A program made the position numbers and the translations under genes. Below, piece by piece: positions 1-64,000 of a stretch of DNA of 64,000 nucleotides (position 1 is the stretch's first letter; every line of letters begins with the position of its first letter). The DNA comes from Fimbriimonadales bacterium (GTDB lineage: Bacteria; Armatimonadota; Fimbriimonadia; Fimbriimonadales; GBS-DC), in the NCBI GenBank assembly GCA_026003075.1, contig BPGO01000003.1:214025-278024 (forward strand). Direction: 5' to 3'. A model generated the notes under the pieces. The model did no database searches, had not been told where the DNA came from, and saw nothing but the letters and a program-made list of their open reading frames with translations.

Positions 1-2
1 TC

Positions 3-728
3 CCCACCCGTCTGATTTTTGTGGACGCGCGGGAACGGTTTCTGCAACGCCTGCGCGGGATTACCGACCCCGAACAGAAGCGCAAAGTGATTGGCGAGGA
101 GTTCGTGCGGGTGTTCGAGGAGCATGCCGACGCGATTGGGCAGTGCCGATTCTTGGCGCAGGGCACGCTCTACCCCGATGTGATTGAAAGTGGCACGCGC
201 CTTGCGGCGAAAATCAAGACGCACCACAATGTCGGCGGGCTGCCCGACTGGATGACGATGGAGTTGATTGAGCCGCTGCGCTATCTGTTCAAAGACGAGG
301 TGCGCCGGGTCGCTCAAGAGCTGGGATTGCCCCCTGAAATCGTGTGGCGACAGCCGTTCCCCGGTCCAGGATTGGCAGTGCGTGTGTTGGGCGAGGTGAC
401 CGCCGAGAAATTAGCCATCGTCCGCGCTGCCGATGCGATTCTGAATGAGGAACTGACGCGAACGGGCTGGGCGCAGCGTGTGTGGCAGGCGCTCGCCGTT
501 CTGCCCGATGTGCGCAGCGTGGGCGTGATGGGCGACCAGCGTACCTACGCACACCCCATCGTGTTGCGCGTGGTGCAGAGCGAAGACGCGATGACCGCCG
601 AACCCGCCGAGCTGCCTTGGGACCTGCTGTTGCGAATCGCCAGTCGCATCAGCAACGAGGTGCCAGGCGTCAACCGCGTGCTGTATGATCTCAGTTCCAA
701 ACCACCTGCCACGATCGAGTGGGAGTAA
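3..728 (+). CDS. guaA: GMP synthase (glutamine-hydrolysing), C-terminal part; 5' end lies outside the window
   Basis: Frame open from window start ([39 protein letters not shown]...); C-terminus [10 protein letters not shown] is typical of GuaA. Confidence 0.95.
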
Positions 729-733
729 TCGCT

Positions 734-1177
734 CTACGCACGCTTGCGCCACCGAGGCAGGAACCGCCCGGTAGTGCGTTGGTAGTCGGAGTATTCGGGA
801 TAGCAACGCGAGAGGCGTCGCTCCTCTTCGCGGGCTTTTAGGTTGAAAAAGATCGTGAGCGCAACCGCCAGGGCAACTCCCCACGGCTTTTGCAGGAGCA
901 GCGCCAGCCCAAACGCCATCGCGAGCAGCCCCGTGTACATCGGATGACGAATCAAGGCGTAGACCCCTGTGCGCTTGAGACCGAGTTCGGGGTTCGGCTC
1001 TGGCAAGGGGGTGAGTTTACGCCCGTGCGCGATGAGGGCGGGCGTCGCCAAAAACACACCGACCGCCACCATAGGCGCGCCCAGCCAGCGCACCAGACCC
1101 CACGCGCCACTCGGGGTCGCGACCAGAACATAGCCGTACCCCAGAAACAGCACCGCCTGCACCAGTACCCAAAGCAT
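734..1177 (-). CDS. Isoprenylcysteine carboxylmethyltransferase-family / phospholipid methyltransferase-like membrane protein
   Basis: Multi-TM protein with GVYALIRHPMYTG and REEERRL motifs of the ICMT/PEMT family. Confidence 0.8.
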   Translation of the reverse strand: MLWVLVQAVLFLGYGYVLVATPSGAWGLVRWLGAPMVAVGVFLATPALIAHGRKLTPLPEPNPELGLKRTGVYALIRHPMYTGLLAMAFGLALLLQKPWGVALAVALTIFFNLKAREEERRLSRCYPEYSDYQRTTGRFLPRWRKRA

Positions 1178-1195
1178 GCCTGGGCAGAGTATACA

Positions 1196-2026
1196 TCATC
1201 GGAAGCCCTGCACTAACGCCTGCGCCAGCACGCCCCAGCCATTCGCCAAGGTGAACACCAGCAACTTCGCGGGCATCGAGACAACAACCGGGGGCAACAT
1301 CATCATCCCCATCGAGAGCAAAATACTCGCCACAACGAGGTCGATAATCAGGAACGGGATATAGATGTAGAACCCGATAATAAACGCCGTTTTGAGTTCG
1401 CTGAGCATAAACGCGGGGATGAGCGTGGTCAGCGGCAACTCGTCGGGCGTGCGCGGAGCAGGCTGCTTGCTCAGGCGGATGAACAGGTTCAGGTCTTCTG
1501 TGTAGGTCTGGCGCAGCATGAAGGTGCGGATGGGCTTCTCGGCGCGCTCCATCGCCTGCGTGAAGGTGATTTCCTGCTTCATGTAGGGCTGGAGCGCGTC
1601 GCGATTGATTGCGTCCAGCGTGGGCGCCATCACATAGAAGGTTAGAAACAAGCTCAGCCCGATGATGACTGGCGTTGGGGGGATATTCGGCGTGCCCAGT
1701 GCGCTCTTGAGAAACGACAGCACAATCACGATGCGCGTAAAGGCGGTCATCATCAGCAGAATCGACGGCGCGACCGAGAGCAGGGTCAGAATCGCCAGTA
1801 TCTGGAGCGAAGTGGAGACCTCCTGCGGGTTGCGTGCTGTGCCGACCTCCACGCTCAGGCGCGGGAGGGGAACGGTGTCCTGCGCCAACGCGACAACGGG
1901 CATGCACGCGACGAGTAGGAGAAGCAAACACCCAGCCACCCGGAACAACCAACGCACTCTCCCTGGAACACGCTCGCCGCGCGAAATATCCCTACGGGGC
2001 ATGAAGCGTTGGCGTGTTCTCATCAT
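1196..2026 (-). CDS. fliP: Flagellar biosynthesis protein FliP
   Basis: LLMMTAFTRIVIVLSFLKSALG...PPTPVIIGLSLFLTF...ELKTAFIIGFYIYIPFLIIDLVVASILLSMGMMMLPP is the FliP signature. Confidence 0.97.
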   Translation of the reverse strand: MMRTRQRFMPRRDISRGERVPGRVRWLFRVAGCLLLLLVACMPVVALAQDTVPLPRLSVEVGTARNPQEVSTSLQILAILTLLSVAPSILLMMTAFTRIVIVLSFLKSALGTPNIPPTPVIIGLSLFLTFYVMAPTLDAINRDALQPYMKQEITFTQAMERAEKPIRTFMLRQTYTEDLNLFIRLSKQPAPRTPDELPLTTLIPAFMLSELKTAFIIGFYIYIPFLIIDLVVASILLSMGMMMLPPVVVSMPAKLLVFTLANGWGVLAQALVQGFR

Positions 2027-2601
2027 GCCTTCCCCCCTATAAGGCTCTGCAGTCGCGCGCGGGTCTGCTGCAGGCGGGTTTGCACTTGAGCGGCGGTTTC
2101 GGCTTGTGGGTCGGGCGACGGGGTCACGGGCTGCGCTTGACGCAGAATCCGCTCGAATTCACTGACGGGTTGCTGGACAGGTTCAGGGCGGGGGAGCGTA
2201 TCGGTTAAGTCGGCTAAGAGGTGCATGCCCTGCGCAGTAGCTCCGATGAGCAGCAGTTTATCGCGTGCTTTGACCAGCATCAGCGTGCCCCCAACTGCGC
2301 TGCGCGTCTCAATGATTCGAATTTGTCCGTCGACGGGTGAGCCGTCGCCCGTTTTGCCCGCCCAGCGCAGGAGTTTGGGCAAGCCCCAGCGCAACCCCGC
2401 CGCCACAATCAGCAATGCGATGCCCAGTTGCGCCCATCCAAACGAGTTGCCATCAGGCGCGGTCACCTGCTGAATCGGCGCGCCGGTGCGGGTGCCGAAC
2501 GCGCCCGGCTCCAGCGACGCAGGCGCATTCGACTGCGCCCACGCACATACCCCAAAAATTACCAGCAGAAACGCCACTATGTACGCACGCATGCTCATCA
2601 C
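2023..2601 (-). CDS. fliO: FliO-like flagellar biosynthesis protein
   Basis: Signal/TM segment then LLIVAAGLRWGLPKLLRW and IRIIETRSAVGGTLMLVKARDKLLLIGAT; lies between fliN and fliP with overlapping ends. Confidence 0.8.
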   Translation of the reverse strand: MMSMRAYIVAFLLVIFGVCAWAQSNAPASLEPGAFGTRTGAPIQQVTAPDGNSFGWAQLGIALLIVAAGLRWGLPKLLRWAGKTGDGSPVDGQIRIIETRSAVGGTLMLVKARDKLLLIGATAQGMHLLADLTDTLPRPEPVQQPVSEFERILRQAQPVTPSPDPQAETAAQVQTRLQQTRARLQSLIGGKA

Positions 2602-3545
2602 GCTCCCAATCGTTGTACGCGCTCGACAGGCGAGAGTATCTCGGTGATTCGGACGGCGAAGTTGTCCTCCACGACCACCACCTCGCCGCGTGCGATGAGC
2701 CTGCCGTTCACCAGCACCTCCACTGGCTCGCCAGCGGCCTTCTGCAACTCGATGATGGAACCCGTGCCGATTTCAAGCAACTCACGCACCAGCATCGTGA
2801 CGCGCCCTAACTCCACAGAGACTTCCAACGGAATGTCCAAGAGCAGGTCGATGTTGCGTTCGGGCGACTCCTCTGGCTCCGCGAAGGGGTTGAACGCCAT
2901 GGGGGTCGCAGGGGTGGGAGCTGCGGGTTCGGGTGTCTCCATCAGGGATGCGAATGGGTCATCTTGGACGGCGGGCATCCCAAGCAGTGTGCGTGCCAGG
3001 TTCTCTGTGAGCAACCATGTAAGGGTGAACGGCGTCCTATCGGGGATTTGCACGGTGAAGCGCGTCGCGATGACCTCATCGACGGTCAGGAAGTTTGGGG
3101 GGAAGGTAACGGGTTCGTAGCGGGCAACTATCTGATCTGGGGTGAAAGTCTTGCTGGTCAGGTTGCCGAAGGCGATGGCGAGTCCCTGCATCAGGTGAGT
3201 GCCGAACTCCTGCACGGCTTGCAGTGCGGCGTCGTTCACCTCGTCAGTGGGAGTGCCGAGCGTGGCTTCAAGGAGCGCCTGGAGTGCTGCTTGACGCTCG
3301 CTGGGCTGCTCGCCGACGATAAATAGACACGGCGCATCGCTCTGCTCGGCGAACTGCGCCTGAATATGCAGAACGGGGTCTGTGGTTAGCCCTGTGAGAT
3401 CCCCGATGGGCGCCGCATTGCTGGTGGGCGTTGGGATTTCCACCAGCGTGTTGTTCTGTTCGGACAGGTGCATGGCGACCGTTTGCCAGACCTGCGCCTG
3501 TTTCACTACGAACTGTGTCAAGAGTTCTGCCGAGACTTCGCTCAC
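2598..3545 (-). CDS. fliN: Flagellar motor switch protein FliN/FliY type (CheC-like N-terminal region plus C-terminal SpoA domain)
   Basis: C-terminal NIDLLLDIPLEVSVELGRVTMLVRELLEIGTGSIIELQKAAGEPVEVLVNGRLIARGEVVVVEDNFAVRITEI is FliN-like; ~200-aa N-terminal extension. Confidence 0.9.
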   Translation of the reverse strand: MSEVSAELLTQFVVKQAQVWQTVAMHLSEQNNTLVEIPTPTSNAAPIGDLTGLTTDPVLHIQAQFAEQSDAPCLFIVGEQPSERQAALQALLEATLGTPTDEVNDAALQAVQEFGTHLMQGLAIAFGNLTSKTFTPDQIVARYEPVTFPPNFLTVDEVIATRFTVQIPDRTPFTLTWLLTENLARTLLGMPAVQDDPFASLMETPEPAAPTPATPMAFNPFAEPEESPERNIDLLLDIPLEVSVELGRVTMLVRELLEIGTGSIIELQKAAGEPVEVLVNGRLIARGEVVVVEDNFAVRITEILSPVERVQRLGA

Positions 3546-3548
3546 GGT

Positions 3549-4559
3549 CTATTCCTCCGAGACGACATCGGTAATCGAGACGACCAGCCGTCGGTTGCGC
3601 ACGGCGGGTTTGCCTCGAAACTTCACGCGGTTTTCCACCAACAGGTCGATTTTGCCGTTGACTGGGGTATCCAGCGGCAGTATGTCGCCCACTTTGAGTT
3701 GCAGGAGATCGTTCAGGCGGATGCGCGTCCTGCCCAATTGCGCGTGGCATGTCACGGTGGTACGGTAGAGATGTTGCGTTAGGGCGCGTCGGAGCAAAGG
3801 AGTTGTGCGTTTGCCCGCGCTGGAGACCCAGTTTTGGGAGCTGAGCCGTGGTGTGATGGGCTTAATGACCATGTGGGGTACGCACAGGCTCATCGCGTCG
3901 CGTCGCTCGCCGATACGCGTCTCCATCAGCACGGTAATCACGATGTCACTGGGCGGGGCAATTTGGACGAACTGCGCGCTGGTCTCCAGGGTCTCGATCT
4001 TCGGGTCTACCTGAAGAATGCTCTCCCACGCGCTGCGGAATGCCATCAGCATCCGTTCTCCCAGCGCGAGTACGAGAGGCTTTTCGATCTCGGTAAACGC
4101 CGTGCGCTCTATCGGCTTGCCCACACCACCCAGCAGGCGGTCTAACATCGTGAACACGAGCGCGTATTCCATTTCCAGCACCGCCTCGCCCGACAGCGGG
4201 GGCGCGCTGAACACGATAAACGCTGACTGTTTGAGCGAGCGGAGATAATCTTCGTAAGGGATCTGCTCCAGCGAGATGAGTTCGATATGCAACGGCACGC
4301 GCAGGTAGGTGGCGAGGTTGGTGGAACCGAGCCGTGCGAAAGTTTCGAACACCATCTGCAGCGTGCGCAGCTGGTCGCGGGAGAATTTGTCGGGGCGGCG
4401 GAAATCGTAGACTTCGTAGGCGATGGGTTTGCGCTTGGTGGATGTGCTTCCGCCGACGGGCGCGGCGACAGGCGCATTGAAATCGCTCGCAGGGCTATCC
4501 TCCGCTGCCAACGACGCCAGCAACGCCTCAATCTCCGCTTGTGAGAGAATCTCGCTCAC
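3549..4559 (-). CDS. fliM: Flagellar motor switch protein FliM
   Basis: EILSQAEIEALLASL N-terminal motif, YDFRRPDKFSRDQLRTLQ core, SpoA domain at C-terminus; GTG start at 4559 preferred over the listed 4601. Confidence 0.95.
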   Translation of the reverse strand: MSEILSQAEIEALLASLAAEDSPASDFNAPVAAPVGGSTSTKRKPIAYEVYDFRRPDKFSRDQLRTLQMVFETFARLGSTNLATYLRVPLHIELISLEQIPYEDYLRSLKQSAFIVFSAPPLSGEAVLEMEYALVFTMLDRLLGGVGKPIERTAFTEIEKPLVLALGERMLMAFRSAWESILQVDPKIETLETSAQFVQIAPPSDIVITVLMETRIGERRDAMSLCVPHMVIKPITPRLSSQNWVSSAGKRTTPLLRRALTQHLYRTTVTCHAQLGRTRIRLNDLLQLKVGDILPLDTPVNGKIDLLVENRVKFRGKPAVRNRRLVVSITDVVSEE

Positions 4560-4703
4560 TCCGTTCGCCTCCCGCGCAACATCAGGGCGAATTATCGGCA
4601 ATCACGCAGAGTTTTTGCAGGATGGCGAGCAGCCAGGCGAACCGCTGCAGAATACAAAGCCATGAAGCCAGGGAAGCGAGGCGCACGCGGTATAATCTTG
4701 ACG

Positions 4704-5084
4704 ATGCGGTTCCTGCTTAAATGGCTGCTTTTTGCGGTGGCGCTCCACCTGACCTTCTGGAGCGGCGCACGGCTCGGATTGGACATGCGTCCCAGCCCCA
4801 ACTGGCAGGATAATATCCTGATGGCGTTGCTGCTGGGGCTGGTGAACGTCTTCATTCGGCGGGGCGTGAAACTAGCTCTGCTACCCCTGAACTGTCTCAC
4901 GCTGGGGATTGCAGGGCTGCTGGTGAACACGCTGCTGTTCTGGGCGGTGTTCGCGCTCGCGCCGTTCAACTTCCGCGTGGGCAACTTCTGGGCGGCGCTG
5001 TATGGCAGTATCGTACTGGGCATTATCAACGGTATCCTCAGCGGCGTGTTGCTACGCGACGAGAACGAGGGGAAGCGACGGTGA
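4704..5084 (+). CDS. Phage holin family 4 (DUF360)-like small membrane protein
   Basis: MRFLLKWLLFAVALHLTFWSGARLG...NVFIRRGVKLALLPLNCLTLGIAGLLVNTLLFW; ATG at 4704 preferred because TATAAT lies 7 nt upstream. Confidence 0.7.
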   Translation: MRFLLKWLLFAVALHLTFWSGARLGLDMRPSPNWQDNILMALLLGLVNVFIRRGVKLALLPLNCLTLGIAGLLVNTLLFWAVFALAPFNFRVGNFWAALYGSIVLGIINGILSGVLLRDENEGKRR

Positions 5085-5581
5085 GCGGGCTGGGGCGACT
5101 GCTACGCGGGCTGGCAATCTGGATCGGGCTTTCTGTGCTGCTCACAGGAACGCATATGGGCATCCTGTACGGGATCAATGCGCTGCGCACGCGCTACGAG
5201 ACCGCCTTGGAAACACGCGGGGGTGCAGAGCTGGTAGACCGCGAACCGCCATACAGTGGGGGAGAACGGTTGATTGTCGCGCTCGACATCCAGCCCAGTA
5301 TCTACTGGGCAGAGGCGTTGATAGTGAGCGCGGTGATGAGCCTGGTCGTCGCCGTGTTCGTTGGGCTGGCGTCGCTGGCGTTTCGGCAGGGGCGCGCGGT
5401 GAAGCTGATCCTCGTCGCACTGATTGTGAATGGGCTGGTGTTCTATTTTTATGCGCTGCTGAGCGAGCAGATTTTTGTAGGTTATCAGTTGGGGCGTCCT
5501 GTGTCGGCGGTTGCGCCTGCGATTCTGGTCGGCTTGGCGCAAGGTATCGTCAGCGTGCTGGTGTTGGGAGGTAAAAAATGA
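5081..5581 (+). CDS. Hypothetical multi-TM membrane protein
   Basis: Hydrophobic ORF overlapping both neighbours by a few nt (operon-like). Confidence 0.75.
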   Translation: MSGLGRLLRGLAIWIGLSVLLTGTHMGILYGINALRTRYETALETRGGAELVDREPPYSGGERLIVALDIQPSIYWAEALIVSAVMSLVVAVFVGLASLAFRQGRAVKLILVALIVNGLVFYFYALLSEQIFVGYQLGRPVSAVAPAILVGLAQGIVSVLVLGGKK

Positions 5582-6444
5582 GCCTGTCGGGACGGTTGGT
5601 GGTGCTTTCGGGGGTTTCAGGCGCCGGCAAAACGCTTGCCCTGCAGACCATGGAAGACATCGGCTATTTCTGCATCGATAACCTACCTCCGTCGATGCTG
5701 GAGTGGCTTCGCGAGCGGGTGCAGTCCGGTCAGCGCGTCGCGGTCGTGGTCGATACGCGTGCGGGGGAACCGCTGGAACGCGCAGAGGCGACCGTGTTGG
5801 AGATGCGTCGCGACGGGCTGCCTGCGGAGGTTCTCTTTTTGGACTGCGCCGACGAGGTGCTGATACGCCGTTTCAAGGAGACGCGACGCCCCCATCCGCT
5901 GGCGGGGATCGAGCCGAGCCTGCCGAAAGCGATTCGCAAAGAGCGCGAGCTGCTCGCACCCCTCAAAGCAATCGCCGACCAGACGCTCGACACGACGCTG
6001 TTTCGTCCCCAAGACCTGCGTGAGGCGATACGGGGGCTGTATGGCGATGCGAAGACGCAGTCGCCGCTCCGGGTGCGCGTAATCTCGTTCGGGTTCAAGT
6101 ACGGCGTACCTGCCGACGCGGACTTGGTGTTCGATGTGCGGTTCCTACGCAATCCGCACTATGTGCCACACCTCAAGCCGAAGCCGGGCACAAACGAAGC
6201 CGTGCGCGAGTATGTGTTGGGCGACGCCGAAACGCAGGAGTTTTTGGAAGTGGTGCGTAATTTTCTCGCGTACCTGTTGCCGCGTTATGAGCGCGAGGGC
6301 AAAGCGTACCTGACCGTTGGGCTAGGCTGCACGGGGGGACGCCACCGGTCGGTTGTGCTGAGCGAGGAGCTGGGGGCGTGGTTCGCGGCACAGGGCTATC
6401 GCGCCAGTGTGGAGCATCGCGATTTGGCGCGAGGGGAGGCATAG
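5578..6444 (+). CDS. rapZ: RNase adapter protein RapZ (YvcJ family)
   Basis: SGVSGAGKTLALQTMEDIGYFCIDNLPPSML Walker A; C-terminal VGLGCTGGRHRSVVLSEEL. Confidence 0.97.
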   Translation: MSLSGRLVVLSGVSGAGKTLALQTMEDIGYFCIDNLPPSMLEWLRERVQSGQRVAVVVDTRAGEPLERAEATVLEMRRDGLPAEVLFLDCADEVLIRRFKETRRPHPLAGIEPSLPKAIRKERELLAPLKAIADQTLDTTLFRPQDLREAIRGLYGDAKTQSPLRVRVISFGFKYGVPADADLVFDVRFLRNPHYVPHLKPKPGTNEAVREYVLGDAETQEFLEVVRNFLAYLLPRYEREGKAYLTVGLGCTGGRHRSVVLSEELGAWFAAQGYRASVEHRDLARGEA

Positions 6445-7749
6445 ATGGCAGACGGGCGATGGCGCTGGCTGATGCCCGGAATGCAGGTGAAGCGCTGGCT
6501 CGCACTTTCCAGCGTCGGGTTAGTGATTGCCATGTTGGGGCTGTGGGTGGCATTGGACGGTGCGCCGGCGCAGTGGCTCGATCGCCTCTATCGCGCCCTC
6601 GATCGCCAGATTCAAGCTCTCGCGACCACGCCGCGTGCTGCACAGGTGATGCGTTGGGGGCTGGGCATGGCGCTGGGCGTGCTGGGACTGGGCATTTGGT
6701 GGTGGGGACTGCGCCGCGCATGGCGCACATTGGTGGGAATCTTGCAGCCGCGTGCAAGCGGGCGCGTGTGGGATGTGCTGGCACGCTACGCGCTCATGGC
6801 GCACGGCAAGCGTGTGGTGGTTATCGGCGGTGGCACAGGACTGTCGACGATGCTGCGCGGAATCAAACGCTATACCGCCAACATCGTCGCGATTGTCACC
6901 GTCACCGACGATGGCGGCTCGTCGGGTAAACTGCGCCAAGAGCTGGGAATCCTGCCCCCAGGCGACATCCGCAACTGCCTCATCGCCTTAGCCGATGCCG
7001 AAGGCGCCATGACCGCTTTGCTACAACACCGTTTTCGCGATGACGCGGGCAACCTCAGTGGGCACTCTGTGGGCAACTTGCTCATCGCGGCGATGACCCA
7101 AATCAAAGACGGCGACTTCGAGTGCGCCGTGCAGGAAATCAGCAAGGTGCTGGCGATACGGGGACGGGTGTTACCCTCCACGCTGACGCACGTGAGCCTG
7201 CGTGCGGAGATGGAAGATGGCGCATGCGTGGAAGGCGAAACGGCGATTGTGGCGTACCCCGCACGCATCCGCCGAATGCATCTCAACCCGCCCGATGTGG
7301 AGCCGCCGCAGGAAGCCGTCGAAGCCATCCGTCAAGCCGAGGTGATTGTGCTGGGACCCGGAAGCCTGTTCACCAGCGTGATTCCGAACCTGCTCGTGCC
7401 GAAAATCGCCGACGCGCTCCGCGCTACCGATGCGCTGCGAGTCTATGTGTGCAATGTGATGACCCAGCCAGGCGAAACCGACGGCTTCACGGCGTCCGAC
7501 CATGTACGCGCGATTGAGGCGCATGCAGGTGGGCGCGTGTTCGATTATGTGCTGGTCAATACCGCAACCCCTGCACCGGAACTGATGGAACGCTACCATG
7601 CCAGCGGGCAGAAGCTCGTGGTCGCCGATGTCGACCGAATCCGCCAGATGGGCTACAAGGTCATCGCGGGCAACTTCATCAGTCAGAGCGACTATGTGCG
7701 CCACGACCCCGTGCGCCTCGCCGAAGCGATTCTGCGCTTAGCGAAGTGA
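6445..7749 (+). CDS. yvcK: YvcK/CofD-like protein (gluconeogenesis factor family) with N-terminal TM region
   Basis: VVIGGGTGLSTMLRGIKRYTANIVAIVTVTDDGGSSGKLRQELGILPPGDIRNCLIALAD; directly follows rapZ. Confidence 0.95.
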   Translation: MADGRWRWLMPGMQVKRWLALSSVGLVIAMLGLWVALDGAPAQWLDRLYRALDRQIQALATTPRAAQVMRWGLGMALGVLGLGIWWWGLRRAWRTLVGILQPRASGRVWDVLARYALMAHGKRVVVIGGGTGLSTMLRGIKRYTANIVAIVTVTDDGGSSGKLRQELGILPPGDIRNCLIALADAEGAMTALLQHRFRDDAGNLSGHSVGNLLIAAMTQIKDGDFECAVQEISKVLAIRGRVLPSTLTHVSLRAEMEDGACVEGETAIVAYPARIRRMHLNPPDVEPPQEAVEAIRQAEVIVLGPGSLFTSVIPNLLVPKIADALRATDALRVYVCNVMTQPGETDGFTASDHVRAIEAHAGGRVFDYVLVNTATPAPELMERYHASGQKLVVADVDRIRQMGYKVIAGNFISQSDYVRHDPVRLAEAILRLAK

Positions 7750-7871
7750 GAGCGTTCGCCTTGCAAGACGCCGTACCATACCCGACTCGTCCATCTTACG
7801 AATAGGCTGCATCGCTTCCCAGCAAATAGGAGGACATGCTAAGGCTCTCTGTTAGCCAGGCGACCAGCAAC

Positions 7872-7905
7872 CCGCGCCCCGCCACGGCGGGAAATGCCCG
7901 CACCG
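7872..7905. repeat. Intergenic repeat copy A with GCGGGAAATGCCCGC hairpin
   Basis: CCCGCCACGGCGGGAAATGCCCGCACC matches CCCGCCACAGCGGGAAATGCCCGCACT at 9157-9183 with two mismatches. Confidence 0.8.
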
Positions 7906-8025
7906 TGTAGACCCCCTACGGGAAGATTGGCTCACTCCACCTGTGTGTCTACGCCTCCAACCGAGAAGGTGTACTCCTATACATTCGGGCACTCTCAGTG
8001 TACGGTACGCTGTTTACCAACGCTG

Positions 8026-8997
8026 CTACTTCTCTACTTCCTCAAACCATAAACTGTTCCAGTGAATATAGGGTACCTCTGGTGCTTCTGAGAGGCTCAG
8101 CTCAACCCGTTTGGTACGGGCATCCACGATAATGACCATGGGATCGTTCCAACTATAATACGCCACGCCCAATGCCCACCGACCGTTAGAAGTCACATCT
8201 ATCGGGTTGATATCCGTCCAGTTGTGGTCGTCTCTCTCTAATAGCACTTTAGACCGCCCATCCCGCCACTCAAGAACCAACTTATGGCTACCCGGTTGGG
8301 GATTCCGTTGCCAGAGCGGCCCCACTACACGCAAACGCACCTGACGATCTTGCGAATATACCCAACGAGACTCTTTGTACCACGACCAAGGAAACACGGC
8401 ATAGCGCTCCTCTATCACACCCCACGCGGCACGCAACGCTTGTGCCTCTTGAGCCGAAAGACGCCGCCTCCTCCCCGTAAGAATGTCTATCTGATAGAAC
8501 GGCTCCACATAATCAGGATCCACATACTTGGAAGGCATGCTATACCAGATATAGCGACTATCAGGATACCAGCCAAAATGATAGAAGTAGTAAGACAACT
8601 CACCCATCTCTATCTGCGGCGCCAGTTCCTGCTTCGTGCCACGCTGCAGGTCAAACAACACTAATCCACCGCCAAAGTGATGGGTGCCCAACAGATAACG
8701 ATTGTTCGGTGAGAAACGAGCATTCAACAGGCGACTATCTATCTTACGCATCTTGGGTTGACCCACTCTGCCAAGGAGGGTTCCATCCCGAATCGAACTG
8801 AGATAATACCAGCATCTATCGCGCGAGAGTTGAGCATACATAGGAATAATGCCGATGACAAAGATTTTTTTAAAGTGCCACTGCCCATTATCAAAACGGA
8901 CAAGATATTCATCCCAATAAGGCTCACGCCGGGCAGGGCGTGAAGCGATGAATCCTATAGGTGGTATTCGGTCTTGCAACATGGCTGCGCCCTCCAC
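8026..8997 (-). CDS. Hypothetical protein, possible beta-propeller (WD40/TolB-like)
   Basis: Uninterrupted 323-aa ORF with repeated aromatic W/Y-rich strands (FSPNNRYLLG, WYPDSRYIWYS, VTSNGRWALG); visibly AT-richer than neighbours. Confidence 0.65.
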   Translation of the reverse strand: MEGAAMLQDRIPPIGFIASRPARREPYWDEYLVRFDNGQWHFKKIFVIGIIPMYAQLSRDRCWYYLSSIRDGTLLGRVGQPKMRKIDSRLLNARFSPNNRYLLGTHHFGGGLVLFDLQRGTKQELAPQIEMGELSYYFYHFGWYPDSRYIWYSMPSKYVDPDYVEPFYQIDILTGRRRRLSAQEAQALRAAWGVIEERYAVFPWSWYKESRWVYSQDRQVRLRVVGPLWQRNPQPGSHKLVLEWRDGRSKVLLERDDHNWTDINPIDVTSNGRWALGVAYYSWNDPMVIIVDARTKRVELSLSEAPEVPYIHWNSLWFEEVEK

Positions 8998-9065
8998 AAT
9001 CCGTGATGCTTAGCTTCCGCGCGTTTGCGGGCAGCACGCTCGATGCATTCGGATACACCCCGCTT

Positions 9066-9186
9066 GCCGTGCCCCACCGCACCCGATAGCCCATCGGTGC
9101 CGCAAAAATCCACGGCGCCTCCGTGATGATTTTACCCTCCCCACGCAGCCAGCGACCCGCCACAGCGGGAAATGCCCGCACTGTAT
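9066..9186. repeat. Intergenic repeat copy B (same family as 7872-7905)
   Basis: Shared core CCCGCCACAGCGGGAAATGCCCGCACT with hairpin GCGGG-AAATG-CCCGC; same orientation as copy A. Confidence 0.75.
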
Positions 9187-9190
9187 CAAT

Positions 9191-11146
9191 CTATATATAA
9201 ATCCGATAGGTCGGCACCTCGAACAGGAGAGTGATTATGGACCAGAGCGACCCCGTCGTGAAGTCGCCCAAGATAAGCCCCAGCGCGAATTGCAGTCCCT
9301 GCCGATGCACATGCCACCCTCCCAACCGCAACAGCACCACCTTCAAGATCCAGCCCAGCAGGAACGGGAACCAGAAGTAGTCTACAGCGAAGCTCACGCT
9401 GAGCGCGTAGCCCGTCGGATGCAGCGGGAAACTGGGGAACACCGAGCGCACCCCCTTCAGCCCCAGCACCATCAGCGCACCACCAGCCAGATAGTACCAA
9501 CGGTCGGGATGCCGCAACGGCTCCTCCGTGAGCCATGTACTGAGCCGATTGAACGATTCCGTCCCGAGCCAGAACTTGAACCCCTGACATCCCCCCTCCG
9601 CACCGTAGCGGTAGGTGACATGCAGATTCGCCCAGCACACTATCACGAACGCCAACGCAGAGACCACCAGTATCAGCCCGCCCAGCCACAGCGGAGAGAG
9701 GGCATAGGCCTGCCCCATCCGCAACGCCTCCAGCTGATTGGGCATCGGATGGCAACGGTAGCACCGATTGAACCAATACAGGGATTGCAGCACCGTTAGG
9801 TTCTGCACGCCCAACCCGCCCAGCGTGAACACATCGAACAGAATCCGTTGCGGGTTCACGAAGTAGATCTCGTGGGGCGCCCCCAACTCGGCTCGCAAGC
9901 GCGTAATCGTGAGTGCCAGCAGAAAGTAGATTGCGAAAAAGAGCGCAGCCACCCAGAAATCCATCCGCAGCAGCAGCGCGTTATACAGAGCAAGCACGAT
10001 AACGCCCGCCCCCAGTCCAAGCCAGCTCAGTTTATAGAGCAGGCAGTCGGGGTGGTCGGGTGTCCACGCGGCGCGCCATGCATCGCGAAAAGTGTGCCGT
10101 GCGCTCCAAAGCAGGGTGAGTCCCAGCATCAGCCATGCGCCTGCCGCCTGCTCGTTCAAGAACGGGAATCCGCGTCCTTGCGCTGCGTCCCACCCCATCA
10201 CCGCGCCGAACACCTGAAACCCTTTCCGCGCCAGCATGAAAAACCACGCCGAGAACGCCAAATCCGCGGGCATCAGATACGCCAATCCCACCGCAAACGG
10301 ATAAGCCGACATGTTGAACGGCGCAGCAGCACTCCAGGGGCGCGTAGTCAAAAATTGACCAATATTGAACTGCTTAATCCACTCGATATGGGGCACAGAA
10401 GGGAAGAGCACATGCAGTCCGTTCAGCCCGCTAATCGACATTGCCAGACCGAACCCTGTCCACATCCAGCGCGACTGCCAGAAACTTCCCGACGGCTCCG
10501 CCATCGCCAACGGCAGCTGAATCAGTGGAAACGCCAACTTCTCGCTCTGAGTCCACTGCTTCAACACCAGGAAGTTCAGGCAGAGGCACATCAACACCAG
10601 CGTCAAAATCAGTCCTGCCCAAAGCGCGAGCGGCTTTGCCCAGATTAAGAGCCAATCCCATCGGTAGGGCGAGACGCCGCCGTTGTAGAACCCGCGCACG
10701 GCGTCCTCGTCCCACACAAACAGCGCATGGGGCACATACCCCATAAACCGCTCGCGCCATCCCGTTTCGGGGGTGGCATGACGCTGTAGGTGGGCAATCG
10801 CGCCAAACAGGTTCTGCAACATGTCGTGCCCCGCAAACACCGCACCCGTGACGACGATGAGGTAAATCACCACCAATTCAGCGCCCGTAAGTAGCCCCAC
10901 GCCCCAGCGCACACTCCAGAGCCAGTTCAAGAGCGCCGCCACAAACAGCGTGAAGATGGGGGTGATGAAAATCGGCAAGCTGGTGGCATCGAGCGTATAC
11001 CAGCGCACCTCGATAACGGTGATCCAGTAGATGTTGAGCGTCATTAAGGCGAGTCCGAGCACCAGCGCTCGTGCCCGTACACGCCCCCCGGAACTTTGCG
11101 CTGCCCCGTTCGTCGCAGCTCGCCTTTGAGTATGGAAAGACATCAC
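9191..11146 (-). CDS. Large polytopic membrane protein, DUF6785/DUF6784-like
   Basis: 651 aa, more than 10 predicted TM segments; N-terminal VRARALVLGLALMTLNIYWITVIEVRWYTLDATSLPIFITPIFTLFVAALLN; GTG start with TATACT 9 nt upstream. Confidence 0.7.
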   Translation of the reverse strand: MMSFHTQRRAATNGAAQSSGGRVRARALVLGLALMTLNIYWITVIEVRWYTLDATSLPIFITPIFTLFVAALLNWLWSVRWGVGLLTGAELVVIYLIVVTGAVFAGHDMLQNLFGAIAHLQRHATPETGWRERFMGYVPHALFVWDEDAVRGFYNGGVSPYRWDWLLIWAKPLALWAGLILTLVLMCLCLNFLVLKQWTQSEKLAFPLIQLPLAMAEPSGSFWQSRWMWTGFGLAMSISGLNGLHVLFPSVPHIEWIKQFNIGQFLTTRPWSAAAPFNMSAYPFAVGLAYLMPADLAFSAWFFMLARKGFQVFGAVMGWDAAQGRGFPFLNEQAAGAWLMLGLTLLWSARHTFRDAWRAAWTPDHPDCLLYKLSWLGLGAGVIVLALYNALLLRMDFWVAALFFAIYFLLALTITRLRAELGAPHEIYFVNPQRILFDVFTLGGLGVQNLTVLQSLYWFNRCYRCHPMPNQLEALRMGQAYALSPLWLGGLILVVSALAFVIVCWANLHVTYRYGAEGGCQGFKFWLGTESFNRLSTWLTEEPLRHPDRWYYLAGGALMVLGLKGVRSVFPSFPLHPTGYALSVSFAVDYFWFPFLLGWILKVVLLRLGGWHVHRQGLQFALGLILGDFTTGSLWSIITLLFEVPTYRIYI

Positions 11147-11199
11147 TTCGAGGCAAGTATACCGTGATTCGGTGTTTTTTGGGGCATAATTAGCGCGTT

Positions 11200-11580
11200 A
11201 TGGCTCGCCCGACGATTACCGAGTTTATTGCGTTTCTACCTGCTCCTGAGTGGGAGGCGACGCGCCGTTTTTACGAGCAAGTGCTGGGGTTCCCATGCGT
11301 CTTAGAACAGGTGGATTGCTGCATCTATCGGGTTGTGGGCACGGGCTACATTGGCTTTTGCCAGCGTGCGGAACTGCCTCAACCTGCCGAGCGTGTCATC
11401 CTGACGCTGGTCACGCCAGAGGTGGACGCATGGCACGCCTATTTCCAAACGCAGGGCGTGGACATCGTGAAGCCGCCCACCTATAACGAGCGATATCAGA
11501 TCTACCACCTGTTCGCTCGCGACCCGAACGGCTACCTCATCGAGATTCAACGATTCGACGACCCACGCTGGCAGGGTTAA
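11200..11580 (+). CDS. VOC superfamily (glyoxalase/bleomycin-resistance/dioxygenase) protein
   Basis: EFIAFLPAPEWEATRRFYEQVLGFPCVLEQ...FARDPNGYLIEIQRFD. Confidence 0.85.
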   Translation: MARPTITEFIAFLPAPEWEATRRFYEQVLGFPCVLEQVDCCIYRVVGTGYIGFCQRAELPQPAERVILTLVTPEVDAWHAYFQTQGVDIVKPPTYNERYQIYHLFARDPNGYLIEIQRFDDPRWQG

Positions 11581-12461
11581 GAAGCGGGCTCTGGCGTCGA
11601 CTCGTGGGCGCGCCGCCCGAAATAGTAAATCATAAACGCTCCCGTCGCGAACATAATTAGACTGTAGACCGCTGCAGGAATCGACATTGTGGGCTGTTTC
11701 AAAATCGTGCTGGCAATAAGAATCGCCAGTGTCCCATTTTGAATACCGCCCTCGATGGAGATTGCGATAGCCTGCCTGCGCGGTAAGCGGAATAGACGCG
11801 CCACATTATAGCCCATCCAGAGGGTCAACACATTTAGCGCAACCATTGAAAGACCTGCCTGTCGGAAATGGGAAGGTAGGTTTTCCCGATCTTGCATCAC
11901 GGCGCCCAGCACGGCAATCGCAATAAAAATCGTCGAGAGGAGGCGTACGGGGCGCTCCGCCTTGTATGCGAACTGGGGCTTGCGGGCGCGTATAAACATC
12001 CCTATCGCCACGGGAATCAGGATAATCGCCCCTACCTGAATAATGGTGCGCAACACGGGCAGGCGGATTTCCTGCGTTTCGCCCAGAAAGTGTGCCAGAG
12101 AGAGGTTAATCAAAATCGGCGTTGTGATAATGATAATCAGGCTGTTGAAAGCAGTGAGCGTGACGCCCAGCGCCACATCACCTCGCGCGAGATAAGTGAT
12201 GAGGTTCGCTGTTGCGCCCGCAGGACAGAGCGCAAGGATCATTACCCCCACCGCTAACTTGGGATCCATCGGGAACAGTTTGGCGATGACAAACCCCGCA
12301 ATCGGCAACAACACCATCTGGCAGGTCAAGCCAATCAGGAACGCCTTAGGAAGAATCACCACGCGCAAAAAGTCGTAGCGTGTCAGTGTTAGCCCCAAGC
12401 CGAGCATAATCACTGCAAGCGCAAGAGGCAACACGACATTCGTAAAGACATTCGCCTCCAT
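11577..12461 (-). CDS. Bile acid:sodium symporter family (BASS) transporter
   Basis: ALAVIMLGLGLTLTRYDF...LALCPAGATANLITYLARGDVALGVTLTAFNSLI. Confidence 0.9.
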   Translation of the reverse strand: MEANVFTNVVLPLALAVIMLGLGLTLTRYDFLRVVILPKAFLIGLTCQMVLLPIAGFVIAKLFPMDPKLAVGVMILALCPAGATANLITYLARGDVALGVTLTAFNSLIIIITTPILINLSLAHFLGETQEIRLPVLRTIIQVGAIILIPVAIGMFIRARKPQFAYKAERPVRLLSTIFIAIAVLGAVMQDRENLPSHFRQAGLSMVALNVLTLWMGYNVARLFRLPRRQAIAISIEGGIQNGTLAILIASTILKQPTMSIPAAVYSLIMFATGAFMIYYFGRRAHESTPEPAS

Positions 12462-12521
12462 AATTTAGTATAGTAAGTCAAAGAAGGAATTTTTCCTGCA
12501 GCGGATGTGTTAAGAGTGCGC

Positions 12522-12650
12522 CTATATCCTGTTGACCATTCCTACGGGCTGGATACGCTGGGCGATGATTTTCCTTCCTGAGGTAGTCAAGCGGTTCACG
12601 GTGGCGGCGGGCACATCGCCGGGCAGCCCAGCGATTCGGGTGACCTTCAT
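12522..12650 (-). CDS. Small ORF (42 aa) overlapping the stop of the upstream Rpn-like gene (ATGA)
   Basis: MKVTRIAGLPGDVPAATVNRLTTSGRKIIAQRIQPVGMVNRI; below the ORF-track length cutoff; ATGA overlap with 12647 stop. Confidence 0.3.
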   Translation of the reverse strand: MKVTRIAGLPGDVPAATVNRLTTSGRKIIAQRIQPVGMVNRI

Positions 12651-13621
12651 ATCTTCGCAGCTTCCATGGCTTGGGCGAACTCCTCCAGCGTCGCCGCGTC
12701 CAACGCAAACGCGCTGAGTTCCCGTAACCGCTCTATCGACTCAATCTGTTTAAGTTGGGGTTCCAGTGCAAGCGCATCGTCACCAAACCGACGATGCAGA
12801 ATATACATCGTCGACTCGATGATTCCTTGCTGCAAGCCCTGCTGTAAGCCCTGCTTAGCCCCTCTCTCGATTGCGAACTCTTCAAGGCTTGTCAGAGGCC
12901 ACTCCGACTCTTCCTCAAACTGACGCACCACCTGCTGCACTAACTGCTCCAGCTCCTGCGACAGAGTCATCATAAAGTCCACCACCTTGTATAAGTGAAT
13001 GACCTGCTCTACAGTATACCCGCGCTCGCGCAGCTGGCGTATGAGTGCAATCTTCTCACTGAGCAACAAGTTCGGCTTACCGCGCGTCTTGAGAGCGCGT
13101 AAGTGTGCCAGAACGACCAGCGCAAACGGGTTCCTGGATCGCTCCAGCACCGTCTCATCAAAATCCAGCAATTTCACAGTAGAGAACCTAAACTGCAATT
13201 CGCTGCCGATATTCTGGTACCCAAATGTGTTCGGACGCCAATTCGGGTCGGCATCCGCCAAGATTGCCAGGCTGACGACTTCGGGATACTCGTAGGCATC
13301 GAAGATATGGTAGTGATAGACAAACATCCGTAGGGCGAAATTGGGGTCGGGCTGCGCTTGAATTTCAATGTGGATCATCACGATGCGTTCTGTGCCATCG
13401 TGGAAGGAAACTTTCGCGACAATATCGGCGGTTTGGCGGCGTTTACCGCGCACGGCAGGCGCAAGGCGGTAAAGATTGGCGTCCAGAAACTCCACGGGGC
13501 GCGTCCAGTCGACTTGGTCGTGGACGGCGGGGAAGAGGAGCTGCAGGCACTCGCGGAAGAAGGTGCGGATGGCATATTTCCACGCCTCATCAAAACCCCT
13601 GCGCGGACGGCGTTTGCGCAT
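12647..13621 (-). CDS. Rpn/YhgA-like PD-(D/E)XK nuclease family protein (transposase_31-type) with DUF4351-like C-terminus
   Basis: MIHIEIQAQPDPNFALRMFVYHYHIFDAYEYPEVVSLAILAD plus GLQQGLQQG and YILHRRFGDDALALEPQLKQIESIERLRELSAFALDAATLEEF. Confidence 0.8.
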   Translation of the reverse strand: MRKRRPRRGFDEAWKYAIRTFFRECLQLLFPAVHDQVDWTRPVEFLDANLYRLAPAVRGKRRQTADIVAKVSFHDGTERIVMIHIEIQAQPDPNFALRMFVYHYHIFDAYEYPEVVSLAILADADPNWRPNTFGYQNIGSELQFRFSTVKLLDFDETVLERSRNPFALVVLAHLRALKTRGKPNLLLSEKIALIRQLRERGYTVEQVIHLYKVVDFMMTLSQELEQLVQQVVRQFEEESEWPLTSLEEFAIERGAKQGLQQGLQQGIIESTMYILHRRFGDDALALEPQLKQIESIERLRELSAFALDAATLEEFAQAMEAAKI

Positions 13622-13753
13622 AGGAACTGTTTTCTCAATCTATGAGGAAAATCCTGCTTCCATGGAGCGGTTGGGGACACCGTGAAGCGAAGCGATCTTA
13701 CCGATATTATCGGCTGCGATGGCGTGCGCCCCTTTCAGGTACAATCTACGCCG

Positions 13754-15850
13754 ATGCGCATCCCAATTGAATGGCTAAAGGACTTTGTGGCGGTGGAGCT
13801 ATCGCCCGACGCGCTCGCTGAGCGGCTGACGATGGCAGGGTTGGAAGTGGAGGAGGTGCTGGACACTCCGCAAGGAACCGTGTTGTCGATGTATATCACC
13901 CCCAACCGTGGCGACTGTTTGAGTGTGTTTGGGGTGGCGCGGGAAGTGTACGCCTTATTCGGCGAGGCAGCGCGCCCTACCGAACTTTTTCATCGACTGA
14001 ACGCGCAGCTTCTGAACCCACCGACGGCAGAACCTTTGCAGACTGCTGACTATGTGCGTGTGGAGATACACGACGCCGACCTGTGCCCACGCTACGCGGC
14101 TCGCGTGATTCGCGACATTAAGCCCGCTCCTTCGCCCGCTTATGTGCAAAACCGCCTGCTCGCCGCCGGCATGCGCCCCATCAATAACATCGTGGACGCC
14201 ACCAACTATGTGATGCTCGAATTAGGGCAGCCCCTGCACGCTTTCGACCTACAAACCATCAAGCAACACACCATCATCGTGCGGCGCGCCGAGCCCTATG
14301 AGCGTATTCAGACCCTCGATGGGCAAGAGCATACGCTGATCCCCAATAACTTAATGATTTGCGATGCGGAGCGCCCCGTCGCCGTTGCTGGGGTGATGGG
14401 TGGAGCAGAGACCGAAGTAACAGAAGATACCCGCCATATCTTAATGGAGTCGGCGCACTTCAATCCGATGTCGATTCGCGCAACGGCTCGCCAGCTGGGG
14501 CTGCGCACGGAGTCTTCATATCGTTTTGAGCGGTTTGTCGACCCGAATCTGGTCATCGTAGCCCAACATCGCGTCTGTGAGTTGCTGGAGCAGTGGACGG
14601 GGGTGGCAGCGGTACCTGGCATTGTTGATGTGTATCCACGCCCCTTCGAACAGCGCACGCTCACGGTGCGCTTGGCACGCGCCGAGCGGCTGCTGGGCTT
14701 TGAAATCCACCCCGAAGAGGCGCGTGCGGTATTGGAACGGCTCAACTTGCGTCCTGAACCGACTCAGGAAGGCTTTCGCGTGCAGGTTCCCCTGTATCGT
14801 GCAGACCTGCTGCGCGAGGAAGACCTGATTGAGGAGTTGGGGCGTGTTTTGGGCTACGATCGAATTCCTGCCATCCCGCCTGCAGGTTACACCACACAGG
14901 GGAAGGACAGCCCCGAAGGTGCGTTCGCTGAGCGTGTGCGCACGGTGCTGCTAAGTGCAGGATTGCAAGAGATTGTGGGGCACACGCTGGAGGGGCCCTC
15001 GCCTTTGCAAAGCAGCGGTGCGGGCATCGGCGAGTTGATGTATCAGCCTGTGCCGCTGCAAAATCCGATGAGCGATGAGTTGAGCTGCCTACGCCACTCG
15101 ATTATGAGCAGCCTCATCCGCGCTGCCGACCACAACCGACGACGCAATCGCCGCGACATGCATCTGTTTGAGATCGGGCGTGTGTTCGCTCAAGATGAAC
15201 AGGGCAATTTCCACGAATGGACACATCTGGGCATCTTGCTTACGGGACTGCTGCATGCACCCCACTGGGCAGTAAAACCGCAACCTGCCGACTTCTATGC
15301 GCTCAAGGGGGTTGTAGAGCACCTGATGACCGCGCTGGGTATCCAAGCGCGTTTCATCCCCACGGCGGGACAAGACCACAGGCTCCACCCGATGCGCTCG
15401 GCATATGTGCATGACGCCCATGACCAGCGGCTCGGCGTGCTGGGCGAGCTGCACCCAGAACTGCAAAAGCAGTACGAGTTCCGCCAGCGCGTCTACTTGG
15501 CGGAGATCGGTATGACGGCGCTGATGCACGCAGCAGCGCACACGGTACATTACCGCCCACTGCCCCATTTCCCGCCCGTGCTGCGCGATATCGCGTTTGT
15601 GGTGGAGCAATCTATCCCCTACGCCACACTGGAGGGGACAATACGCGAGGCAGGCGGCGTGTTGCTGGAATCGTTGCGGTTGTTTGATCGCTACACAGGT
15701 GCGCCCGTGCCCGAAGGTCACCATAGCCTCGCCTTCTCGCTCGTGTTTCGCGACCCGAATCGCACCCTCACTGACGAAGAAGTCAACACACGGGTGGAGG
15801 CGATTTTTGCTGCGCTGGAGTCGAAGCACGGCGCACAGCGCAGAGGGTAA
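13754..15850 (+). CDS. pheT: Phenylalanyl-tRNA synthetase beta subunit (lacks the N-terminal tRNA-binding domain)
   Basis: MRIPIEWLKDFVAVELSPDALAERLTMAGLEVEEV; B3/B4 (NNIVDATNYVMLELGQPLHAFDL), B5, and C-terminal FDX-ACB domain. Start ATG 13754, 8 nt after TACAAT. Confidence 0.95.
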   Translation: MRIPIEWLKDFVAVELSPDALAERLTMAGLEVEEVLDTPQGTVLSMYITPNRGDCLSVFGVAREVYALFGEAARPTELFHRLNAQLLNPPTAEPLQTADYVRVEIHDADLCPRYAARVIRDIKPAPSPAYVQNRLLAAGMRPINNIVDATNYVMLELGQPLHAFDLQTIKQHTIIVRRAEPYERIQTLDGQEHTLIPNNLMICDAERPVAVAGVMGGAETEVTEDTRHILMESAHFNPMSIRATARQLGLRTESSYRFERFVDPNLVIVAQHRVCELLEQWTGVAAVPGIVDVYPRPFEQRTLTVRLARAERLLGFEIHPEEARAVLERLNLRPEPTQEGFRVQVPLYRADLLREEDLIEELGRVLGYDRIPAIPPAGYTTQGKDSPEGAFAERVRTVLLSAGLQEIVGHTLEGPSPLQSSGAGIGELMYQPVPLQNPMSDELSCLRHSIMSSLIRAADHNRRRNRRDMHLFEIGRVFAQDEQGNFHEWTHLGILLTGLLHAPHWAVKPQPADFYALKGVVEHLMTALGIQARFIPTAGQDHRLHPMRSAYVHDAHDQRLGVLGELHPELQKQYEFRQRVYLAEIGMTALMHAAAHTVHYRPLPHFPPVLRDIAFVVEQSIPYATLEGTIREAGGVLLESLRLFDRYTGAPVPEGHHSLAFSLVFRDPNRTLTDEEVNTRVEAIFAALESKHGAQRRG

Positions 15851-15878
15851 GCGGAGCGCTGCCTCGGGGTTGGCTTCG

Positions 15879-18308
15879 TTAGATGAGTTGAACGGGGTCG
15901 ATGTCCACCTTCACACGCGCACGGTCGTCGGGTGGAAGCTGCGCCAGCACAGGCGCGAGCAATTCGGCAGGCTCAGCGTCGGGTGCAAACTTGAGCAACA
16001 GATGGTAACGATAGCGACTCTCCAGCCGCTCCAGTGGTGCAGGGGCTGGACCAAGTATCTGTAGCAGCGTGTCGCCCACAAGCGGCGCCAGCCACTGCAC
16101 CAGTTGCGCTAAAGGGCGTTCAGCAGTAGATGCGCTGGCATCTGTGCTAAGCAGATTGACCAGCCGCGTGAAGGGAGGGTAGCCTACCTCACGGCGCAGT
16201 TCCAACTCCTGCCGATAGAACGCCTCATAATCCTGACGCAGAGCGCACTGCACCGCGAGATGGTCGGGGTTGTAGGTCTGAATCAGGGCATACCCGCGTT
16301 GCTCGCGTCGCCCTGCACGTCCCACCACTTGGGTCAGCAACTGAAACACACGCTCACTGGCGCGAAAGTCGGGCAAATACAGCCCCGTGTCTGCGCTAAT
16401 CACTCCCACCAGAGTCACGCGCGGAAAATCCAGCCCGCGCGCCGCCATCTGGGTGCCAATCAACACATCGAGGTTCCCTGCCCGAAATTCCGATAGGATC
16501 TGTAGGTACTGATGACGTTTCTGAAAAGTATCGCGGTCGAGCCGTGCCGTGCGCCCATGGGGCAGAAGTTGGCGCAAAGCCATCTCCACACGCTGCGTGC
16601 CCACGCCAAAGGGGCGCATCTCGAGCCCCCCACACTGCGGGCAAGTGGTCGGGGGTGTTTGCCGATGCCCACAGTGATGGCAAAGCATAAAGGGCGCTGC
16701 ACTCCGATGGTACACAAGCGTGACGGAGCAGTTGGGACACATCGGTACATAGCCACACTCGCGACATAACAAAAGCGGCGCGAAGCCACGACGATTCAGA
16801 AACAGAATCGCCTGCTCGCCTCGGCGGAGCGTCTCTTGGAGCGCGTCGAGCAATTCGGAGCTGATCGGCTGGAACGGTCTGCCGCGCAGATCAACAAGGT
16901 GCACCGCTGGCAACGGTGCGCCACCTACCCGCTCGGGTAGATCAAGTCGCCGAAGCACTCCCTGCTCGGCGCGGTAGAAAGTTTCCAGTGCAGGCGTGGC
17001 GGAGCCGAGCAGGAGTACGGCGTTGGCGTCGCGCGCGCGCACTTCCGCAAGGGTGCGCGCGTGATAGGTAGGCGCGTGGGACTGCTTGTACGAGGTCTCG
17101 TGTTCCTCATCCACGATAATCAACCCGATATTCGATAACGGTGCAAAGAGAGCGGATCGCGCGCCCACCACCACAGACGCGTCGCCCCGCTGGACACGCA
17201 GCCACTGGACATAACGGTCGGACGGGCTGAGCTGACTATGCCAGATTGCTACGGTGGAACCGAACCGCTCGCGAAACGCCTGGCTCACCTGCGCGGTAAG
17301 CGCGATTTCAGGGACAAGCATCAGCACGCTACGCCCCGTGCGTAGGCATTCAGCCGCCGCACGCAGGTAGACCTCCGTCTTGCCGCTGCCCGTGACGCCA
17401 TAAAGCAGAAACGCCTGATGGTTCCCTGCCTGCAACGCGCGGGTGAGAGTCTCCACTGCCGACTGCTGGGCGGGAGTGAGTAGGGGCGGTGGAGTGATCG
17501 CAGGAGACGGTGGGGCATCGGCATAAACGGTGCGCACCAACCCGCGCGATTCCAACGCACGCAACGACTGGGGACTGACCCCGGTCGCCTGCAGCAACTC
17601 CGTCCGGGGCAGCCGCCCTTCAGGGTGTTCCAGCATGTGCATCAAGAGGGCGGCTTGGGCGGGGGCACGCGCCGCGTCGTTGGCAAAAAATGTATCCAGC
17701 GCTTCGGGGGGCGCGGTCAGCTCCGTGATGGCGTCTGGGCGGGCAGGTGGCGGGGGCGGTTCCAGTTCATAGCGGGTGCGCACGCAGCCCTTCTCGCGCA
17801 AACCGCGTAGCCCCGGCTGCCAAATCGCGGCGGCGAGTTCCCGTTTGAGCGTCGCCAAGCTCACGCGCCCCCCGTGCCTCTGAATCGCCTCTGCCGTCAT
17901 GCGTTGGGCAGGCGAACGCAGCGACGGTATAGAACCTGTCAGCTCAATCACCGCACGCAGGCGATAGCGGATGCCCGTTGGGAGAACAGTCTGCGCCGCC
18001 TCCGCAGGGGAACACAGCAGCGAACGCTCCATCTGGTGCATTAGGTTCAACAAGGTCGCATCCAGCAGCGGTTGGCTCAACACGCCCTCAATCGGTTTGA
18101 GCGGATAGCCCAACGCACTGGGGTCTTCCATGGGGCGCGTCTGCATCACCAGCCCCAGCGCGAGGCGGTTCTGGAGGGGCACTAAAACACCCGCGCCCTG
18201 GCGGACCGCAACCAGAAACGGCTCAGGAATCGCATAGGTGAGTGTCTGGTAGGCAAGCGCCCCCCCGGTCAGGAGCAAAACATCTGCGACGGTCATGACC
18301 CACTCCAT
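15879..18308 (-). CDS. priA: Primosomal protein N' (replication restart helicase PriA)
   Basis: GVTGSGKTEVYLRAA, IIVDEEHETSYKQ, zinc-binding CRECGYVPMCPNC/CHHCGHRQTPPTTCPQCG, IGTQMAARGLDFPRVTLVGVISAD. Confidence 0.97.
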   Translation of the reverse strand: MEWVMTVADVLLLTGGALAYQTLTYAIPEPFLVAVRQGAGVLVPLQNRLALGLVMQTRPMEDPSALGYPLKPIEGVLSQPLLDATLLNLMHQMERSLLCSPAEAAQTVLPTGIRYRLRAVIELTGSIPSLRSPAQRMTAEAIQRHGGRVSLATLKRELAAAIWQPGLRGLREKGCVRTRYELEPPPPPARPDAITELTAPPEALDTFFANDAARAPAQAALLMHMLEHPEGRLPRTELLQATGVSPQSLRALESRGLVRTVYADAPPSPAITPPPLLTPAQQSAVETLTRALQAGNHQAFLLYGVTGSGKTEVYLRAAAECLRTGRSVLMLVPEIALTAQVSQAFRERFGSTVAIWHSQLSPSDRYVQWLRVQRGDASVVVGARSALFAPLSNIGLIIVDEEHETSYKQSHAPTYHARTLAEVRARDANAVLLLGSATPALETFYRAEQGVLRRLDLPERVGGAPLPAVHLVDLRGRPFQPISSELLDALQETLRRGEQAILFLNRRGFAPLLLCRECGYVPMCPNCSVTLVYHRSAAPFMLCHHCGHRQTPPTTCPQCGGLEMRPFGVGTQRVEMALRQLLPHGRTARLDRDTFQKRHQYLQILSEFRAGNLDVLIGTQMAARGLDFPRVTLVGVISADTGLYLPDFRASERVFQLLTQVVGRAGRREQRGYALIQTYNPDHLAVQCALRQDYEAFYRQELELRREVGYPPFTRLVNLLSTDASASTAERPLAQLVQWLAPLVGDTLLQILGPAPAPLERLESRYRYHLLLKFAPDAEPAELLAPVLAQLPPDDRARVKVDIDPVQLI

Positions 18309-18392
18309 CAGGCGCAGGATATGCGCGTGGTATTGCTTATGATACCTTTTCCCCGAAGTATTCTCTGAACACCCTACTCTCTATCCCGATGG

Positions 18393-18731
18393 TTAACTCT
18401 CGATAGCGATTGGGGCGCACTCGCCACACTCCAGCCACAGATCGCTCGGGAGCTGCTGCCGGGCGTTCTGGGCGCGCCCTTTACGAAACACGGGGCGATA
18501 CAGCGTTGCGCCCGCCCCAAAATGACGATGGCAGGTGTGGCACTCAGCTTCAGTGTCAACCGTCACGGGCACAAAGCCCGCCACTACCCAGCCTTCGTGC
18601 CCCAAGCGCGCCGCCAACGACTTCACCGCGGCGCGTACTGCGTGCGATTTGTTGCCATGATAATATTGATCCGCAATCCGATTCAGCAACTGGATCGTAT
18701 CCTCATCCAGAGTGAAGTTTAGCCGTCTCAT
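18393..18731 (-). CDS. Ribbon-helix-helix-like N-terminus plus Cys-cluster protein (putative regulator)
   Basis: MRRLNFTLDEDTIQLLNRIADQYYHGNKSHAVRAAVKSLA (RHH-like), then ECHTCHRHF...LECGEC. ATG 18731 preceded by CATAAT with a 7-nt gap. Confidence 0.65.
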   Translation of the reverse strand: MRRLNFTLDEDTIQLLNRIADQYYHGNKSHAVRAAVKSLAARLGHEGWVVAGFVPVTVDTEAECHTCHRHFGAGATLYRPVFRKGRAQNARQQLPSDLWLECGECAPIAIES

Positions 18732-18792
18732 CGTGTGTATTATGGCACATACCCCTTGTAAAAATCCCCATTTACGCCGATAATGCTTCTCG

Positions 18793-19554
18793 ATGCGGGC
18801 GATAGTAGTGCGCAATCTGGTAGTCGCCTATCGACGTTGGTTCAAGCCGCCGTTTCGCGCCGTGGACGGTCTTAGCTTTGAAGTGCATCAAGGCGAAATC
18901 GTGGGGTTTCTGGGCGTGAACGGCGCAGGCAAAACCAGCACGATCAAAACACTGATGGGGTTCCAGTCGCCCACTGCGGGCGAGGCGCGGATTTTCGGGA
19001 TGGATGCGACCGACGCGCGTGCCCGCCAACTGGTGGGGTTCCTGCCTGAGACCGCACTCTACTCGCCCTACCTCACACCCTATGAAACGCTGCGCTTGTA
19101 CGGGGAGCTGCACGGCTTGCGCGGGCGACCGCTGCGTGCGCAAATCGAAGCCCTGCTGGAAGCCGTGAAACTGACCCACAAAGCCCATACACTCAATAAA
19201 AACCTCTCCAAAGGCATGCTGCAGCGAGTGGGGATTGCCCAAGCACTTTTGGGCGACCCTAAACTCCTGATTCTGGACGAGGTCTCGTCGGGTTTAGACC
19301 CCATCGGCAAGCGCGAGCTGCGCGATTTATTGGCAACCCAACGCGAGCGCGGTACAACCATCTTCTTCTCGTCGCACGAACTTGCCGAAGTCGCTTCCAT
19401 CTGTGATCGGATCTTGATAATCCATCATGGCAAACTCATCGCGGAACATCGGCTGAGCGACCTCGTGGGGCGTGTGGACTCGCTGGAAGACTACTTCATT
19501 CGCACGGTACAGGCAGGACACGATATCCTCAACGAGGAGGTGCAAGCCGCATGA
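18793..19554 (+). CDS. ABC transporter ATP-binding protein
   Basis: FLGVNGAGKTSTIKTLMG Walker A; LSKGMLQRVGIAQALLGDPKLLILDE signature and Walker B. Confidence 0.95.
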   Translation: MRAIVVRNLVVAYRRWFKPPFRAVDGLSFEVHQGEIVGFLGVNGAGKTSTIKTLMGFQSPTAGEARIFGMDATDARARQLVGFLPETALYSPYLTPYETLRLYGELHGLRGRPLRAQIEALLEAVKLTHKAHTLNKNLSKGMLQRVGIAQALLGDPKLLILDEVSSGLDPIGKRELRDLLATQRERGTTIFFSSHELAEVASICDRILIIHHGKLIAEHRLSDLVGRVDSLEDYFIRTVQAGHDILNEEVQAA

Positions 19555-20330
19555 TGCGCACCGTTCAAATCACACGCGCCTTAATGACGGCCGGGCTACT
19601 GGAGACGGTTCGCCGTAAGGATTTGTATGTGGTGTTGATTCTCACAGTGTTGCTGACGCTGGGAGCGTCGGCGTTCCGCGTGTTCGGCGTGCAGGGATTG
19701 GAGATTTTTGTGAAGGATGTGGCGTTCACGGCAATTGGGGTAATGACCACGATTTTGACGGTTCTGATTGCCGCGCGTCAGATTCCAGAAGAGATGCAGC
19801 GTCGCACGATTTATCCGCTGATGGCGCGCCCGATTACGCGCGGGCAGCTCCTGCTGGGCAAGTGGGCGACCGCGTTTTTCACCGCCAGTCTATGTTTCGT
19901 GGTGCTTGCCTCCATCACGCTCGGTTTGCTGCTTTCGCTTGGAATCACGGTGAAGCCGATTTTTATCCAGTATCTACTCCTCAAGATTTTTGGAATCGGC
20001 TGGCTGTGTGCGATGGTCATCGCGCTTTCGTTCTATCTGACGCCTGCTGCGAATGTGACGCTGAGCCTAATTTTGGCGTTCGGTTCGGGGGTGTTCAACC
20101 GTCTCTTGCTGATGGCGCACTGGGAGCATGGCTTGGATGTGCTTTGGTTGAACCTGTTGTATGGCGTATTACCCCATTACGACTACTTCGACATGAGCAA
20201 AAAGGTCGTGTTCGACTGGGATTTGGCGCCGTGGTGGGTGCTGGGCGTGCTTGCGGGCTACGCACTGCTAAGCGGGATGGGGTGGTTGCTGGTTGGCTGG
20301 CTGCGGTTTCGCAAGCAGACGATTGGATAG
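19551..20330 (+). CDS. ABC-2 type transporter permease
   Basis: Six-TM ORF overlapping the ATPase gene; IPEEMQRRTIYPLMARPITRGQLLLGKWATAF. Confidence 0.9.
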   Translation: MMRTVQITRALMTAGLLETVRRKDLYVVLILTVLLTLGASAFRVFGVQGLEIFVKDVAFTAIGVMTTILTVLIAARQIPEEMQRRTIYPLMARPITRGQLLLGKWATAFFTASLCFVVLASITLGLLLSLGITVKPIFIQYLLLKIFGIGWLCAMVIALSFYLTPAANVTLSLILAFGSGVFNRLLLMAHWEHGLDVLWLNLLYGVLPHYDYFDMSKKVVFDWDLAPWWVLGVLAGYALLSGMGWLLVGWLRFRKQTIG

Positions 20331-20545
20331 TTCGGGCGCGGGAAGCGGTCTACTCCCCCAATACCCATGCGTGCCCTGTGCCTTTGTGGGCGGCACAGGA
20401 GCCCAATCGTGTAGGGGGCGACCTTCTTTACGCGCTGGTTTCGCGGCGAGCAGATACGGCAGCAACGCTCGCCTGGCAAAGCGGTTCGGTTCGAGTGTTG
20501 GGTGGTCGGTGTGAACGCTGCTTTTTCGAACACCCTCCACCCCCC

Positions 20546-20576
20546 TTGACACGGGCAGAGGTACTTGAGGTATACT
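20546..20576 (+). promoter_or_regulatory. Candidate promoter of rpoBC (TTGACA ... TATACT)
   Basis: TTGACA 20546-20551 and TATACT 20571-20576 (19-nt spacer), 38 nt before rpoB ATG. Confidence 0.6.
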
Positions 20577-20614
20577 TTTAGACTGGGCAAATTTGCGCCT
20601 GTGGAGGGTAATTT

Positions 20615-23600
20615 ATGCGGATTGTGCAACACAGCCGAAAGCGCATTCGTGAAGTCTTAGAGCCACCGAACCTGATTGAAATCCAATACAACTCTTACCG
20701 CTGGTTTTTAGAGGAAGGACTGAAGGAACTGTTTCAGACCTTTTCGCCGATTTATGACCTGACAGGGAACTACTTTATCGAGTTTGGCGATTACTGTCTG
20801 GGCGAGCCGAAATACTCGGTCGAGGAGTGCCGAGAGCGCGAGATAACCTTCGACGCGCCGCTGCGGGTGAAGGTGCGCTTTGGCAAACGCGACGGCGAGG
20901 TGCAGGAAAGCGAGATTTACTTGGGCGACTTGCCCCTGATGACCGACGGCGGCACTTTTATTGTGAACGGGCGCGAGCGCGTGATTATTAGCCAGTTGAA
21001 CCGCACGCCGGGCATCCATTTCCCGTCACCGCTTTTATCCAGCACGGGGCGCGAGATGATGGCGCGTACCTTCGGCAAAGTGCTGCAGATGCAAATCATC
21101 CCTGCGGAAGGTCCGTGGCTGGATGGCGGTACCGATCCGCAAAATGTCATTCGCTTGAAGGTTCACCAGTCCAAACAATTACCGATTACGCAGATTATCA
21201 AGGCGTTCGCCGCGTATGAGGAAGCGCGTGTGCCCGCCGAGCTGGAGCTGGAGCGCGCTGTCGGCTGGCGAATTTTAGAAACCGTCGAGTATGAGGGCAA
21301 AACCCTGCTGAAGCCAGGCGATTTGCTCACCTACGAGCGGTTGGAAAACTTCCCTGAAGACGCACGTACCCTCCGTGTGAAATGCGAGCCACCTTACGAT
21401 CCGCAACTCGGATTGACCAACGACGCCATCGCCGCTATGTTTGGGCGCCCGCGCGAACGTCGTGAGATTCCGCGCGAGATGACCCTGCACACACCGAAAG
21501 AGGGCGATCTCATCGGCAAAACCGCCGCGGAAACGATTACCAACGCGAAGGGCAAGCCGTTTATCCACGCAGGCGAGGTGTTCGACGAGAAAACCGCCAA
21601 GCAGGTTGCTAAGCTCAAGTTGCCTGAAGTGCGCGTCCGCTTTGTGGAGATACAGGGCGGCGATATAGAACTGCCGCCCCTGCTCAAAGCCACGCTGGAC
21701 GCCGACCCGACCTCCGACTCGCGCGAGGCGGTGTTGGACTTCTACCGCCGCATGCGCCCAGGCGACCCTGCCGTGGAAGAGAATGTGCGCAACCTATTCT
21801 ACGGGCTGGTGCTGGATCCCCGCCGCTATGACTTGGGGCGCGTCGGACGGTATCAGATTACGCGCAAGCTGCGCCACGGGATCCCGCTCGATGTGCGTCG
21901 CTTGACCGTGCCCGATTTGCTGCTCGCGTTGCGCCACCTGCTGGAAATGGCGGAAGAGAAGCACGAATACGAGGATACAGACCACCTCGCAAACAAGCGC
22001 GTACGCTCGGTGGGCGAGCTGTTGCAGGCACATCTGCGCGCGGCGTTCCTCAAGCTCGAAAAGACCGCCCGGGAGAAGATGACCGCTGCCGAGGATGTGT
22101 CGCAAATCCTACCGAATGTGGTGCTGAGCGTGAAGCCGGTAACGAACGCGCTGCAGTCGTTCTTCGCGACGAACCCGCTGTCCACTTTCATGGATCAGAC
22201 CAACCCGCTGGCGGAGCTAGCGAACAAGCGACGCCTGTCGGTGCTGGGACCAGGCGGTCTGAACCGTCAAAGTATCCCGCCCCAGGTGCGCAACATCACC
22301 CCATCGCAGTATGGACGCATCTGCCCCATCGAAACGCCTGAAGGGCAGAACATCGGTCTGGTCAATCAGATGACGCTCTATGCGTATGTGGACGAGTTCG
22401 GCTTCTTGCGCACGCCGTACCGTGTTGTGCGCGAGGGCAAGATCACCGATGAGATCGTGTACCTGCCCGCCGACGAAGACGAGAGTGCGCATATCGCGCC
22501 TGCCGACACGCCGATAGACGAGAACGGCTACCTGCCCGAAACGGTGCAGGTGCGCTGGCGCGATGAGTACCCCATCGTACCGCGCGAGCAAGTGCAGTAT
22601 ATGGATGTGGACCCCGCGCAAGTGTTCTCGGTCTCGGCGACGATGATTGCCTTCTTGGAACACGACGACGCAGGGCGTGCCCTGATGGGTTCGAACATGC
22701 AGCGTCAAGGCGTGCCACTGATCAACCCCGAAGCGCCGCTGGTGTTCACTGGGGTCGAACGCCAAGCCGCCAAGTACGCCCAGAGCCTCATCACCGCCCG
22801 CGCGGCAGGGCGCGTCCGCTATGTCTCGGCGACCGAGATTCGTATCGAGCGCGAAGACAATGGCGCACTCGATGTCTATAAGTTGCCCCACCTGGTGCAA
22901 TCGAACAAGGGTACTTGTTTCACCTTCCTGCCAAAAGTAAAACTGGGGCAGCGCGTGCGCGCGGGCGATGTTATCGCGGATGGTCCCTCCACCGAAAATG
23001 GCGAGCTGGCGCTGGGACGCAACATCCTCGTGGCGTTCCTGCCTGCCGGAGGCTACAACTATGAGGACGCTGTGTTCGTCTCGCAGCGACTGCTCTATGA
23101 TGATGTCTATACCAGCATCCACCTGGAGAGCCACCAAACCGACGCTACCGAAACCAAACTCGGACCCGAAGAGATTACCAACGACATCCCGAATGTTGGC
23201 GAAGAGGCGCGGCGCGACCTGGATGAGAACGGTATCGTCCGCATCGGCGCCGAGGTCAAGCCGGAAGACATCTTAGTAGGCAAAATCCAGCCCAAGGGTC
23301 AGACCGAAGGCAGCACCGAACAGAAGCTGGTGCGCATTATCTTCGGCGGTAAGGCGGAGGAGATGCGCGATGTGTCCCTGCGCCTGCCCCATGGAGAGCG
23401 TGGCTATGTGGTGCGCGTCACGCAGTTCGCCCGATTCAAATACGAGTGCGAATCGTGCAAGAGCCTATTCTATCGCTCAAAACCCTCGGAGTCGAAAACT
23501 TGTCCGCGCTGTCACGGTACACTCAAGCAGCTTGAGGAAGACGAGTTGCCCCCCAGCGTCAATCATCGCGTGCGCGTGACGGTCGCCACCCGACGCCCGC

Positions 23601-24664
23601 TCACAGAAGGCGATAAGATGGCAGGGCGACACGGCAACAAAGGCGTTATCTCCAAGATTCAGCCCGTGGAGGATATGCCCTTCCTGATGGATGGGACGCC
23701 GATTGACATCGTGTTGAACCCACTTGGCGTGCCCTCGCGCATGAACATCGGGCAGATTCTGGAGTTCCACCTGGGGCTGGTCGCCCATGAGTTGGGCATC
23801 CGCTTCCGCACACCCGTGTTCCAGAGCTCTACGCCCGAGGAGATCAAGCAGGAGATGCGCTTCTTGGCGGATCGCTTGCGTCGCAAGGCGTTGCGCCTCT
23901 TGCTGGATCACGAGTTGCAGCTGCGTGATGAGGCGGGCAACCCCGTTGAATGGGGCTACCGAGCGAGTTTTGACGAAGCGATGGACGCCGTGCGTGCCGC
24001 GTTGCAGAGTGTGCCCGAATCGGAGCGGAAGCGTCTTGCGGAGCGCCTCGCCCTGGTCGGGAAGAAAACTCCCGATGTGGATACGCTGGTGGAGGCAATT
24101 CGTCAACGCGCTATCGACCGCGCGGGCTTCGACCCCGAAACGGGCAAGGTTATCTTGCGCGATGGACGCACGGGTGAACCGTTCGGCAACCCTGTCGCGG
24201 TGGGCTACCTGTATCTCCTCAAGCTCGAACACCTCGCGGAGGAGAAAATCCACGCGCGCTCCATCGGACCGTACTCATTGGTCACGCAGCAACCGCTGGG
24301 CGGAAAGGCGCAGTTTGGCGGACAGCGACTCGGCGAGATGGAGGTCTGGGCGCTGGAAGCCTACGGCGCTGCGCACACTCTGCAGGAGATGCTGACCATC
24401 AAATCCGACGATGTGAACGGGCGGATCCATACCTTCGAAGCGATTATCAAGGGCGCACCCGTGATTCAGCCCTCCGTACCCGAATCGTTCAAGATCCTGG
24501 TCAACGAGCTGCGTGCGCTTGCGCTCAAGGTACAAATCATCGACGAGAACGATGTCGCGCACGACCTGCGCAGCTTAGAAGAACTTGACACTCTTGATGA
24601 ACCCAAACCCAAGCCCCTACTGGAAGAACTCCCCGCAGGTACGCTGACTGATGGAAACGCATGA
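20615..24664 (+). CDS. rpoB: DNA-directed RNA polymerase beta subunit
   Basis: FMDQTNPLAELANKRRLSVLGPGGL, YGRICPIETPEGQNIGLV, GDKMAGRHGNKGVISKI. Confidence 0.99.
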   Translation: MRIVQHSRKRIREVLEPPNLIEIQYNSYRWFLEEGLKELFQTFSPIYDLTGNYFIEFGDYCLGEPKYSVEECREREITFDAPLRVKVRFGKRDGEVQESEIYLGDLPLMTDGGTFIVNGRERVIISQLNRTPGIHFPSPLLSSTGREMMARTFGKVLQMQIIPAEGPWLDGGTDPQNVIRLKVHQSKQLPITQIIKAFAAYEEARVPAELELERAVGWRILETVEYEGKTLLKPGDLLTYERLENFPEDARTLRVKCEPPYDPQLGLTNDAIAAMFGRPRERREIPREMTLHTPKEGDLIGKTAAETITNAKGKPFIHAGEVFDEKTAKQVAKLKLPEVRVRFVEIQGGDIELPPLLKATLDADPTSDSREAVLDFYRRMRPGDPAVEENVRNLFYGLVLDPRRYDLGRVGRYQITRKLRHGIPLDVRRLTVPDLLLALRHLLEMAEEKHEYEDTDHLANKRVRSVGELLQAHLRAAFLKLEKTAREKMTAAEDVSQILPNVVLSVKPVTNALQSFFATNPLSTFMDQTNPLAELANKRRLSVLGPGGLNRQSIPPQVRNITPSQYGRICPIETPEGQNIGLVNQMTLYAYVDEFGFLRTPYRVVREGKITDEIVYLPADEDESAHIAPADTPIDENGYLPETVQVRWRDEYPIVPREQVQYMDVDPAQVFSVSATMIAFLEHDDAGRALMGSNMQRQGVPLINPEAPLVFTGVERQAAKYAQSLITARAAGRVRYVSATEIRIEREDNGALDVYKLPHLVQSNKGTCFTFLPKVKLGQRVRAGDVIADGPSTENGELALGRNILVAFLPAGGYNYEDAVFVSQRLLYDDVYTSIHLESHQTDATETKLGPEEITNDIPNVGEEARRDLDENGIVRIGAEVKPEDILVGKIQPKGQTEGSTEQKLVRIIFGGKAEEMRDVSLRLPHGERGYVVRVTQFARFKYECESCKSLFYRSKPSESKTCPRCHGTLKQLEEDELPPSVNHRVRVTVATRRPLTEGDKMAGRHGNKGVISKIQPVEDMPFLMDGTPIDIVLNPLGVPSRMNIGQILEFHLGLVAHELGIRFRTPVFQSSTPEEIKQEMRFLADRLRRKALRLLLDHELQLRDEAGNPVEWGYRASFDEAMDAVRAALQSVPESERKRLAERLALVGKKTPDVDTLVEAIRQRAIDRAGFDPETGKVILRDGRTGEPFGNPVAVGYLYLLKLEHLAEEKIHARSIGPYSLVTQQPLGGKAQFGGQRLGEMEVWALEAYGAAHTLQEMLTIKSDDVNGRIHTFEAIIKGAPVIQPSVPESFKILVNELRALALKVQIIDENDVAHDLRSLEELDTLDEPKPKPLLEELPAGTLTDGNA

Positions 24665-24675
24665 GGTGAAAATTT

Positions 24676-27600
24676 ATGGCGGACATCTCGCGAATCAAGG
24701 CACTTAAAATCGGACTTGCATCGCCCGACGATATTCGTGCGTGGTCGTATGGCGAAGTCAAGAAGCCCGAAACCATCAACTACCGCACTTTTAAACCCGA
24801 ACGGGACGGGCTGTTTTGTGAGCGCATCTTCGGTCCCACGCGCGACTGGGAATGCTCCTGTGGACGCTATAAGCGCGTGAAGAACAAAGGGATCCGCTGC
24901 GAACGCTGCGGCGTGGAAGTGACCCGCGCGCGCGTGCGCCGCGAACGCATGGGGCACATCGAACTCGCCGCGCCCGTGTGCCACCTATGGTATCTCAAGG
25001 GGCAACCTCCCAGCCCACTCGGACTGCTTTTGGACATCCCGCCACGCCAACTGGAGAAAGTCATCTACTTCACTAACTACATGGTCATCGATATCGACCG
25101 CGCGGGGATCGAGCAGAACTTGGGCGACCTGCAGCGGATGGTCGAAGAGGAGAAACACAACTTCGACGCAGAGATCGAACGAGTCTTCAAAGAACTGGAC
25201 GCGCGTCTGGAGCAAGAGCTGGAGCAAGGACGCGACACGCTGACCGAGCAGCAAATCGTCGAACGCGTGCGTATGTACGAAAGCCGCAAAGAGAGCGAAC
25301 GCCGTGAACGCGCCGCGATGCTGCAGGAGATGGAAAAAGCCATCGAACGGCTTGCGAAGCTCCAGCAATACGAACTGCTCGATGAAAGCGCATGGCAGGG
25401 TATCGAACAACTGCTGTTGGTAGGCGCACGCAAGCTGCAGCGCGATTTGCGCCCCCTCGTGCGCGTCGGGCAGGGCGCGGAAGCGATCCGCGAACTGCTC
25501 AAACAGATTGACCTCGAAAAACTCGACCGGGAGCTGCGCGAGGAAATTAGCAAGACGCAGGGCACGCGCCGCGCCCGCGCCATCAAACGGCTCGAAATCG
25601 TGGAAGCGTTCAAAAATAGCAAGACGCGCCCCGAATGGATGATCTTGGAAGCCGTGCCCGTGCTGCCTCCAGAACTGCGCCCGATGGTGCAACTCGATGG
25701 CGGACGATTCGCCACCAGCGACCTCAACGACCTCTATCGGCGCATCGTCAACCGCAATAACCGATTGCGCAAGATTATGGAGATCCGCGCCCCCAAAAGC
25801 ATTCTCAACTCCGAGAAGCGACTGCTCCAAGAGTCTGTGGACGCGCTGATTGACAACTCCAAACGCACCAAGCCCGTCACAGGCACGGGCGGACGCCCAC
25901 TCAAGTCGCTCTCGGATATGCTCAAGGGCAAGGAAGGGCGATTCCGCAAGAACCTGCTCGGTAAGCGCGTCGACTACTCAGGACGCTCCGTCATCGTGGT
26001 CGGCCCGAACCTGCAACTCCACCAGTGCGGACTGCCCAAAGAGATGGCGCTGGAGCTGTTTAAGCCGTTCGTCATGCAACGCCTAATTCGCGACCAACTG
26101 GCGAACAATGTGAAAAACGCCAAGAACGCCATCGATCGCCAGCTGCCCGAAGTGTGGAAAGCGTTGGAAGCGGTCATCAAAGAGCATCCTGTGCTGCTGA
26201 ACCGCGCGCCGACGCTACACCGCTTGGGCATTCAGGCGTTCGAGCCGATTCTGGTAGAGGGCAAAGCGATTCAGCTCCATCCGCTCGTGTGCCACGCTTA
26301 CAACGCCGACTTTGACGGAGACCAGATGGCGGTGCATGTGCCACTTTCCTACCCCGCGCAGGCGGAGGCACGCACCCTGATGCTCTCCACGCATAACCTG
26401 TTCAAGCCCGCCGACGGTTCGCCAGTCGTCTCGCCGCTGCAAGACATCGTGCTGGGGGCGTACTACCTCACGATGAACGATCCGCAACGCCAAGAGGAAG
26501 TGCGCTTCTACTTCGCGAACCCCGACGAGGCGCGACAGGCGTTCGAGCGCGGGGAAGCCCGATTACACGAACCGATTAAGGTGCGCCTGACGCCACCGGG
26601 CGAGGAAACCCCAATACTGGTGCAGACCACAATCGGGCGACTCATCTTCCAAGAGATTATGCCCGAAGGGCTACGCTATCACCCGGATTGGCTCAACACG
26701 GTCTACAACAAGAAGATGCTCTCAGCGGTGATTCGCGAGGTGTATCAGACCTGCGGACACGCGCGCACCGTGCGTTTCTTGGACGACCTCAAGGCGCTCG
26801 GTTTCGAGTGGGGCTTGCGCGGCGGGATTACCTTCGCGCTGACCGACATGGCAGTGCCCCAGAAACGCGACGCCATCCTGCAAAAGGCATCGGAAGAGGC
26901 ACGCCTGATTGACGAACTGTATGACCGAGGTGAATTGACGCAGGACGAGAAACGCCAGCGCAAGATCGAACTCTGGCAGCGCGTATACGACGAGGTGTCC
27001 ACAGTGATGCTGCAGGAACTGCGCCCAGACAACCCGCTCTTTATTATCACCGATTCGGGCGCGCGCGGCTCCACAAAGCAGCTGGCGCAGCTGGTCGGCA
27101 TGCGTGGCTTGATGATGGGCGGGTTCGACTTCCGCTCGGGCGGTGAACGCCTCGTCGAAGAGCTGCCGGTGCGCCATAACTTCCAAGAAGGCTTGACTAC
27201 CCTGGAATACTTCGTATCGGGCTATGGGGCGCGCCGTGGGCTGGCAAGCACCGCACTGCTCACCGCCAACGCAGGCTACCTCACCCGACGCATGTGCGAT
27301 GTGGCGCAAGATGTCGTCGTGCGCGAACGCGATTGCAACACGCCCGAGGGTATCGTCGTCAGTCGTATCGAGCGCGAAGGCGACCTGATTGAGACCCTCT
27401 TCCAGCGCATCCGGGGGCGCACTGCGCGGCGCGACCTGCACCATCCCATCACGGACGAGCTTCTGGTACGCGAAAACGAGATTATCGCCGAAGCGGTCGC
27501 GACCGAAATCGATGCGCTGGCGCAGACAACTGAACGGTTCACCCAGACCCTGCGTGAACTCGCGGCGAAAGAGGAGGGCGAACTGTTTACCCCCGACGAC

Positions 27601-29268
27601 GACCAGCCGCTCAAAGACCCCTTCACGGGCGAGACGCTGCTGGAACCCTATGAGATGATTACGCAGGAGGTTCTCGACCGCCTGCACGCGCAGCGGGATA
27701 AGATTCAGGCACAGTGGGAGAAAGCAGGCTTTTCGTGGGTCGAACACGACCGCGTGGGCGTGCCCATTCGCTCGCCGCTGACCTGCAATGCGCGGCTCGG
27801 CGTGTGCGCACGGTGCTACGGGCTGGATATGGGCACCCTACGCCCTGTCGAACTCGGCACGGCAGTCGGCATCATCGCCGCCGAGTCGATTGGCGAGCCG
27901 GGGACACAGCTGACCATGCGCGTGTTCCATACAGGCGGTGTGGCAGGTGCAGGGCAACAGATCGCCGGCTTCAAAATCGGGGGTGGCGTACGCACCCTCG
28001 CCGCCACGGAACTCGAAGAGCGGGGCGCTACCCAAGAAGCCATCGACCTCGGACAAGACCAGAAGAAGGTGTTGCTCAAGGTCGCCTCGAACTTGTTAGG
28101 GAAGCCCGTGCCCGTGTTCACCATGGAAGAGGATCCACTCAGCGAGGGCGATGAGCGAATCGAGAAGCGCACGCGCGAATCGTTGCGCAAACTCGCAAAA
28201 CTCCAAGAGCCACCGAACACGGGTATCAACCGCGTGGAGGAGCTCTTCGAGGCGCGCAAGCCCAAGGGCGAAGCAATCACCGTCGACTACGAAGGTGAAG
28301 TGGTGGACATCGTCCGCTCGCTCGGACGCTGGGTGGTGATTAAAGCCACTCTGCCCGTCGGCGAGCTGCTCGTGGGCAAGATGAGCCTGGAAACGGTAGA
28401 AGACCCCGCCACAGGCGATGTGCTCCTTCAGGAGTTGGAGGAGATTCGCTCCGCGCATGTGAGCCACTTGCTGGAGGCAGGCATAGAACAGGTGACCGTG
28501 CTGGATGCCGTGCTGGTGCCGCCGCTTGGCTCGCTGGAAGTCGTCAAAGGCGACCAGGTGCTCCCGGGCGACCGCCTCACCCCAGGACCGCTGAACCCGC
28601 ACGAGCTGCTGCGCTTGCGCGGCGTGCGCGGCGTGCAGGAGTACCTCATTCAGGAGATTCAAGCGGTCTACAAAGCGCAAGGCGTGGACATCGACGACAA
28701 ACATCTGGAGATTATCATTCGCCAGATGCTGCGCAAGCGGCGTATCATCGACCCCGGCGACACCTACTTCCTGCCAGGACAAACCGTAGACCGATTCGTG
28801 TTCGAAGACGCCAATCAAAAGGTCATCGCAGAGGGTGGACGCCCTGCCACTGCCGAGTGGGTTCTGTTGGGCGTGTCCGATGCCGCACAGCAGACCGACT
28901 CGTTCCTCTCTGCCGCCTCGTTCCAGCGCACGGTCAAAGCACTCACCGAAGCCGCTGTGCGCGGCAAAGTGGACTACTTGGTTGGTTTGAAAGAGAATGT
29001 GATTATCGGGCGGCTAATCCCGGCAGGCACGGGCTATGTGAAGCCGCGCTTCGAACCGAAGTTCGAGTGGAGCGCACGCGCCGCCGAAGCCGTCGTGGAG
29101 ACCCGCCAACCCACCCTCGAGACCCTGTTCGCCGAGGAGCTGAACCCCACCAACGGCGATTCCGGCGAAGTAGAAGCCTCCATCACACTCCCAGAGGAGA
29201 TAACGCCCGAGTCGCTCGAGGACGCACCAAAACCCAAACGCAAGCGCAAAAAAGAGGATGAGGCGTAG
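24676..29268 (+). CDS. rpoC: DNA-directed RNA polymerase beta' subunit
   Basis: CSCGRYK...CERCGVEV zinc motif, [16 protein letters not shown] catalytic loop, [24 protein letters not shown]. Confidence 0.99.
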
Positions 29269-29326
29269 CTGCGCATGCGCAGGGCGCCGATGCCAATGAA
29301 GCGTCGGCGCCCCCTGCTGTGCGACT

Positions 29327-30217
29327 TCACTCCCACTCCTCACAGTGGTTCGGACGGGGATAGCACATCAAGAGCATGCGGTTCGGGTCGCCCTCTTTCG
29401 GACGGCTGGGCCAGCCGAAAAAGCTCGTGCGCCCATGATAGACCCCACCCTGAACCAACCAGACAGGCTTCAATTGCCCGTCTATTGTGGTCGGACGAGC
29501 GGAGAATCGAAGCATATCACCATGCCTTGAAGCATCCGGGCGTAGACGCGCCATAAACGCACGCACATGCCCATCGACGAAACTTGCCTGAACCCGCCCC
29601 TGATAACGCGACTCGTCGCCTGCCATGACACGGTCGGGAACCCCAACCCGGTGCCCATGCCGCGGATCTATACCACTGGCTGGCTCAAACCGCGCTCCAT
29701 CACTGGAGCCGAGCCAACCATCGAACCAAAACCCTGTGCTGGCGGGAAACGGTAAACGCGCGAAACTCACAGAGGGGACTTCAGGATAGGTCGCTGCATT
29801 CACGGTCAGACACCAGTTGGGCATCAAAGCGGCATGAGTCGGTTCACCCGCGCACAACGGCGTGGCGACAGGACGCGCCGTGCGCAACGCGGTCAAATCG
29901 GTCGGCTGAGTCTCCGCTGGACACAACGCGACCCGATAGTCCTTCAAATAGGGCGAGAGACATCCCCACACGGTGCGCAGACACTCACCCGTCTCCCCAC
30001 CAACGCGATAAAATGCCAGTGGGAAACACTCATCGTAATCCTGCGCATACAGCAGGGTCGCCTTACTAATCTGCCGCAAGTTCGAAACGCACACACTTGC
30101 CTTGCTGGTATGGCGCGCCGCCGCAAACACCGGGAATAGCAGTGCGGTCAACACTGCTATAATCGCAATCACTATCAACAGTTCCACCAGAGTTATTCCG
30201 CTCTGTCGGTTATTCAT
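29327..30217 (-). CDS. Prepilin-type N-terminal methylation domain protein (DUF1559/H-X9-DG-like)
   Basis: MNNRQSGITLVELLIVIAIIAVLTALLFPVFAAAR; ASFVDGHVRAF near the C-terminus. Confidence 0.85.
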   Translation of the reverse strand: MNNRQSGITLVELLIVIAIIAVLTALLFPVFAAARHTSKASVCVSNLRQISKATLLYAQDYDECFPLAFYRVGGETGECLRTVWGCLSPYLKDYRVALCPAETQPTDLTALRTARPVATPLCAGEPTHAALMPNWCLTVNAATYPEVPSVSFARLPFPASTGFWFDGWLGSSDGARFEPASGIDPRHGHRVGVPDRVMAGDESRYQGRVQASFVDGHVRAFMARLRPDASRHGDMLRFSARPTTIDGQLKPVWLVQGGVYHGRTSFFGWPSRPKEGDPNRMLLMCYPRPNHCEEWE

Positions 30218-30374
30218 GGAATCACCCCCAAATAGGACACACCACACGCGCCAACGCGCGTATTGGGCTTGGGAAATCACGAAGGTCTTTCGCGGAAGCA
30301 AAAGCAACCTGTGGGGATTATCGGCGCGAGCGAAACGAAACTGGAGTCGGGGCAGCGCCGACTACAAAAGTGGG

Positions 30375-31433
30375 TTAGACATTGAACCGCACATGAATGA
30401 CATCGCCATCGCGCATCAGATACTCTTTCCCAACCAGTTGCACCTTATTCGCTTTGTGCGCTGCTTTCCAACCGCCTGCAGCCAGCACATCGTCCGCATG
30501 GCACACTTCCGCTCGGATAAACCCCCGCGCAAGGTCAGAATGGATGGTCGCTGCAGCCTCTAAGACGGTGGCGCCTTGAGGGATTAACCATGCGCGAGAA
30601 TCGTCGCCAATAGTGTAGAATACCTGAAGGTGGAGTTGTTCATAGACCGTGCGCACCAGTGCAGGCAGCGTCGGCTCCGAGACGCCCATCATGTGCAAAA
30701 ACTCGGCTTGCTCTGTTTCCGTCAGTGCGCGGAGGTCGCGCTCAAAAGTGGCGCAGAGGCTAATCAAGGGGAGTTCGCGCTCGTTGCACAGGGATTGCAA
30801 GTGGCGTAATGGCTCCGAGCGCGTCTCGTTGCCCAGCAGACTCTCGCTGATGTTCGCCACGACCACCATCGGCTTCCGTGCGAGGAACCCAAACCCACGC
30901 AAACGCGGCTCCAAATCAGGGGGAATTTCAAAGGCACGCAACGACTCGCCTGCGCTCACCGCTCGATGCATGCGTTCCAAGAGCGCATGCTCGGCTCGAT
31001 CCGCCGCGCTCTCCTTGTGCGATTGGAACAGTTTCGTCAGTCGCTCGAGGCGGTTCTCAATGACTTGCAAATCCGCGAGGGTGAACTCGTCCAGCCAGAA
31101 TTTCAAGTCGCGCACGGGATCGATAGGGGCGTGATAGGGTGCGTAGGGGCTGTCGAACAGGCGCAACACACACACCAGCGCGTCGCTTTGGCGCGCGAGG
31201 CTAAGGGGCTGGCGCACAGTTTCGGGCTTTTCGGGGTTGAAATCGGGCAGGTCGTCGCGCCACTCAAAAGCGGCATAGGTGATTTTCTTCGCGCCCGCCT
31301 GCTTCGCTAACGCCTCAAAACGCGCATCAGGGATGGGAATGCTTGCCACGCCGTCGCGCGCATGCCCGCCCGACAGCGCCTCGAACAAGGTGGTACGCCC
31401 GCTTAACGGAAATCCGATGAGTGCGATTTTCAT
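30375..31433 (-). CDS. YchF-like TGS-domain protein with degenerate G domain
   Basis: C-terminal ARGFIRAEVCHADDVLAAGGWKAAHKANKVQLVGKEYLMRDGDVIHVRFNV is YchF TGS-like; N-terminal GFPLSGRTTLFEAL replaces the canonical P-loop. Confidence 0.85.
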   Translation of the reverse strand: MKIALIGFPLSGRTTLFEALSGGHARDGVASIPIPDARFEALAKQAGAKKITYAAFEWRDDLPDFNPEKPETVRQPLSLARQSDALVCVLRLFDSPYAPYHAPIDPVRDLKFWLDEFTLADLQVIENRLERLTKLFQSHKESAADRAEHALLERMHRAVSAGESLRAFEIPPDLEPRLRGFGFLARKPMVVVANISESLLGNETRSEPLRHLQSLCNERELPLISLCATFERDLRALTETEQAEFLHMMGVSEPTLPALVRTVYEQLHLQVFYTIGDDSRAWLIPQGATVLEAAATIHSDLARGFIRAEVCHADDVLAAGGWKAAHKANKVQLVGKEYLMRDGDVIHVRFNV

Positions 31434-31570
31434 GGTATAAATTCAACTTGGAGCGAGGGTTTGGGGTGTTGCGAAGGCAGGTACCAGAACCAGTAGACAA
31501 TGAGTGCCAGCGCAAGCGTGAGCGCCAGCATTCGCAACACCTTCGCCCAGATACTTTTCTGGCGGCGCAT
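31430..31570 (-). CDS. Small single-TM protein (46 aa), start-stop overlap with the ychF-like gene
   Basis: MRRQKSIWAKVLRMLALTLALALIVYWFWYLPSQHPKPSLQVEFIP; ATGA overlap with 31433 start; TATATT 7 nt before ATG. Confidence 0.55.
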   Translation of the reverse strand: MRRQKSIWAKVLRMLALTLALALIVYWFWYLPSQHPKPSLQVEFIP

Positions 31571-31666
31571 CGTCTATAATATAGGGGTAGTTCGCGCGGA
31601 AGACGGCAGGAGTCGCCGCCCACGCGCCGAACAAGAGTATACCGTATTGAGGAGGCGACGATTACG

Positions 31667-32476
31667 ATGGAGAAAAGTTGGCGTTTCGGCTTAGCAGTTG
31701 TGGGTGCATCCGCGCTGCTGGTGGGGTTGACGGCGCAGGCACGCCCGCGCCCCGAAATCGCACTGCTGGGCGTGCGTGTCTTTACCCCCGTGACCCAAGT
31801 GGTTCGACAGTTTGGCAATCCGAAGATGGTGACCAACACCCAGGTAACCATTACCGAGTTTCAAGGGCAGCAGCAAGGGGGCGCTCCGTCGGGCGGTTTC
31901 GGCACGGGCGGTGAACAAGGTGGCTTAGGCGCCCCCCCCGGCGCACCCGGCTTTGGCGGTCCATCAGGCGACTTCGGCGGGGGGCAGGGACAAACTCGGA
32001 TCGAGAACGAGATTGTCTATGTCTACCAAGGGAAGGGCGGCTCGACCTATGTGTTTCAGTTCAACAAGGACGGGCGCGTAGTGCAGATCAGCGCCTACGG
32101 ACGCCGTCCTGACCCGCGCGTGAAGACCAGTCGCGGCATCGGGCTGGGCGACCCCTACAGCAAGATTATCACGGCTTACGGCGCGCCTGACGAACATGCC
32201 TTCAACGGCGATGTCTATGCCGTTCGATACAACAAGCTCGGCGTGGCGTTCCAACTGGAGGCCCGCACGAACCGCGTCACAGGAATCTTTGTGGCGGCAG
32301 GCATTCCGACGATGGGTGCAGGCTTTACAGGATTGGGCGCCCAAGGGGGCAGTGGCGGCGGACCGCAAGCGCCTGGCTTGGGCGGCGGTGCCCCCACAGC
32401 ACCTGGCGGACCTCCAGGACGCGGCGGACGCTGGGGCGGTGGCGGCGGTGGTAGCGCCGCGTCACCCCAAATCTGA
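31667..32476 (+). CDS. Hypothetical secreted Gly/Pro-rich protein
   Basis: N-terminal signal-like segment; two G/P/A/Q low-complexity blocks flanking a folded-looking core. Confidence 0.7.
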   Translation: MEKSWRFGLAVVGASALLVGLTAQARPRPEIALLGVRVFTPVTQVVRQFGNPKMVTNTQVTITEFQGQQQGGAPSGGFGTGGEQGGLGAPPGAPGFGGPSGDFGGGQGQTRIENEIVYVYQGKGGSTYVFQFNKDGRVVQISAYGRRPDPRVKTSRGIGLGDPYSKIITAYGAPDEHAFNGDVYAVRYNKLGVAFQLEARTNRVTGIFVAAGIPTMGAGFTGLGAQGGSGGGPQAPGLGGGAPTAPGGPPGRGGRWGGGGGGSAASPQI

Positions 32477-32490
32477 GGAGGCGAACTCAC

Positions 32491-34308
32491 TTGCGCGATC
32501 TGCGCGAGGAAATACGGGATCGAATCGACCTGGTCGAGCTGGTCTCGAACTATGTGTCGCTGGAACGGGCAGGGAAAAACTTCAAGGGACTCTGCCCGTT
32601 CCATACCGAGAAAACGCCCTCATTTCATGTAAGCCCCGCGCTGAACCGATTCCACTGCTTCGGCTGCGGCGCCTCAGGCGACGCCTTCAGCTTCCTGATG
32701 CGCATCGAGGGTATCTCCTTTCGCGAAGCGATGCGCCGCCTCGCCGAGCGCGCCGGAATCGAGCTCCGCGCCGAAGCGCTGCCTCAAGAAGCCCCTGACG
32801 AACGCGAACGCCTGCGCAAACTGGTCTACGCCTCGAACTTTTTCTATCGCCAGTGCCTCAAGCGCACCCCCACCGCGCAGCAGTACCTGTCGGCGCGCGG
32901 CTTGACCCCTGAAACCATCGACGCCTTTGAACTGGGCTACGCGCCCGACGGGTGGGACTACCTGCTTAGATTCCTGCAGCGACACAACTTCAGCCTGCAG
33001 GACGCAGAGGCGGCGGGCTTGCTCAAAGCACGGGAGGACGGCAGCGGCTACTACGACCGCTTCCGCAACCGAATCACTTTTCCCATTCACGACGCTTCGG
33101 GGCGCGTGATCGCGTTCGGCGCCCGCACGATGGGCAACGAGGAGCCGAAATACCTCAACAGCCCCGAAACACCGCTGTTCGAGAAACGCAACACTTTCTA
33201 CGGCTGGCATCGTGCGCGGGGGGAAATCCTCCAACGGCGTGCTGCGATTATCGTCGAGGGCTATCTCGATTTGATTATGCTCCATCAATACGGCTTTACC
33301 CATAGCCTGGCGACTCTGGGTACCGCGTTCACAGACGACCACGCGTCGCGCCTAAAACGCCTCGCAGACCGCGTGTACCTGATGTTCGACTCCGACTCTG
33401 CGGGTGTGCGTGCGGCGCTGCGTGCGGGCGAGATCCTACTGCAGGCAGGGATCCCGACGCTGGTCGTCCGCCTACCTCAAGGCGAAGACCCCGACAGCCT
33501 GCTGCGGACGCACGGCGCAGAGGCGTTGCAACGCGCCTTAGACCAGGCGACTCCGATTGCCCTGTTCGGCATCGAGCAGATTATTCGTGAAGTCGCGGGG
33601 GAGCGCAATCCTCTGGAGCTGGAGCCTTCCTTCAAGGCGCAGATTGTGGCGCGTGGGCTGGAGTGGGCGGCGAGTCTCCCCAGCGAACTCGAGCGGTTGA
33701 CCTGCCTGGAACGGCTCGCACCCTTCACGCCCCTCTATCAAACTCAAATGCATGCCGCGCTGCCCGCCTTGCAACAGGAGCTGCGCCGAGTACAACGCGC
33801 ACGCCGACGCACGCGCGTTGCCGCCCCCAATTCCGCCTCCGCCCTCGCGCCCCCACCGACAGCGTCCCTACTGCGGCACATCCCCAAAGCGGTTTTCCAA
33901 GCGGAAAGTGAGACCTTGCGTGCCACGCTTTATCGCGACTCGGCACCCGTCGCGATGGAAAACCTCCCCACCATCGAGTGGCAAGTCCCTCTACACGCCC
34001 AATTAGCAGAACGCCTATGCGCCCTGCCCAAGCCCCCGTGCGATTATGAACCCGCGGAACTCCTTCAACTCATCGAGGAGGAGCCACTGCGAGACCTGCT
34101 CACGGCTCTGCTCTTGCAGGAATCCCCACCAATGACGCTCGAATGGGCGACGGGCTGTATCCAGCGACTGAAGGAATATGCCCTGCGCCGAAAACGCCTA
34201 CGACTGGCGGCGGAACTCACCCAACAACCGCCCCACGAAAACATTGACCCCCAAAGCGCCGAAAAATTGCAGGAATACTGGCGCATCCGCGTCGAATCTA
34301 TAAAGTAA
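32491..34308 (+). CDS. dnaG: DNA primase
   Basis: [38 protein letters not shown] zinc domain; [47 protein letters not shown]. Confidence 0.97.
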
Positions 34309-34322
34309 AGGGAGGTTGCCCT

Positions 34323-35360
34323 ATGGATGACTGGCTGAAATCTTCGCATGAGCTGCATGCGTTAATCGAGAGCGGACGACAACGGGGCTATATTACGATC
34401 GAAGCATTGCTTGAAGCGCTGCCGGAAATCGAAATCGATCCTGAAGCCATCGAGTCGGTATTGGCACATCTCGAATCGCATGGGGTGCGCGTGTTGGGTG
34501 AGGAGGACGCAGCGGAGCGTGAACTGCGCCAACTGTCGGAGCGTGCCGAGCAGTTCATCGAGGAAGTGGAGCGCGAGACGCTGGAGGATGCCGTGCAATG
34601 GTGGGCGCAGCAAGCGGCACGAGCACCACGCCTCACGCCCGAACAGGAGCATGAACTGGCAGTGCGCGCCGCCGAAGGCGACGAACACGCCCGCGAACAG
34701 CTCGTGCAGGCGAACCTGCGCCTCGTCATCTCCATCGCCAAACACTACACAGGACGCGGATTGTCTATGATCGACTTGATTCAAGAGGGCAATCTGGGGC
34801 TGATGCGTGCGGCAACACAGTACGACCCGAAACGCGGCAATCGGTTCAGCACCTATGCCACTTGGTGGATACGCCAGGCAATCTCACGCGCACTGCAGGA
34901 ACAAGCCGCGCTCATCCGTGTACCGCAACATATGACAAAAACGCTCCAGCAAGTGCGTCAAACCGCAGCCCTGCTCCAGCAAGAACTTGGACGCGAGCCG
35001 ACCGTTCACGAAGTGGCGCATCGTGCGAAACTCACTCCCGAACAGGTGCGTGAGCTGATGTATGCCATCGCGAAACCCATCTCGCTGGAGATGCCCATCA
35101 ACGATAGCGACGGCTCTGTGCTGGGCGATATTATTGCCGCGGAAACTGCCGAGGAGTGGGAACAAGCCATCGACTGGGAAAGCCTGATGCAACACCTGAA
35201 CGAACGCGAGAAAGCGGTCATACGCCTCCGTTATGGGCTTGCGGGCGAGCCACCGATGACCCTCGAAGAGGTCGGCAAGCGGCTCGGCTTGAGCAAAGAA
35301 CGCGTGCGACAGCTCGAATCACGCGCGATCCAGAAAATGCAGGAGGCAGCACGCGCCTAA
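34323..35360 (+). CDS. rpoD: RNA polymerase primary sigma factor (RpoD/SigA)
   Basis: [35 protein letters not shown] and [27 protein letters not shown]. Confidence 0.96.
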
Positions 35361-35361
35361 A

Positions 35362-35871
35362 ATGCCGTCAGGCAAGGTACACGATTGGGTCACTATCGGT
35401 ACCGCGCTGGGGGCTATCCCCCTCACCGGGATGTACCTGCCCCCCGAAACGCGCCCCTTAGCATGGCTGGCAATCGCCAGCTACACCTTTTCAGGCATCT
35501 GGCTCTCCAGCGATTTGGATGTGCAATCCAGCGCGTACCGCCGCTGGGGACCGTTGCGCTTCCTCTGGCTTCCCTATCAGAAGCTGGTCCCCCATCGCAG
35601 CTGGATCTCCCACGGGTTGGGCGTCGGTCCCATCCTGCGTGTGGCGTACTTGGTTGGGGTAATCGTCGTGCTGATTATGGGAGTGAACTGGCTTCTGGCG
35701 CGAATCGGGTTGGCGCTGCAGGTAGACCCACACAGTTGGCTGCTGCACGCCACCGACTGGGTGTTCACCTATCAGCGTGAGGTATGGGCGCTCCTCATCG
35801 GCTTGGTGGCAGGTGGCGCAGCGCACTCGTTGCTCGACTTCGCACACACTCGGCTCAAACGGTGGTTCTAA
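35362..35871 (+). CDS. Metal-binding DUF2227-like membrane protein
   Basis: MPSGKVHDWVTIGTALG ... SSDLDVQSSAYRRWGPLRFLWLPYQKLVPHRSWISHG. Confidence 0.75.
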   Translation: MPSGKVHDWVTIGTALGAIPLTGMYLPPETRPLAWLAIASYTFSGIWLSSDLDVQSSAYRRWGPLRFLWLPYQKLVPHRSWISHGLGVGPILRVAYLVGVIVVLIMGVNWLLARIGLALQVDPHSWLLHATDWVFTYQREVWALLIGLVAGGAAHSLLDFAHTRLKRWF

Positions 35872-36563
35872 TGGAATCGACGCGCTACACAACCATTCGC
35901 GAGTTGCCCCCCGAAGAGCGTCCCCGTGAAAAGCTGGCGCATTGGGGCGCGTCCACCCTGCACGAGTACGAACTGCTGGCAATCCTGCTGCGCACAGGCA
36001 CAACGCACATGTCCGCGCTGCAGCTGGCACAGTATCTACTTCACAAGTTCGGCGGGGTACGCGGCGTAATGCACGCCAGCGTGCAGGAACTGGCGACCAT
36101 CAAGGGCATGGGGCTGGCGAAAGCCACCCAAATCGCCGCCGCAATGGAGTTGGGCAGGCGAGTCGCACTCAGCCAGTTCCACGAGCGTCCCCAAATCCGC
36201 TCGCCCGAAGATGTCTATCAACTCATGCACATGCATCTGCTCGGCGAACGACGAGAGCACTTCCTTGCGGTCATGCTGGACACCAAAAACCGCGTGCTGC
36301 GCACCGAGACCATCTCCATCGGCACGCTGGACAGCAGCCTCGTCCATCCGCGCGAAGTGTATCGCGTCGTGATTCGGGAAGGGGCAGCGAGCTGGATCGC
36401 CGTGCATAACCATCCCAGCGGCGACCCAACACCCAGCCCCGAAGACATCGCCATTACCCAACGCCTAAAGCAAGCAGGTGAACTGCTCGGCGTTGAACTG
36501 CTGGATCACCTCATCCTCGGCGACGGAAACTATACCAGTTTGCGCGAAAAAGGCTACCTCTAA
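35871..36563 (+). CDS. radC: RadC family (JAB/MPN domain) protein
   Basis: ELPPEERPREKLAHWGASTLHEYELLAILLRTGT; HNHPSGDPTPSPEDIAITQRLKQAGELLGVELLDHLILGDG. Start overlaps the previous stop (TAATGG). Confidence 0.95.
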   Translation: MESTRYTTIRELPPEERPREKLAHWGASTLHEYELLAILLRTGTTHMSALQLAQYLLHKFGGVRGVMHASVQELATIKGMGLAKATQIAAAMELGRRVALSQFHERPQIRSPEDVYQLMHMHLLGERREHFLAVMLDTKNRVLRTETISIGTLDSSLVHPREVYRVVIREGAASWIAVHNHPSGDPTPSPEDIAITQRLKQAGELLGVELLDHLILGDGNYTSLREKGYL

Positions 36564-36607
36564 GCCCCGAAGTGTGCTATAATAGAAGCGCGGGAAAGGA
36601 GCCTATA

Positions 36608-37945
36608 ATGATGAGGAAGCTAACGAGTCTGTTCGGTTGCATTGGCTTGACGCTAATGCTCGGCGTAGCGCAGCCGCCGGTCATCGACTTTTTTACGGAT
36701 ACGGAAGCAAATAACACTCTCAGCACAGCGCAGAATCTCGGCGTTGTGGGGATAGATTCCAACAACACGCGCCGTATGAAAGTCGTGCGCGGGCTGATTA
36801 ATCCCGATGGGGACTATGACTGGTTCCGCGTCGACCTCGCTCAAACCGGCACCTACTCGTTTCGGGTGGATTGCACGCTGGATGCGGTCCTTGCGTTGTA
36901 CAACGCCAGCGGCACGCTCATCGTAGAAAACGATGACGACGAGATCGGAAACAACAATCGGGGCAATCGCGACACCTCGTTCACGAACGCCGATCCAGGC
37001 ATCACGACCTCGTTGAACGCGGGAACCTACTACCTGCGGGTGCGCTCCATCGCCGAATCGGGGGTGTTGGCGCGGTTTCGGTATACCCTGCGCGTGTTCG
37101 ACGGCAGCACCGCGCCCGACTACGACCCCTACGAGGTGAGCGGCACGAACGATACCTTCGCAACCGCAACGGATCTCGGCAACTTGGCAGACGATTTCAC
37201 GCTGGTAGAGAATGCGTTCCTGCGCTATCGCGCCACCGATTTGGACTACTACCGCATCGAAATCGGCGAAGGGAACATGACTGTGAGAACTCTCGGCGCG
37301 ACCGATACCATCCTCACCATCTACGACTCGGCGTTCAACCCGCTGGCGAACAACGACGACGATTCGCACGACCCGTTCAACCCCTTCACTTCGCGCATAA
37401 CGCTGGGCAACCTGCCCGCAGGGATCTACTACATTCGAGTGGAAGGCTATAACTATTCTGGGGGACGCGCCGGCGGCTGGTACGATCTGCTCATCACCGA
37501 CTACAGCCCCGTGCGACGCTTGATTTCCGGACAAGTCAACTTCGACCGCCAGAACCTTTCTCTGGTGCCGTTCCAGATGGAGATTTATCAGGCAGGAACG
37601 CAGAACCTGCAATCGCAGCGCACCTTCTATACGAATAACGCGGGGCAGTTCACCACCTACACGGCAGTGATGAGCGGCACGGTGGATATTGCCGTGCGCG
37701 CCCCAACCAGCCTGCGACGCATCCTGCGCGGTATCTCACTCAACAGCGATGTGTCGGGCTTGGTGTTCAACCTGGTGAACGGCGACCTCAACCAAGACAA
37801 TGTAATTGATGACGCTGACCTGCTGACAGTGTTATTCAGCTTCGGCGCCAATGACCCCGACGCCGATCTGAACGGCGACGGTGTAGTAGATGACGCCGAT
37901 CTGCTCATCGTACTGTTCAACTTCGGCGCCGTGGGCGACAACTAA
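36608..37945 (+). CDS. Secreted PPC-domain protein with C-terminal dockerin-like repeat
   Basis: Signal peptide; two PPC-like domains (DYDWFRVDLAQTGTYSFRV; DLDYYRIEIGEGNMTVRTLG); GDLNQDNVIDDADLLTVLFSFG / ADLNGDGVVDDADLLIVLFNFG. Confidence 0.85.
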   Translation: MMRKLTSLFGCIGLTLMLGVAQPPVIDFFTDTEANNTLSTAQNLGVVGIDSNNTRRMKVVRGLINPDGDYDWFRVDLAQTGTYSFRVDCTLDAVLALYNASGTLIVENDDDEIGNNNRGNRDTSFTNADPGITTSLNAGTYYLRVRSIAESGVLARFRYTLRVFDGSTAPDYDPYEVSGTNDTFATATDLGNLADDFTLVENAFLRYRATDLDYYRIEIGEGNMTVRTLGATDTILTIYDSAFNPLANNDDDSHDPFNPFTSRITLGNLPAGIYYIRVEGYNYSGGRAGGWYDLLITDYSPVRRLISGQVNFDRQNLSLVPFQMEIYQAGTQNLQSQRTFYTNNAGQFTTYTAVMSGTVDIAVRAPTSLRRILRGISLNSDVSGLVFNLVNGDLNQDNVIDDADLLTVLFSFGANDPDADLNGDGVVDDADLLIVLFNFGAVGDN

Positions 37946-37966
37946 CCCCCCAGGGAGTGTGTAGCG

Positions 37967-39055
37967 TTGCTGGCGGTGCAATTCGGAGCGGGCAAGATTG
38001 GGCGCGGGTTCCTCGCGCAGCTCTATGCCCGCTCCGGCTTCGAGACGGTGTTCATCGAAGCACGCCCTGAAGTGGTGGAGAGCCTCAACCGCCACAAATA
38101 CTGCTGGATTGAGTGGACGGACGGCGCGCGCGAAACGATTGCGCCCGTTTCGGCGATCCTCGCTTCCGACACGAAGGCGGTCGCCGAGGCGTTTGCCCAC
38201 TGCGCCGTCGCTTCCACCGCGGTCGGTCTGAGCGCGCTTCCGAGCCTTGCGCCACCGATTGCTGCGGGTTTGCGCCACCGTGCCTCAGTGAACCCCCAAC
38301 CCCTCAATCTGCTCTTAGGCGAAAACGCCGTGAACGCAGACGCTGTCCTGCGCGACGCCTTGCTCAACGCCTTGAACCCCGAGGAACACCCGTTGCTGGA
38401 CAAACTCGGCTTGGTGCGCTGCATTATCGGGCGTCAGGCGGTGGCGGAACTGCCAGGCGACCCACCGGGTGTGCGCGTCGATCGCTATAGCAAACTCCCC
38501 GTCGATGCCGACGCGCTCCTCGGCGAGCCTCCGCCCATCGTGGGGCTGCAGCCCGTGCGCCCGTTCGAAGTTTACATGCAGCGTAAACTCTATCTCCATA
38601 ACGGCTTGCACGCGCTGCTTGCCTATCTGGGCGCGCAGCGGGGCTACCGTACGATTCAGCAGGCATTGCAAGACCCCGAAATCCACGCGCTGTTCGTGCA
38701 AGGGGCGAATGCCCTTGCCCGCGCCTTCATGAAGAAGCACCCCTTCGACCCCGAGGAACACTACGCCGCGGTGGCGGATATTCTCGCACGAATTCAAGAC
38801 CCCCACTTGGACGATCCAATTGCCCGTGTGGCGTGCGAACCCTTACGCAAACTCCGCCCCGACGACAGGCTGGTGGGAGCCTACCGACTCCTGCAGGAGC
38901 AAGGAGAAGACCCGACCCCGTTCCGCAAAGCCATCCTCGCAGCGCTGGCGTACAACGATCCCAACGACCCCGAATCGCAGCAACTCCAGCAAATGATTCG
39001 CGAACACGGTACCGAGTGGGTGCTGCGGCAGTGGTGTGGGCTGGAACGGATTTAG
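37967..39055 (+). CDS. mtlD: Mannitol-1-phosphate 5-dehydrogenase-like protein
   Basis: QFGAGKIGRGFLAQLYARSGFETVFIE Rossmann motif; KLYLHNGLHALLAYLGAQRG catalytic signature; TTG start. Confidence 0.8.
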   Translation: MLAVQFGAGKIGRGFLAQLYARSGFETVFIEARPEVVESLNRHKYCWIEWTDGARETIAPVSAILASDTKAVAEAFAHCAVASTAVGLSALPSLAPPIAAGLRHRASVNPQPLNLLLGENAVNADAVLRDALLNALNPEEHPLLDKLGLVRCIIGRQAVAELPGDPPGVRVDRYSKLPVDADALLGEPPPIVGLQPVRPFEVYMQRKLYLHNGLHALLAYLGAQRGYRTIQQALQDPEIHALFVQGANALARAFMKKHPFDPEEHYAAVADILARIQDPHLDDPIARVACEPLRKLRPDDRLVGAYRLLQEQGEDPTPFRKAILAALAYNDPNDPESQQLQQMIREHGTEWVLRQWCGLERI

Positions 39056-40887
39056 AGCCCGTATGTTAGCAGGCGATACACTTCCACCCCGCGCTCCGCG
39101 AAGATCAACTGCAGTTTCCCGCGCTGAATCGCGTCATAGTAGAGGGCACGCCATGCCTCCGGCTCACCCTGCGGCGTGAACTGCCGATTGATAAGCAGGT
39201 ACTGATAGCCGTTCTTCTGCATCCAAGTGGCGAGGTCATCGCCCGTGCGCATCGTATCGTAAGGTATCAGCCGATGATGTCCCGCGTTGCCCCATAAATA
39301 GCGGCGATTCAGATAGTAGCCCCGCGTCTCGTCGAGCAGGATCACCCCCGAATCGGCAGGGGTTTGCGTGTTCAGGTACTGAATGGCGGGGTAGATCTGG
39401 AGCCGTCGGCTCAGGTAAGCGTCACGGTCGTGCAGCGCGAGCGGCAGCACAGGCAGGTAGACGCTTCCCATCAGCCAGAGCGTGAACCCTGCCTGCAGGA
39501 AGAGTATCGCGGCGTAGCCCGAACGCGCCCATGCCACTGCGCGATGCACCGCCGTAAGTCCCGCGCCCGCCAACACGGGCAGCACCAACAGCAGATAGCG
39601 TATCTGCTGCATCAGGTAAAACCAGCCCACGAAGTTAAGTAGCACAAAGCCCATCAAGAAACCCATGCCGGAAGTCCAGCCCCCCATCAGCCATAGGCTC
39701 GGCATCGCCAAGGCGCCCACGCCCAGCGACGGAAGCAGAAATACCCGTTCCCCCACCCGCGCACCGATTGGGTCGGCAAAGGGCGCCGGGGACGCCGCCA
39801 AGTTCCACGGCGCCAGCAACAGCATCGACGGCTCGCGCCCCATGCCGAACCTGAGTTGGTCGTTGCGATAGGCGTCCGCTTGCGCTTGGCTCCAGTTTTT
39901 GCCCCCGAAAATCTCATACGCGAACGGATACACGGGATTACCGGTCCAGAGGAAGTTGCGCAGGTACCACGGGCTGCCGATCGCCAGCGCGAGCAGCCCC
40001 GACAGGATGAGCGTGCGGATTGCCCGCGTTGCGTGCGCACGCCACAGCCACACAAGCCCAATCAGCCCCCACATACCCCACGCCAGCAGTGCTGTGTATT
40101 TCGTGGCGAGCGCGAATCCCATCATCCCGCCCGCCAACCAGAGCCAATCGCCCCTGTGTTCCCGCACGGCATGCGCCAGTGCGAACATCGCCAACGAAGC
40201 GTAAAGCGCGGTGGCTAAGTCGGCATACGCGCTAAACATCTGCCACAGGAACGCGGGCGCACCCAAGATGAGCGCCGCCGCCCACGCGCCCGAACCGCCC
40301 TGACGCTGCACGAACCCCGCTGCACCCAACGCCGCCAGCATCCCCATCGCCCAGTGCATGACCTTCGCCATCGGCTCCGAACCGTACCCCAGCCCCAACA
40401 GATACAGCATATCCTGCAGCGGTGGGAAGTAGCTCTGGTGCATAAACGGCAGTTCTACCATCCGCCCCGCTTGAAGATACCACTTCGGGAACGCCAGATG
40501 ATACGCTAAGGCATCCCACTCGTTGCCGTCAGGGGGCAGGAGACAGAGCGTCAGGCTCAGCAGCACCAGCAAAACCGCCCCCCCTGCAAGCGCGCCTTCC
40601 ACGATCCCGCGCGGGCGATGCAGTGCCTCCTTCCAATCCAACCAGCGCCATCGCTGGCTTCCGCCCAGTGCCAGCAGAATCGCCGCCGCCCCTAACGGCG
40701 CAAAGCGCACAAACTCCAGTCCTCCCAATGCCGCCAGTCCCGCCACCCCATACGCCAGAATACCCAGCCCCAGCGCGCCTCCGTATGCGACCTGTTCCAG
40801 CAAGTTCGGTGTCCAGCGACGCGCCACGCGCCCGCCCGATTCCGCCAGTATCCCGAACAGAATCAGCCCCAACAATAGCCCCAGCAC
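39052..40887 (-). CDS. Polyprenyl-phosphate-linked glycosyltransferase (ArnT/PMT-like, GT39/83-type membrane protein)
   Basis: LLPPDGNEWDALAYHLAFPKWYLQAGRM; about 12 TM; GTG start at 40887 preferred because TACACT (40899-40894) lies within the longer ORF. Confidence 0.75.
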   Translation of the reverse strand: MLGLLLGLILFGILAESGGRVARRWTPNLLEQVAYGGALGLGILAYGVAGLAALGGLEFVRFAPLGAAAILLALGGSQRWRWLDWKEALHRPRGIVEGALAGGAVLLVLLSLTLCLLPPDGNEWDALAYHLAFPKWYLQAGRMVELPFMHQSYFPPLQDMLYLLGLGYGSEPMAKVMHWAMGMLAALGAAGFVQRQGGSGAWAAALILGAPAFLWQMFSAYADLATALYASLAMFALAHAVREHRGDWLWLAGGMMGFALATKYTALLAWGMWGLIGLVWLWRAHATRAIRTLILSGLLALAIGSPWYLRNFLWTGNPVYPFAYEIFGGKNWSQAQADAYRNDQLRFGMGREPSMLLLAPWNLAASPAPFADPIGARVGERVFLLPSLGVGALAMPSLWLMGGWTSGMGFLMGFVLLNFVGWFYLMQQIRYLLLVLPVLAGAGLTAVHRAVAWARSGYAAILFLQAGFTLWLMGSVYLPVLPLALHDRDAYLSRRLQIYPAIQYLNTQTPADSGVILLDETRGYYLNRRYLWGNAGHHRLIPYDTMRTGDDLATWMQKNGYQYLLINRQFTPQGEPEAWRALYYDAIQRGKLQLIFAERGVEVYRLLTYGL

Positions 40888-41336
40888 GCGATAAGTGTAC
40901 CTGCCATAAAAGCCTGAGCTGCTTGGATGCACTCAACCCCAGCCCCTTGCTCACCGCATGGGAGAACGGGTAGCGACGACAGGAACTATCATCGCACCAG
41001 TTGACCATTCCACACTGCGAGAAAGAGACAGACAAGCCCTGCGCTTTTGCAGATGAGAATCGGTTGCCCATGGCGTGGGTGGGGCGTTGTGGTCGGGGTG
41101 GGGTGGCGTCAGGCACTTTGTTGGTGGGGAATCGGTTGTATGGGTATCATGCGGGGTTGTTGAAGCGTTTGAAGGCGGGGGTGCGTCAGCAGGTGCGTTC
41201 GTCGGTTCAGGCGCACCGTCTACCCGACATAGTCTGCCGCAAGATACCGCAGGGATGAGTTTGTTGCCAGTGTGCTGTCATAAGGTTGGGAATCGTACCC
41301 GCTCAGACGAAGCCACACGAATCACCATGAAATTTA

Positions 41337-41364
41337 GGGCAAATTTCGCCCAATTTGCCCTTTT
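41337..41364 (+). terminator. Terminator-like hairpin
   Basis: GGGCAAATT-TCGCCC-AATTTGCCC perfect 9-bp stem followed by TTTT. Confidence 0.5.
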
Positions 41365-41379
41365 GGGGCGTTTAAAACC

Positions 41380-41408
41380 TTGACATCTCCTGCAAAATAT
41401 GCTATAAT
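41380..41408 (+). promoter_or_regulatory. Perfect consensus sigma70 promoter TTGACA-N17-TATAAT
   Basis: TTGACA 41380-41385, 17-nt spacer, TATAAT 41403-41408, with TGC extension (TGCTATAAT); upstream of the PEP-CTERM gene. Confidence 0.9.
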
Positions 41409-41471
41409 TAACGTGCGCTGTGCTGGTTCGCCCCAGCGCAGTAGCCAAACACAGAAAGGAGGATGTCTTTG

Positions 41472-42152
41472 ATGCGATTGCACAAACTGGTATTGACGCT
41501 AACCGCTTCGGCGGTGATGATAGCGGCATACGCTGCAGGATGGGATGTCACAGCCATTAACAGTTCCGGCGTGTTGAACCCTGGTTCCGTTCTGACAAAT
41601 GTCCCTGTGAATATCAACGGCACGACCGTCAATGCTCCAGCGACCGTGAATGTATTGACTACGCCTCAGGTCACTTTCCTGACCAATGCCGGGAATCCAG
41701 CGCCCATCTTGGTAGGGAACGGCACGAGCTATACCAACGGTACCTTCACCGGCGTCTATGAAGTGAAAAGCATGGGCGGCGGTGCTTTGACGGGATTCAA
41801 CTTCGTGCTCAGTGGGTTCGTGTTTGAGTACGGTCAGATTATTTTCTTCAAGAAAGTGGTCGACTACAACACGAGCGAAGTACTCTTCACGGGCAGCTGG
41901 ACATGGAGCGGCAGCGCCTACGGCGGTACTGATGGCCCAGTTTCGCTGAACCAGTCGTTCAGCTTGTCCAGCCCCTCAAGTCATTTCTTGGTGTTTGAGG
42001 TCGCGATTTTGCATATCGATGGCGCGCCTGCGCCAGGCACTTCGACCGCCAGCTTGCAGTTGATTGAGCAGGATTGGGTGCCTGAGCCGGCGAGCCTGAT
42101 TGCCTTGGCGACGGGCTTGGGCGCGCTGGTGCTACGCCGACGCAAGCAATAA
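41472..42152 (+). CDS. PEP-CTERM sorting-domain secreted protein
   Basis: N-terminal signal MRLHKLVLTLTASAVMIAAYAAG; C-terminal VPEPASLIALATGLGALVLRRRKQ; AAAGGAGG 9 nt upstream. Confidence 0.85.
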   Translation: MRLHKLVLTLTASAVMIAAYAAGWDVTAINSSGVLNPGSVLTNVPVNINGTTVNAPATVNVLTTPQVTFLTNAGNPAPILVGNGTSYTNGTFTGVYEVKSMGGGALTGFNFVLSGFVFEYGQIIFFKKVVDYNTSEVLFTGSWTWSGSAYGGTDGPVSLNQSFSLSSPSSHFLVFEVAILHIDGAPAPGTSTASLQLIEQDWVPEPASLIALATGLGALVLRRRKQ

Positions 42153-42181
42153 CCCCTTTCCTTTCCGGGCGTAACAGAATA

Positions 42182-42212
42182 GGGCTGAGGGATATCCCTC
42201 AGCCCATTTTTC
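42182..42212 (+). terminator. Rho-independent terminator
   Basis: Perfect palindrome GGGCTGAGGGATATCCCTCAGCCC followed by ATTTTTC. Confidence 0.9.
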
Positions 42213-42231
42213 ATTTTGGAAATACACCTTC

Positions 42232-43446
42232 TTACTCGGGGTCGCGCCACACGCCGTCCGCTTTGAGGAGCGCAATCAGCTCTTCCACGCCGCGCTCGGC
42301 GGGGATGTCGTTCTTGACGAGCTGTCCTTTTCGGTAGAGCGCGATTTTGCCGCCGCCGCGCCCCACATAGCCATAGTCGGCGTCTGCCATCTCGCCCGGG
42401 CCGTTGACGATACAGCCCATCACGGCGATATCCAACCCCACCAAGTGCTTTGTTGCCTCACGCACCTGATTCAGCACAGTTGGTAGGTCAAACTTTGTGC
42501 GTCCGCAGGAAGGGCAGGCGATATACTCCACTTTCGTTTTGCGCAAGCCCAACGCCTGCAGAATATCATAGCATACTTCGATTTCATTCACGGGGTCTTC
42601 CGCGAGCGAGACGCGAATCGTGTCGCCGATGCCCTCCGCCAGCAGGGTTCCGATACCGATAGCACTTTTGATTCGGGCGTATGCGCCGTCGCCTGCCTCC
42701 GTGACGCCCAAGTGAAGCGGATAGTCCATTCCCTCTTCGTCCATGCGTTTCACCATCAGGCGATTGGCAGAGAGCATGATCGGCACACGACTTGCCTTGA
42801 GCGAGATGACGAGGTTCTTGAACCCGTGCGCTTCGCAGATTTTGAGGTACTCCATCGCCGACTCGACCATGCCGACCGGCGAGTCGCCGTACATGACTTT
42901 GATTCGTTCCGAGAGGCTGCCGTGATTGACACCGATGCGCATCGCCAGCCCACGCTCTTTGCAGGCTTTGATTACGGGCAGAAACGCCTGTTCGATCGCT
43001 TCCAGCTCCTGCTGGATTTCGGCAGGCGTATAGTCGGTGCGGGTGGGGTCGGGCTTGCGGAAGACGAACAGTCCGGGATTGATACGCACTTTGTCGACAT
43101 GCTTGGTGCATTCGAGGGCAATCTCCATCCCCTGATGATGCACATCCGCGACGAGCGGGATGTTGCCGTAGCCTCGTTTTTGGAGTTCCTTGCGGATTTC
43201 GCCGAGGTTTTGCGCCTCGCGTAGGTTCGGTGCGGTGACGCGCACAATCTCACAGCCTGCTTCGTAGAGTTGGATAATCTGCTCCACCGCCGCAGGGGTG
43301 TTCATGGTTTCGGCGGTAATCATCGATTGCACGCGAATGGGATTATTACCCCCAATGCCGATGTCGCCTACTTTGACCTCACGGGTGCGGCGGCGGGGCT
43401 TACTCATCGGCAGCTGGACAGCTGCCAGCGGAACGAACGCACTCAT
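42232..43446 (-). CDS. ispG: 4-hydroxy-3-methylbut-2-en-1-yl diphosphate synthase
   Basis: [50 protein letters not shown]. Confidence 0.97.
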
Positions 43447-43474
43447 AGTGGGTTAATTGTACCCGCCTGCAGGT

Positions 43475-44020
43475 TCAAAGGATTTCCCGTAAGTAGTCTG
43501 CGTAGCGATAGAGTGCGCTGCGGGCGCGTTCCAGTCGCCCGATCAGGTTGCCCTGGTCGTAGCGCAGAATCTCCTCGATAGTTTCGGCGGCGAACAGGGC
43601 TTCCATCGCGTCGGTGGGACGCCCCGCTACCCGCATGCCGAACTCGGAGTCGGAGGGGTCGCAGTTCATATGCCCTGTAAGGTAGGGTTTAATCTGGGGA
43701 TAGGCGCGTAGAAGCCAGCGTCGGAGCGCGGTGTACCGCTCCTGAAATGGTGCGCCCTCACCCGCAAATGCCGCATCGCAAATCAGCTCTGCCAGCTGTT
43801 CAAATCGATCGTAGTATTCTGCCAGTAGCACGCGCTGCTCCTCGACAGGAAACTCAACGCTTTTGCCCCGCCAGTGCCGAATCTGCTCTCGCGCTGTCTC
43901 CGGCAGCGATTTCAGAACAGCAGTAGCGCGGATCAACCCGACTCGGAGAGCCGTTTGCACCTTAAAGCACCTTTCCCCAATGCCTTGCGCGAAAGCGCGC
44001 GCCCAAACGATGATTCCCAT
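43475..44020 (-). CDS. Hypothetical protein
   Basis: Uninterrupted 181-aa ORF between ispG and the DUF1844 gene; helical, no recognised motif. Confidence 0.6.
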   Translation of the reverse strand: MGIIVWARAFAQGIGERCFKVQTALRVGLIRATAVLKSLPETAREQIRHWRGKSVEFPVEEQRVLLAEYYDRFEQLAELICDAAFAGEGAPFQERYTALRRWLLRAYPQIKPYLTGHMNCDPSDSEFGMRVAGRPTDAMEALFAAETIEEILRYDQGNLIGRLERARSALYRYADYLREIL

Positions 44021-44308
44021 TTATGCCTCCGTGCGCGATTCGTTTTGCTGCATCAGAAAGTTCAATTTCAGGTCGCGGAGCTGCCGCTCATACTCCCGTT
44101 GCACTTCTGGTTCGAGGTGCGGCTTGAGTTTTCCTGCCAGAAAGTCGGCGCAATCGATGGCAATTTGCGCCTCCTCCAGCGCGACCTGCGTCTTTCCTGT
44201 AGCAGGGTCGGGTAGGAAGCCCATCCACTGCCACGCGCCTGCGATATACAAATCCAGAGTATAGCGCAGCAAGGTGTACACATCCGTGCGTTGAGCCGAC
44301 TGTTCCAT
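44021..44308 (-). CDS. DUF1844-family protein
   Basis: LEEAQIAIDCADFLAGKLKPHLEPEVQREYERQLRDLKLNF; ATG at 44308 with GGAGG upstream (not the listed 44854). Confidence 0.8.
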   Translation of the reverse strand: MEQSAQRTDVYTLLRYTLDLYIAGAWQWMGFLPDPATGKTQVALEEAQIAIDCADFLAGKLKPHLEPEVQREYERQLRDLKLNFLMQQNESRTEA

Positions 44309-44351
44309 ACTCCCGCCTCCTTTGCACGGGATTATACCACGAAACCCGCCA

Positions 44352-44369
44352 CTGTGATTCCAATCACAG
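44352..44369. promoter_or_regulatory. CRP/FNR-type operator palindrome
   Basis: CTGTGATT-CC-AATCACAG (TGTGA-N6-TCACA) between divergent genes. Confidence 0.75.
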
Positions 44370-44440
44370 AAAATGCAGAGGTCAGAAGGGGATACTATAG
44401 GCGCGTGACGACACGCACACACTAAGACAGGAGGTTCACT

Positions 44441-44842
44441 ATGCCAACGATTGTGGATATTGCGGTTCAGGCAGGTTTGTTCAATACGCTCGTTCAAGCC
44501 GTTCAGGCGGCGGGTCTGGTCGAGACGCTCAGCAGTGAGGGGCCGTTTACAGTATTTGCTCCGACTGACGAGGCGTTCGCCCAGATACCCCAGGACACGC
44601 TGCAAGCCGTGTTGGCGGATAAAGAGAAACTGACGGCGATTCTGACCTACCATGTGGCGCCGGGCAAACTGATGGCAGCGGATGTCGTGCGCAGCAGCCA
44701 GATCCCGACCGTTCAGGGTCAGAGCCTCACGGTCAACACGGAAGGCGGCGTGAAGGTGGATGACGCGAATGTAATCCAGACCGATATCGAGGCGGATAAC
44801 GGCGTCATCCATGTGATTGACACGGTTCTCGTGCCCAAGTAA
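44441..44842 (+). CDS. Fasciclin (FAS1) domain protein
   Basis: [58 protein letters not shown]...[14 protein letters not shown]. Confidence 0.95.
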
Positions 44843-44867
44843 GCAACCGATCACCTCGCAACTCGCA

Positions 44868-44901
44868 GGGTGGAGAGGAGTCTCTCTCCACCCGTTTTTT
44901 T
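44868..44901 (+). terminator. Rho-independent terminator after the fasciclin gene
   Basis: GGGTGGAGAG-GAGTCT-CTCTCCACCC followed by GTTTTTTT. Confidence 0.9.
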
Positions 44902-45589
44902 AGGCGGCGAAGTCGAGCTGATTGGTCATGATTTGGAACGGGCGGAGGTCTTTGAGGACGACCGACTTACGGTTCGTAGCGAGCCAGCCTTTGCGTACCC
45001 AACGCCCCAGCGTGCGGCTTACCGCTTCGCGACTGGCGCCCACATAGTCAGCAATCTCTTGGTGAGTGAGGTGAATTTCGATGCCGTCTTCGGTCTGTTC
45101 GCCGATGGTTCGCGCCAGCCCCAACAGAGCGTGCGCCACGCGCTGGCTCAACTTGAGCCGACTGATATGGAACACGCGCTCTTCGGACTGACGGATCCGC
45201 TCGGCTAAGTTGCGCAGCAGCGCCAGCGCGAAGTCGGGATGCTCCTTGAGTAGCCGCTCGAACTGGTCGGCAGAGAGGTAGCGTACCTCCGTAGGCTCTA
45301 ACGCTTCCACCGTAGCGCGCACCCAGTGCCCGGTGAGAATCGTCGTTTCACCGAACGAGTCGCCTTCCCCCAGAATCGCGTAGGTGAGAGCGCTGCCGTC
45401 GGGCGCAATCGTGTAGACCTTCATCAGCCCTTTCTCCACAACCCACCAGCCGCCCGGTTCGCGTCCTAACTCCAAACGATCGCCCGGATTGTAATGCACA
45501 GAAAGCATACGGCTTAGAATTTCATGTTTCTCGTCTTCGCTAAGCCACTGAAATGGGCTGGTTTTCACCAGCGCCCACTTGATCGTCAT
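44900..45589 (-). CDS. Crp/Fnr family transcriptional regulator
   Basis: cNMP-binding-like domain (GEGDSFGETTILTG) and HTH LTHQEIADYVGASREAVSRTLGRWVRKGWL. Confidence 0.95.
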   Translation of the reverse strand: MTIKWALVKTSPFQWLSEDEKHEILSRMLSVHYNPGDRLELGREPGGWWVVEKGLMKVYTIAPDGSALTYAILGEGDSFGETTILTGHWVRATVEALEPTEVRYLSADQFERLLKEHPDFALALLRNLAERIRQSEERVFHISRLKLSQRVAHALLGLARTIGEQTEDGIEIHLTHQEIADYVGASREAVSRTLGRWVRKGWLATNRKSVVLKDLRPFQIMTNQLDFAA

Positions 45590-45715
45590 ACCAAGTTCAC
45601 CTCGCTCGTGGAGTATGCCTTACGCATGCGAGGAGATACCGCATTGAGTCGGCACGCAAGGCAACACCAGTATACCCGACGGGGTCTACTGAACTCATGG
45701 TATAATCGCGCCGTT

Positions 45716-45748
45716 ATGACGAACACACTATCGGAGGCGGCAGGCTAA
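45716..45748 (+). CDS. Possible 10-aa leader peptide MTNTLSEAAG upstream of the DUF1611 gene
   Basis: TATAAT 45701-45706 then 9 nt then ATG; stop 8 nt before TTG 45757. Confidence 0.25.
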   Translation: MTNTLSEAAG

Positions 45749-45756
45749 TACCAGTT

Positions 45757-46843
45757 TTGGCGCGGCGACCGAAAATCGTCGCGCCTTATGAAAAGACGGC
45801 GATGCTTCAACCGGAACACCGACTCGCGATTTTGATGCACGAGGGGATTCGCGGCAAGTTCGGCAAGACAGGGCTGGGCTTGCTGCGTTATAGCAACAAC
45901 CCCATCGTGGCGGTGATCGACCGCGAGTGTGCAGGGCAGTCGCTGCGCGAGCTGACAGGTATCGAGCGCGAGGCGCCCATCGTGGCGTCCGTGCAGGAGG
46001 CGATGGCATACCGTCCGGATGTGTTGGTCATCGGGATTGCTCCTCCTGGAGGGCGCGCTACCGCCAGATCTGTGGCGGGAGGTGCGCACCGCCGTACTGG
46101 CAGGGCTGAACCTGGTGAACGGCTTGCACGCCCCGCTTGCCAAGCATCCCGACCTGGAGCCGTTCCTGCACAGTTGCCAGTGGATTTGGGATGTGCGCAA
46201 GGAGCCGCCCGGCTTGGGAGTCGGTTCAGGCAAGGCACGCCACCTCCCCTGCAAGCGCGTGCTGACCGTCGGCACCGACATGGCAGTCGGCAAGATGACC
46301 GTGAGTTTGGAGATGCATCGCGCCTGCCTGCAACAGGGTATCCGTTCGCGTTTCCTGGCGACGGGGCAAACCGGGATTATGATTGAAGGCAGTGGCGTGC
46401 CGCTCGACGCCGTGCGCGTGGATTTCGCGTCGGGCGCAGTCGAAAAGTTCGTATGCGAACTGGCGGAAGATGCTGAGATAATCCACATTGAGGGGCAGGG
46501 CGCGCTGACCAACCCCGCCTCTACGGCGACGCTGCCCCTGCTGCGCGGGGCACAGCCGACCCACCTGATTTTAGTCCATCGCGCGGGGCAGAGCCATATC
46601 CGCACCTTCCCCGATGTGCCTATTCCCCCCTTGCCTGAAGTGATTCGTATTTACGAAGAAGTGGCCGCAATGGGCGGCGCGTTTTATCCCTCGAAAGTAG
46701 TCGCTGTCGCGCTCAACACGGCGCACCTGAGCGAGTCCGAGGCGCGAGAGGCAATTCAGCAGGTGGAAGCCGAAACAAAATTGCCCTGCACCGACCCTGT
46801 ACGGTTCGGCGCAGGGCAGCTATTACATGCGATAAATGGGTAG
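45757..46843 (+). pseudogene. DUF1611-family protein gene split by an apparent +1 frameshift
   Basis: Frame 1 reads to ...PDVLVIGIAPPGG (about 46050); canonical continuation ALPPDLWREVRTAVLAGLNLVNGLHAPL...LTVGTDMAVGKMT... is in the frame of ORF 46019-46843. Confidence 0.8.
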
Positions 46844-46855
46844 GAGTGCAAAGAC

Positions 46856-47179
46856 TTACAGGTGCTTCGCGATTTTTTGCTCAATCGCGGCTTTGGGCAA
46901 CGCGCCCACGATCTGCTCCACAACTTGACCGTTTTTGAACAGCAACAGCGTCGGGATGCTCATAATGCCGTACTGCATCGCCAGATGTTGCTCCTGATCC
47001 ACATCCACTTTGAACACTTTCAGTTTGCCTTCATACTGTTTCGCCAGCTCCTCCACAATCGGCGCGATGAGGCGGCACGGACCGCACCAGACCGCCCAGA
47101 AGTCCACAAGCACGGGGATCGGCGAGTTGAGAACTTCCGTTTGCCATTCGCTCTGAGTGATAGCCTTCGCCATAAGCAT
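46856..47179 (-). CDS. trxA: Thioredoxin
   Basis: VLVDFWAVWCGPCRLIAPIVEELAKQYEGKLKVFKVDVD. Confidence 0.96.
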   Translation of the reverse strand: MLMAKAITQSEWQTEVLNSPIPVLVDFWAVWCGPCRLIAPIVEELAKQYEGKLKVFKVDVDQEQHLAMQYGIMSIPTLLLFKNGQVVEQIVGALPKAAIEQKIAKHL

Positions 47180-47210
47180 AGCCTCCTTAGATAAGGTAGT
47201 TTAGTATACC

Positions 47211-48050
47211 CTATAGGCTGGTTGAGCGCAACGCTGCTTCCAGCGCGGTAGCAGCGTCGGTGCGTTCATCGCGATATTTCACGATAATGGGGGTGTAGAG
47301 ATGGACGCCATACTGTTGCGCGAACGCTCCCGACGCAGGTCGGCTGCCCGCGACCACCACTGCGTTTTCGGGCACGATCAGGGGCAGTTCGCCTTCGGCG
47401 CGGATGACTCGCTCGTTTACAAGGTCGTAAAGCGGCGTGGAGCGCGTCAGGATAACCCCCGCCCCAATCACCGCACGCCTTTTGACCACTGTGCCTTCGA
47501 ACACACCCGAGCAACCGCCAATCAGCACATCGTCTTCGATAATCACGGGAAGCGCCCCCACAGGCTCCAGCACACCGCCAATCTGACAGCCTGCGCTCAG
47601 GTGCACCCGCGCGCCAATCTGGGCGCAGGAGCCGACCAGCACATGGGAGTCCAGCATCGTGTTCTCGCCCACATAGGCTCCCACATTCACATAGGTTGGG
47701 GGCATCACCACCACGCCTGCCCGCAGGCATGCGCCGCGCCGCACACTGGTTCCCCCAGGCACGATCCGCACACCGTCGGTTAGGGCAAACGCACGCGGCG
47801 GATACAGATGCCGATCCAGAAACTCCACCCCGCCCCAAGGCATCGGTACTAACTTGCCCAGCCGAAAGCCGAGCAGGATCCCTTGCTTGACCCACGCATT
47901 CACGCGCCACCCTGTTGGGCTGTGGGGGTCAGGCTCTGCGGCGCGCGCAACGCCGTGCTCTAACGCCTCAAGAAGCTCGTCAATCAGCGATTCGGTCGCC
48001 TCGCCAGTGGCGTAGGCGTGCGCGATTCTGTGTGCTAAGCTGCTGTGCAT
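47211..48050 (-). CDS. dapD: 2,3,4,5-tetrahydropyridine-2,6-dicarboxylate N-succinyltransferase
   Basis: Left-handed beta-helix hexapeptides; [50 protein letters not shown]. Confidence 0.93.
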
Positions 48051-48103
48051 ATGCGTAGAGATTCGACACGCAGTGCAGAATCCTATTCCGCCGCCTCACG
48101 ACG

Positions 48104-49399
48104 CTAAGAGACTCCTTCGCTCACCACCTCTCCCAGCACACCGTCCGCGGCGAGGTCGGTAATCCGCACCTGCACCAGTTGCCCCGCGAGCGTGGGCGAG
48201 GCAGCGAACTCCACCTGGAGGTAGTGGTCGCTTGTACCCGTCATCAAGCCCGAAAGTTTGGATCGGCTCTCCACCAGCACGCGCTCCACTTTACCGAGAA
48301 AGCGTGTGGCGTAGCGGCGCGCCGCCTCTTTGCAGACCTGCTGCAGTCGCTGAATCCGCTCCGACTTTACCGTATCGGGCACATGGTCGGGCATCGCTTC
48401 CGCGGGTGTGCCCGGACGCGGCGAGTAGCGAAACAGGTGCGCCCGACAGAACTCGACCTGCTCCACGACCGAACAGGTGTTCTGAAACGCTGACTCATCC
48501 TCGCCCGGAAAGCCCACCATAATATCCGTGCTGACGCCGCAATCGGGAATACGGGCACGCAGACGGCGAATCAGATCGAGATAGAACGCCTGGTCGTAGG
48601 GACGATTCATCGCCTTGAGAATCCGCGAGTCGCCGCTCTGGAGCGGGATGTGGAGCTGTGGGCACATTTTGGGATTCTCGGCAATCAGGTCGATCAGGTC
48701 GTCGCGAATCAGGGTCGGCTCGATGGAACTAATGCGGATGCGCTCCAGCCCCTCAATCGCGCTCAGCATGGCGCATAACTCCGTCAGGTTCGGACCCCCG
48801 CTGCCTGTTTCCGCGCTATAATCACCTATCAGCACGCCCGTCAACACGATCTCGCGATAGCCGTCTTCGACCATCGCCCGCGCCTCTTCCAATACCTCTT
48901 GATAGGGGATGCTGCGCATGACGGGGCGCGTGTAGGGGATGGAACAGAAACTGCAGTACACATTACAGCCGTCTTGAATTTTCAGCACCGCGCGGCTGCG
49001 CCGACGGATAGGAACCTCACCGCGCCGACGCGCCTGTTCCAACGCGGTCTTGAAGTGGGGGAAACGCTCCAGAAGGTACTCCACGGTGCGCAGTTTGTCG
49101 GGGTTCGGCACCACGAGGTGCGCCTCGTCCAGCTGCTCCCCGCGTCGGAGGGTGAACTGCGCGTAGCAACCCGTCATCACCACAATGGCGTCGGGGTTCT
49201 GACGCGCGGCGCGGCGGAGGGTCTGGCGCGACTTCGCCTCCGCCGACTGCGTCACGGAGCAGGTGTTGATCACATACACATCCGCAGGCGCGTCAAACGG
49301 CACGATTTCGAAGCCCTGCGCCTCGAAACTCTCCAGAATCTTCTGCGTCTCGTACTGGTTGACCTTGCACCCCAGCGTCGTAAAGGCAGCGGTCGGCAT
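48104..49399 (-). CDS. mtaB: tRNA (N6-threonylcarbamoyladenosine(37)-C2)-methylthiotransferase MtaB
   Basis: TLGCKVNQYETQKI; IQDGCNVYCSFCSIPYTRP radical SAM; start ATG 49399, 9 nt after TACAAT. Confidence 0.92.
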   Translation of the reverse strand: MPTAAFTTLGCKVNQYETQKILESFEAQGFEIVPFDAPADVYVINTCSVTQSAEAKSRQTLRRAARQNPDAIVVMTGCYAQFTLRRGEQLDEAHLVVPNPDKLRTVEYLLERFPHFKTALEQARRRGEVPIRRRSRAVLKIQDGCNVYCSFCSIPYTRPVMRSIPYQEVLEEARAMVEDGYREIVLTGVLIGDYSAETGSGGPNLTELCAMLSAIEGLERIRISSIEPTLIRDDLIDLIAENPKMCPQLHIPLQSGDSRILKAMNRPYDQAFYLDLIRRLRARIPDCGVSTDIMVGFPGEDESAFQNTCSVVEQVEFCRAHLFRYSPRPGTPAEAMPDHVPDTVKSERIQRLQQVCKEAARRYATRFLGKVERVLVESRSKLSGLMTGTSDHYLQVEFAASPTLAGQLVQVRITDLAADGVLGEVVSEGVS

Positions 49400-49499
49400 G
49401 ACAAGCGAATTGTACCTCACGGGGAAATTCGCTCCTCCCGCCAATTCCGGCAGCCGCGTCGCTTTTCAGGTACAATCGATTGCGTAAGGAGGCTATCTT

Positions 49500-50717
49500 A
49501 TGGATTTCACGCTTTCTGAAGAGCACCTGATGGTGCGCGACACGGTACGACGCTTTGTAGAAAACGAAATAAAACCCCATATTCGCGAATGGGATCGGCA
49601 TGGCGCCGACCCCAAGGTGTATCAGCGCATGGCAGAACTCGGCTTGCTGGGGATCTGTGTCCCCCGCAAGTGGGGCGGCTCCGGGCTGGACTACATCGCG
49701 CTGGGAATCGCGTGCGAGGAACTGGAGTACGGCGATACCTTCTTGCGCGTGGTGATGTCGGTACATGTCGGCTTGACTGCGATGACCCTGATGGCATGGG
49801 GCAACGAGGAGCAGAAAAAGCGTTTTCTCATCCCCCAGGCGCGGGGGGAACGACTTGGCGCGTTCTGTCTGACCGAGCCGAACGCGGGCAGCGATGTGGT
49901 CGGCATGCAGTCCGTCGCGCGGCGCGAGGGCGACCGTTATATCCTCAACGGCGAGAAAATCTGGATTTCGCTTGCCGAAGTGGCGGACCAGTATCTGGTG
50001 GTGGCGTGGACCGATTTGGACAAAAAAGCGAAGCGCGACCATTCGGGCATGAGCGCGTTCTTCGTGGAGCGCGAGCGCCCTGGCGTAAAACCCTATACCC
50101 TGAAAGGGAAACTCGGGGTGCGCGCGGGCAACACAGGCGGCGTGGTGTTCGAAAATGTGGAAATCCCCGTCGAGAACCGCATCGGCGAGGAGGGCGAGGG
50201 CTTCAAAATCGCCATGTTCGCGCTGGATCAAGGGCGCTATACCGTCGCGGCGGGCGCAGCGGGGCTAATCCGCGCCTGTCTGGACGAATCGGTGCGCTAC
50301 GCCAAAGAGCGCAAAACCTTCGGCAAGCCCTTAGCAGAACATCAACTCATCAAGCAGAAAATCGCGCAGATGGAAGCCGACTACCAGATTAGCACGCTGC
50401 TCTATCAGAAGGTCGGCTGGATGAAGAATGTCGGCTTACGCAATACGCGCGAAACCTCGCTGGCGAAGTGGTACAGCACCGAAGCGGCACAACGCGCTGC
50501 CAACGCCGCCGTGCAAGTCTTCGGCTCCTATGGCTTCTCCGACGAGTACCCCGTGGAGCGCTTCTACCGCAACAGCAAGGGCGCGACCATCTACGAGGGT
50601 ACTTCGGAAATCCATACCCTGCTGCAGGCAGACTACGCGCTGGGCTATCGTGTGGATAAACCCTTGCGTGTCAATCTCCCGACCTATCCGTTTGCCGAGG
50701 ACGCGGAAGGCGGATAA
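49500..50717 (+). CDS. Acyl-CoA dehydrogenase
   Basis: GAFCLTEPNAGSDVVGMQSVARREGDRYILNGEKIWISLA; YEGTSEIHTLLQADYALG. Confidence 0.95.
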   Translation: MDFTLSEEHLMVRDTVRRFVENEIKPHIREWDRHGADPKVYQRMAELGLLGICVPRKWGGSGLDYIALGIACEELEYGDTFLRVVMSVHVGLTAMTLMAWGNEEQKKRFLIPQARGERLGAFCLTEPNAGSDVVGMQSVARREGDRYILNGEKIWISLAEVADQYLVVAWTDLDKKAKRDHSGMSAFFVERERPGVKPYTLKGKLGVRAGNTGGVVFENVEIPVENRIGEEGEGFKIAMFALDQGRYTVAAGAAGLIRACLDESVRYAKERKTFGKPLAEHQLIKQKIAQMEADYQISTLLYQKVGWMKNVGLRNTRETSLAKWYSTEAAQRAANAAVQVFGSYGFSDEYPVERFYRNSKGATIYEGTSEIHTLLQADYALGYRVDKPLRVNLPTYPFAEDAEGG

Positions 50718-50843
50718 TTCTCCGCCCCCTCACCCCTTGCACGAGGCGCCCGATGCGGGCGGGAGGAGGGGCTCGAACCGCCGCCCGGCTCCAAATAGGG
50801 CGGCGAGAGTCCGCTTCAGGTACACTCTATCGGAGGCTGTGCA

Positions 50844-52247
50844 ATGAGCATTCGAATCGAGCGAGACGCTTTAGGAGAGCGCGAACTGCCCGCGGATGTC
50901 TATTGGGGTTTACAAACGCTGCGGGCGCAGGAGAATTTCCCGATTAGTGGCATCACGGAACCCCCACTGATGATTGACGCCTATGTACTGCTGAAAAAAG
51001 CGGCGGCGCAGGCGAACACGGAACTGGGCTTACTGCCCGAACATGTGGGGCGCGCGATTATGCAAGCCGCCGACGAAATCCTGCAGGGCAAACTGCGCGA
51101 CCAGTTCCCCACCGACATCTTCCATCAGGGGGCGGGCACTTCGTTCCACATGAATGTGAACGAGGTGCTGGCGAACCGCGCCATCGAGATTTTGGGCGGT
51201 CAAAAAGGCGACTACACGATGGTGAATCCAAACGACCACCCGAACTTTGGGCAATCCACGAACGACACCTTCCCGACGGCGATGCGCATCGCAACGCGCC
51301 TTGCCCTGCGCGAGTTGTTTCCTGCGCTGGACGCGCTCACGGACGCCTTCGCACAGAAAGGTCGGGAGTTCGACCATGTGCTGAAGTCGGGACGCACGCA
51401 CTTACAAGACGCCGTGCCGATTCGGTTGGGTCAAGAGTTTGCGGCGTATGCGGCGACGCTGCGCAAGTGTCGGCGCGTGCTGGAGTTCGCCGCCGAGGCA
51501 GTGGAAGAACTCGGCATCGGCGGTAGCGCGGTCGGCACAGGACTGAACACCCATCCCCAGTACCGATTCCGCGTGGTGGAACTCCTACGCCAGTGGACGG
51601 GCATCCCCTTCCGCCCCGCCGACGACCTGCGCGAGGCGATGCAAAGCCAGATGCCCATGCAGTTAGTGGGGTCTGCCCTGCGCACGCTCGCGCTGGAACT
51701 GACCCGAATCGTGAACGACCTGCGCCTGCTCTCCTCAGGACCGCTTACCGGCTTCGCCGAAATCACCCTGCCTGCCGTGCAGCCAGGCAGCAGCATCATG
51801 CCCGGCAAGGTGAACCCCAGTATCCCCGAAATGGCGAACATGGTCTGTTTTCAGGTGATTGGCAACGCGACGACGATCGACTACGCCGTACAAGCAGGAC
51901 AACTGGAACTGAATGTGATGATGCCCGTGATGGCGTACAACGCTGTCTTTTCGGTTCAGATTATGACCCACATGATGCGCCAGTTAGACGAGCGATGCGT
52001 GCGGGGCATCACTGCGAACGAGGATAAATGTCGCTGGTACGCCGAGACCAGTCCCAGCCTCGCCACCGCGCTCAATCCCTATGTGGGCTATGCGACCGCC
52101 GCGGAGGTCGTCAAGCAAGCCCTGCGCGAGGGACGCTCGGTCATCGATGTCGTGCGGGAGCGCAACTTGCTTACAGAAGAGCAAATCCGCGAGGTGTTCG
52201 ACCCCTTCAAGATGACCGAACCAGGTATCCCCGGCAAAACCTCGTAG
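50844..52247 (+). CDS. aspA: Aspartate ammonia-lyase (aspartase/fumarase superfamily)
   Basis: IERDALGERELPADVYWGLQTLRAQENFPIS; QPGSSIMPGKVNPSIPEMANMVCF signature. Confidence 0.9.
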   Translation: MSIRIERDALGERELPADVYWGLQTLRAQENFPISGITEPPLMIDAYVLLKKAAAQANTELGLLPEHVGRAIMQAADEILQGKLRDQFPTDIFHQGAGTSFHMNVNEVLANRAIEILGGQKGDYTMVNPNDHPNFGQSTNDTFPTAMRIATRLALRELFPALDALTDAFAQKGREFDHVLKSGRTHLQDAVPIRLGQEFAAYAATLRKCRRVLEFAAEAVEELGIGGSAVGTGLNTHPQYRFRVVELLRQWTGIPFRPADDLREAMQSQMPMQLVGSALRTLALELTRIVNDLRLLSSGPLTGFAEITLPAVQPGSSIMPGKVNPSIPEMANMVCFQVIGNATTIDYAVQAGQLELNVMMPVMAYNAVFSVQIMTHMMRQLDERCVRGITANEDKCRWYAETSPSLATALNPYVGYATAAEVVKQALREGRSVIDVVRERNLLTEEQIREVFDPFKMTEPGIPGKTS

Positions 52248-52273
52248 GGAGCTAATTCGGAGGCGAACAGACA

Positions 52274-53509
52274 ATGGCGTCGGAAATGATTCATTTGGAA
52301 GGACATGTGATCGACTCGCTCACACTGTCCAAAGTGCTGGACATCCTCTCCTCGTATGAGGGCGTGCGCTATGAGGTGCGCCACGCGAAAATCGGGCATA
52401 CCCGCACGGAGACCAGCCAGTTCGATATCTTGGTCGAGGCGGAAACGGAGGAGTTGCTGGAGCGCGTCTTGGAGGCGGTGCAGCAACATGGGGCGTATTT
52501 TTCGCACGAAGACGCCCGCTTAGAGCCTGCCCCCAAAGACGGCGTGTTCCCCGAGGATTTCTACTCCACCACGAATCTGGAGACCTTCGTGCGGGTACAT
52601 CATCGCTGGGTGCATGTGGAGAACATCGAGATGGACTGTGGCGTGCGTGTCTGGCATGAGGAGGGACGCTGGCGGGCAGCGACCGTGCCGATGGCGCGAG
52701 TTAAACAGGGCGACCTTATCGTCGTGGGACACGAGGGGATTCGCGTTACGCCCCCTGAACGGCGCGACCCGACCTCGGTCTTCGCCTTTATGGGCAGTGA
52801 TGTATCGTCGGAGAAACCCAAGGAGCGGGCAGTGCGCGGCGTCGCCGAAGAGGTGCGCAAAGCCAAAGCGAAGGGCGAGAAGGTGCTGTTCGTGGGCGGG
52901 CCCGCGATTATCCACACTGGCGCAGGTCCCTACTTAGAACAACTCATTCGCAACGGCTGGATTGATGTGCTGTTTGCGGGGAACGCGCTCGCCGCGCACG
53001 ATGTCGAGTCGGCACTGTACGGCACTTCGCTGGGGGTGTCGCTCGATTTAGGGGCGCCGGTGACTCATGGGCACCAGCATCACATCCGCGCCATCAACAA
53101 GATTCGGCTGCTGGGCGGGCTGAAGCAGGCGGTCGAGCAGGGCGTGCTGACCCGAGGCGTGATGTATACCTGTATCAAGCACAACACGCCCTTTGTGTTG
53201 GCGGGCAGCATCCGCGACGACGGACCGCTGCCCGAAGTGATTACCGATGTTCTGGAAGCACAGGACGCGATGCGCGCACACATCCCCGGCGTCGGCGTCG
53301 CCATTATGGTAGCGACCACGCTCCACTCGGTAGCAACCGGCAATATGTTGCCCGCCTCAGTGCGCGTGTTCTGCGTGGACAACGACGCCGACACGGTGAT
53401 TAAGCTCACCGATCGCGGCACGCACCAGACTTTCCCAATCGTCACCGACTGCCACTTCTTTATGAAAGAGTTGGCGCTACATCTGGTGGAGCCATTTCGG
53501 CGGAGTTAG
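52274..53509 (+). CDS. TIGR00300-family LOR/SDH-type enzyme (putative ornithine cyclodeaminase of archaeal/AgrE C-terminal type)
   Basis: HLEGHVIDSLTLSKVLDIL...; VGGPAIIHTGAGPYLEQLIRNGWIDVLFAGNALAAHDVESALYGTSLGV. Confidence 0.85.
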   Translation: MASEMIHLEGHVIDSLTLSKVLDILSSYEGVRYEVRHAKIGHTRTETSQFDILVEAETEELLERVLEAVQQHGAYFSHEDARLEPAPKDGVFPEDFYSTTNLETFVRVHHRWVHVENIEMDCGVRVWHEEGRWRAATVPMARVKQGDLIVVGHEGIRVTPPERRDPTSVFAFMGSDVSSEKPKERAVRGVAEEVRKAKAKGEKVLFVGGPAIIHTGAGPYLEQLIRNGWIDVLFAGNALAAHDVESALYGTSLGVSLDLGAPVTHGHQHHIRAINKIRLLGGLKQAVEQGVLTRGVMYTCIKHNTPFVLAGSIRDDGPLPEVITDVLEAQDAMRAHIPGVGVAIMVATTLHSVATGNMLPASVRVFCVDNDADTVIKLTDRGTHQTFPIVTDCHFFMKELALHLVEPFRRS

Positions 53510-53754
53510 CGCGTCGCTGGTGGCTGGGGCTGTTGTGGTGCGCTCATGCGCCGTCGCAGCTCGCTAATCGCCGCCGCCTTCGCCTGCGGTGGCATGTTCG
53601 GGTCGTTTTGAATCTGCTGGATGCGCTTTTCCAACTCGTTTGGGTCAGGCTGCACGAACTGCGGCTGCGTGCTGCGGTACGAGAAGAAGAAGATAATCGC
53701 CGCCGCTAAGATGAGTGTAATCGCGACAATCGCCAATTTGGTTTCCCGGTTCAT
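53506..53754 (-). CDS. Small N-terminally anchored hypothetical protein
   Basis: TM segment LAIVAITLILAAAIIFFFSY followed by a polar Q/P tail. Confidence 0.6.
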   Translation of the reverse strand: MNRETKLAIVAITLILAAAIIFFFSYRSTQPQFVQPDPNELEKRIQQIQNDPNMPPQAKAAAISELRRRMSAPQQPQPPATR

Positions 53755-53843
53755 CAGTCCCTCCTGCGTGGATAGGGCAGGCAGTTCCTCGCCTCACACT
53801 CCCGTGCCATTTCGCGAGGAAGCGCCTACCCGTCTCTATCGTT

Positions 53844-54674
53844 TTAGTAAGGATACCACCCTTCCGCTGTCCATTGGGCGGGCAAGCCGACGGGGATGTA
53901 GATGTTCTTGAACCAGAGGATTTTGCCCCGCGCCATGCCCTTGGCATGCCCGTCGAAGAACGCGGTGTTCGCCACGCGGTTGTGTCGGTAGCGCGGGAGC
54001 ATGCCACAGCCTGCCCATGTGCCGTTCCCGCTGGGCGTATAGTCGCAATCGCGCTCCAGAGCGATGCGCGCGTTATCGGTGGCGCCACGCGGGTTGCCTA
54101 CGGAGTCTGCCCAGTCCCACTGCCAAGTGCCGAAGTAAGGCCAACCCCAAGTCGCGTCGTTCACGCCCGTTTCGACCATCATCACTTTTTCAGCGGGCGT
54201 GTCAATCGCTGCGATCGAAGTGGCACGATGGCGAGCATCGATCTGCGAGCCGGGCACACAACAGTTCCAGAAGTCGGGGAACACATCGTAGTGGACTCCG
54301 TACTGTCCGTTCTGCTGGGGAGCAGGATAACTGGGACAACTGAAGATCCCCTCAATGCCCGGATACCACCGGAAGTTCGGGTTCATCCAGTGCGTCTCTA
54401 CGCGACCACTCTTGACATACGGATAAATCATGCCCGTCCACAGCATCTGCGGGATGTTCGTGTTGCCGCCTCCGTACTGGGACATCGGGAAGAACTCGTC
54501 GAAGTCTTGTAGGTACTGCATAATTCCAAGACCGATCTGCTTCGTGTTTGAGAGACAGGTCGTCTGACGCGCTTTTTCACGCGCCTGCGCAAACACAGGG
54601 AACAAAATCGCCGCTAAAATGGCGATAATCGCGATGACCACTAACAGCTCAATCAGCGTAAATCCACGCTTCAT
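53844..54674 (-). CDS. Prepilin-type N-terminal methylation domain protein (DUF1559-like)
   Basis: [50 protein letters not shown]...[12 protein letters not shown]. Confidence 0.92.
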
Positions 54675-54829
54675 TGCAGTCCTCCTTCGCGCTTCGTGCG
54701 GCGTTGCCCGTTGAAGCGCTTCAATACCTTAATTATACATCGGCTGTAGGCCGATTCCTGCTGTTTCCAACGACAGAAAGGGTTAAACCCCCTACAAAAA
54801 GGGGTACACCTGAATGTGCGGGCGTCATT

Positions 54830-55459
54830 TCACTTTTCTGTGGGGCGCTCCATGCGAAACATCGCCTCAGGCGTGGCGCGTACATACCACGACTCGCCCA
54901 TCCTGCCGATGAAATCCGCGACGAGGTCATCCACGATGCCCTCCGGTTTGAGCAGATGCTCGGCGATGTGGAAACAGAGAACCTCCCCAATGACATAGTT
55001 CGCGGCGACGGGACCAGCGCCGTGAGACACTATCTGGAACAGTTTGCACTCCATCGCGATAGGGCTTTCGGCAACGCGCGGCGGCCGCACATAGAGCGAC
55101 GGGGCACGAGTCAAGCCCACCTGTTCAAACTCGCACACACCGTAGTCGTACTCGAATGAGGTCTGGTTCATCTTCTCCGCGAGCCAGTAGGGCGCGAGGT
55201 TGACCACGAACTCGCCCGTCGCCTGCACATTACGCAGCGTGTCCTTCGGGCGCCCGTCGCGAAAGTTGGTACAAGAGAAGACGATGGAGACGGGGTTCGC
55301 GCCGCCAGCGTTGAAGAAGCTGAACGGCGCGAGATTCGTGCAGCCGTCGGGCGCGCAGGTACTGACCCAAGCAATGGGGCGCGGTGCAACACAGCTAATC
55401 AATAGCGCATAAGCGTCGCGTACATTCATCTCCGAAGGCACGAAAGTCCGAGTCAACAT
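54830..55459 (-). CDS. Flavin reductase family protein
   Basis: AYALLISCVAPRPIAWVSTCAPDGCTNLAPFSFFNAGGANPVSIVFSC. Confidence 0.93.
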   Translation of the reverse strand: MLTRTFVPSEMNVRDAYALLISCVAPRPIAWVSTCAPDGCTNLAPFSFFNAGGANPVSIVFSCTNFRDGRPKDTLRNVQATGEFVVNLAPYWLAEKMNQTSFEYDYGVCEFEQVGLTRAPSLYVRPPRVAESPIAMECKLFQIVSHGAGPVAANYVIGEVLCFHIAEHLLKPEGIVDDLVADFIGRMGESWYVRATPEAMFRMERPTEK

Positions 55460-55511
55460 CGCCTAAAGGATACCCCACCCAGGCGAGGGCGATTTCGGTT
55501 ATAATATCCCT

Positions 55512-56735
55512 ATGACGCGGAAACGGTTGCGAGCAGGCGCAGCGAAGGTAGACATCACTCCCGACATCAAAAAGATACGCATCCAACTGGGGGGCTACGG
55601 CGCACGGCTGAATATGCCCCCCACGGGCGTCCACGACCCTATCTATGCGCGCGCGCTTGCGCTGGAAACCACGCATCAGCAGGTGGTGATTGTGGCGACA
55701 GACCTTTTGCTAATTCCTTGGAGCCTGACGCGCAATGTACTGCAGGCGACTGGGCTGAAGCCAGAGCAACTGTTTATCGCGGCGAGCCATACCCACTGTG
55801 CGCCCGATGCGATGGGGCTGAACGAGCGGATGCGCTTCCCTTTACCAGGGGTGGGTACATTTATTCCGGAGTTTTTACAGTTCATGACGGAGCGCGTTGT
55901 GCAAGCCATCCAGCAGGCGCAACGCGCCATGAAGTCGGCGACGCTGTCGGTGCATGCGGCGGCGTTGCCCAACCTGAACCGCAACCGTCGCGGGCGGCGA
56001 CTGGTAGACCCCACGATGACTGTCGCGAGGCTGGACAACACGCAGGGCAAGCCGTTCGCTGCGTTGGTGGTGTACGCAGCGCACCCCACCATCTACCCCC
56101 ACACAATGATGGAGGTCTCCGCCGAGTTTCCGGGGGTGCTGCAGAACACGCTGGAGCGTGCGCTGGGGCGCGGCGCGGTCGCCTTGTATCTGAATGGAGC
56201 GCAGGGCGATGTGTCGCCAGTGGCCGACACTGGCAAGGACGACCACGAGCGCGTGCAGCGGTATGGGGCGCAACTCGCTGCGCATGCGCAACGCCTGCTG
56301 CGCAACGCGAAGGCGGACTCGGCGGGGCTGCGCTGCCGTCAGGTGTCGGTGCGCCTACCCGAAGCCCAACCCCATCCCGCGTTTCAAGAGTCGGCAGGGC
56401 GCGAATACAAAGTGCCCGAAGCGCTGCTCCAGCAGCTGACGAAGCAACTGATGCCCGAAACTGCGCCCATTAGCCTCCTCGCGCTGGGCAACCTGTTGCT
56501 GGTGGGCTTTCCGGGCGAGCCGATTAGTTCGCTGGGGCTCCAAGCGCGTGAGCTTGGGCGCGCGGCAGGCTATGCCTATGTCGCCCCTGTTGCGCTGGTC
56601 AACGACTGGATTGGCTATATCCTCACGCGCCACGAGTATCTCTTGGGCGGCTATGAGGCGACGGTCTCGTTCAACGGTCCCGATGCAGGCGCAGTGGTGA
56701 TGCAGGGCGTGCGTGAGGGTATAAACGCGCTTTAG
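55512..56735 (+). CDS. Neutral/alkaline non-lysosomal ceramidase N-terminal-domain protein
   Basis: GAAKVDITPDIKKIRIQLGGYGAR; ASHTHCAPDAMG; LYLNGAQGDVSPV. Confidence 0.88.
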   Translation: MTRKRLRAGAAKVDITPDIKKIRIQLGGYGARLNMPPTGVHDPIYARALALETTHQQVVIVATDLLLIPWSLTRNVLQATGLKPEQLFIAASHTHCAPDAMGLNERMRFPLPGVGTFIPEFLQFMTERVVQAIQQAQRAMKSATLSVHAAALPNLNRNRRGRRLVDPTMTVARLDNTQGKPFAALVVYAAHPTIYPHTMMEVSAEFPGVLQNTLERALGRGAVALYLNGAQGDVSPVADTGKDDHERVQRYGAQLAAHAQRLLRNAKADSAGLRCRQVSVRLPEAQPHPAFQESAGREYKVPEALLQQLTKQLMPETAPISLLALGNLLLVGFPGEPISSLGLQARELGRAAGYAYVAPVALVNDWIGYILTRHEYLLGGYEATVSFNGPDAGAVVMQGVREGINAL

Positions 56736-58633
56736 TAGCTCAACCTCTGCTTGTACTCGGCGATGCGCTGCTGGATTTGCTCGCCGTCTTTGCATTCGCG
56801 CGTGGCTTCGGCAACATAATTCAGGAAGGCCCCATAGGCGTCGCACCACTGCTGGTAAAGCGTCTGCAACCGCTCTTCCGCCCACGGCGGCAAGTAGTCG
56901 TAGATGGGGCGCGGTTGCAGTTCGTGTAGCATCTGCTCGTACGGTGCGAGTTCCGCTCGCAGCATCTCCTGGGCGCGGAGAAAGTTTCCGTAAATCCCCC
57001 GCGCGTAGCTAATCGCCTCGAAAGCGTCTTGCAGTCGCTGGCGTCTATCGCTGGAGGGGGTCTCAGAGGGTGTGGTCGCGGTTGCACCGTTCACGGTCGC
57101 GTGCCCTCCATTTACCGAACCGAGTGGCTCGGAAGCAAGAGTGTTCCCCTCGTGTGTTAGGGGTAGCGGCGAGGTTTCGCCTCGTTCGAGGCGCAAGCGT
57201 TCGAGCGCGAAGCGTTCTCGCTCCAGTTCGCTTTGGATACGCATCTGCTCGGTGCGTTCCCGTTCCAGTTCGAGGCGTATCTGCTCGGAGGGGGCTTCGG
57301 GGAGCCCTTGTTCGGATGGGTCTTCCTGGTGTACCGGCTCGGACGAGGCGCGTTCGCGTTGCTGCTGTTCGCGTTTAGCGGCGACAACCGCGCTCTGGAT
57401 GGCGTTGCGCACCACCTGTTCGCGTCCCTGCAGGTAGCCGCCTACCATTGCCAGCCCCAGCAACGGCAGGATCGCCAGCAACGCCAGCACCGCCAGCAAC
57501 AACACATCGCCCGCTCTCACTGTGGGCAGCCAATAGATCACAGACACAAGCAACGCTGTGGGCAAGATTAAGAGCAGGAGTAGCACCAACCCCCCCAGAC
57601 GCGCCGCACGCCTCGCCTTGAGTGCGCCCCAGTCGAACAGATAATACAGCTCGCTGATGGCGCGGCTAACGCCCCACACCGCACGATACCACAACAACAC
57701 CGCCAGCATCTCCCCAATCGAGGCAATCCAGAACGCAGGCGTTTCCCAATCCAGAGGAATTCCTGCGACGACCAGCAGGATTTGCCCCAGAGCGACCCCG
57801 ATGGCAAGCGGCGCGAGCCAGTGCAGCCAGTACGGGATGACCAACGCTTGGTTGGTAGGCAGGTGCGCCGCGTGCGCCGCCTCTTCAGGCGTGAGCGGTT
57901 CGATGGGGTCAGGTAGCTTCGCAGTCGCTTCAGACTGGGGATTGCTGGTTGGTGCGGAGCCCTGCGAAGACGGTTCACCTCGAGATGCGGTATCCGTCTC
58001 TGTATCCGAGCGTTGCGGCAAGAGCCTTGACAATAGAGGAATCCTACGCTCAGATGGGGGTGATTGGGCAGGCGACGAAGCCGTTGCTGTTGTGCCAAGT
58101 TGCGCCTGGGCGTTTTGGGGCGGGGCATCGGATGCGGTCGACTCCGTTAGTTCGGCTTGTCCTTCGGTTGTTGGCTCCACCTCTTCAGGGAGCCCAATCC
58201 CCAGCAGGGGGTCGCCGCGCAGGGTGATACCCGCTAATCCAGCGCGACGATACGCCTCGGCATCGGCGTCATCTAACTTCTCTCGGAGGCGATCGATCTC
58301 GCCCTGCCAGCGCTGACGGATCGAGTCTATTTGCGCCAAAATTTGCTGTCGTCGCTCGTACACCTCGCGGTTATATGCTTCATCGTCTTGCCGCCGTTGG
58401 GCGTATGCCGTGATCTCCTGTTCACGCGCTTGGCAATAGTTCTGGAACGCGGTGCGCGCCGCCTCATATTGCGGACGGATCAGTTCTGCCTTGAGTACAT
58501 TCACCTGGCGCAGCACCTCGTACAGACCAACCCACTCGCTCTGCTCGAACGGGACATCGCGGAAAATAGGTTCGCGCTTATCCCGGCGAAGCTCTCCGTT
58601 TACGCTACCGTTTTGCTCAAACACTAATCTCAC
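56732..58633 (-). CDS. Hypothetical coiled-coil/membrane protein
   Basis: 633-aa ORF: N-terminal coiled coil, S/T/P-rich linker, four hydrophobic segments, charged C-terminal coiled coil. Confidence 0.75.
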   Translation of the reverse strand: MRLVFEQNGSVNGELRRDKREPIFRDVPFEQSEWVGLYEVLRQVNVLKAELIRPQYEAARTAFQNYCQAREQEITAYAQRRQDDEAYNREVYERRQQILAQIDSIRQRWQGEIDRLREKLDDADAEAYRRAGLAGITLRGDPLLGIGLPEEVEPTTEGQAELTESTASDAPPQNAQAQLGTTATASSPAQSPPSERRIPLLSRLLPQRSDTETDTASRGEPSSQGSAPTSNPQSEATAKLPDPIEPLTPEEAAHAAHLPTNQALVIPYWLHWLAPLAIGVALGQILLVVAGIPLDWETPAFWIASIGEMLAVLLWYRAVWGVSRAISELYYLFDWGALKARRAARLGGLVLLLLLILPTALLVSVIYWLPTVRAGDVLLLAVLALLAILPLLGLAMVGGYLQGREQVVRNAIQSAVVAAKREQQQRERASSEPVHQEDPSEQGLPEAPSEQIRLELERERTEQMRIQSELERERFALERLRLERGETSPLPLTHEGNTLASEPLGSVNGGHATVNGATATTPSETPSSDRRQRLQDAFEAISYARGIYGNFLRAQEMLRAELAPYEQMLHELQPRPIYDYLPPWAEERLQTLYQQWCDAYGAFLNYVAEATRECKDGEQIQQRIAEYKQRLSY

Positions 58634-58728
58634 TCCCTCTGTGCATGATACCTAATTATCACTTCGTGGGGGCGGGTGGGATGGCAATAGGCTCTGTCGC
58701 CGCGGTGCGCCCGTGTGAAGAAGCCATT

Positions 58729-59427
58729 TCAAAACAGGCGTGGCTCACCCTCACTGGCTTGGTCAAGTGGCGCGATGAGGCTGGGGTCGTCGTGGGCGGG
58801 GCTGTTCACGCGCGGGCTGACAGGGTAAGCCATTAGCAGATCGTCGGGCGCGGGGCGCAACAGAGCCTCCAGCGTATCCAGAGGTGTGTCGGGGTTCAAC
58901 CACGCTTCGTAGGCGTCGGGCGGTAGTACGACCGCCATGCGCGAGTGCAGGGGTTGTATTACGGCGTTCGCGTCGGTGGTGATAATCGTGCAGGTTTCCA
59001 GTTCGCTGCCGTCGGGGCTGCGCCAAGTCTCCCACAAGCCTGCTAACCCGATGGGTTGGTCATCGGCGGGGCGGACGAAATAGGGCTGCTTGGTGCGTCC
59101 GACCTTTTTCCACTCGTAGAAACCGCTCACCGGCACGATACAGCGGCGGTAGCGGTAGGCGTTGCGGAAGGCGGGCTTCTCGCGCAGGCTCTCGGCGCGG
59201 GCATTAATCATCCGATTGCCGATACTGACATCCTGCGCCCAGCTGGGCACTAAGCCCCACGCGAAATGCGTCCACTCGCGGGTTTTCGCATCGCGATTGT
59301 AGCGCAGAGCTAACACGGGCTGGCTGGGGGCGATGTTGTAGCGTGGGGCGATGGGATGCGGCACGGGCGTTCCGAACCGCCACGCCAGTTGCTCTCCGTC
59401 AGCGTACAGCGCGAACCTTCCACACAT
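58729..59427 (-). CDS. SRAP domain protein (YedK/HMCES family)
   Basis: MCGRFALYADGEQLAWRFG with catalytic Cys2; INARAESLREKPAFRNAYRYRRCIVPVSGFYEW. Confidence 0.95.
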   Translation of the reverse strand: MCGRFALYADGEQLAWRFGTPVPHPIAPRYNIAPSQPVLALRYNRDAKTREWTHFAWGLVPSWAQDVSIGNRMINARAESLREKPAFRNAYRYRRCIVPVSGFYEWKKVGRTKQPYFVRPADDQPIGLAGLWETWRSPDGSELETCTIITTDANAVIQPLHSRMAVVLPPDAYEAWLNPDTPLDTLEALLRPAPDDLLMAYPVSPRVNSPAHDDPSLIAPLDQASEGEPRLF

Positions 59428-59433
59428 CGCGTT

Positions 59434-60478
59434 TCACTCCAATCGCTCGCCCACTTGGGGGCGGTAGCCATTCACGAAGGCACGAACCTCCATGCGGGGT
59501 CGGCTTTCAGGTTGCACTTCCAGCAGGCGCAGCGCGCCCTCGCCACAGGCGACGAGGAAGTTGTGGGGATCGGCGGAGAGGATTGTGCCCTCACCCCCCC
59601 TGCCCCCCTCTCCCACCGCGTGGACGAGGGGGGGGTGTGCCCTCGCTGACCTCTCCCACCGCGTGGGCGAGGGGGGGTGTGCCCTCGCTGACCTCTCCCA
59701 CCGCGTGAGCACGGGGGGAGGCGACTCCCCTCTCCCACGCCGTGGGAGAGGGGACGGGGGTGAGGGCGACCTCCGCCCGCCAAATCTTCAGCATCTTCCC
59801 TCGCCAGAAGGCATAGGCGCCAGGCTTAGGCGAGAAGGCGCGGATGCGGTTGCGACACCGCACGGCAGGCTCATCCCAGCGGATGTGGCAGTCTTCTTTC
59901 GTAATCAGGGGTGCGTAGGTCGCGGCGGCGTGGTTTTGAGGCGTGCGCGTCAGTGTGCCTGCTTGCAGGCGTTGTAGCCCCTCAATCAGCAGTTCCGCCG
60001 CGCGTTGGGCAAGGCGCGCCTCCAAAGTACCGTAATCATCGTCGGGTAGGATGGGTTCCACCACTTGCAGATAGATGTCGCCCGCGTCCATCTCGCGCAC
60101 CATCTCCATCAGCGTGACGCCTGTCTCTGTTTCGCCGTTCAAAATCGCATACTGGATAGGCGACGCCCCCCGATACTTAGGTAGCAGCGAGGCGTGTAGG
60201 TTCCAGTTGCCCAGCGAGGCAATCTCCAAGAGGCTTTGGGGCAGAATCTTGCCGTAGGACGCCAAGACAATCAGGTCAGGCGCAAGCGAGCGAGCCTGTT
60301 CAATAAACTCTGGGTCGCGGGCGCGTTGGGGGGTTAGCACGGGCAGGTTCAGCGTCTCTGCCCGTTCGTGGACAGGGGTTTTATGAACGCGCATTCCGCG
60401 CCCTGCTGGTTTCGGGGGCTGGCTCACGACGGCTAAGATGGGGTAGCCTTCGTGGTGTAATCGTTCCAGCGCGGGCAC
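59434..60478 (-). CDS. fmt: Methionyl-tRNA formyltransferase, C-terminal region interrupted by tandem palindromic repeat and out of frame in this assembly
   Basis: Frame 1 (60478-59591) carries the catalytic region (SLGNWNLHASLLPKYRGASPIQYAILNGETETGVTLMEM); frame 2 carries GTILSADPHNFLVACGEGALRLLEVQPESRPRMEVRAFVNGYRPQVGERLE ending at 59434. Confidence 0.85.
59594..59770. repeat. Tandem/palindromic CTCTCCCACSGCGTGG repeat array inside fmt
   Basis: CTCTCCCAC starts at 59608, 59651, 59693, 59730 (spacings 43, 42, 37); last unit is CCCCTCTCCCACG-C-CGTGGGAGAGGGG. Confidence 0.9.
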
Positions 60479-60519
60479 TGCGAACGCTCCTGAACCGAAA
60501 TAGACAATGCGCGGGCGAC

Positions 60520-61062
60520 TCAGACCGCCTCCTCCTCGTCTTCGGTATAGGGATGCTCCCAGCGTAAAGTCTCTGGAATCGCGCGATCGATGAACAGCAC
60601 GCCGTCCAGATGGTCGACTTCGTGCAGGGCGATGCGTGCGGGGGTGTCTTCCAAGTGCAGCCGAATGGGTTTGCCGTGTCGGTTGATTCCGCGCAGGACG
60701 ATATGCTTAGCGCGTTTGACATCGCCAAACAATTGCGGAATGCTCAAGCAGCCTTCCAGCCCCACCTGCTCACCCGAACGCTCCAGCACTTGGGGATTGA
60801 TAATCACGCGGGGCTGTTGGTCAGGCGGGGCGACAATAATCACACGCAACGGTACACCCACCTGCGGCGCGGCTAATCCGATGCCGTTCGCGCGTTTCAT
60901 CACGCGCATCATATGCTCGATCAGCGCGTCCAGGTCGGGCGTGATGCGCTGAACAGACTTTGCGGTTTTGCGCAGAATCGGGTCAGGGTACTTCACGACC
61001 CCGTCGTCGCGCTCAAAATAGACACGAAACTCGGCAGGTACAACCAGGTTCGTTTCCTTCAT
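60520..61062 (-). CDS. def: Peptide deformylase
   Basis: GIGLAAPQVGVPLRVII; EGCLSIPQLFGDV; ALHEVDHLDGVLFIDR. Confidence 0.97.
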   Translation of the reverse strand: MKETNLVVPAEFRVYFERDDGVVKYPDPILRKTAKSVQRITPDLDALIEHMMRVMKRANGIGLAAPQVGVPLRVIIVAPPDQQPRVIINPQVLERSGEQVGLEGCLSIPQLFGDVKRAKHIVLRGINRHGKPIRLHLEDTPARIALHEVDHLDGVLFIDRAIPETLRWEHPYTEDEEEAV

Positions 61063-61110
61063 CGCCTCTAAGAGATTATACCTCCTCTTATTCAGGTAAA
61101 ATCCTCACCG
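61063..61110. promoter_or_regulatory. 48-bp divergent promoter region def / 61111 gene
   Basis: AGGTATAAT on minus (-10 at 61080-61075) and AGGTAAAAT on plus (-10 at 61097-61102). Confidence 0.65.
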
Positions 61111-61440
61111 ATGAGCCAGCTGCTTATAGACCTGATAGACTACTATGAGCAGTGCTTGCTTCAGGAGCGGCGCGAGTCGCTGAGTATCTTGGAGGCGCGT
61201 CTGGAGCAGTCAATCATTCCCTTGCACGGGTGGAGTCAAGAGAGCTGGCAAACTCTGAACACGCTTCCCGTTGTGCAGCAGTTTGTGCAGGCGCAGCGTG
61301 GGCATGGGGCGGTTTCAGTGGTATATGCACCGTATGTGTGGACGACAACGCGCGGGACGCGCCATGAGCCGATTGTAGGGATCTACGGTAGACCGTGCAG
61401 GAATCCCTATCAGCGAACCGAAATTCGGTTCGCGCAGTGA
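61111..61440 (+). CDS. Hypothetical protein (109 aa)
   Basis: MSQLLIDLIDYYEQCLLQERRESLSILEARLEQSIIPLHG...; TAAAAT 8 nt upstream of ATG. Confidence 0.6.
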   Translation: MSQLLIDLIDYYEQCLLQERRESLSILEARLEQSIIPLHGWSQESWQTLNTLPVVQQFVQAQRGHGAVSVVYAPYVWTTTRGTRHEPIVGIYGRPCRNPYQRTEIRFAQ

Positions 61441-61498
61441 GTGCTGCTTACCGCTCTGTAAGGAAGTCGATACCGTTGACCGAACTGGGAGCTTCAGG

Positions 61499-63121
61499 AT
61501 GCGACGCCTATGGATAACGGCGGCTCTCGTCGGGGTTGTCGGGGGCGCAGGGCAAACAGTGATTCAAGTGCGCCCTCTTGTTCACGAGGACGCCATCAGT
61601 TATCGGGGCGCATACCAGGTGGCGCTGATTCAGCAGCAAGGTTCCACAAGCGGCACGCTTATCGCCACCGACCAACAGGGACACCAGTGGGTCTACCCTC
61701 TCGATTTGGCAGCCAGTGCCCGCAAGCAGCTCTATCTGAGTTTGGATGTGGCTAATCGTTATGCCCCGCGTTGGAGAGCGCCCCGCTTGGAATGGCACGA
61801 CTCTGAGTCTAAATCCCAGCGCATCGAGACGCCGACACTGTTGCCTCGTCACCTTCCCATTGTGGTGGTGGGCAACCTCAAGGGTGGTCTGGAGTTTCTG
61901 AATGACCAGCAAGTCCAATTCCTTACGCGACGACTGCGGTCGAGCGAATCAAATATCCCGATACGGGTGTACTACTGGCGCCCGAGCGAGTTGCCCGACG
62001 ATTGGCGTGCCTTGTTGGAGGCGCCGATACTGGTGCTTGCGGAAGGCGCGGAAACCCTCAACGATGCACAGCTGCGTGCGCTGCGCTTGTGGCTGAACGC
62101 GGGAGGTACTTTAGTGCTTAGCCTGGGCGCGTTTTCCAGTTGGCGGGCGACGCCGTTCGCCCCCCTTATCACAGCGGAGCCGCATGGCTTGTTTACGCCG
62201 TTTATGCCCGATATGCCACAGATCGAACTGTCTTGGCGAAGGGTCGGCCAGGGGATGCTCCTCCTCTTCTCAGGGGATATTGGGTCGGCTCAGTGGCGCG
62301 CCCGCCCCGAACTGCTGACGATGTTCCAAACGATTGCGTCTTCCAGTCGTCTCCCCTCGGAGTTGCTGACACGGCGCGTGGAGGCGGGTACGGAAGGTTT
62401 TGTGGGGGCTATGCCCTATGAGCGACTGGACGGCGGCATGGTAGTATTGGCGTTGTATGGGCTTGGGGTGTGGGTGCTGAGTGCGTGGTTGCGTCGCCGG
62501 CGGCGGTTGGCAGCGGTGTTTAAGCCGTTGGTCGGATTGACGGTGCTGAGTTGCGTTGTTGTGTGGCTGTTGGCGCCTCGCTTGCCACAAGATCAGCCTA
62601 TCGTCTACCGCGCGGTGCTTCAAAGTGCAATCCAGCCAACCGTAGAAGCAGGGGTCCTGATGGCGCATCTTGAAGCGGGACGCCATCAGATTACGCTCCC
62701 TGAAGACGCCTTCGTGGTCAGCATCCAGGTGCAGCCTTTCACGCCGATTGTCATCCGAGATGCCGCAGCGCCCCAGCTGGAGCTCCACTGCAAGAGCCAC
62801 ACGCGCGTTGCCATTGGGTTCGTATGTCCTGTGGAACAACCGCCGCGGGTGCAACTGCAGCGATCAGGATGGTTTGCCACGCTCCGCAACCTTACGAACG
62901 AACCGCTCCAATCGCTGCAGTTCTATGACGACTGGTTCCTAATGGGCGAATCGGTACCGCATCAACACATAGAATCGCTTCCGCCCCGTCAACAAGCGCG
63001 CTGTCGAGTATCTAAATCCAGCTCATGGCTTCGAACGCCTTTACCCCCCAGCGAGGCTTCGGTTTTCATTGAGGGCAAACCCGTGCAGGAGGTGCGCTCC
63101 TTGTGGGCATCCATTCCCTAA
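61499..63121 (+). CDS. Hypothetical membrane protein with DUF4350/GATase1-like segment
   Basis: Signal peptide; APILVLAEGAETLNDAQLRALRLWLNAGGTLVLSLG; two central TM segments; beta-rich C-terminus. Confidence 0.65.
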   Translation: MRRLWITAALVGVVGGAGQTVIQVRPLVHEDAISYRGAYQVALIQQQGSTSGTLIATDQQGHQWVYPLDLAASARKQLYLSLDVANRYAPRWRAPRLEWHDSESKSQRIETPTLLPRHLPIVVVGNLKGGLEFLNDQQVQFLTRRLRSSESNIPIRVYYWRPSELPDDWRALLEAPILVLAEGAETLNDAQLRALRLWLNAGGTLVLSLGAFSSWRATPFAPLITAEPHGLFTPFMPDMPQIELSWRRVGQGMLLLFSGDIGSAQWRARPELLTMFQTIASSSRLPSELLTRRVEAGTEGFVGAMPYERLDGGMVVLALYGLGVWVLSAWLRRRRRLAAVFKPLVGLTVLSCVVVWLLAPRLPQDQPIVYRAVLQSAIQPTVEAGVLMAHLEAGRHQITLPEDAFVVSIQVQPFTPIVIRDAAAPQLELHCKSHTRVAIGFVCPVEQPPRVQLQRSGWFATLRNLTNEPLQSLQFYDDWFLMGESVPHQHIESLPPRQQARCRVSKSSSWLRTPLPPSEASVFIEGKPVQEVRSLWASIP

Positions 63122-64000
63122 AGCGCTGGTGGCGTGCGTTTTTCGCGGAGAACCCGGTTGTGTGGCTGCTGCGTCGGGCGTTTCTGTTTGACCTCATGCG
63201 CAGTTTGGACACGCGCGCGAGCTCCGTGATACGCCAATATGAGCAAGCGGTTCGGCGTGGGGATTGGGAACACGGGCGTGTCTTGTTTGCGCACATTGCT
63301 CAACGCTGGCGTATTCCGCCCCTACCCCAATCGTTCTGGCTACGCGGCGATCGGTGGGCGTTCGTGTGTTTGTCGTTAGTGGGGTTGTTTTTTCTGGGCG
63401 CACTGTGGTGGTCTGGCTGGTGGGGCGTGTTGCACGGCAAACCCTTCGTGTTGGTATCTGTGCTGGCGTTTATGAATCTGCTTCCATTTTTCTACAGTTC
63501 GCTCCCGAACCTGTTGATACGCGAGCATGCGAACGGCACTTCGGTTTTTTTGCGCCTGACGCCGTTAAGCGGGCGCGATTTGCTCTGGGGAGCGTATGCC
63601 GCGTATGTCGTGGGGGGTGTGGTACGGCTCTATCTTTCGTGGTGCGCGCCTATCCTACTCACTTTAGGGTATCTCGTCTATGGTTCTCTAATTATGGCGT
63701 TGGGCATCTATCTGCAGGTAGGGCTGTGTCTTGTGATGACGGGGTTGCTTTGGCAGGTGGTGATGGGTTTATGCGCCACGCAGCGGATGACGCTACTATG
63801 GATGGTGGGCTATACCCTGTTCGTGGTGGTCATCAGCATAGGCGCGTGGTCGGGTGGAGTAGCGATTGTGGGCATCTATAATCAAGTGGGCATCTTGGAG
63901 CGAATGAGTACCATGCCCTTCTGGGGATGGGTTCTCCAGCCTGCGTTCTGGATGTCGGTGGTACTGCCGAGCGCCTGTGTGTTGATGGCGCCCTTAATCA
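63103..64000 (+). CDS. Partial ABC-2-type permease-like membrane protein, runs off the window end (absent from the ORF track)
   Basis: Frame open from GTG 63103 to 64000: VGIHSLKRWWRAFFAENPVVWLLRRAFLFDLMRSL...NLLIREHANGTSVFLRLTPLSGRDLLWGAYAAYVVGGVVRLYL... Confidence 0.8.
   Translation, partial: MGIHSLKRWWRAFFAENPVVWLLRRAFLFDLMRSLDTRASSVIRQYEQAVRRGDWEHGRVLFAHIAQRWRIPPLPQSFWLRGDRWAFVCLSLVGLFFLGALWWSGWWGVLHGKPFVLVSVLAFMNLLPFFYSSLPNLLIREHANGTSVFLRLTPLSGRDLLWGAYAAYVVGGVVRLYLSWCAPILLTLGYLVYGSLIMALGIYLQVGLCLVMTGLLWQVVMGLCATQRMTLLWMVGYTLFVVVISIGAWSGGVAIVGIYNQVGILERMSTMPFWGWVLQPAFWMSVVLPSACVLMAPLI

Follow-up and report, generated by a model that had tools for sequence, protein, structure and literature searches.

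The ychF-like gene and its surroundings

The window, a 64,000-nucleotide stretch of DNA from a Fimbriimonadales bacterium, carries a ychF-like gene at positions 30375–31433 on the minus strand. The gene has an intact reading frame with an ATG start and encodes a switch-I-less YchF of 352 amino acids, as identified from the open reading frame, PF06071, TGS and TIGR00092 matches, an AF2 model and Foldseek. The region upstream of its start (31434–31480) is without a clear Shine-Dalgarno sequence (TTGAATTTATACC-ATG, minus strand). The product of the neighbouring gene (29327–30307, minus strand) has an N-terminal methylation motif (type IV pilin-like); since this signal begins near residue 31, the TTG start in the open reading frame list is probably too far upstream. 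Around the locus lie genes for rpoC, dnaG, a sigma-70 factor, a DUF2227 protein and RadC, at 24676–29268, 32491–34308, 34323–35360, 35362–35871 and 35784–36563 (+). Clustering of open reading frames flanking switch-I-less genes, with the clusters unannotated, revealed no family that recurred widely outside close relatives.

The encoded protein aligned from end to end with YchF proteins of solved structure, across the G, helical and TGS domains (phmmer, 1.1e-45 to 1jal). PF06071 scored 93.5 bits against a gathering cut-off of 27 and TGS 30.3 bits against 22.2, bearing out the near-canonical C-terminus reported in a preliminary description; the YchF C-terminal/TGS domain spans residues 269–351 (30381–30629, minus strand). 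Structure prediction, a check proposed in that description, modelled the whole chain as a YchF fold (AF2, mean pLDDT 93.8, pTM 0.89). The best 15 PDB matches to the model in Foldseek were all YchF/OLA1, led by 8kie_y (TMq 0.87), the YchF of E. coli bound to the 50S subunit. These results rule out a chance match or another P-loop family, and the model indicates that the protein most likely still folds as a YchF. The score for TIGR00092 ('redox-regulated ATPase YchF', an equivalog model) was 180.6 bits, below the curated cut-off of 279.2. Membership of the PRK09602/NF007171 YchF-related GTPases was excluded, the short and weak TGS match reaching 30 bits against a cut-off of 387.

Motif state of the window protein

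In the alignment, the P-loop (G1) reads GFPLSGRTT where canonical YchF has GLPNVGKST (residues 7–15; 31389–31415, minus strand). It thereby departs from Walker A, GxxxxGK(S/T), in that the lysine is replaced by Arg13, encoded by CGT (31395–31397, minus strand). The distance from G1 to PDxR is 20 residues compared with 30 in canonical YchF; a 10-residue deletion has therefore removed ANYPFCTIEPN, the G2/switch I motif with its Thr, and a short loop, GGHARDGVA, stands at its site (residues 22–30; 31344–31370, minus strand). Both changes had been read correctly in the preliminary description, as had the NxxE of G4 in KPMVVVANISE (residues 187–197; 30843–30875, minus strand). The NISE of this motif is of the type associated with adenine preference, and all 39 switch-I-less proteins of alignment A2 carry N194 and E197. 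The replacement reported for the G3 region was likewise confirmed, the glycine being the part of DxxG that is lost. Within the altered G3/switch II segment FEWRDDLPDFNPEKPETVR (residues 56–74; 31212–31268, minus strand), RDDLPDFNPEKPETVR aligns where canonical YchF has VDIAGLVAGASKGEGLGN, replacing the canonical stretch VDIAGLVAGASKGEG. The DxxG Gly is gone, having become Pro in all 14 family members that lost the Walker A lysine, but the G3 Asp (D60) is kept. Loop A, RLFDSPYAPYHAPIDP (residues 91–106; 31116–31163, minus strand; role from PMC9748339), retains His101 and the base-stacking Phe93 in all 16 family members, His101 lying one column from the position of the catalytic His114.

The window YchF thus shares with the YchF/OLA1 ATPases (TIGR00092; E. 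coli 8kie, H. influenzae 1jal, T. thermophilus 2dby and rice 5ee0) full-length homology, the three-domain fold, the NxxE G4, the G3 Asp, the base-stacking Phe and the TGS C-terminus. It differs from them in the missing switch I, the Gly-to-Pro change in DxxG, the Lys-to-Arg change in Walker A and the score below the TIGR00092 cut-off. Lacking the switch I Thr, the DxxG Gly and the Walker A Lys, it is plausibly a pseudo-ATPase, judging by its sequence. Proteins that keep the G-domain fold with catalytic motifs lost are known as pseudoGTPases, for example the pseudo-G domains of p190RhoGAP. Fold and motif loss are what they have in common with the window YchF, with no further sequence relation, and the latter is a whole YchF kept as the sole orthologue.

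Copy number, orthology and selection

The preliminary description took the protein for a pseudo-ATPase paralogue and proposed a search for a canonical ychF elsewhere in the genome. The paralogue half of that reading found no support: neither PF06071 nor TIGR00092 revealed a second YchF, canonical or otherwise, in the window genome (2.6 Mb, 84% complete). The remaining TIGR00092 matches covered short stretches and scored 13–47 bits, in line with what other P-loop proteins would give. At 84% completeness a second copy could be missing from the assembly, but fuller relatives show none; exactly one copy was present in all 16 window-family genomes that have the gene, several of them 93–100% complete. 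The window YchF appears to be the organism's only YchF, and its identity as the organism's own single-copy orthologue or replacement is well supported. A recent paralogue next to a canonical YchF is rejected for this genome and its family, within the limits of the assemblies. Assembly or sequencing error was also excluded, since all 12 genus genomes with the gene encode Arg at this position, including the single-contig, 3.0 Mb genome G164.

In a survey of 291 genomes of the phylum, 266 had a PF06071 gene, 13 of these with two copies and the rest with one. Only three genomes, of a sister family (G080, G093 and G094), held a canonical and a switch-less YchF together (L251, L237 and L248 against L078, L035 and L027), and the switch-less copy had a GR P-loop in all three. 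No PF06071 YchF was detected in four Armatimonadota genomes that are 97–100% complete (G172, G137, G225 and G233), where a switch-less G-domain profile gave only weak P-loop matches. Two of these, G172 and G137 (97–98%), are near-complete relatives, so the gene can be lost and its function is dispensable in some.

The relatives without YchF might suggest that the window gene, too, is decaying towards loss and has no present function. This is very improbable: the reading frame is intact in 12 genus genomes, the Arg13 codon has turned over synonymously between CGT and CGC among them, and pairwise dN/dS within the genus was 0.05–0.10 over the whole gene, G domain included. Values were 0.03–0.09 for residues 1–130 and 0.04–0.08 for TGS where computable; because several dS values approach saturation, the close pairs (dS 0.36–0.50) are the best guide to these ratios. 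Sequences within the genus were on average 0.85–0.90 identical across the G1 and G3 regions, compared with 0.86 for TGS. The G domain is therefore as constrained as TGS, and the degenerate G domain is maintained under purifying selection. The dN/dS values also rule out a pseudogene.

A switch-I-less class of bacterial YchF

A first alignment combined the full-length proteins of about 110 loci in the phylum with 75 obtained by scanning named genomes, and 40 more from the order were then added. Explicit motif rules classed 63 as canonical, 20 as lacking switch I but retaining DxxG, and 139 as lacking both. Switch-I-less YchFs were found in at least eight phyla, among them Armatimonadota, Chloroflexota, Acidobacteriota, Bacillota, Nitrospirota, Hydrogenedentota and Cyanobacteriota; sampling was uneven, as one phylum was better represented in the search alignment than the others. 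Many of the sources are metagenome-assembled genomes, and isolates include Moorella thermoacetica DSM 21394 and Dictyobacter kobayashii. Exactly one PF06071 gene was found in 33 of the 34 such genomes searched, whose completeness is not given and one of which (L136) is canonical by rule.

In a tree rooted on plant OLA1, which is canonical, 89 of the 94 switch-I-less rows formed one nested clade (support 100/98). The phylogeny, a check proposed in the preliminary description, places the window YchF inside this clade; it also shows the other two features by which we define the class, lacking YPFxTIxxN and being the sole YchF found in its genome. When the columns from G1 to loop A were removed, the 89 switch-I-less rows still grouped (SH-aLRT 78), as did 90 rows that included one canonical row (SH-aLRT 99); the clade is therefore independent of the columns that define the trait. 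The phylogenetic analysis excluded sixteen long-branch rows. Moorella and its relatives, at the base, lack switch I and keep DxxG. As read from this tree, switch-I-less YchF is an old bacterial class, usually the sole YchF, of which the window YchF is a derived member. Motif decay looks stepwise, with switch I lost first (G3 being kept, as in Moorella), then the DxxG Gly, and then the Walker A Lys in some tips.

Clade members such as the YchFs of Moorella thermoacetica (L122), Anaerolineaceae (L152) and Acidobacteriota (L153) resemble the window YchF in lacking YPFxTIxxN and in being mostly the sole YchF. Unlike it, they have the Walker A Lys, and DxxG is kept in Moorella and most Anaerolineaceae proteins. 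L122, L152 and L153 score above the TIGR00092 cut-off and so would be named ATPase by the NCBI model. The motif losses noted in the preliminary description are real, but those of switch I and usually DxAGL are common to a class spanning many phyla; in the window lineage, the one recent loss is that of Walker A. In the part of the literature covered, we found no report of a switch-less YchF class, nor of YchF with DUF933 or in an Armatimonad.

Loss of the Walker A lysine

The Walker A Lys was lost in 28 of 136 readable, fully decayed proteins (26 to Arg, two to Cys) compared with none of 83 others, and parsimony required 10 changes. The association between switch loss and lysine loss was not significant, with only three independent pairs on well-supported branches. 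Within the window family, G173 and G174 have Lys, G159 and G175 (two sister genera) have Cys and the genus itself has Arg, so that the order of lysine loss is visible in these sequences. Two proteins of the same switch-less class from Chloroflexota (Dehalococcoidia and related; L180 and L165) also have Arg for this Lys, in GLSKSGRTT and GLAKSGRTT.

A partly retained pocket and a proposed non-switching YchF

In the 28 proteins that lost the lysine, the second P-loop Gly and the S/T after it are always present, as are the G3 Asp and both the N and the E of G4. The base-stacking Phe (equivalent to Phe107) was kept in 30 of 30 proteins, comprising 16 family members and 14 other proteins without the lysine. 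AtYchF1 uses its P-loop to hold the alpha and beta phosphates, its G1 Ser to bind Mg and its G4 Asn to recognize the base (PMC9748339). The G2 Thr and the DxxG Gly are gamma-phosphate-sensing, switching parts (PMC8959515). With the holding parts kept and the sensing and switching parts missing, the site of the window YchF may still hold a nucleotide but would be unable to switch.

Cross-linking of E. coli YchF showed that contacts with the ribosome and IF3 are made mainly through the N-terminal ATPase domain (PMC8138138). At residue 114 the E. coli YchF in 8kie has Ala, whereas the H. influenzae and T. thermophilus proteins have the catalytic His there; the 8kie chain thus looks like a hydrolysis mutant. 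The presence of this Ala114 form on the 50S subunit suggests that binding need not require hydrolysis and, together with the N-terminal contacts, makes ribosome binding without hydrolysis plausible. For the window YchF, ribosome binding through TGS, as first proposed, is possible, but the E. coli contacts lie mainly in the N-terminal domain and, in the genus, conservation of the G domain equals that of TGS.

We consider it probable, at roughly two in three, that the window YchF is the organism's own single-copy YchF, acting as a ribosome-associated, non-switching pseudo-ATPase that probably holds nucleotide. Its most likely role would be that of a modulator of translation or stress, associated with ribosomes and initiation factors. 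Its G domain would be a fixed scaffold, perhaps holding an adenine nucleotide through the P-loop Gly, S/T, Asp60, Phe93 and NxxE; it would be unable to toggle between ATP and ADP states, with hydrolysis poor or none, making the protein constitutive.

The G domain might instead bind no nucleotide and act only as a structural or protein-contact surface. The combined loss of the Walker A Lys, switch I Thr and DxxG Gly, the conservation of the domain despite these losses, and the contacts of the E. coli N-terminal domain with ribosomal proteins and IF3 (PMC8138138) would all fit such a pocket. We nevertheless regard it as unlikely, because retention of the P-loop Gly, S/T, G3 Asp, NxxE and base-stacking Phe in the lysine-less proteins is hard to explain if nucleotide is never bound. 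Conversely, the site could be an unconventional but active ATPase in which Arg13 replaces the Lys and His101 takes the role of His114. All 16 family members have a His in the loop-A window, as do 12 of 14 other lysine-less proteins, and the substitution is Arg in 26 of 28 cases. However, the switch I Thr that would complete the Mg site is absent, the DxxG Gly is lost, and the Cys of the two sister genera cannot replace Lys, so we judge activity of this kind to be quite unlikely. Several points still count against the non-switching pseudo-ATPase: the P-loop Arg might allow weak hydrolysis, a loop-A His (His101) persists only one column away from the His114 position, two near-complete relatives (G172 and G137) do without any YchF, and a second copy could be missing from the 84% complete genome.

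More tentatively, and with less than even confidence, we propose that the whole bacterial class acts at the ribosome with no nucleotide switch, and that several lineages, including that of the window, lost the Walker A Lys under selection that kept the rest of the pocket, YchF being a fixed and possibly ligand-sensing scaffold. If so, the conserved role needs no ATPase cycle. YchF/OLA1 is habitually described as a universally conserved ATPase, with no unifying mechanism agreed (PMC11237923), and switch-less YchFs across many bacterial phyla challenge the view that YchF is always an ATP-driven switch. If the switch-less form is the only one in a large share of bacteria, the cultured Moorella thermoacetica among them, and even the Walker A Lys is gone from some lineages, then binding rather than ATP turnover is likely to be what makes YchF essential, a question that these natural variants make directly testable. 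Current annotation hides such proteins, as some score as 'ATPase' and others fall below the model cut-off.
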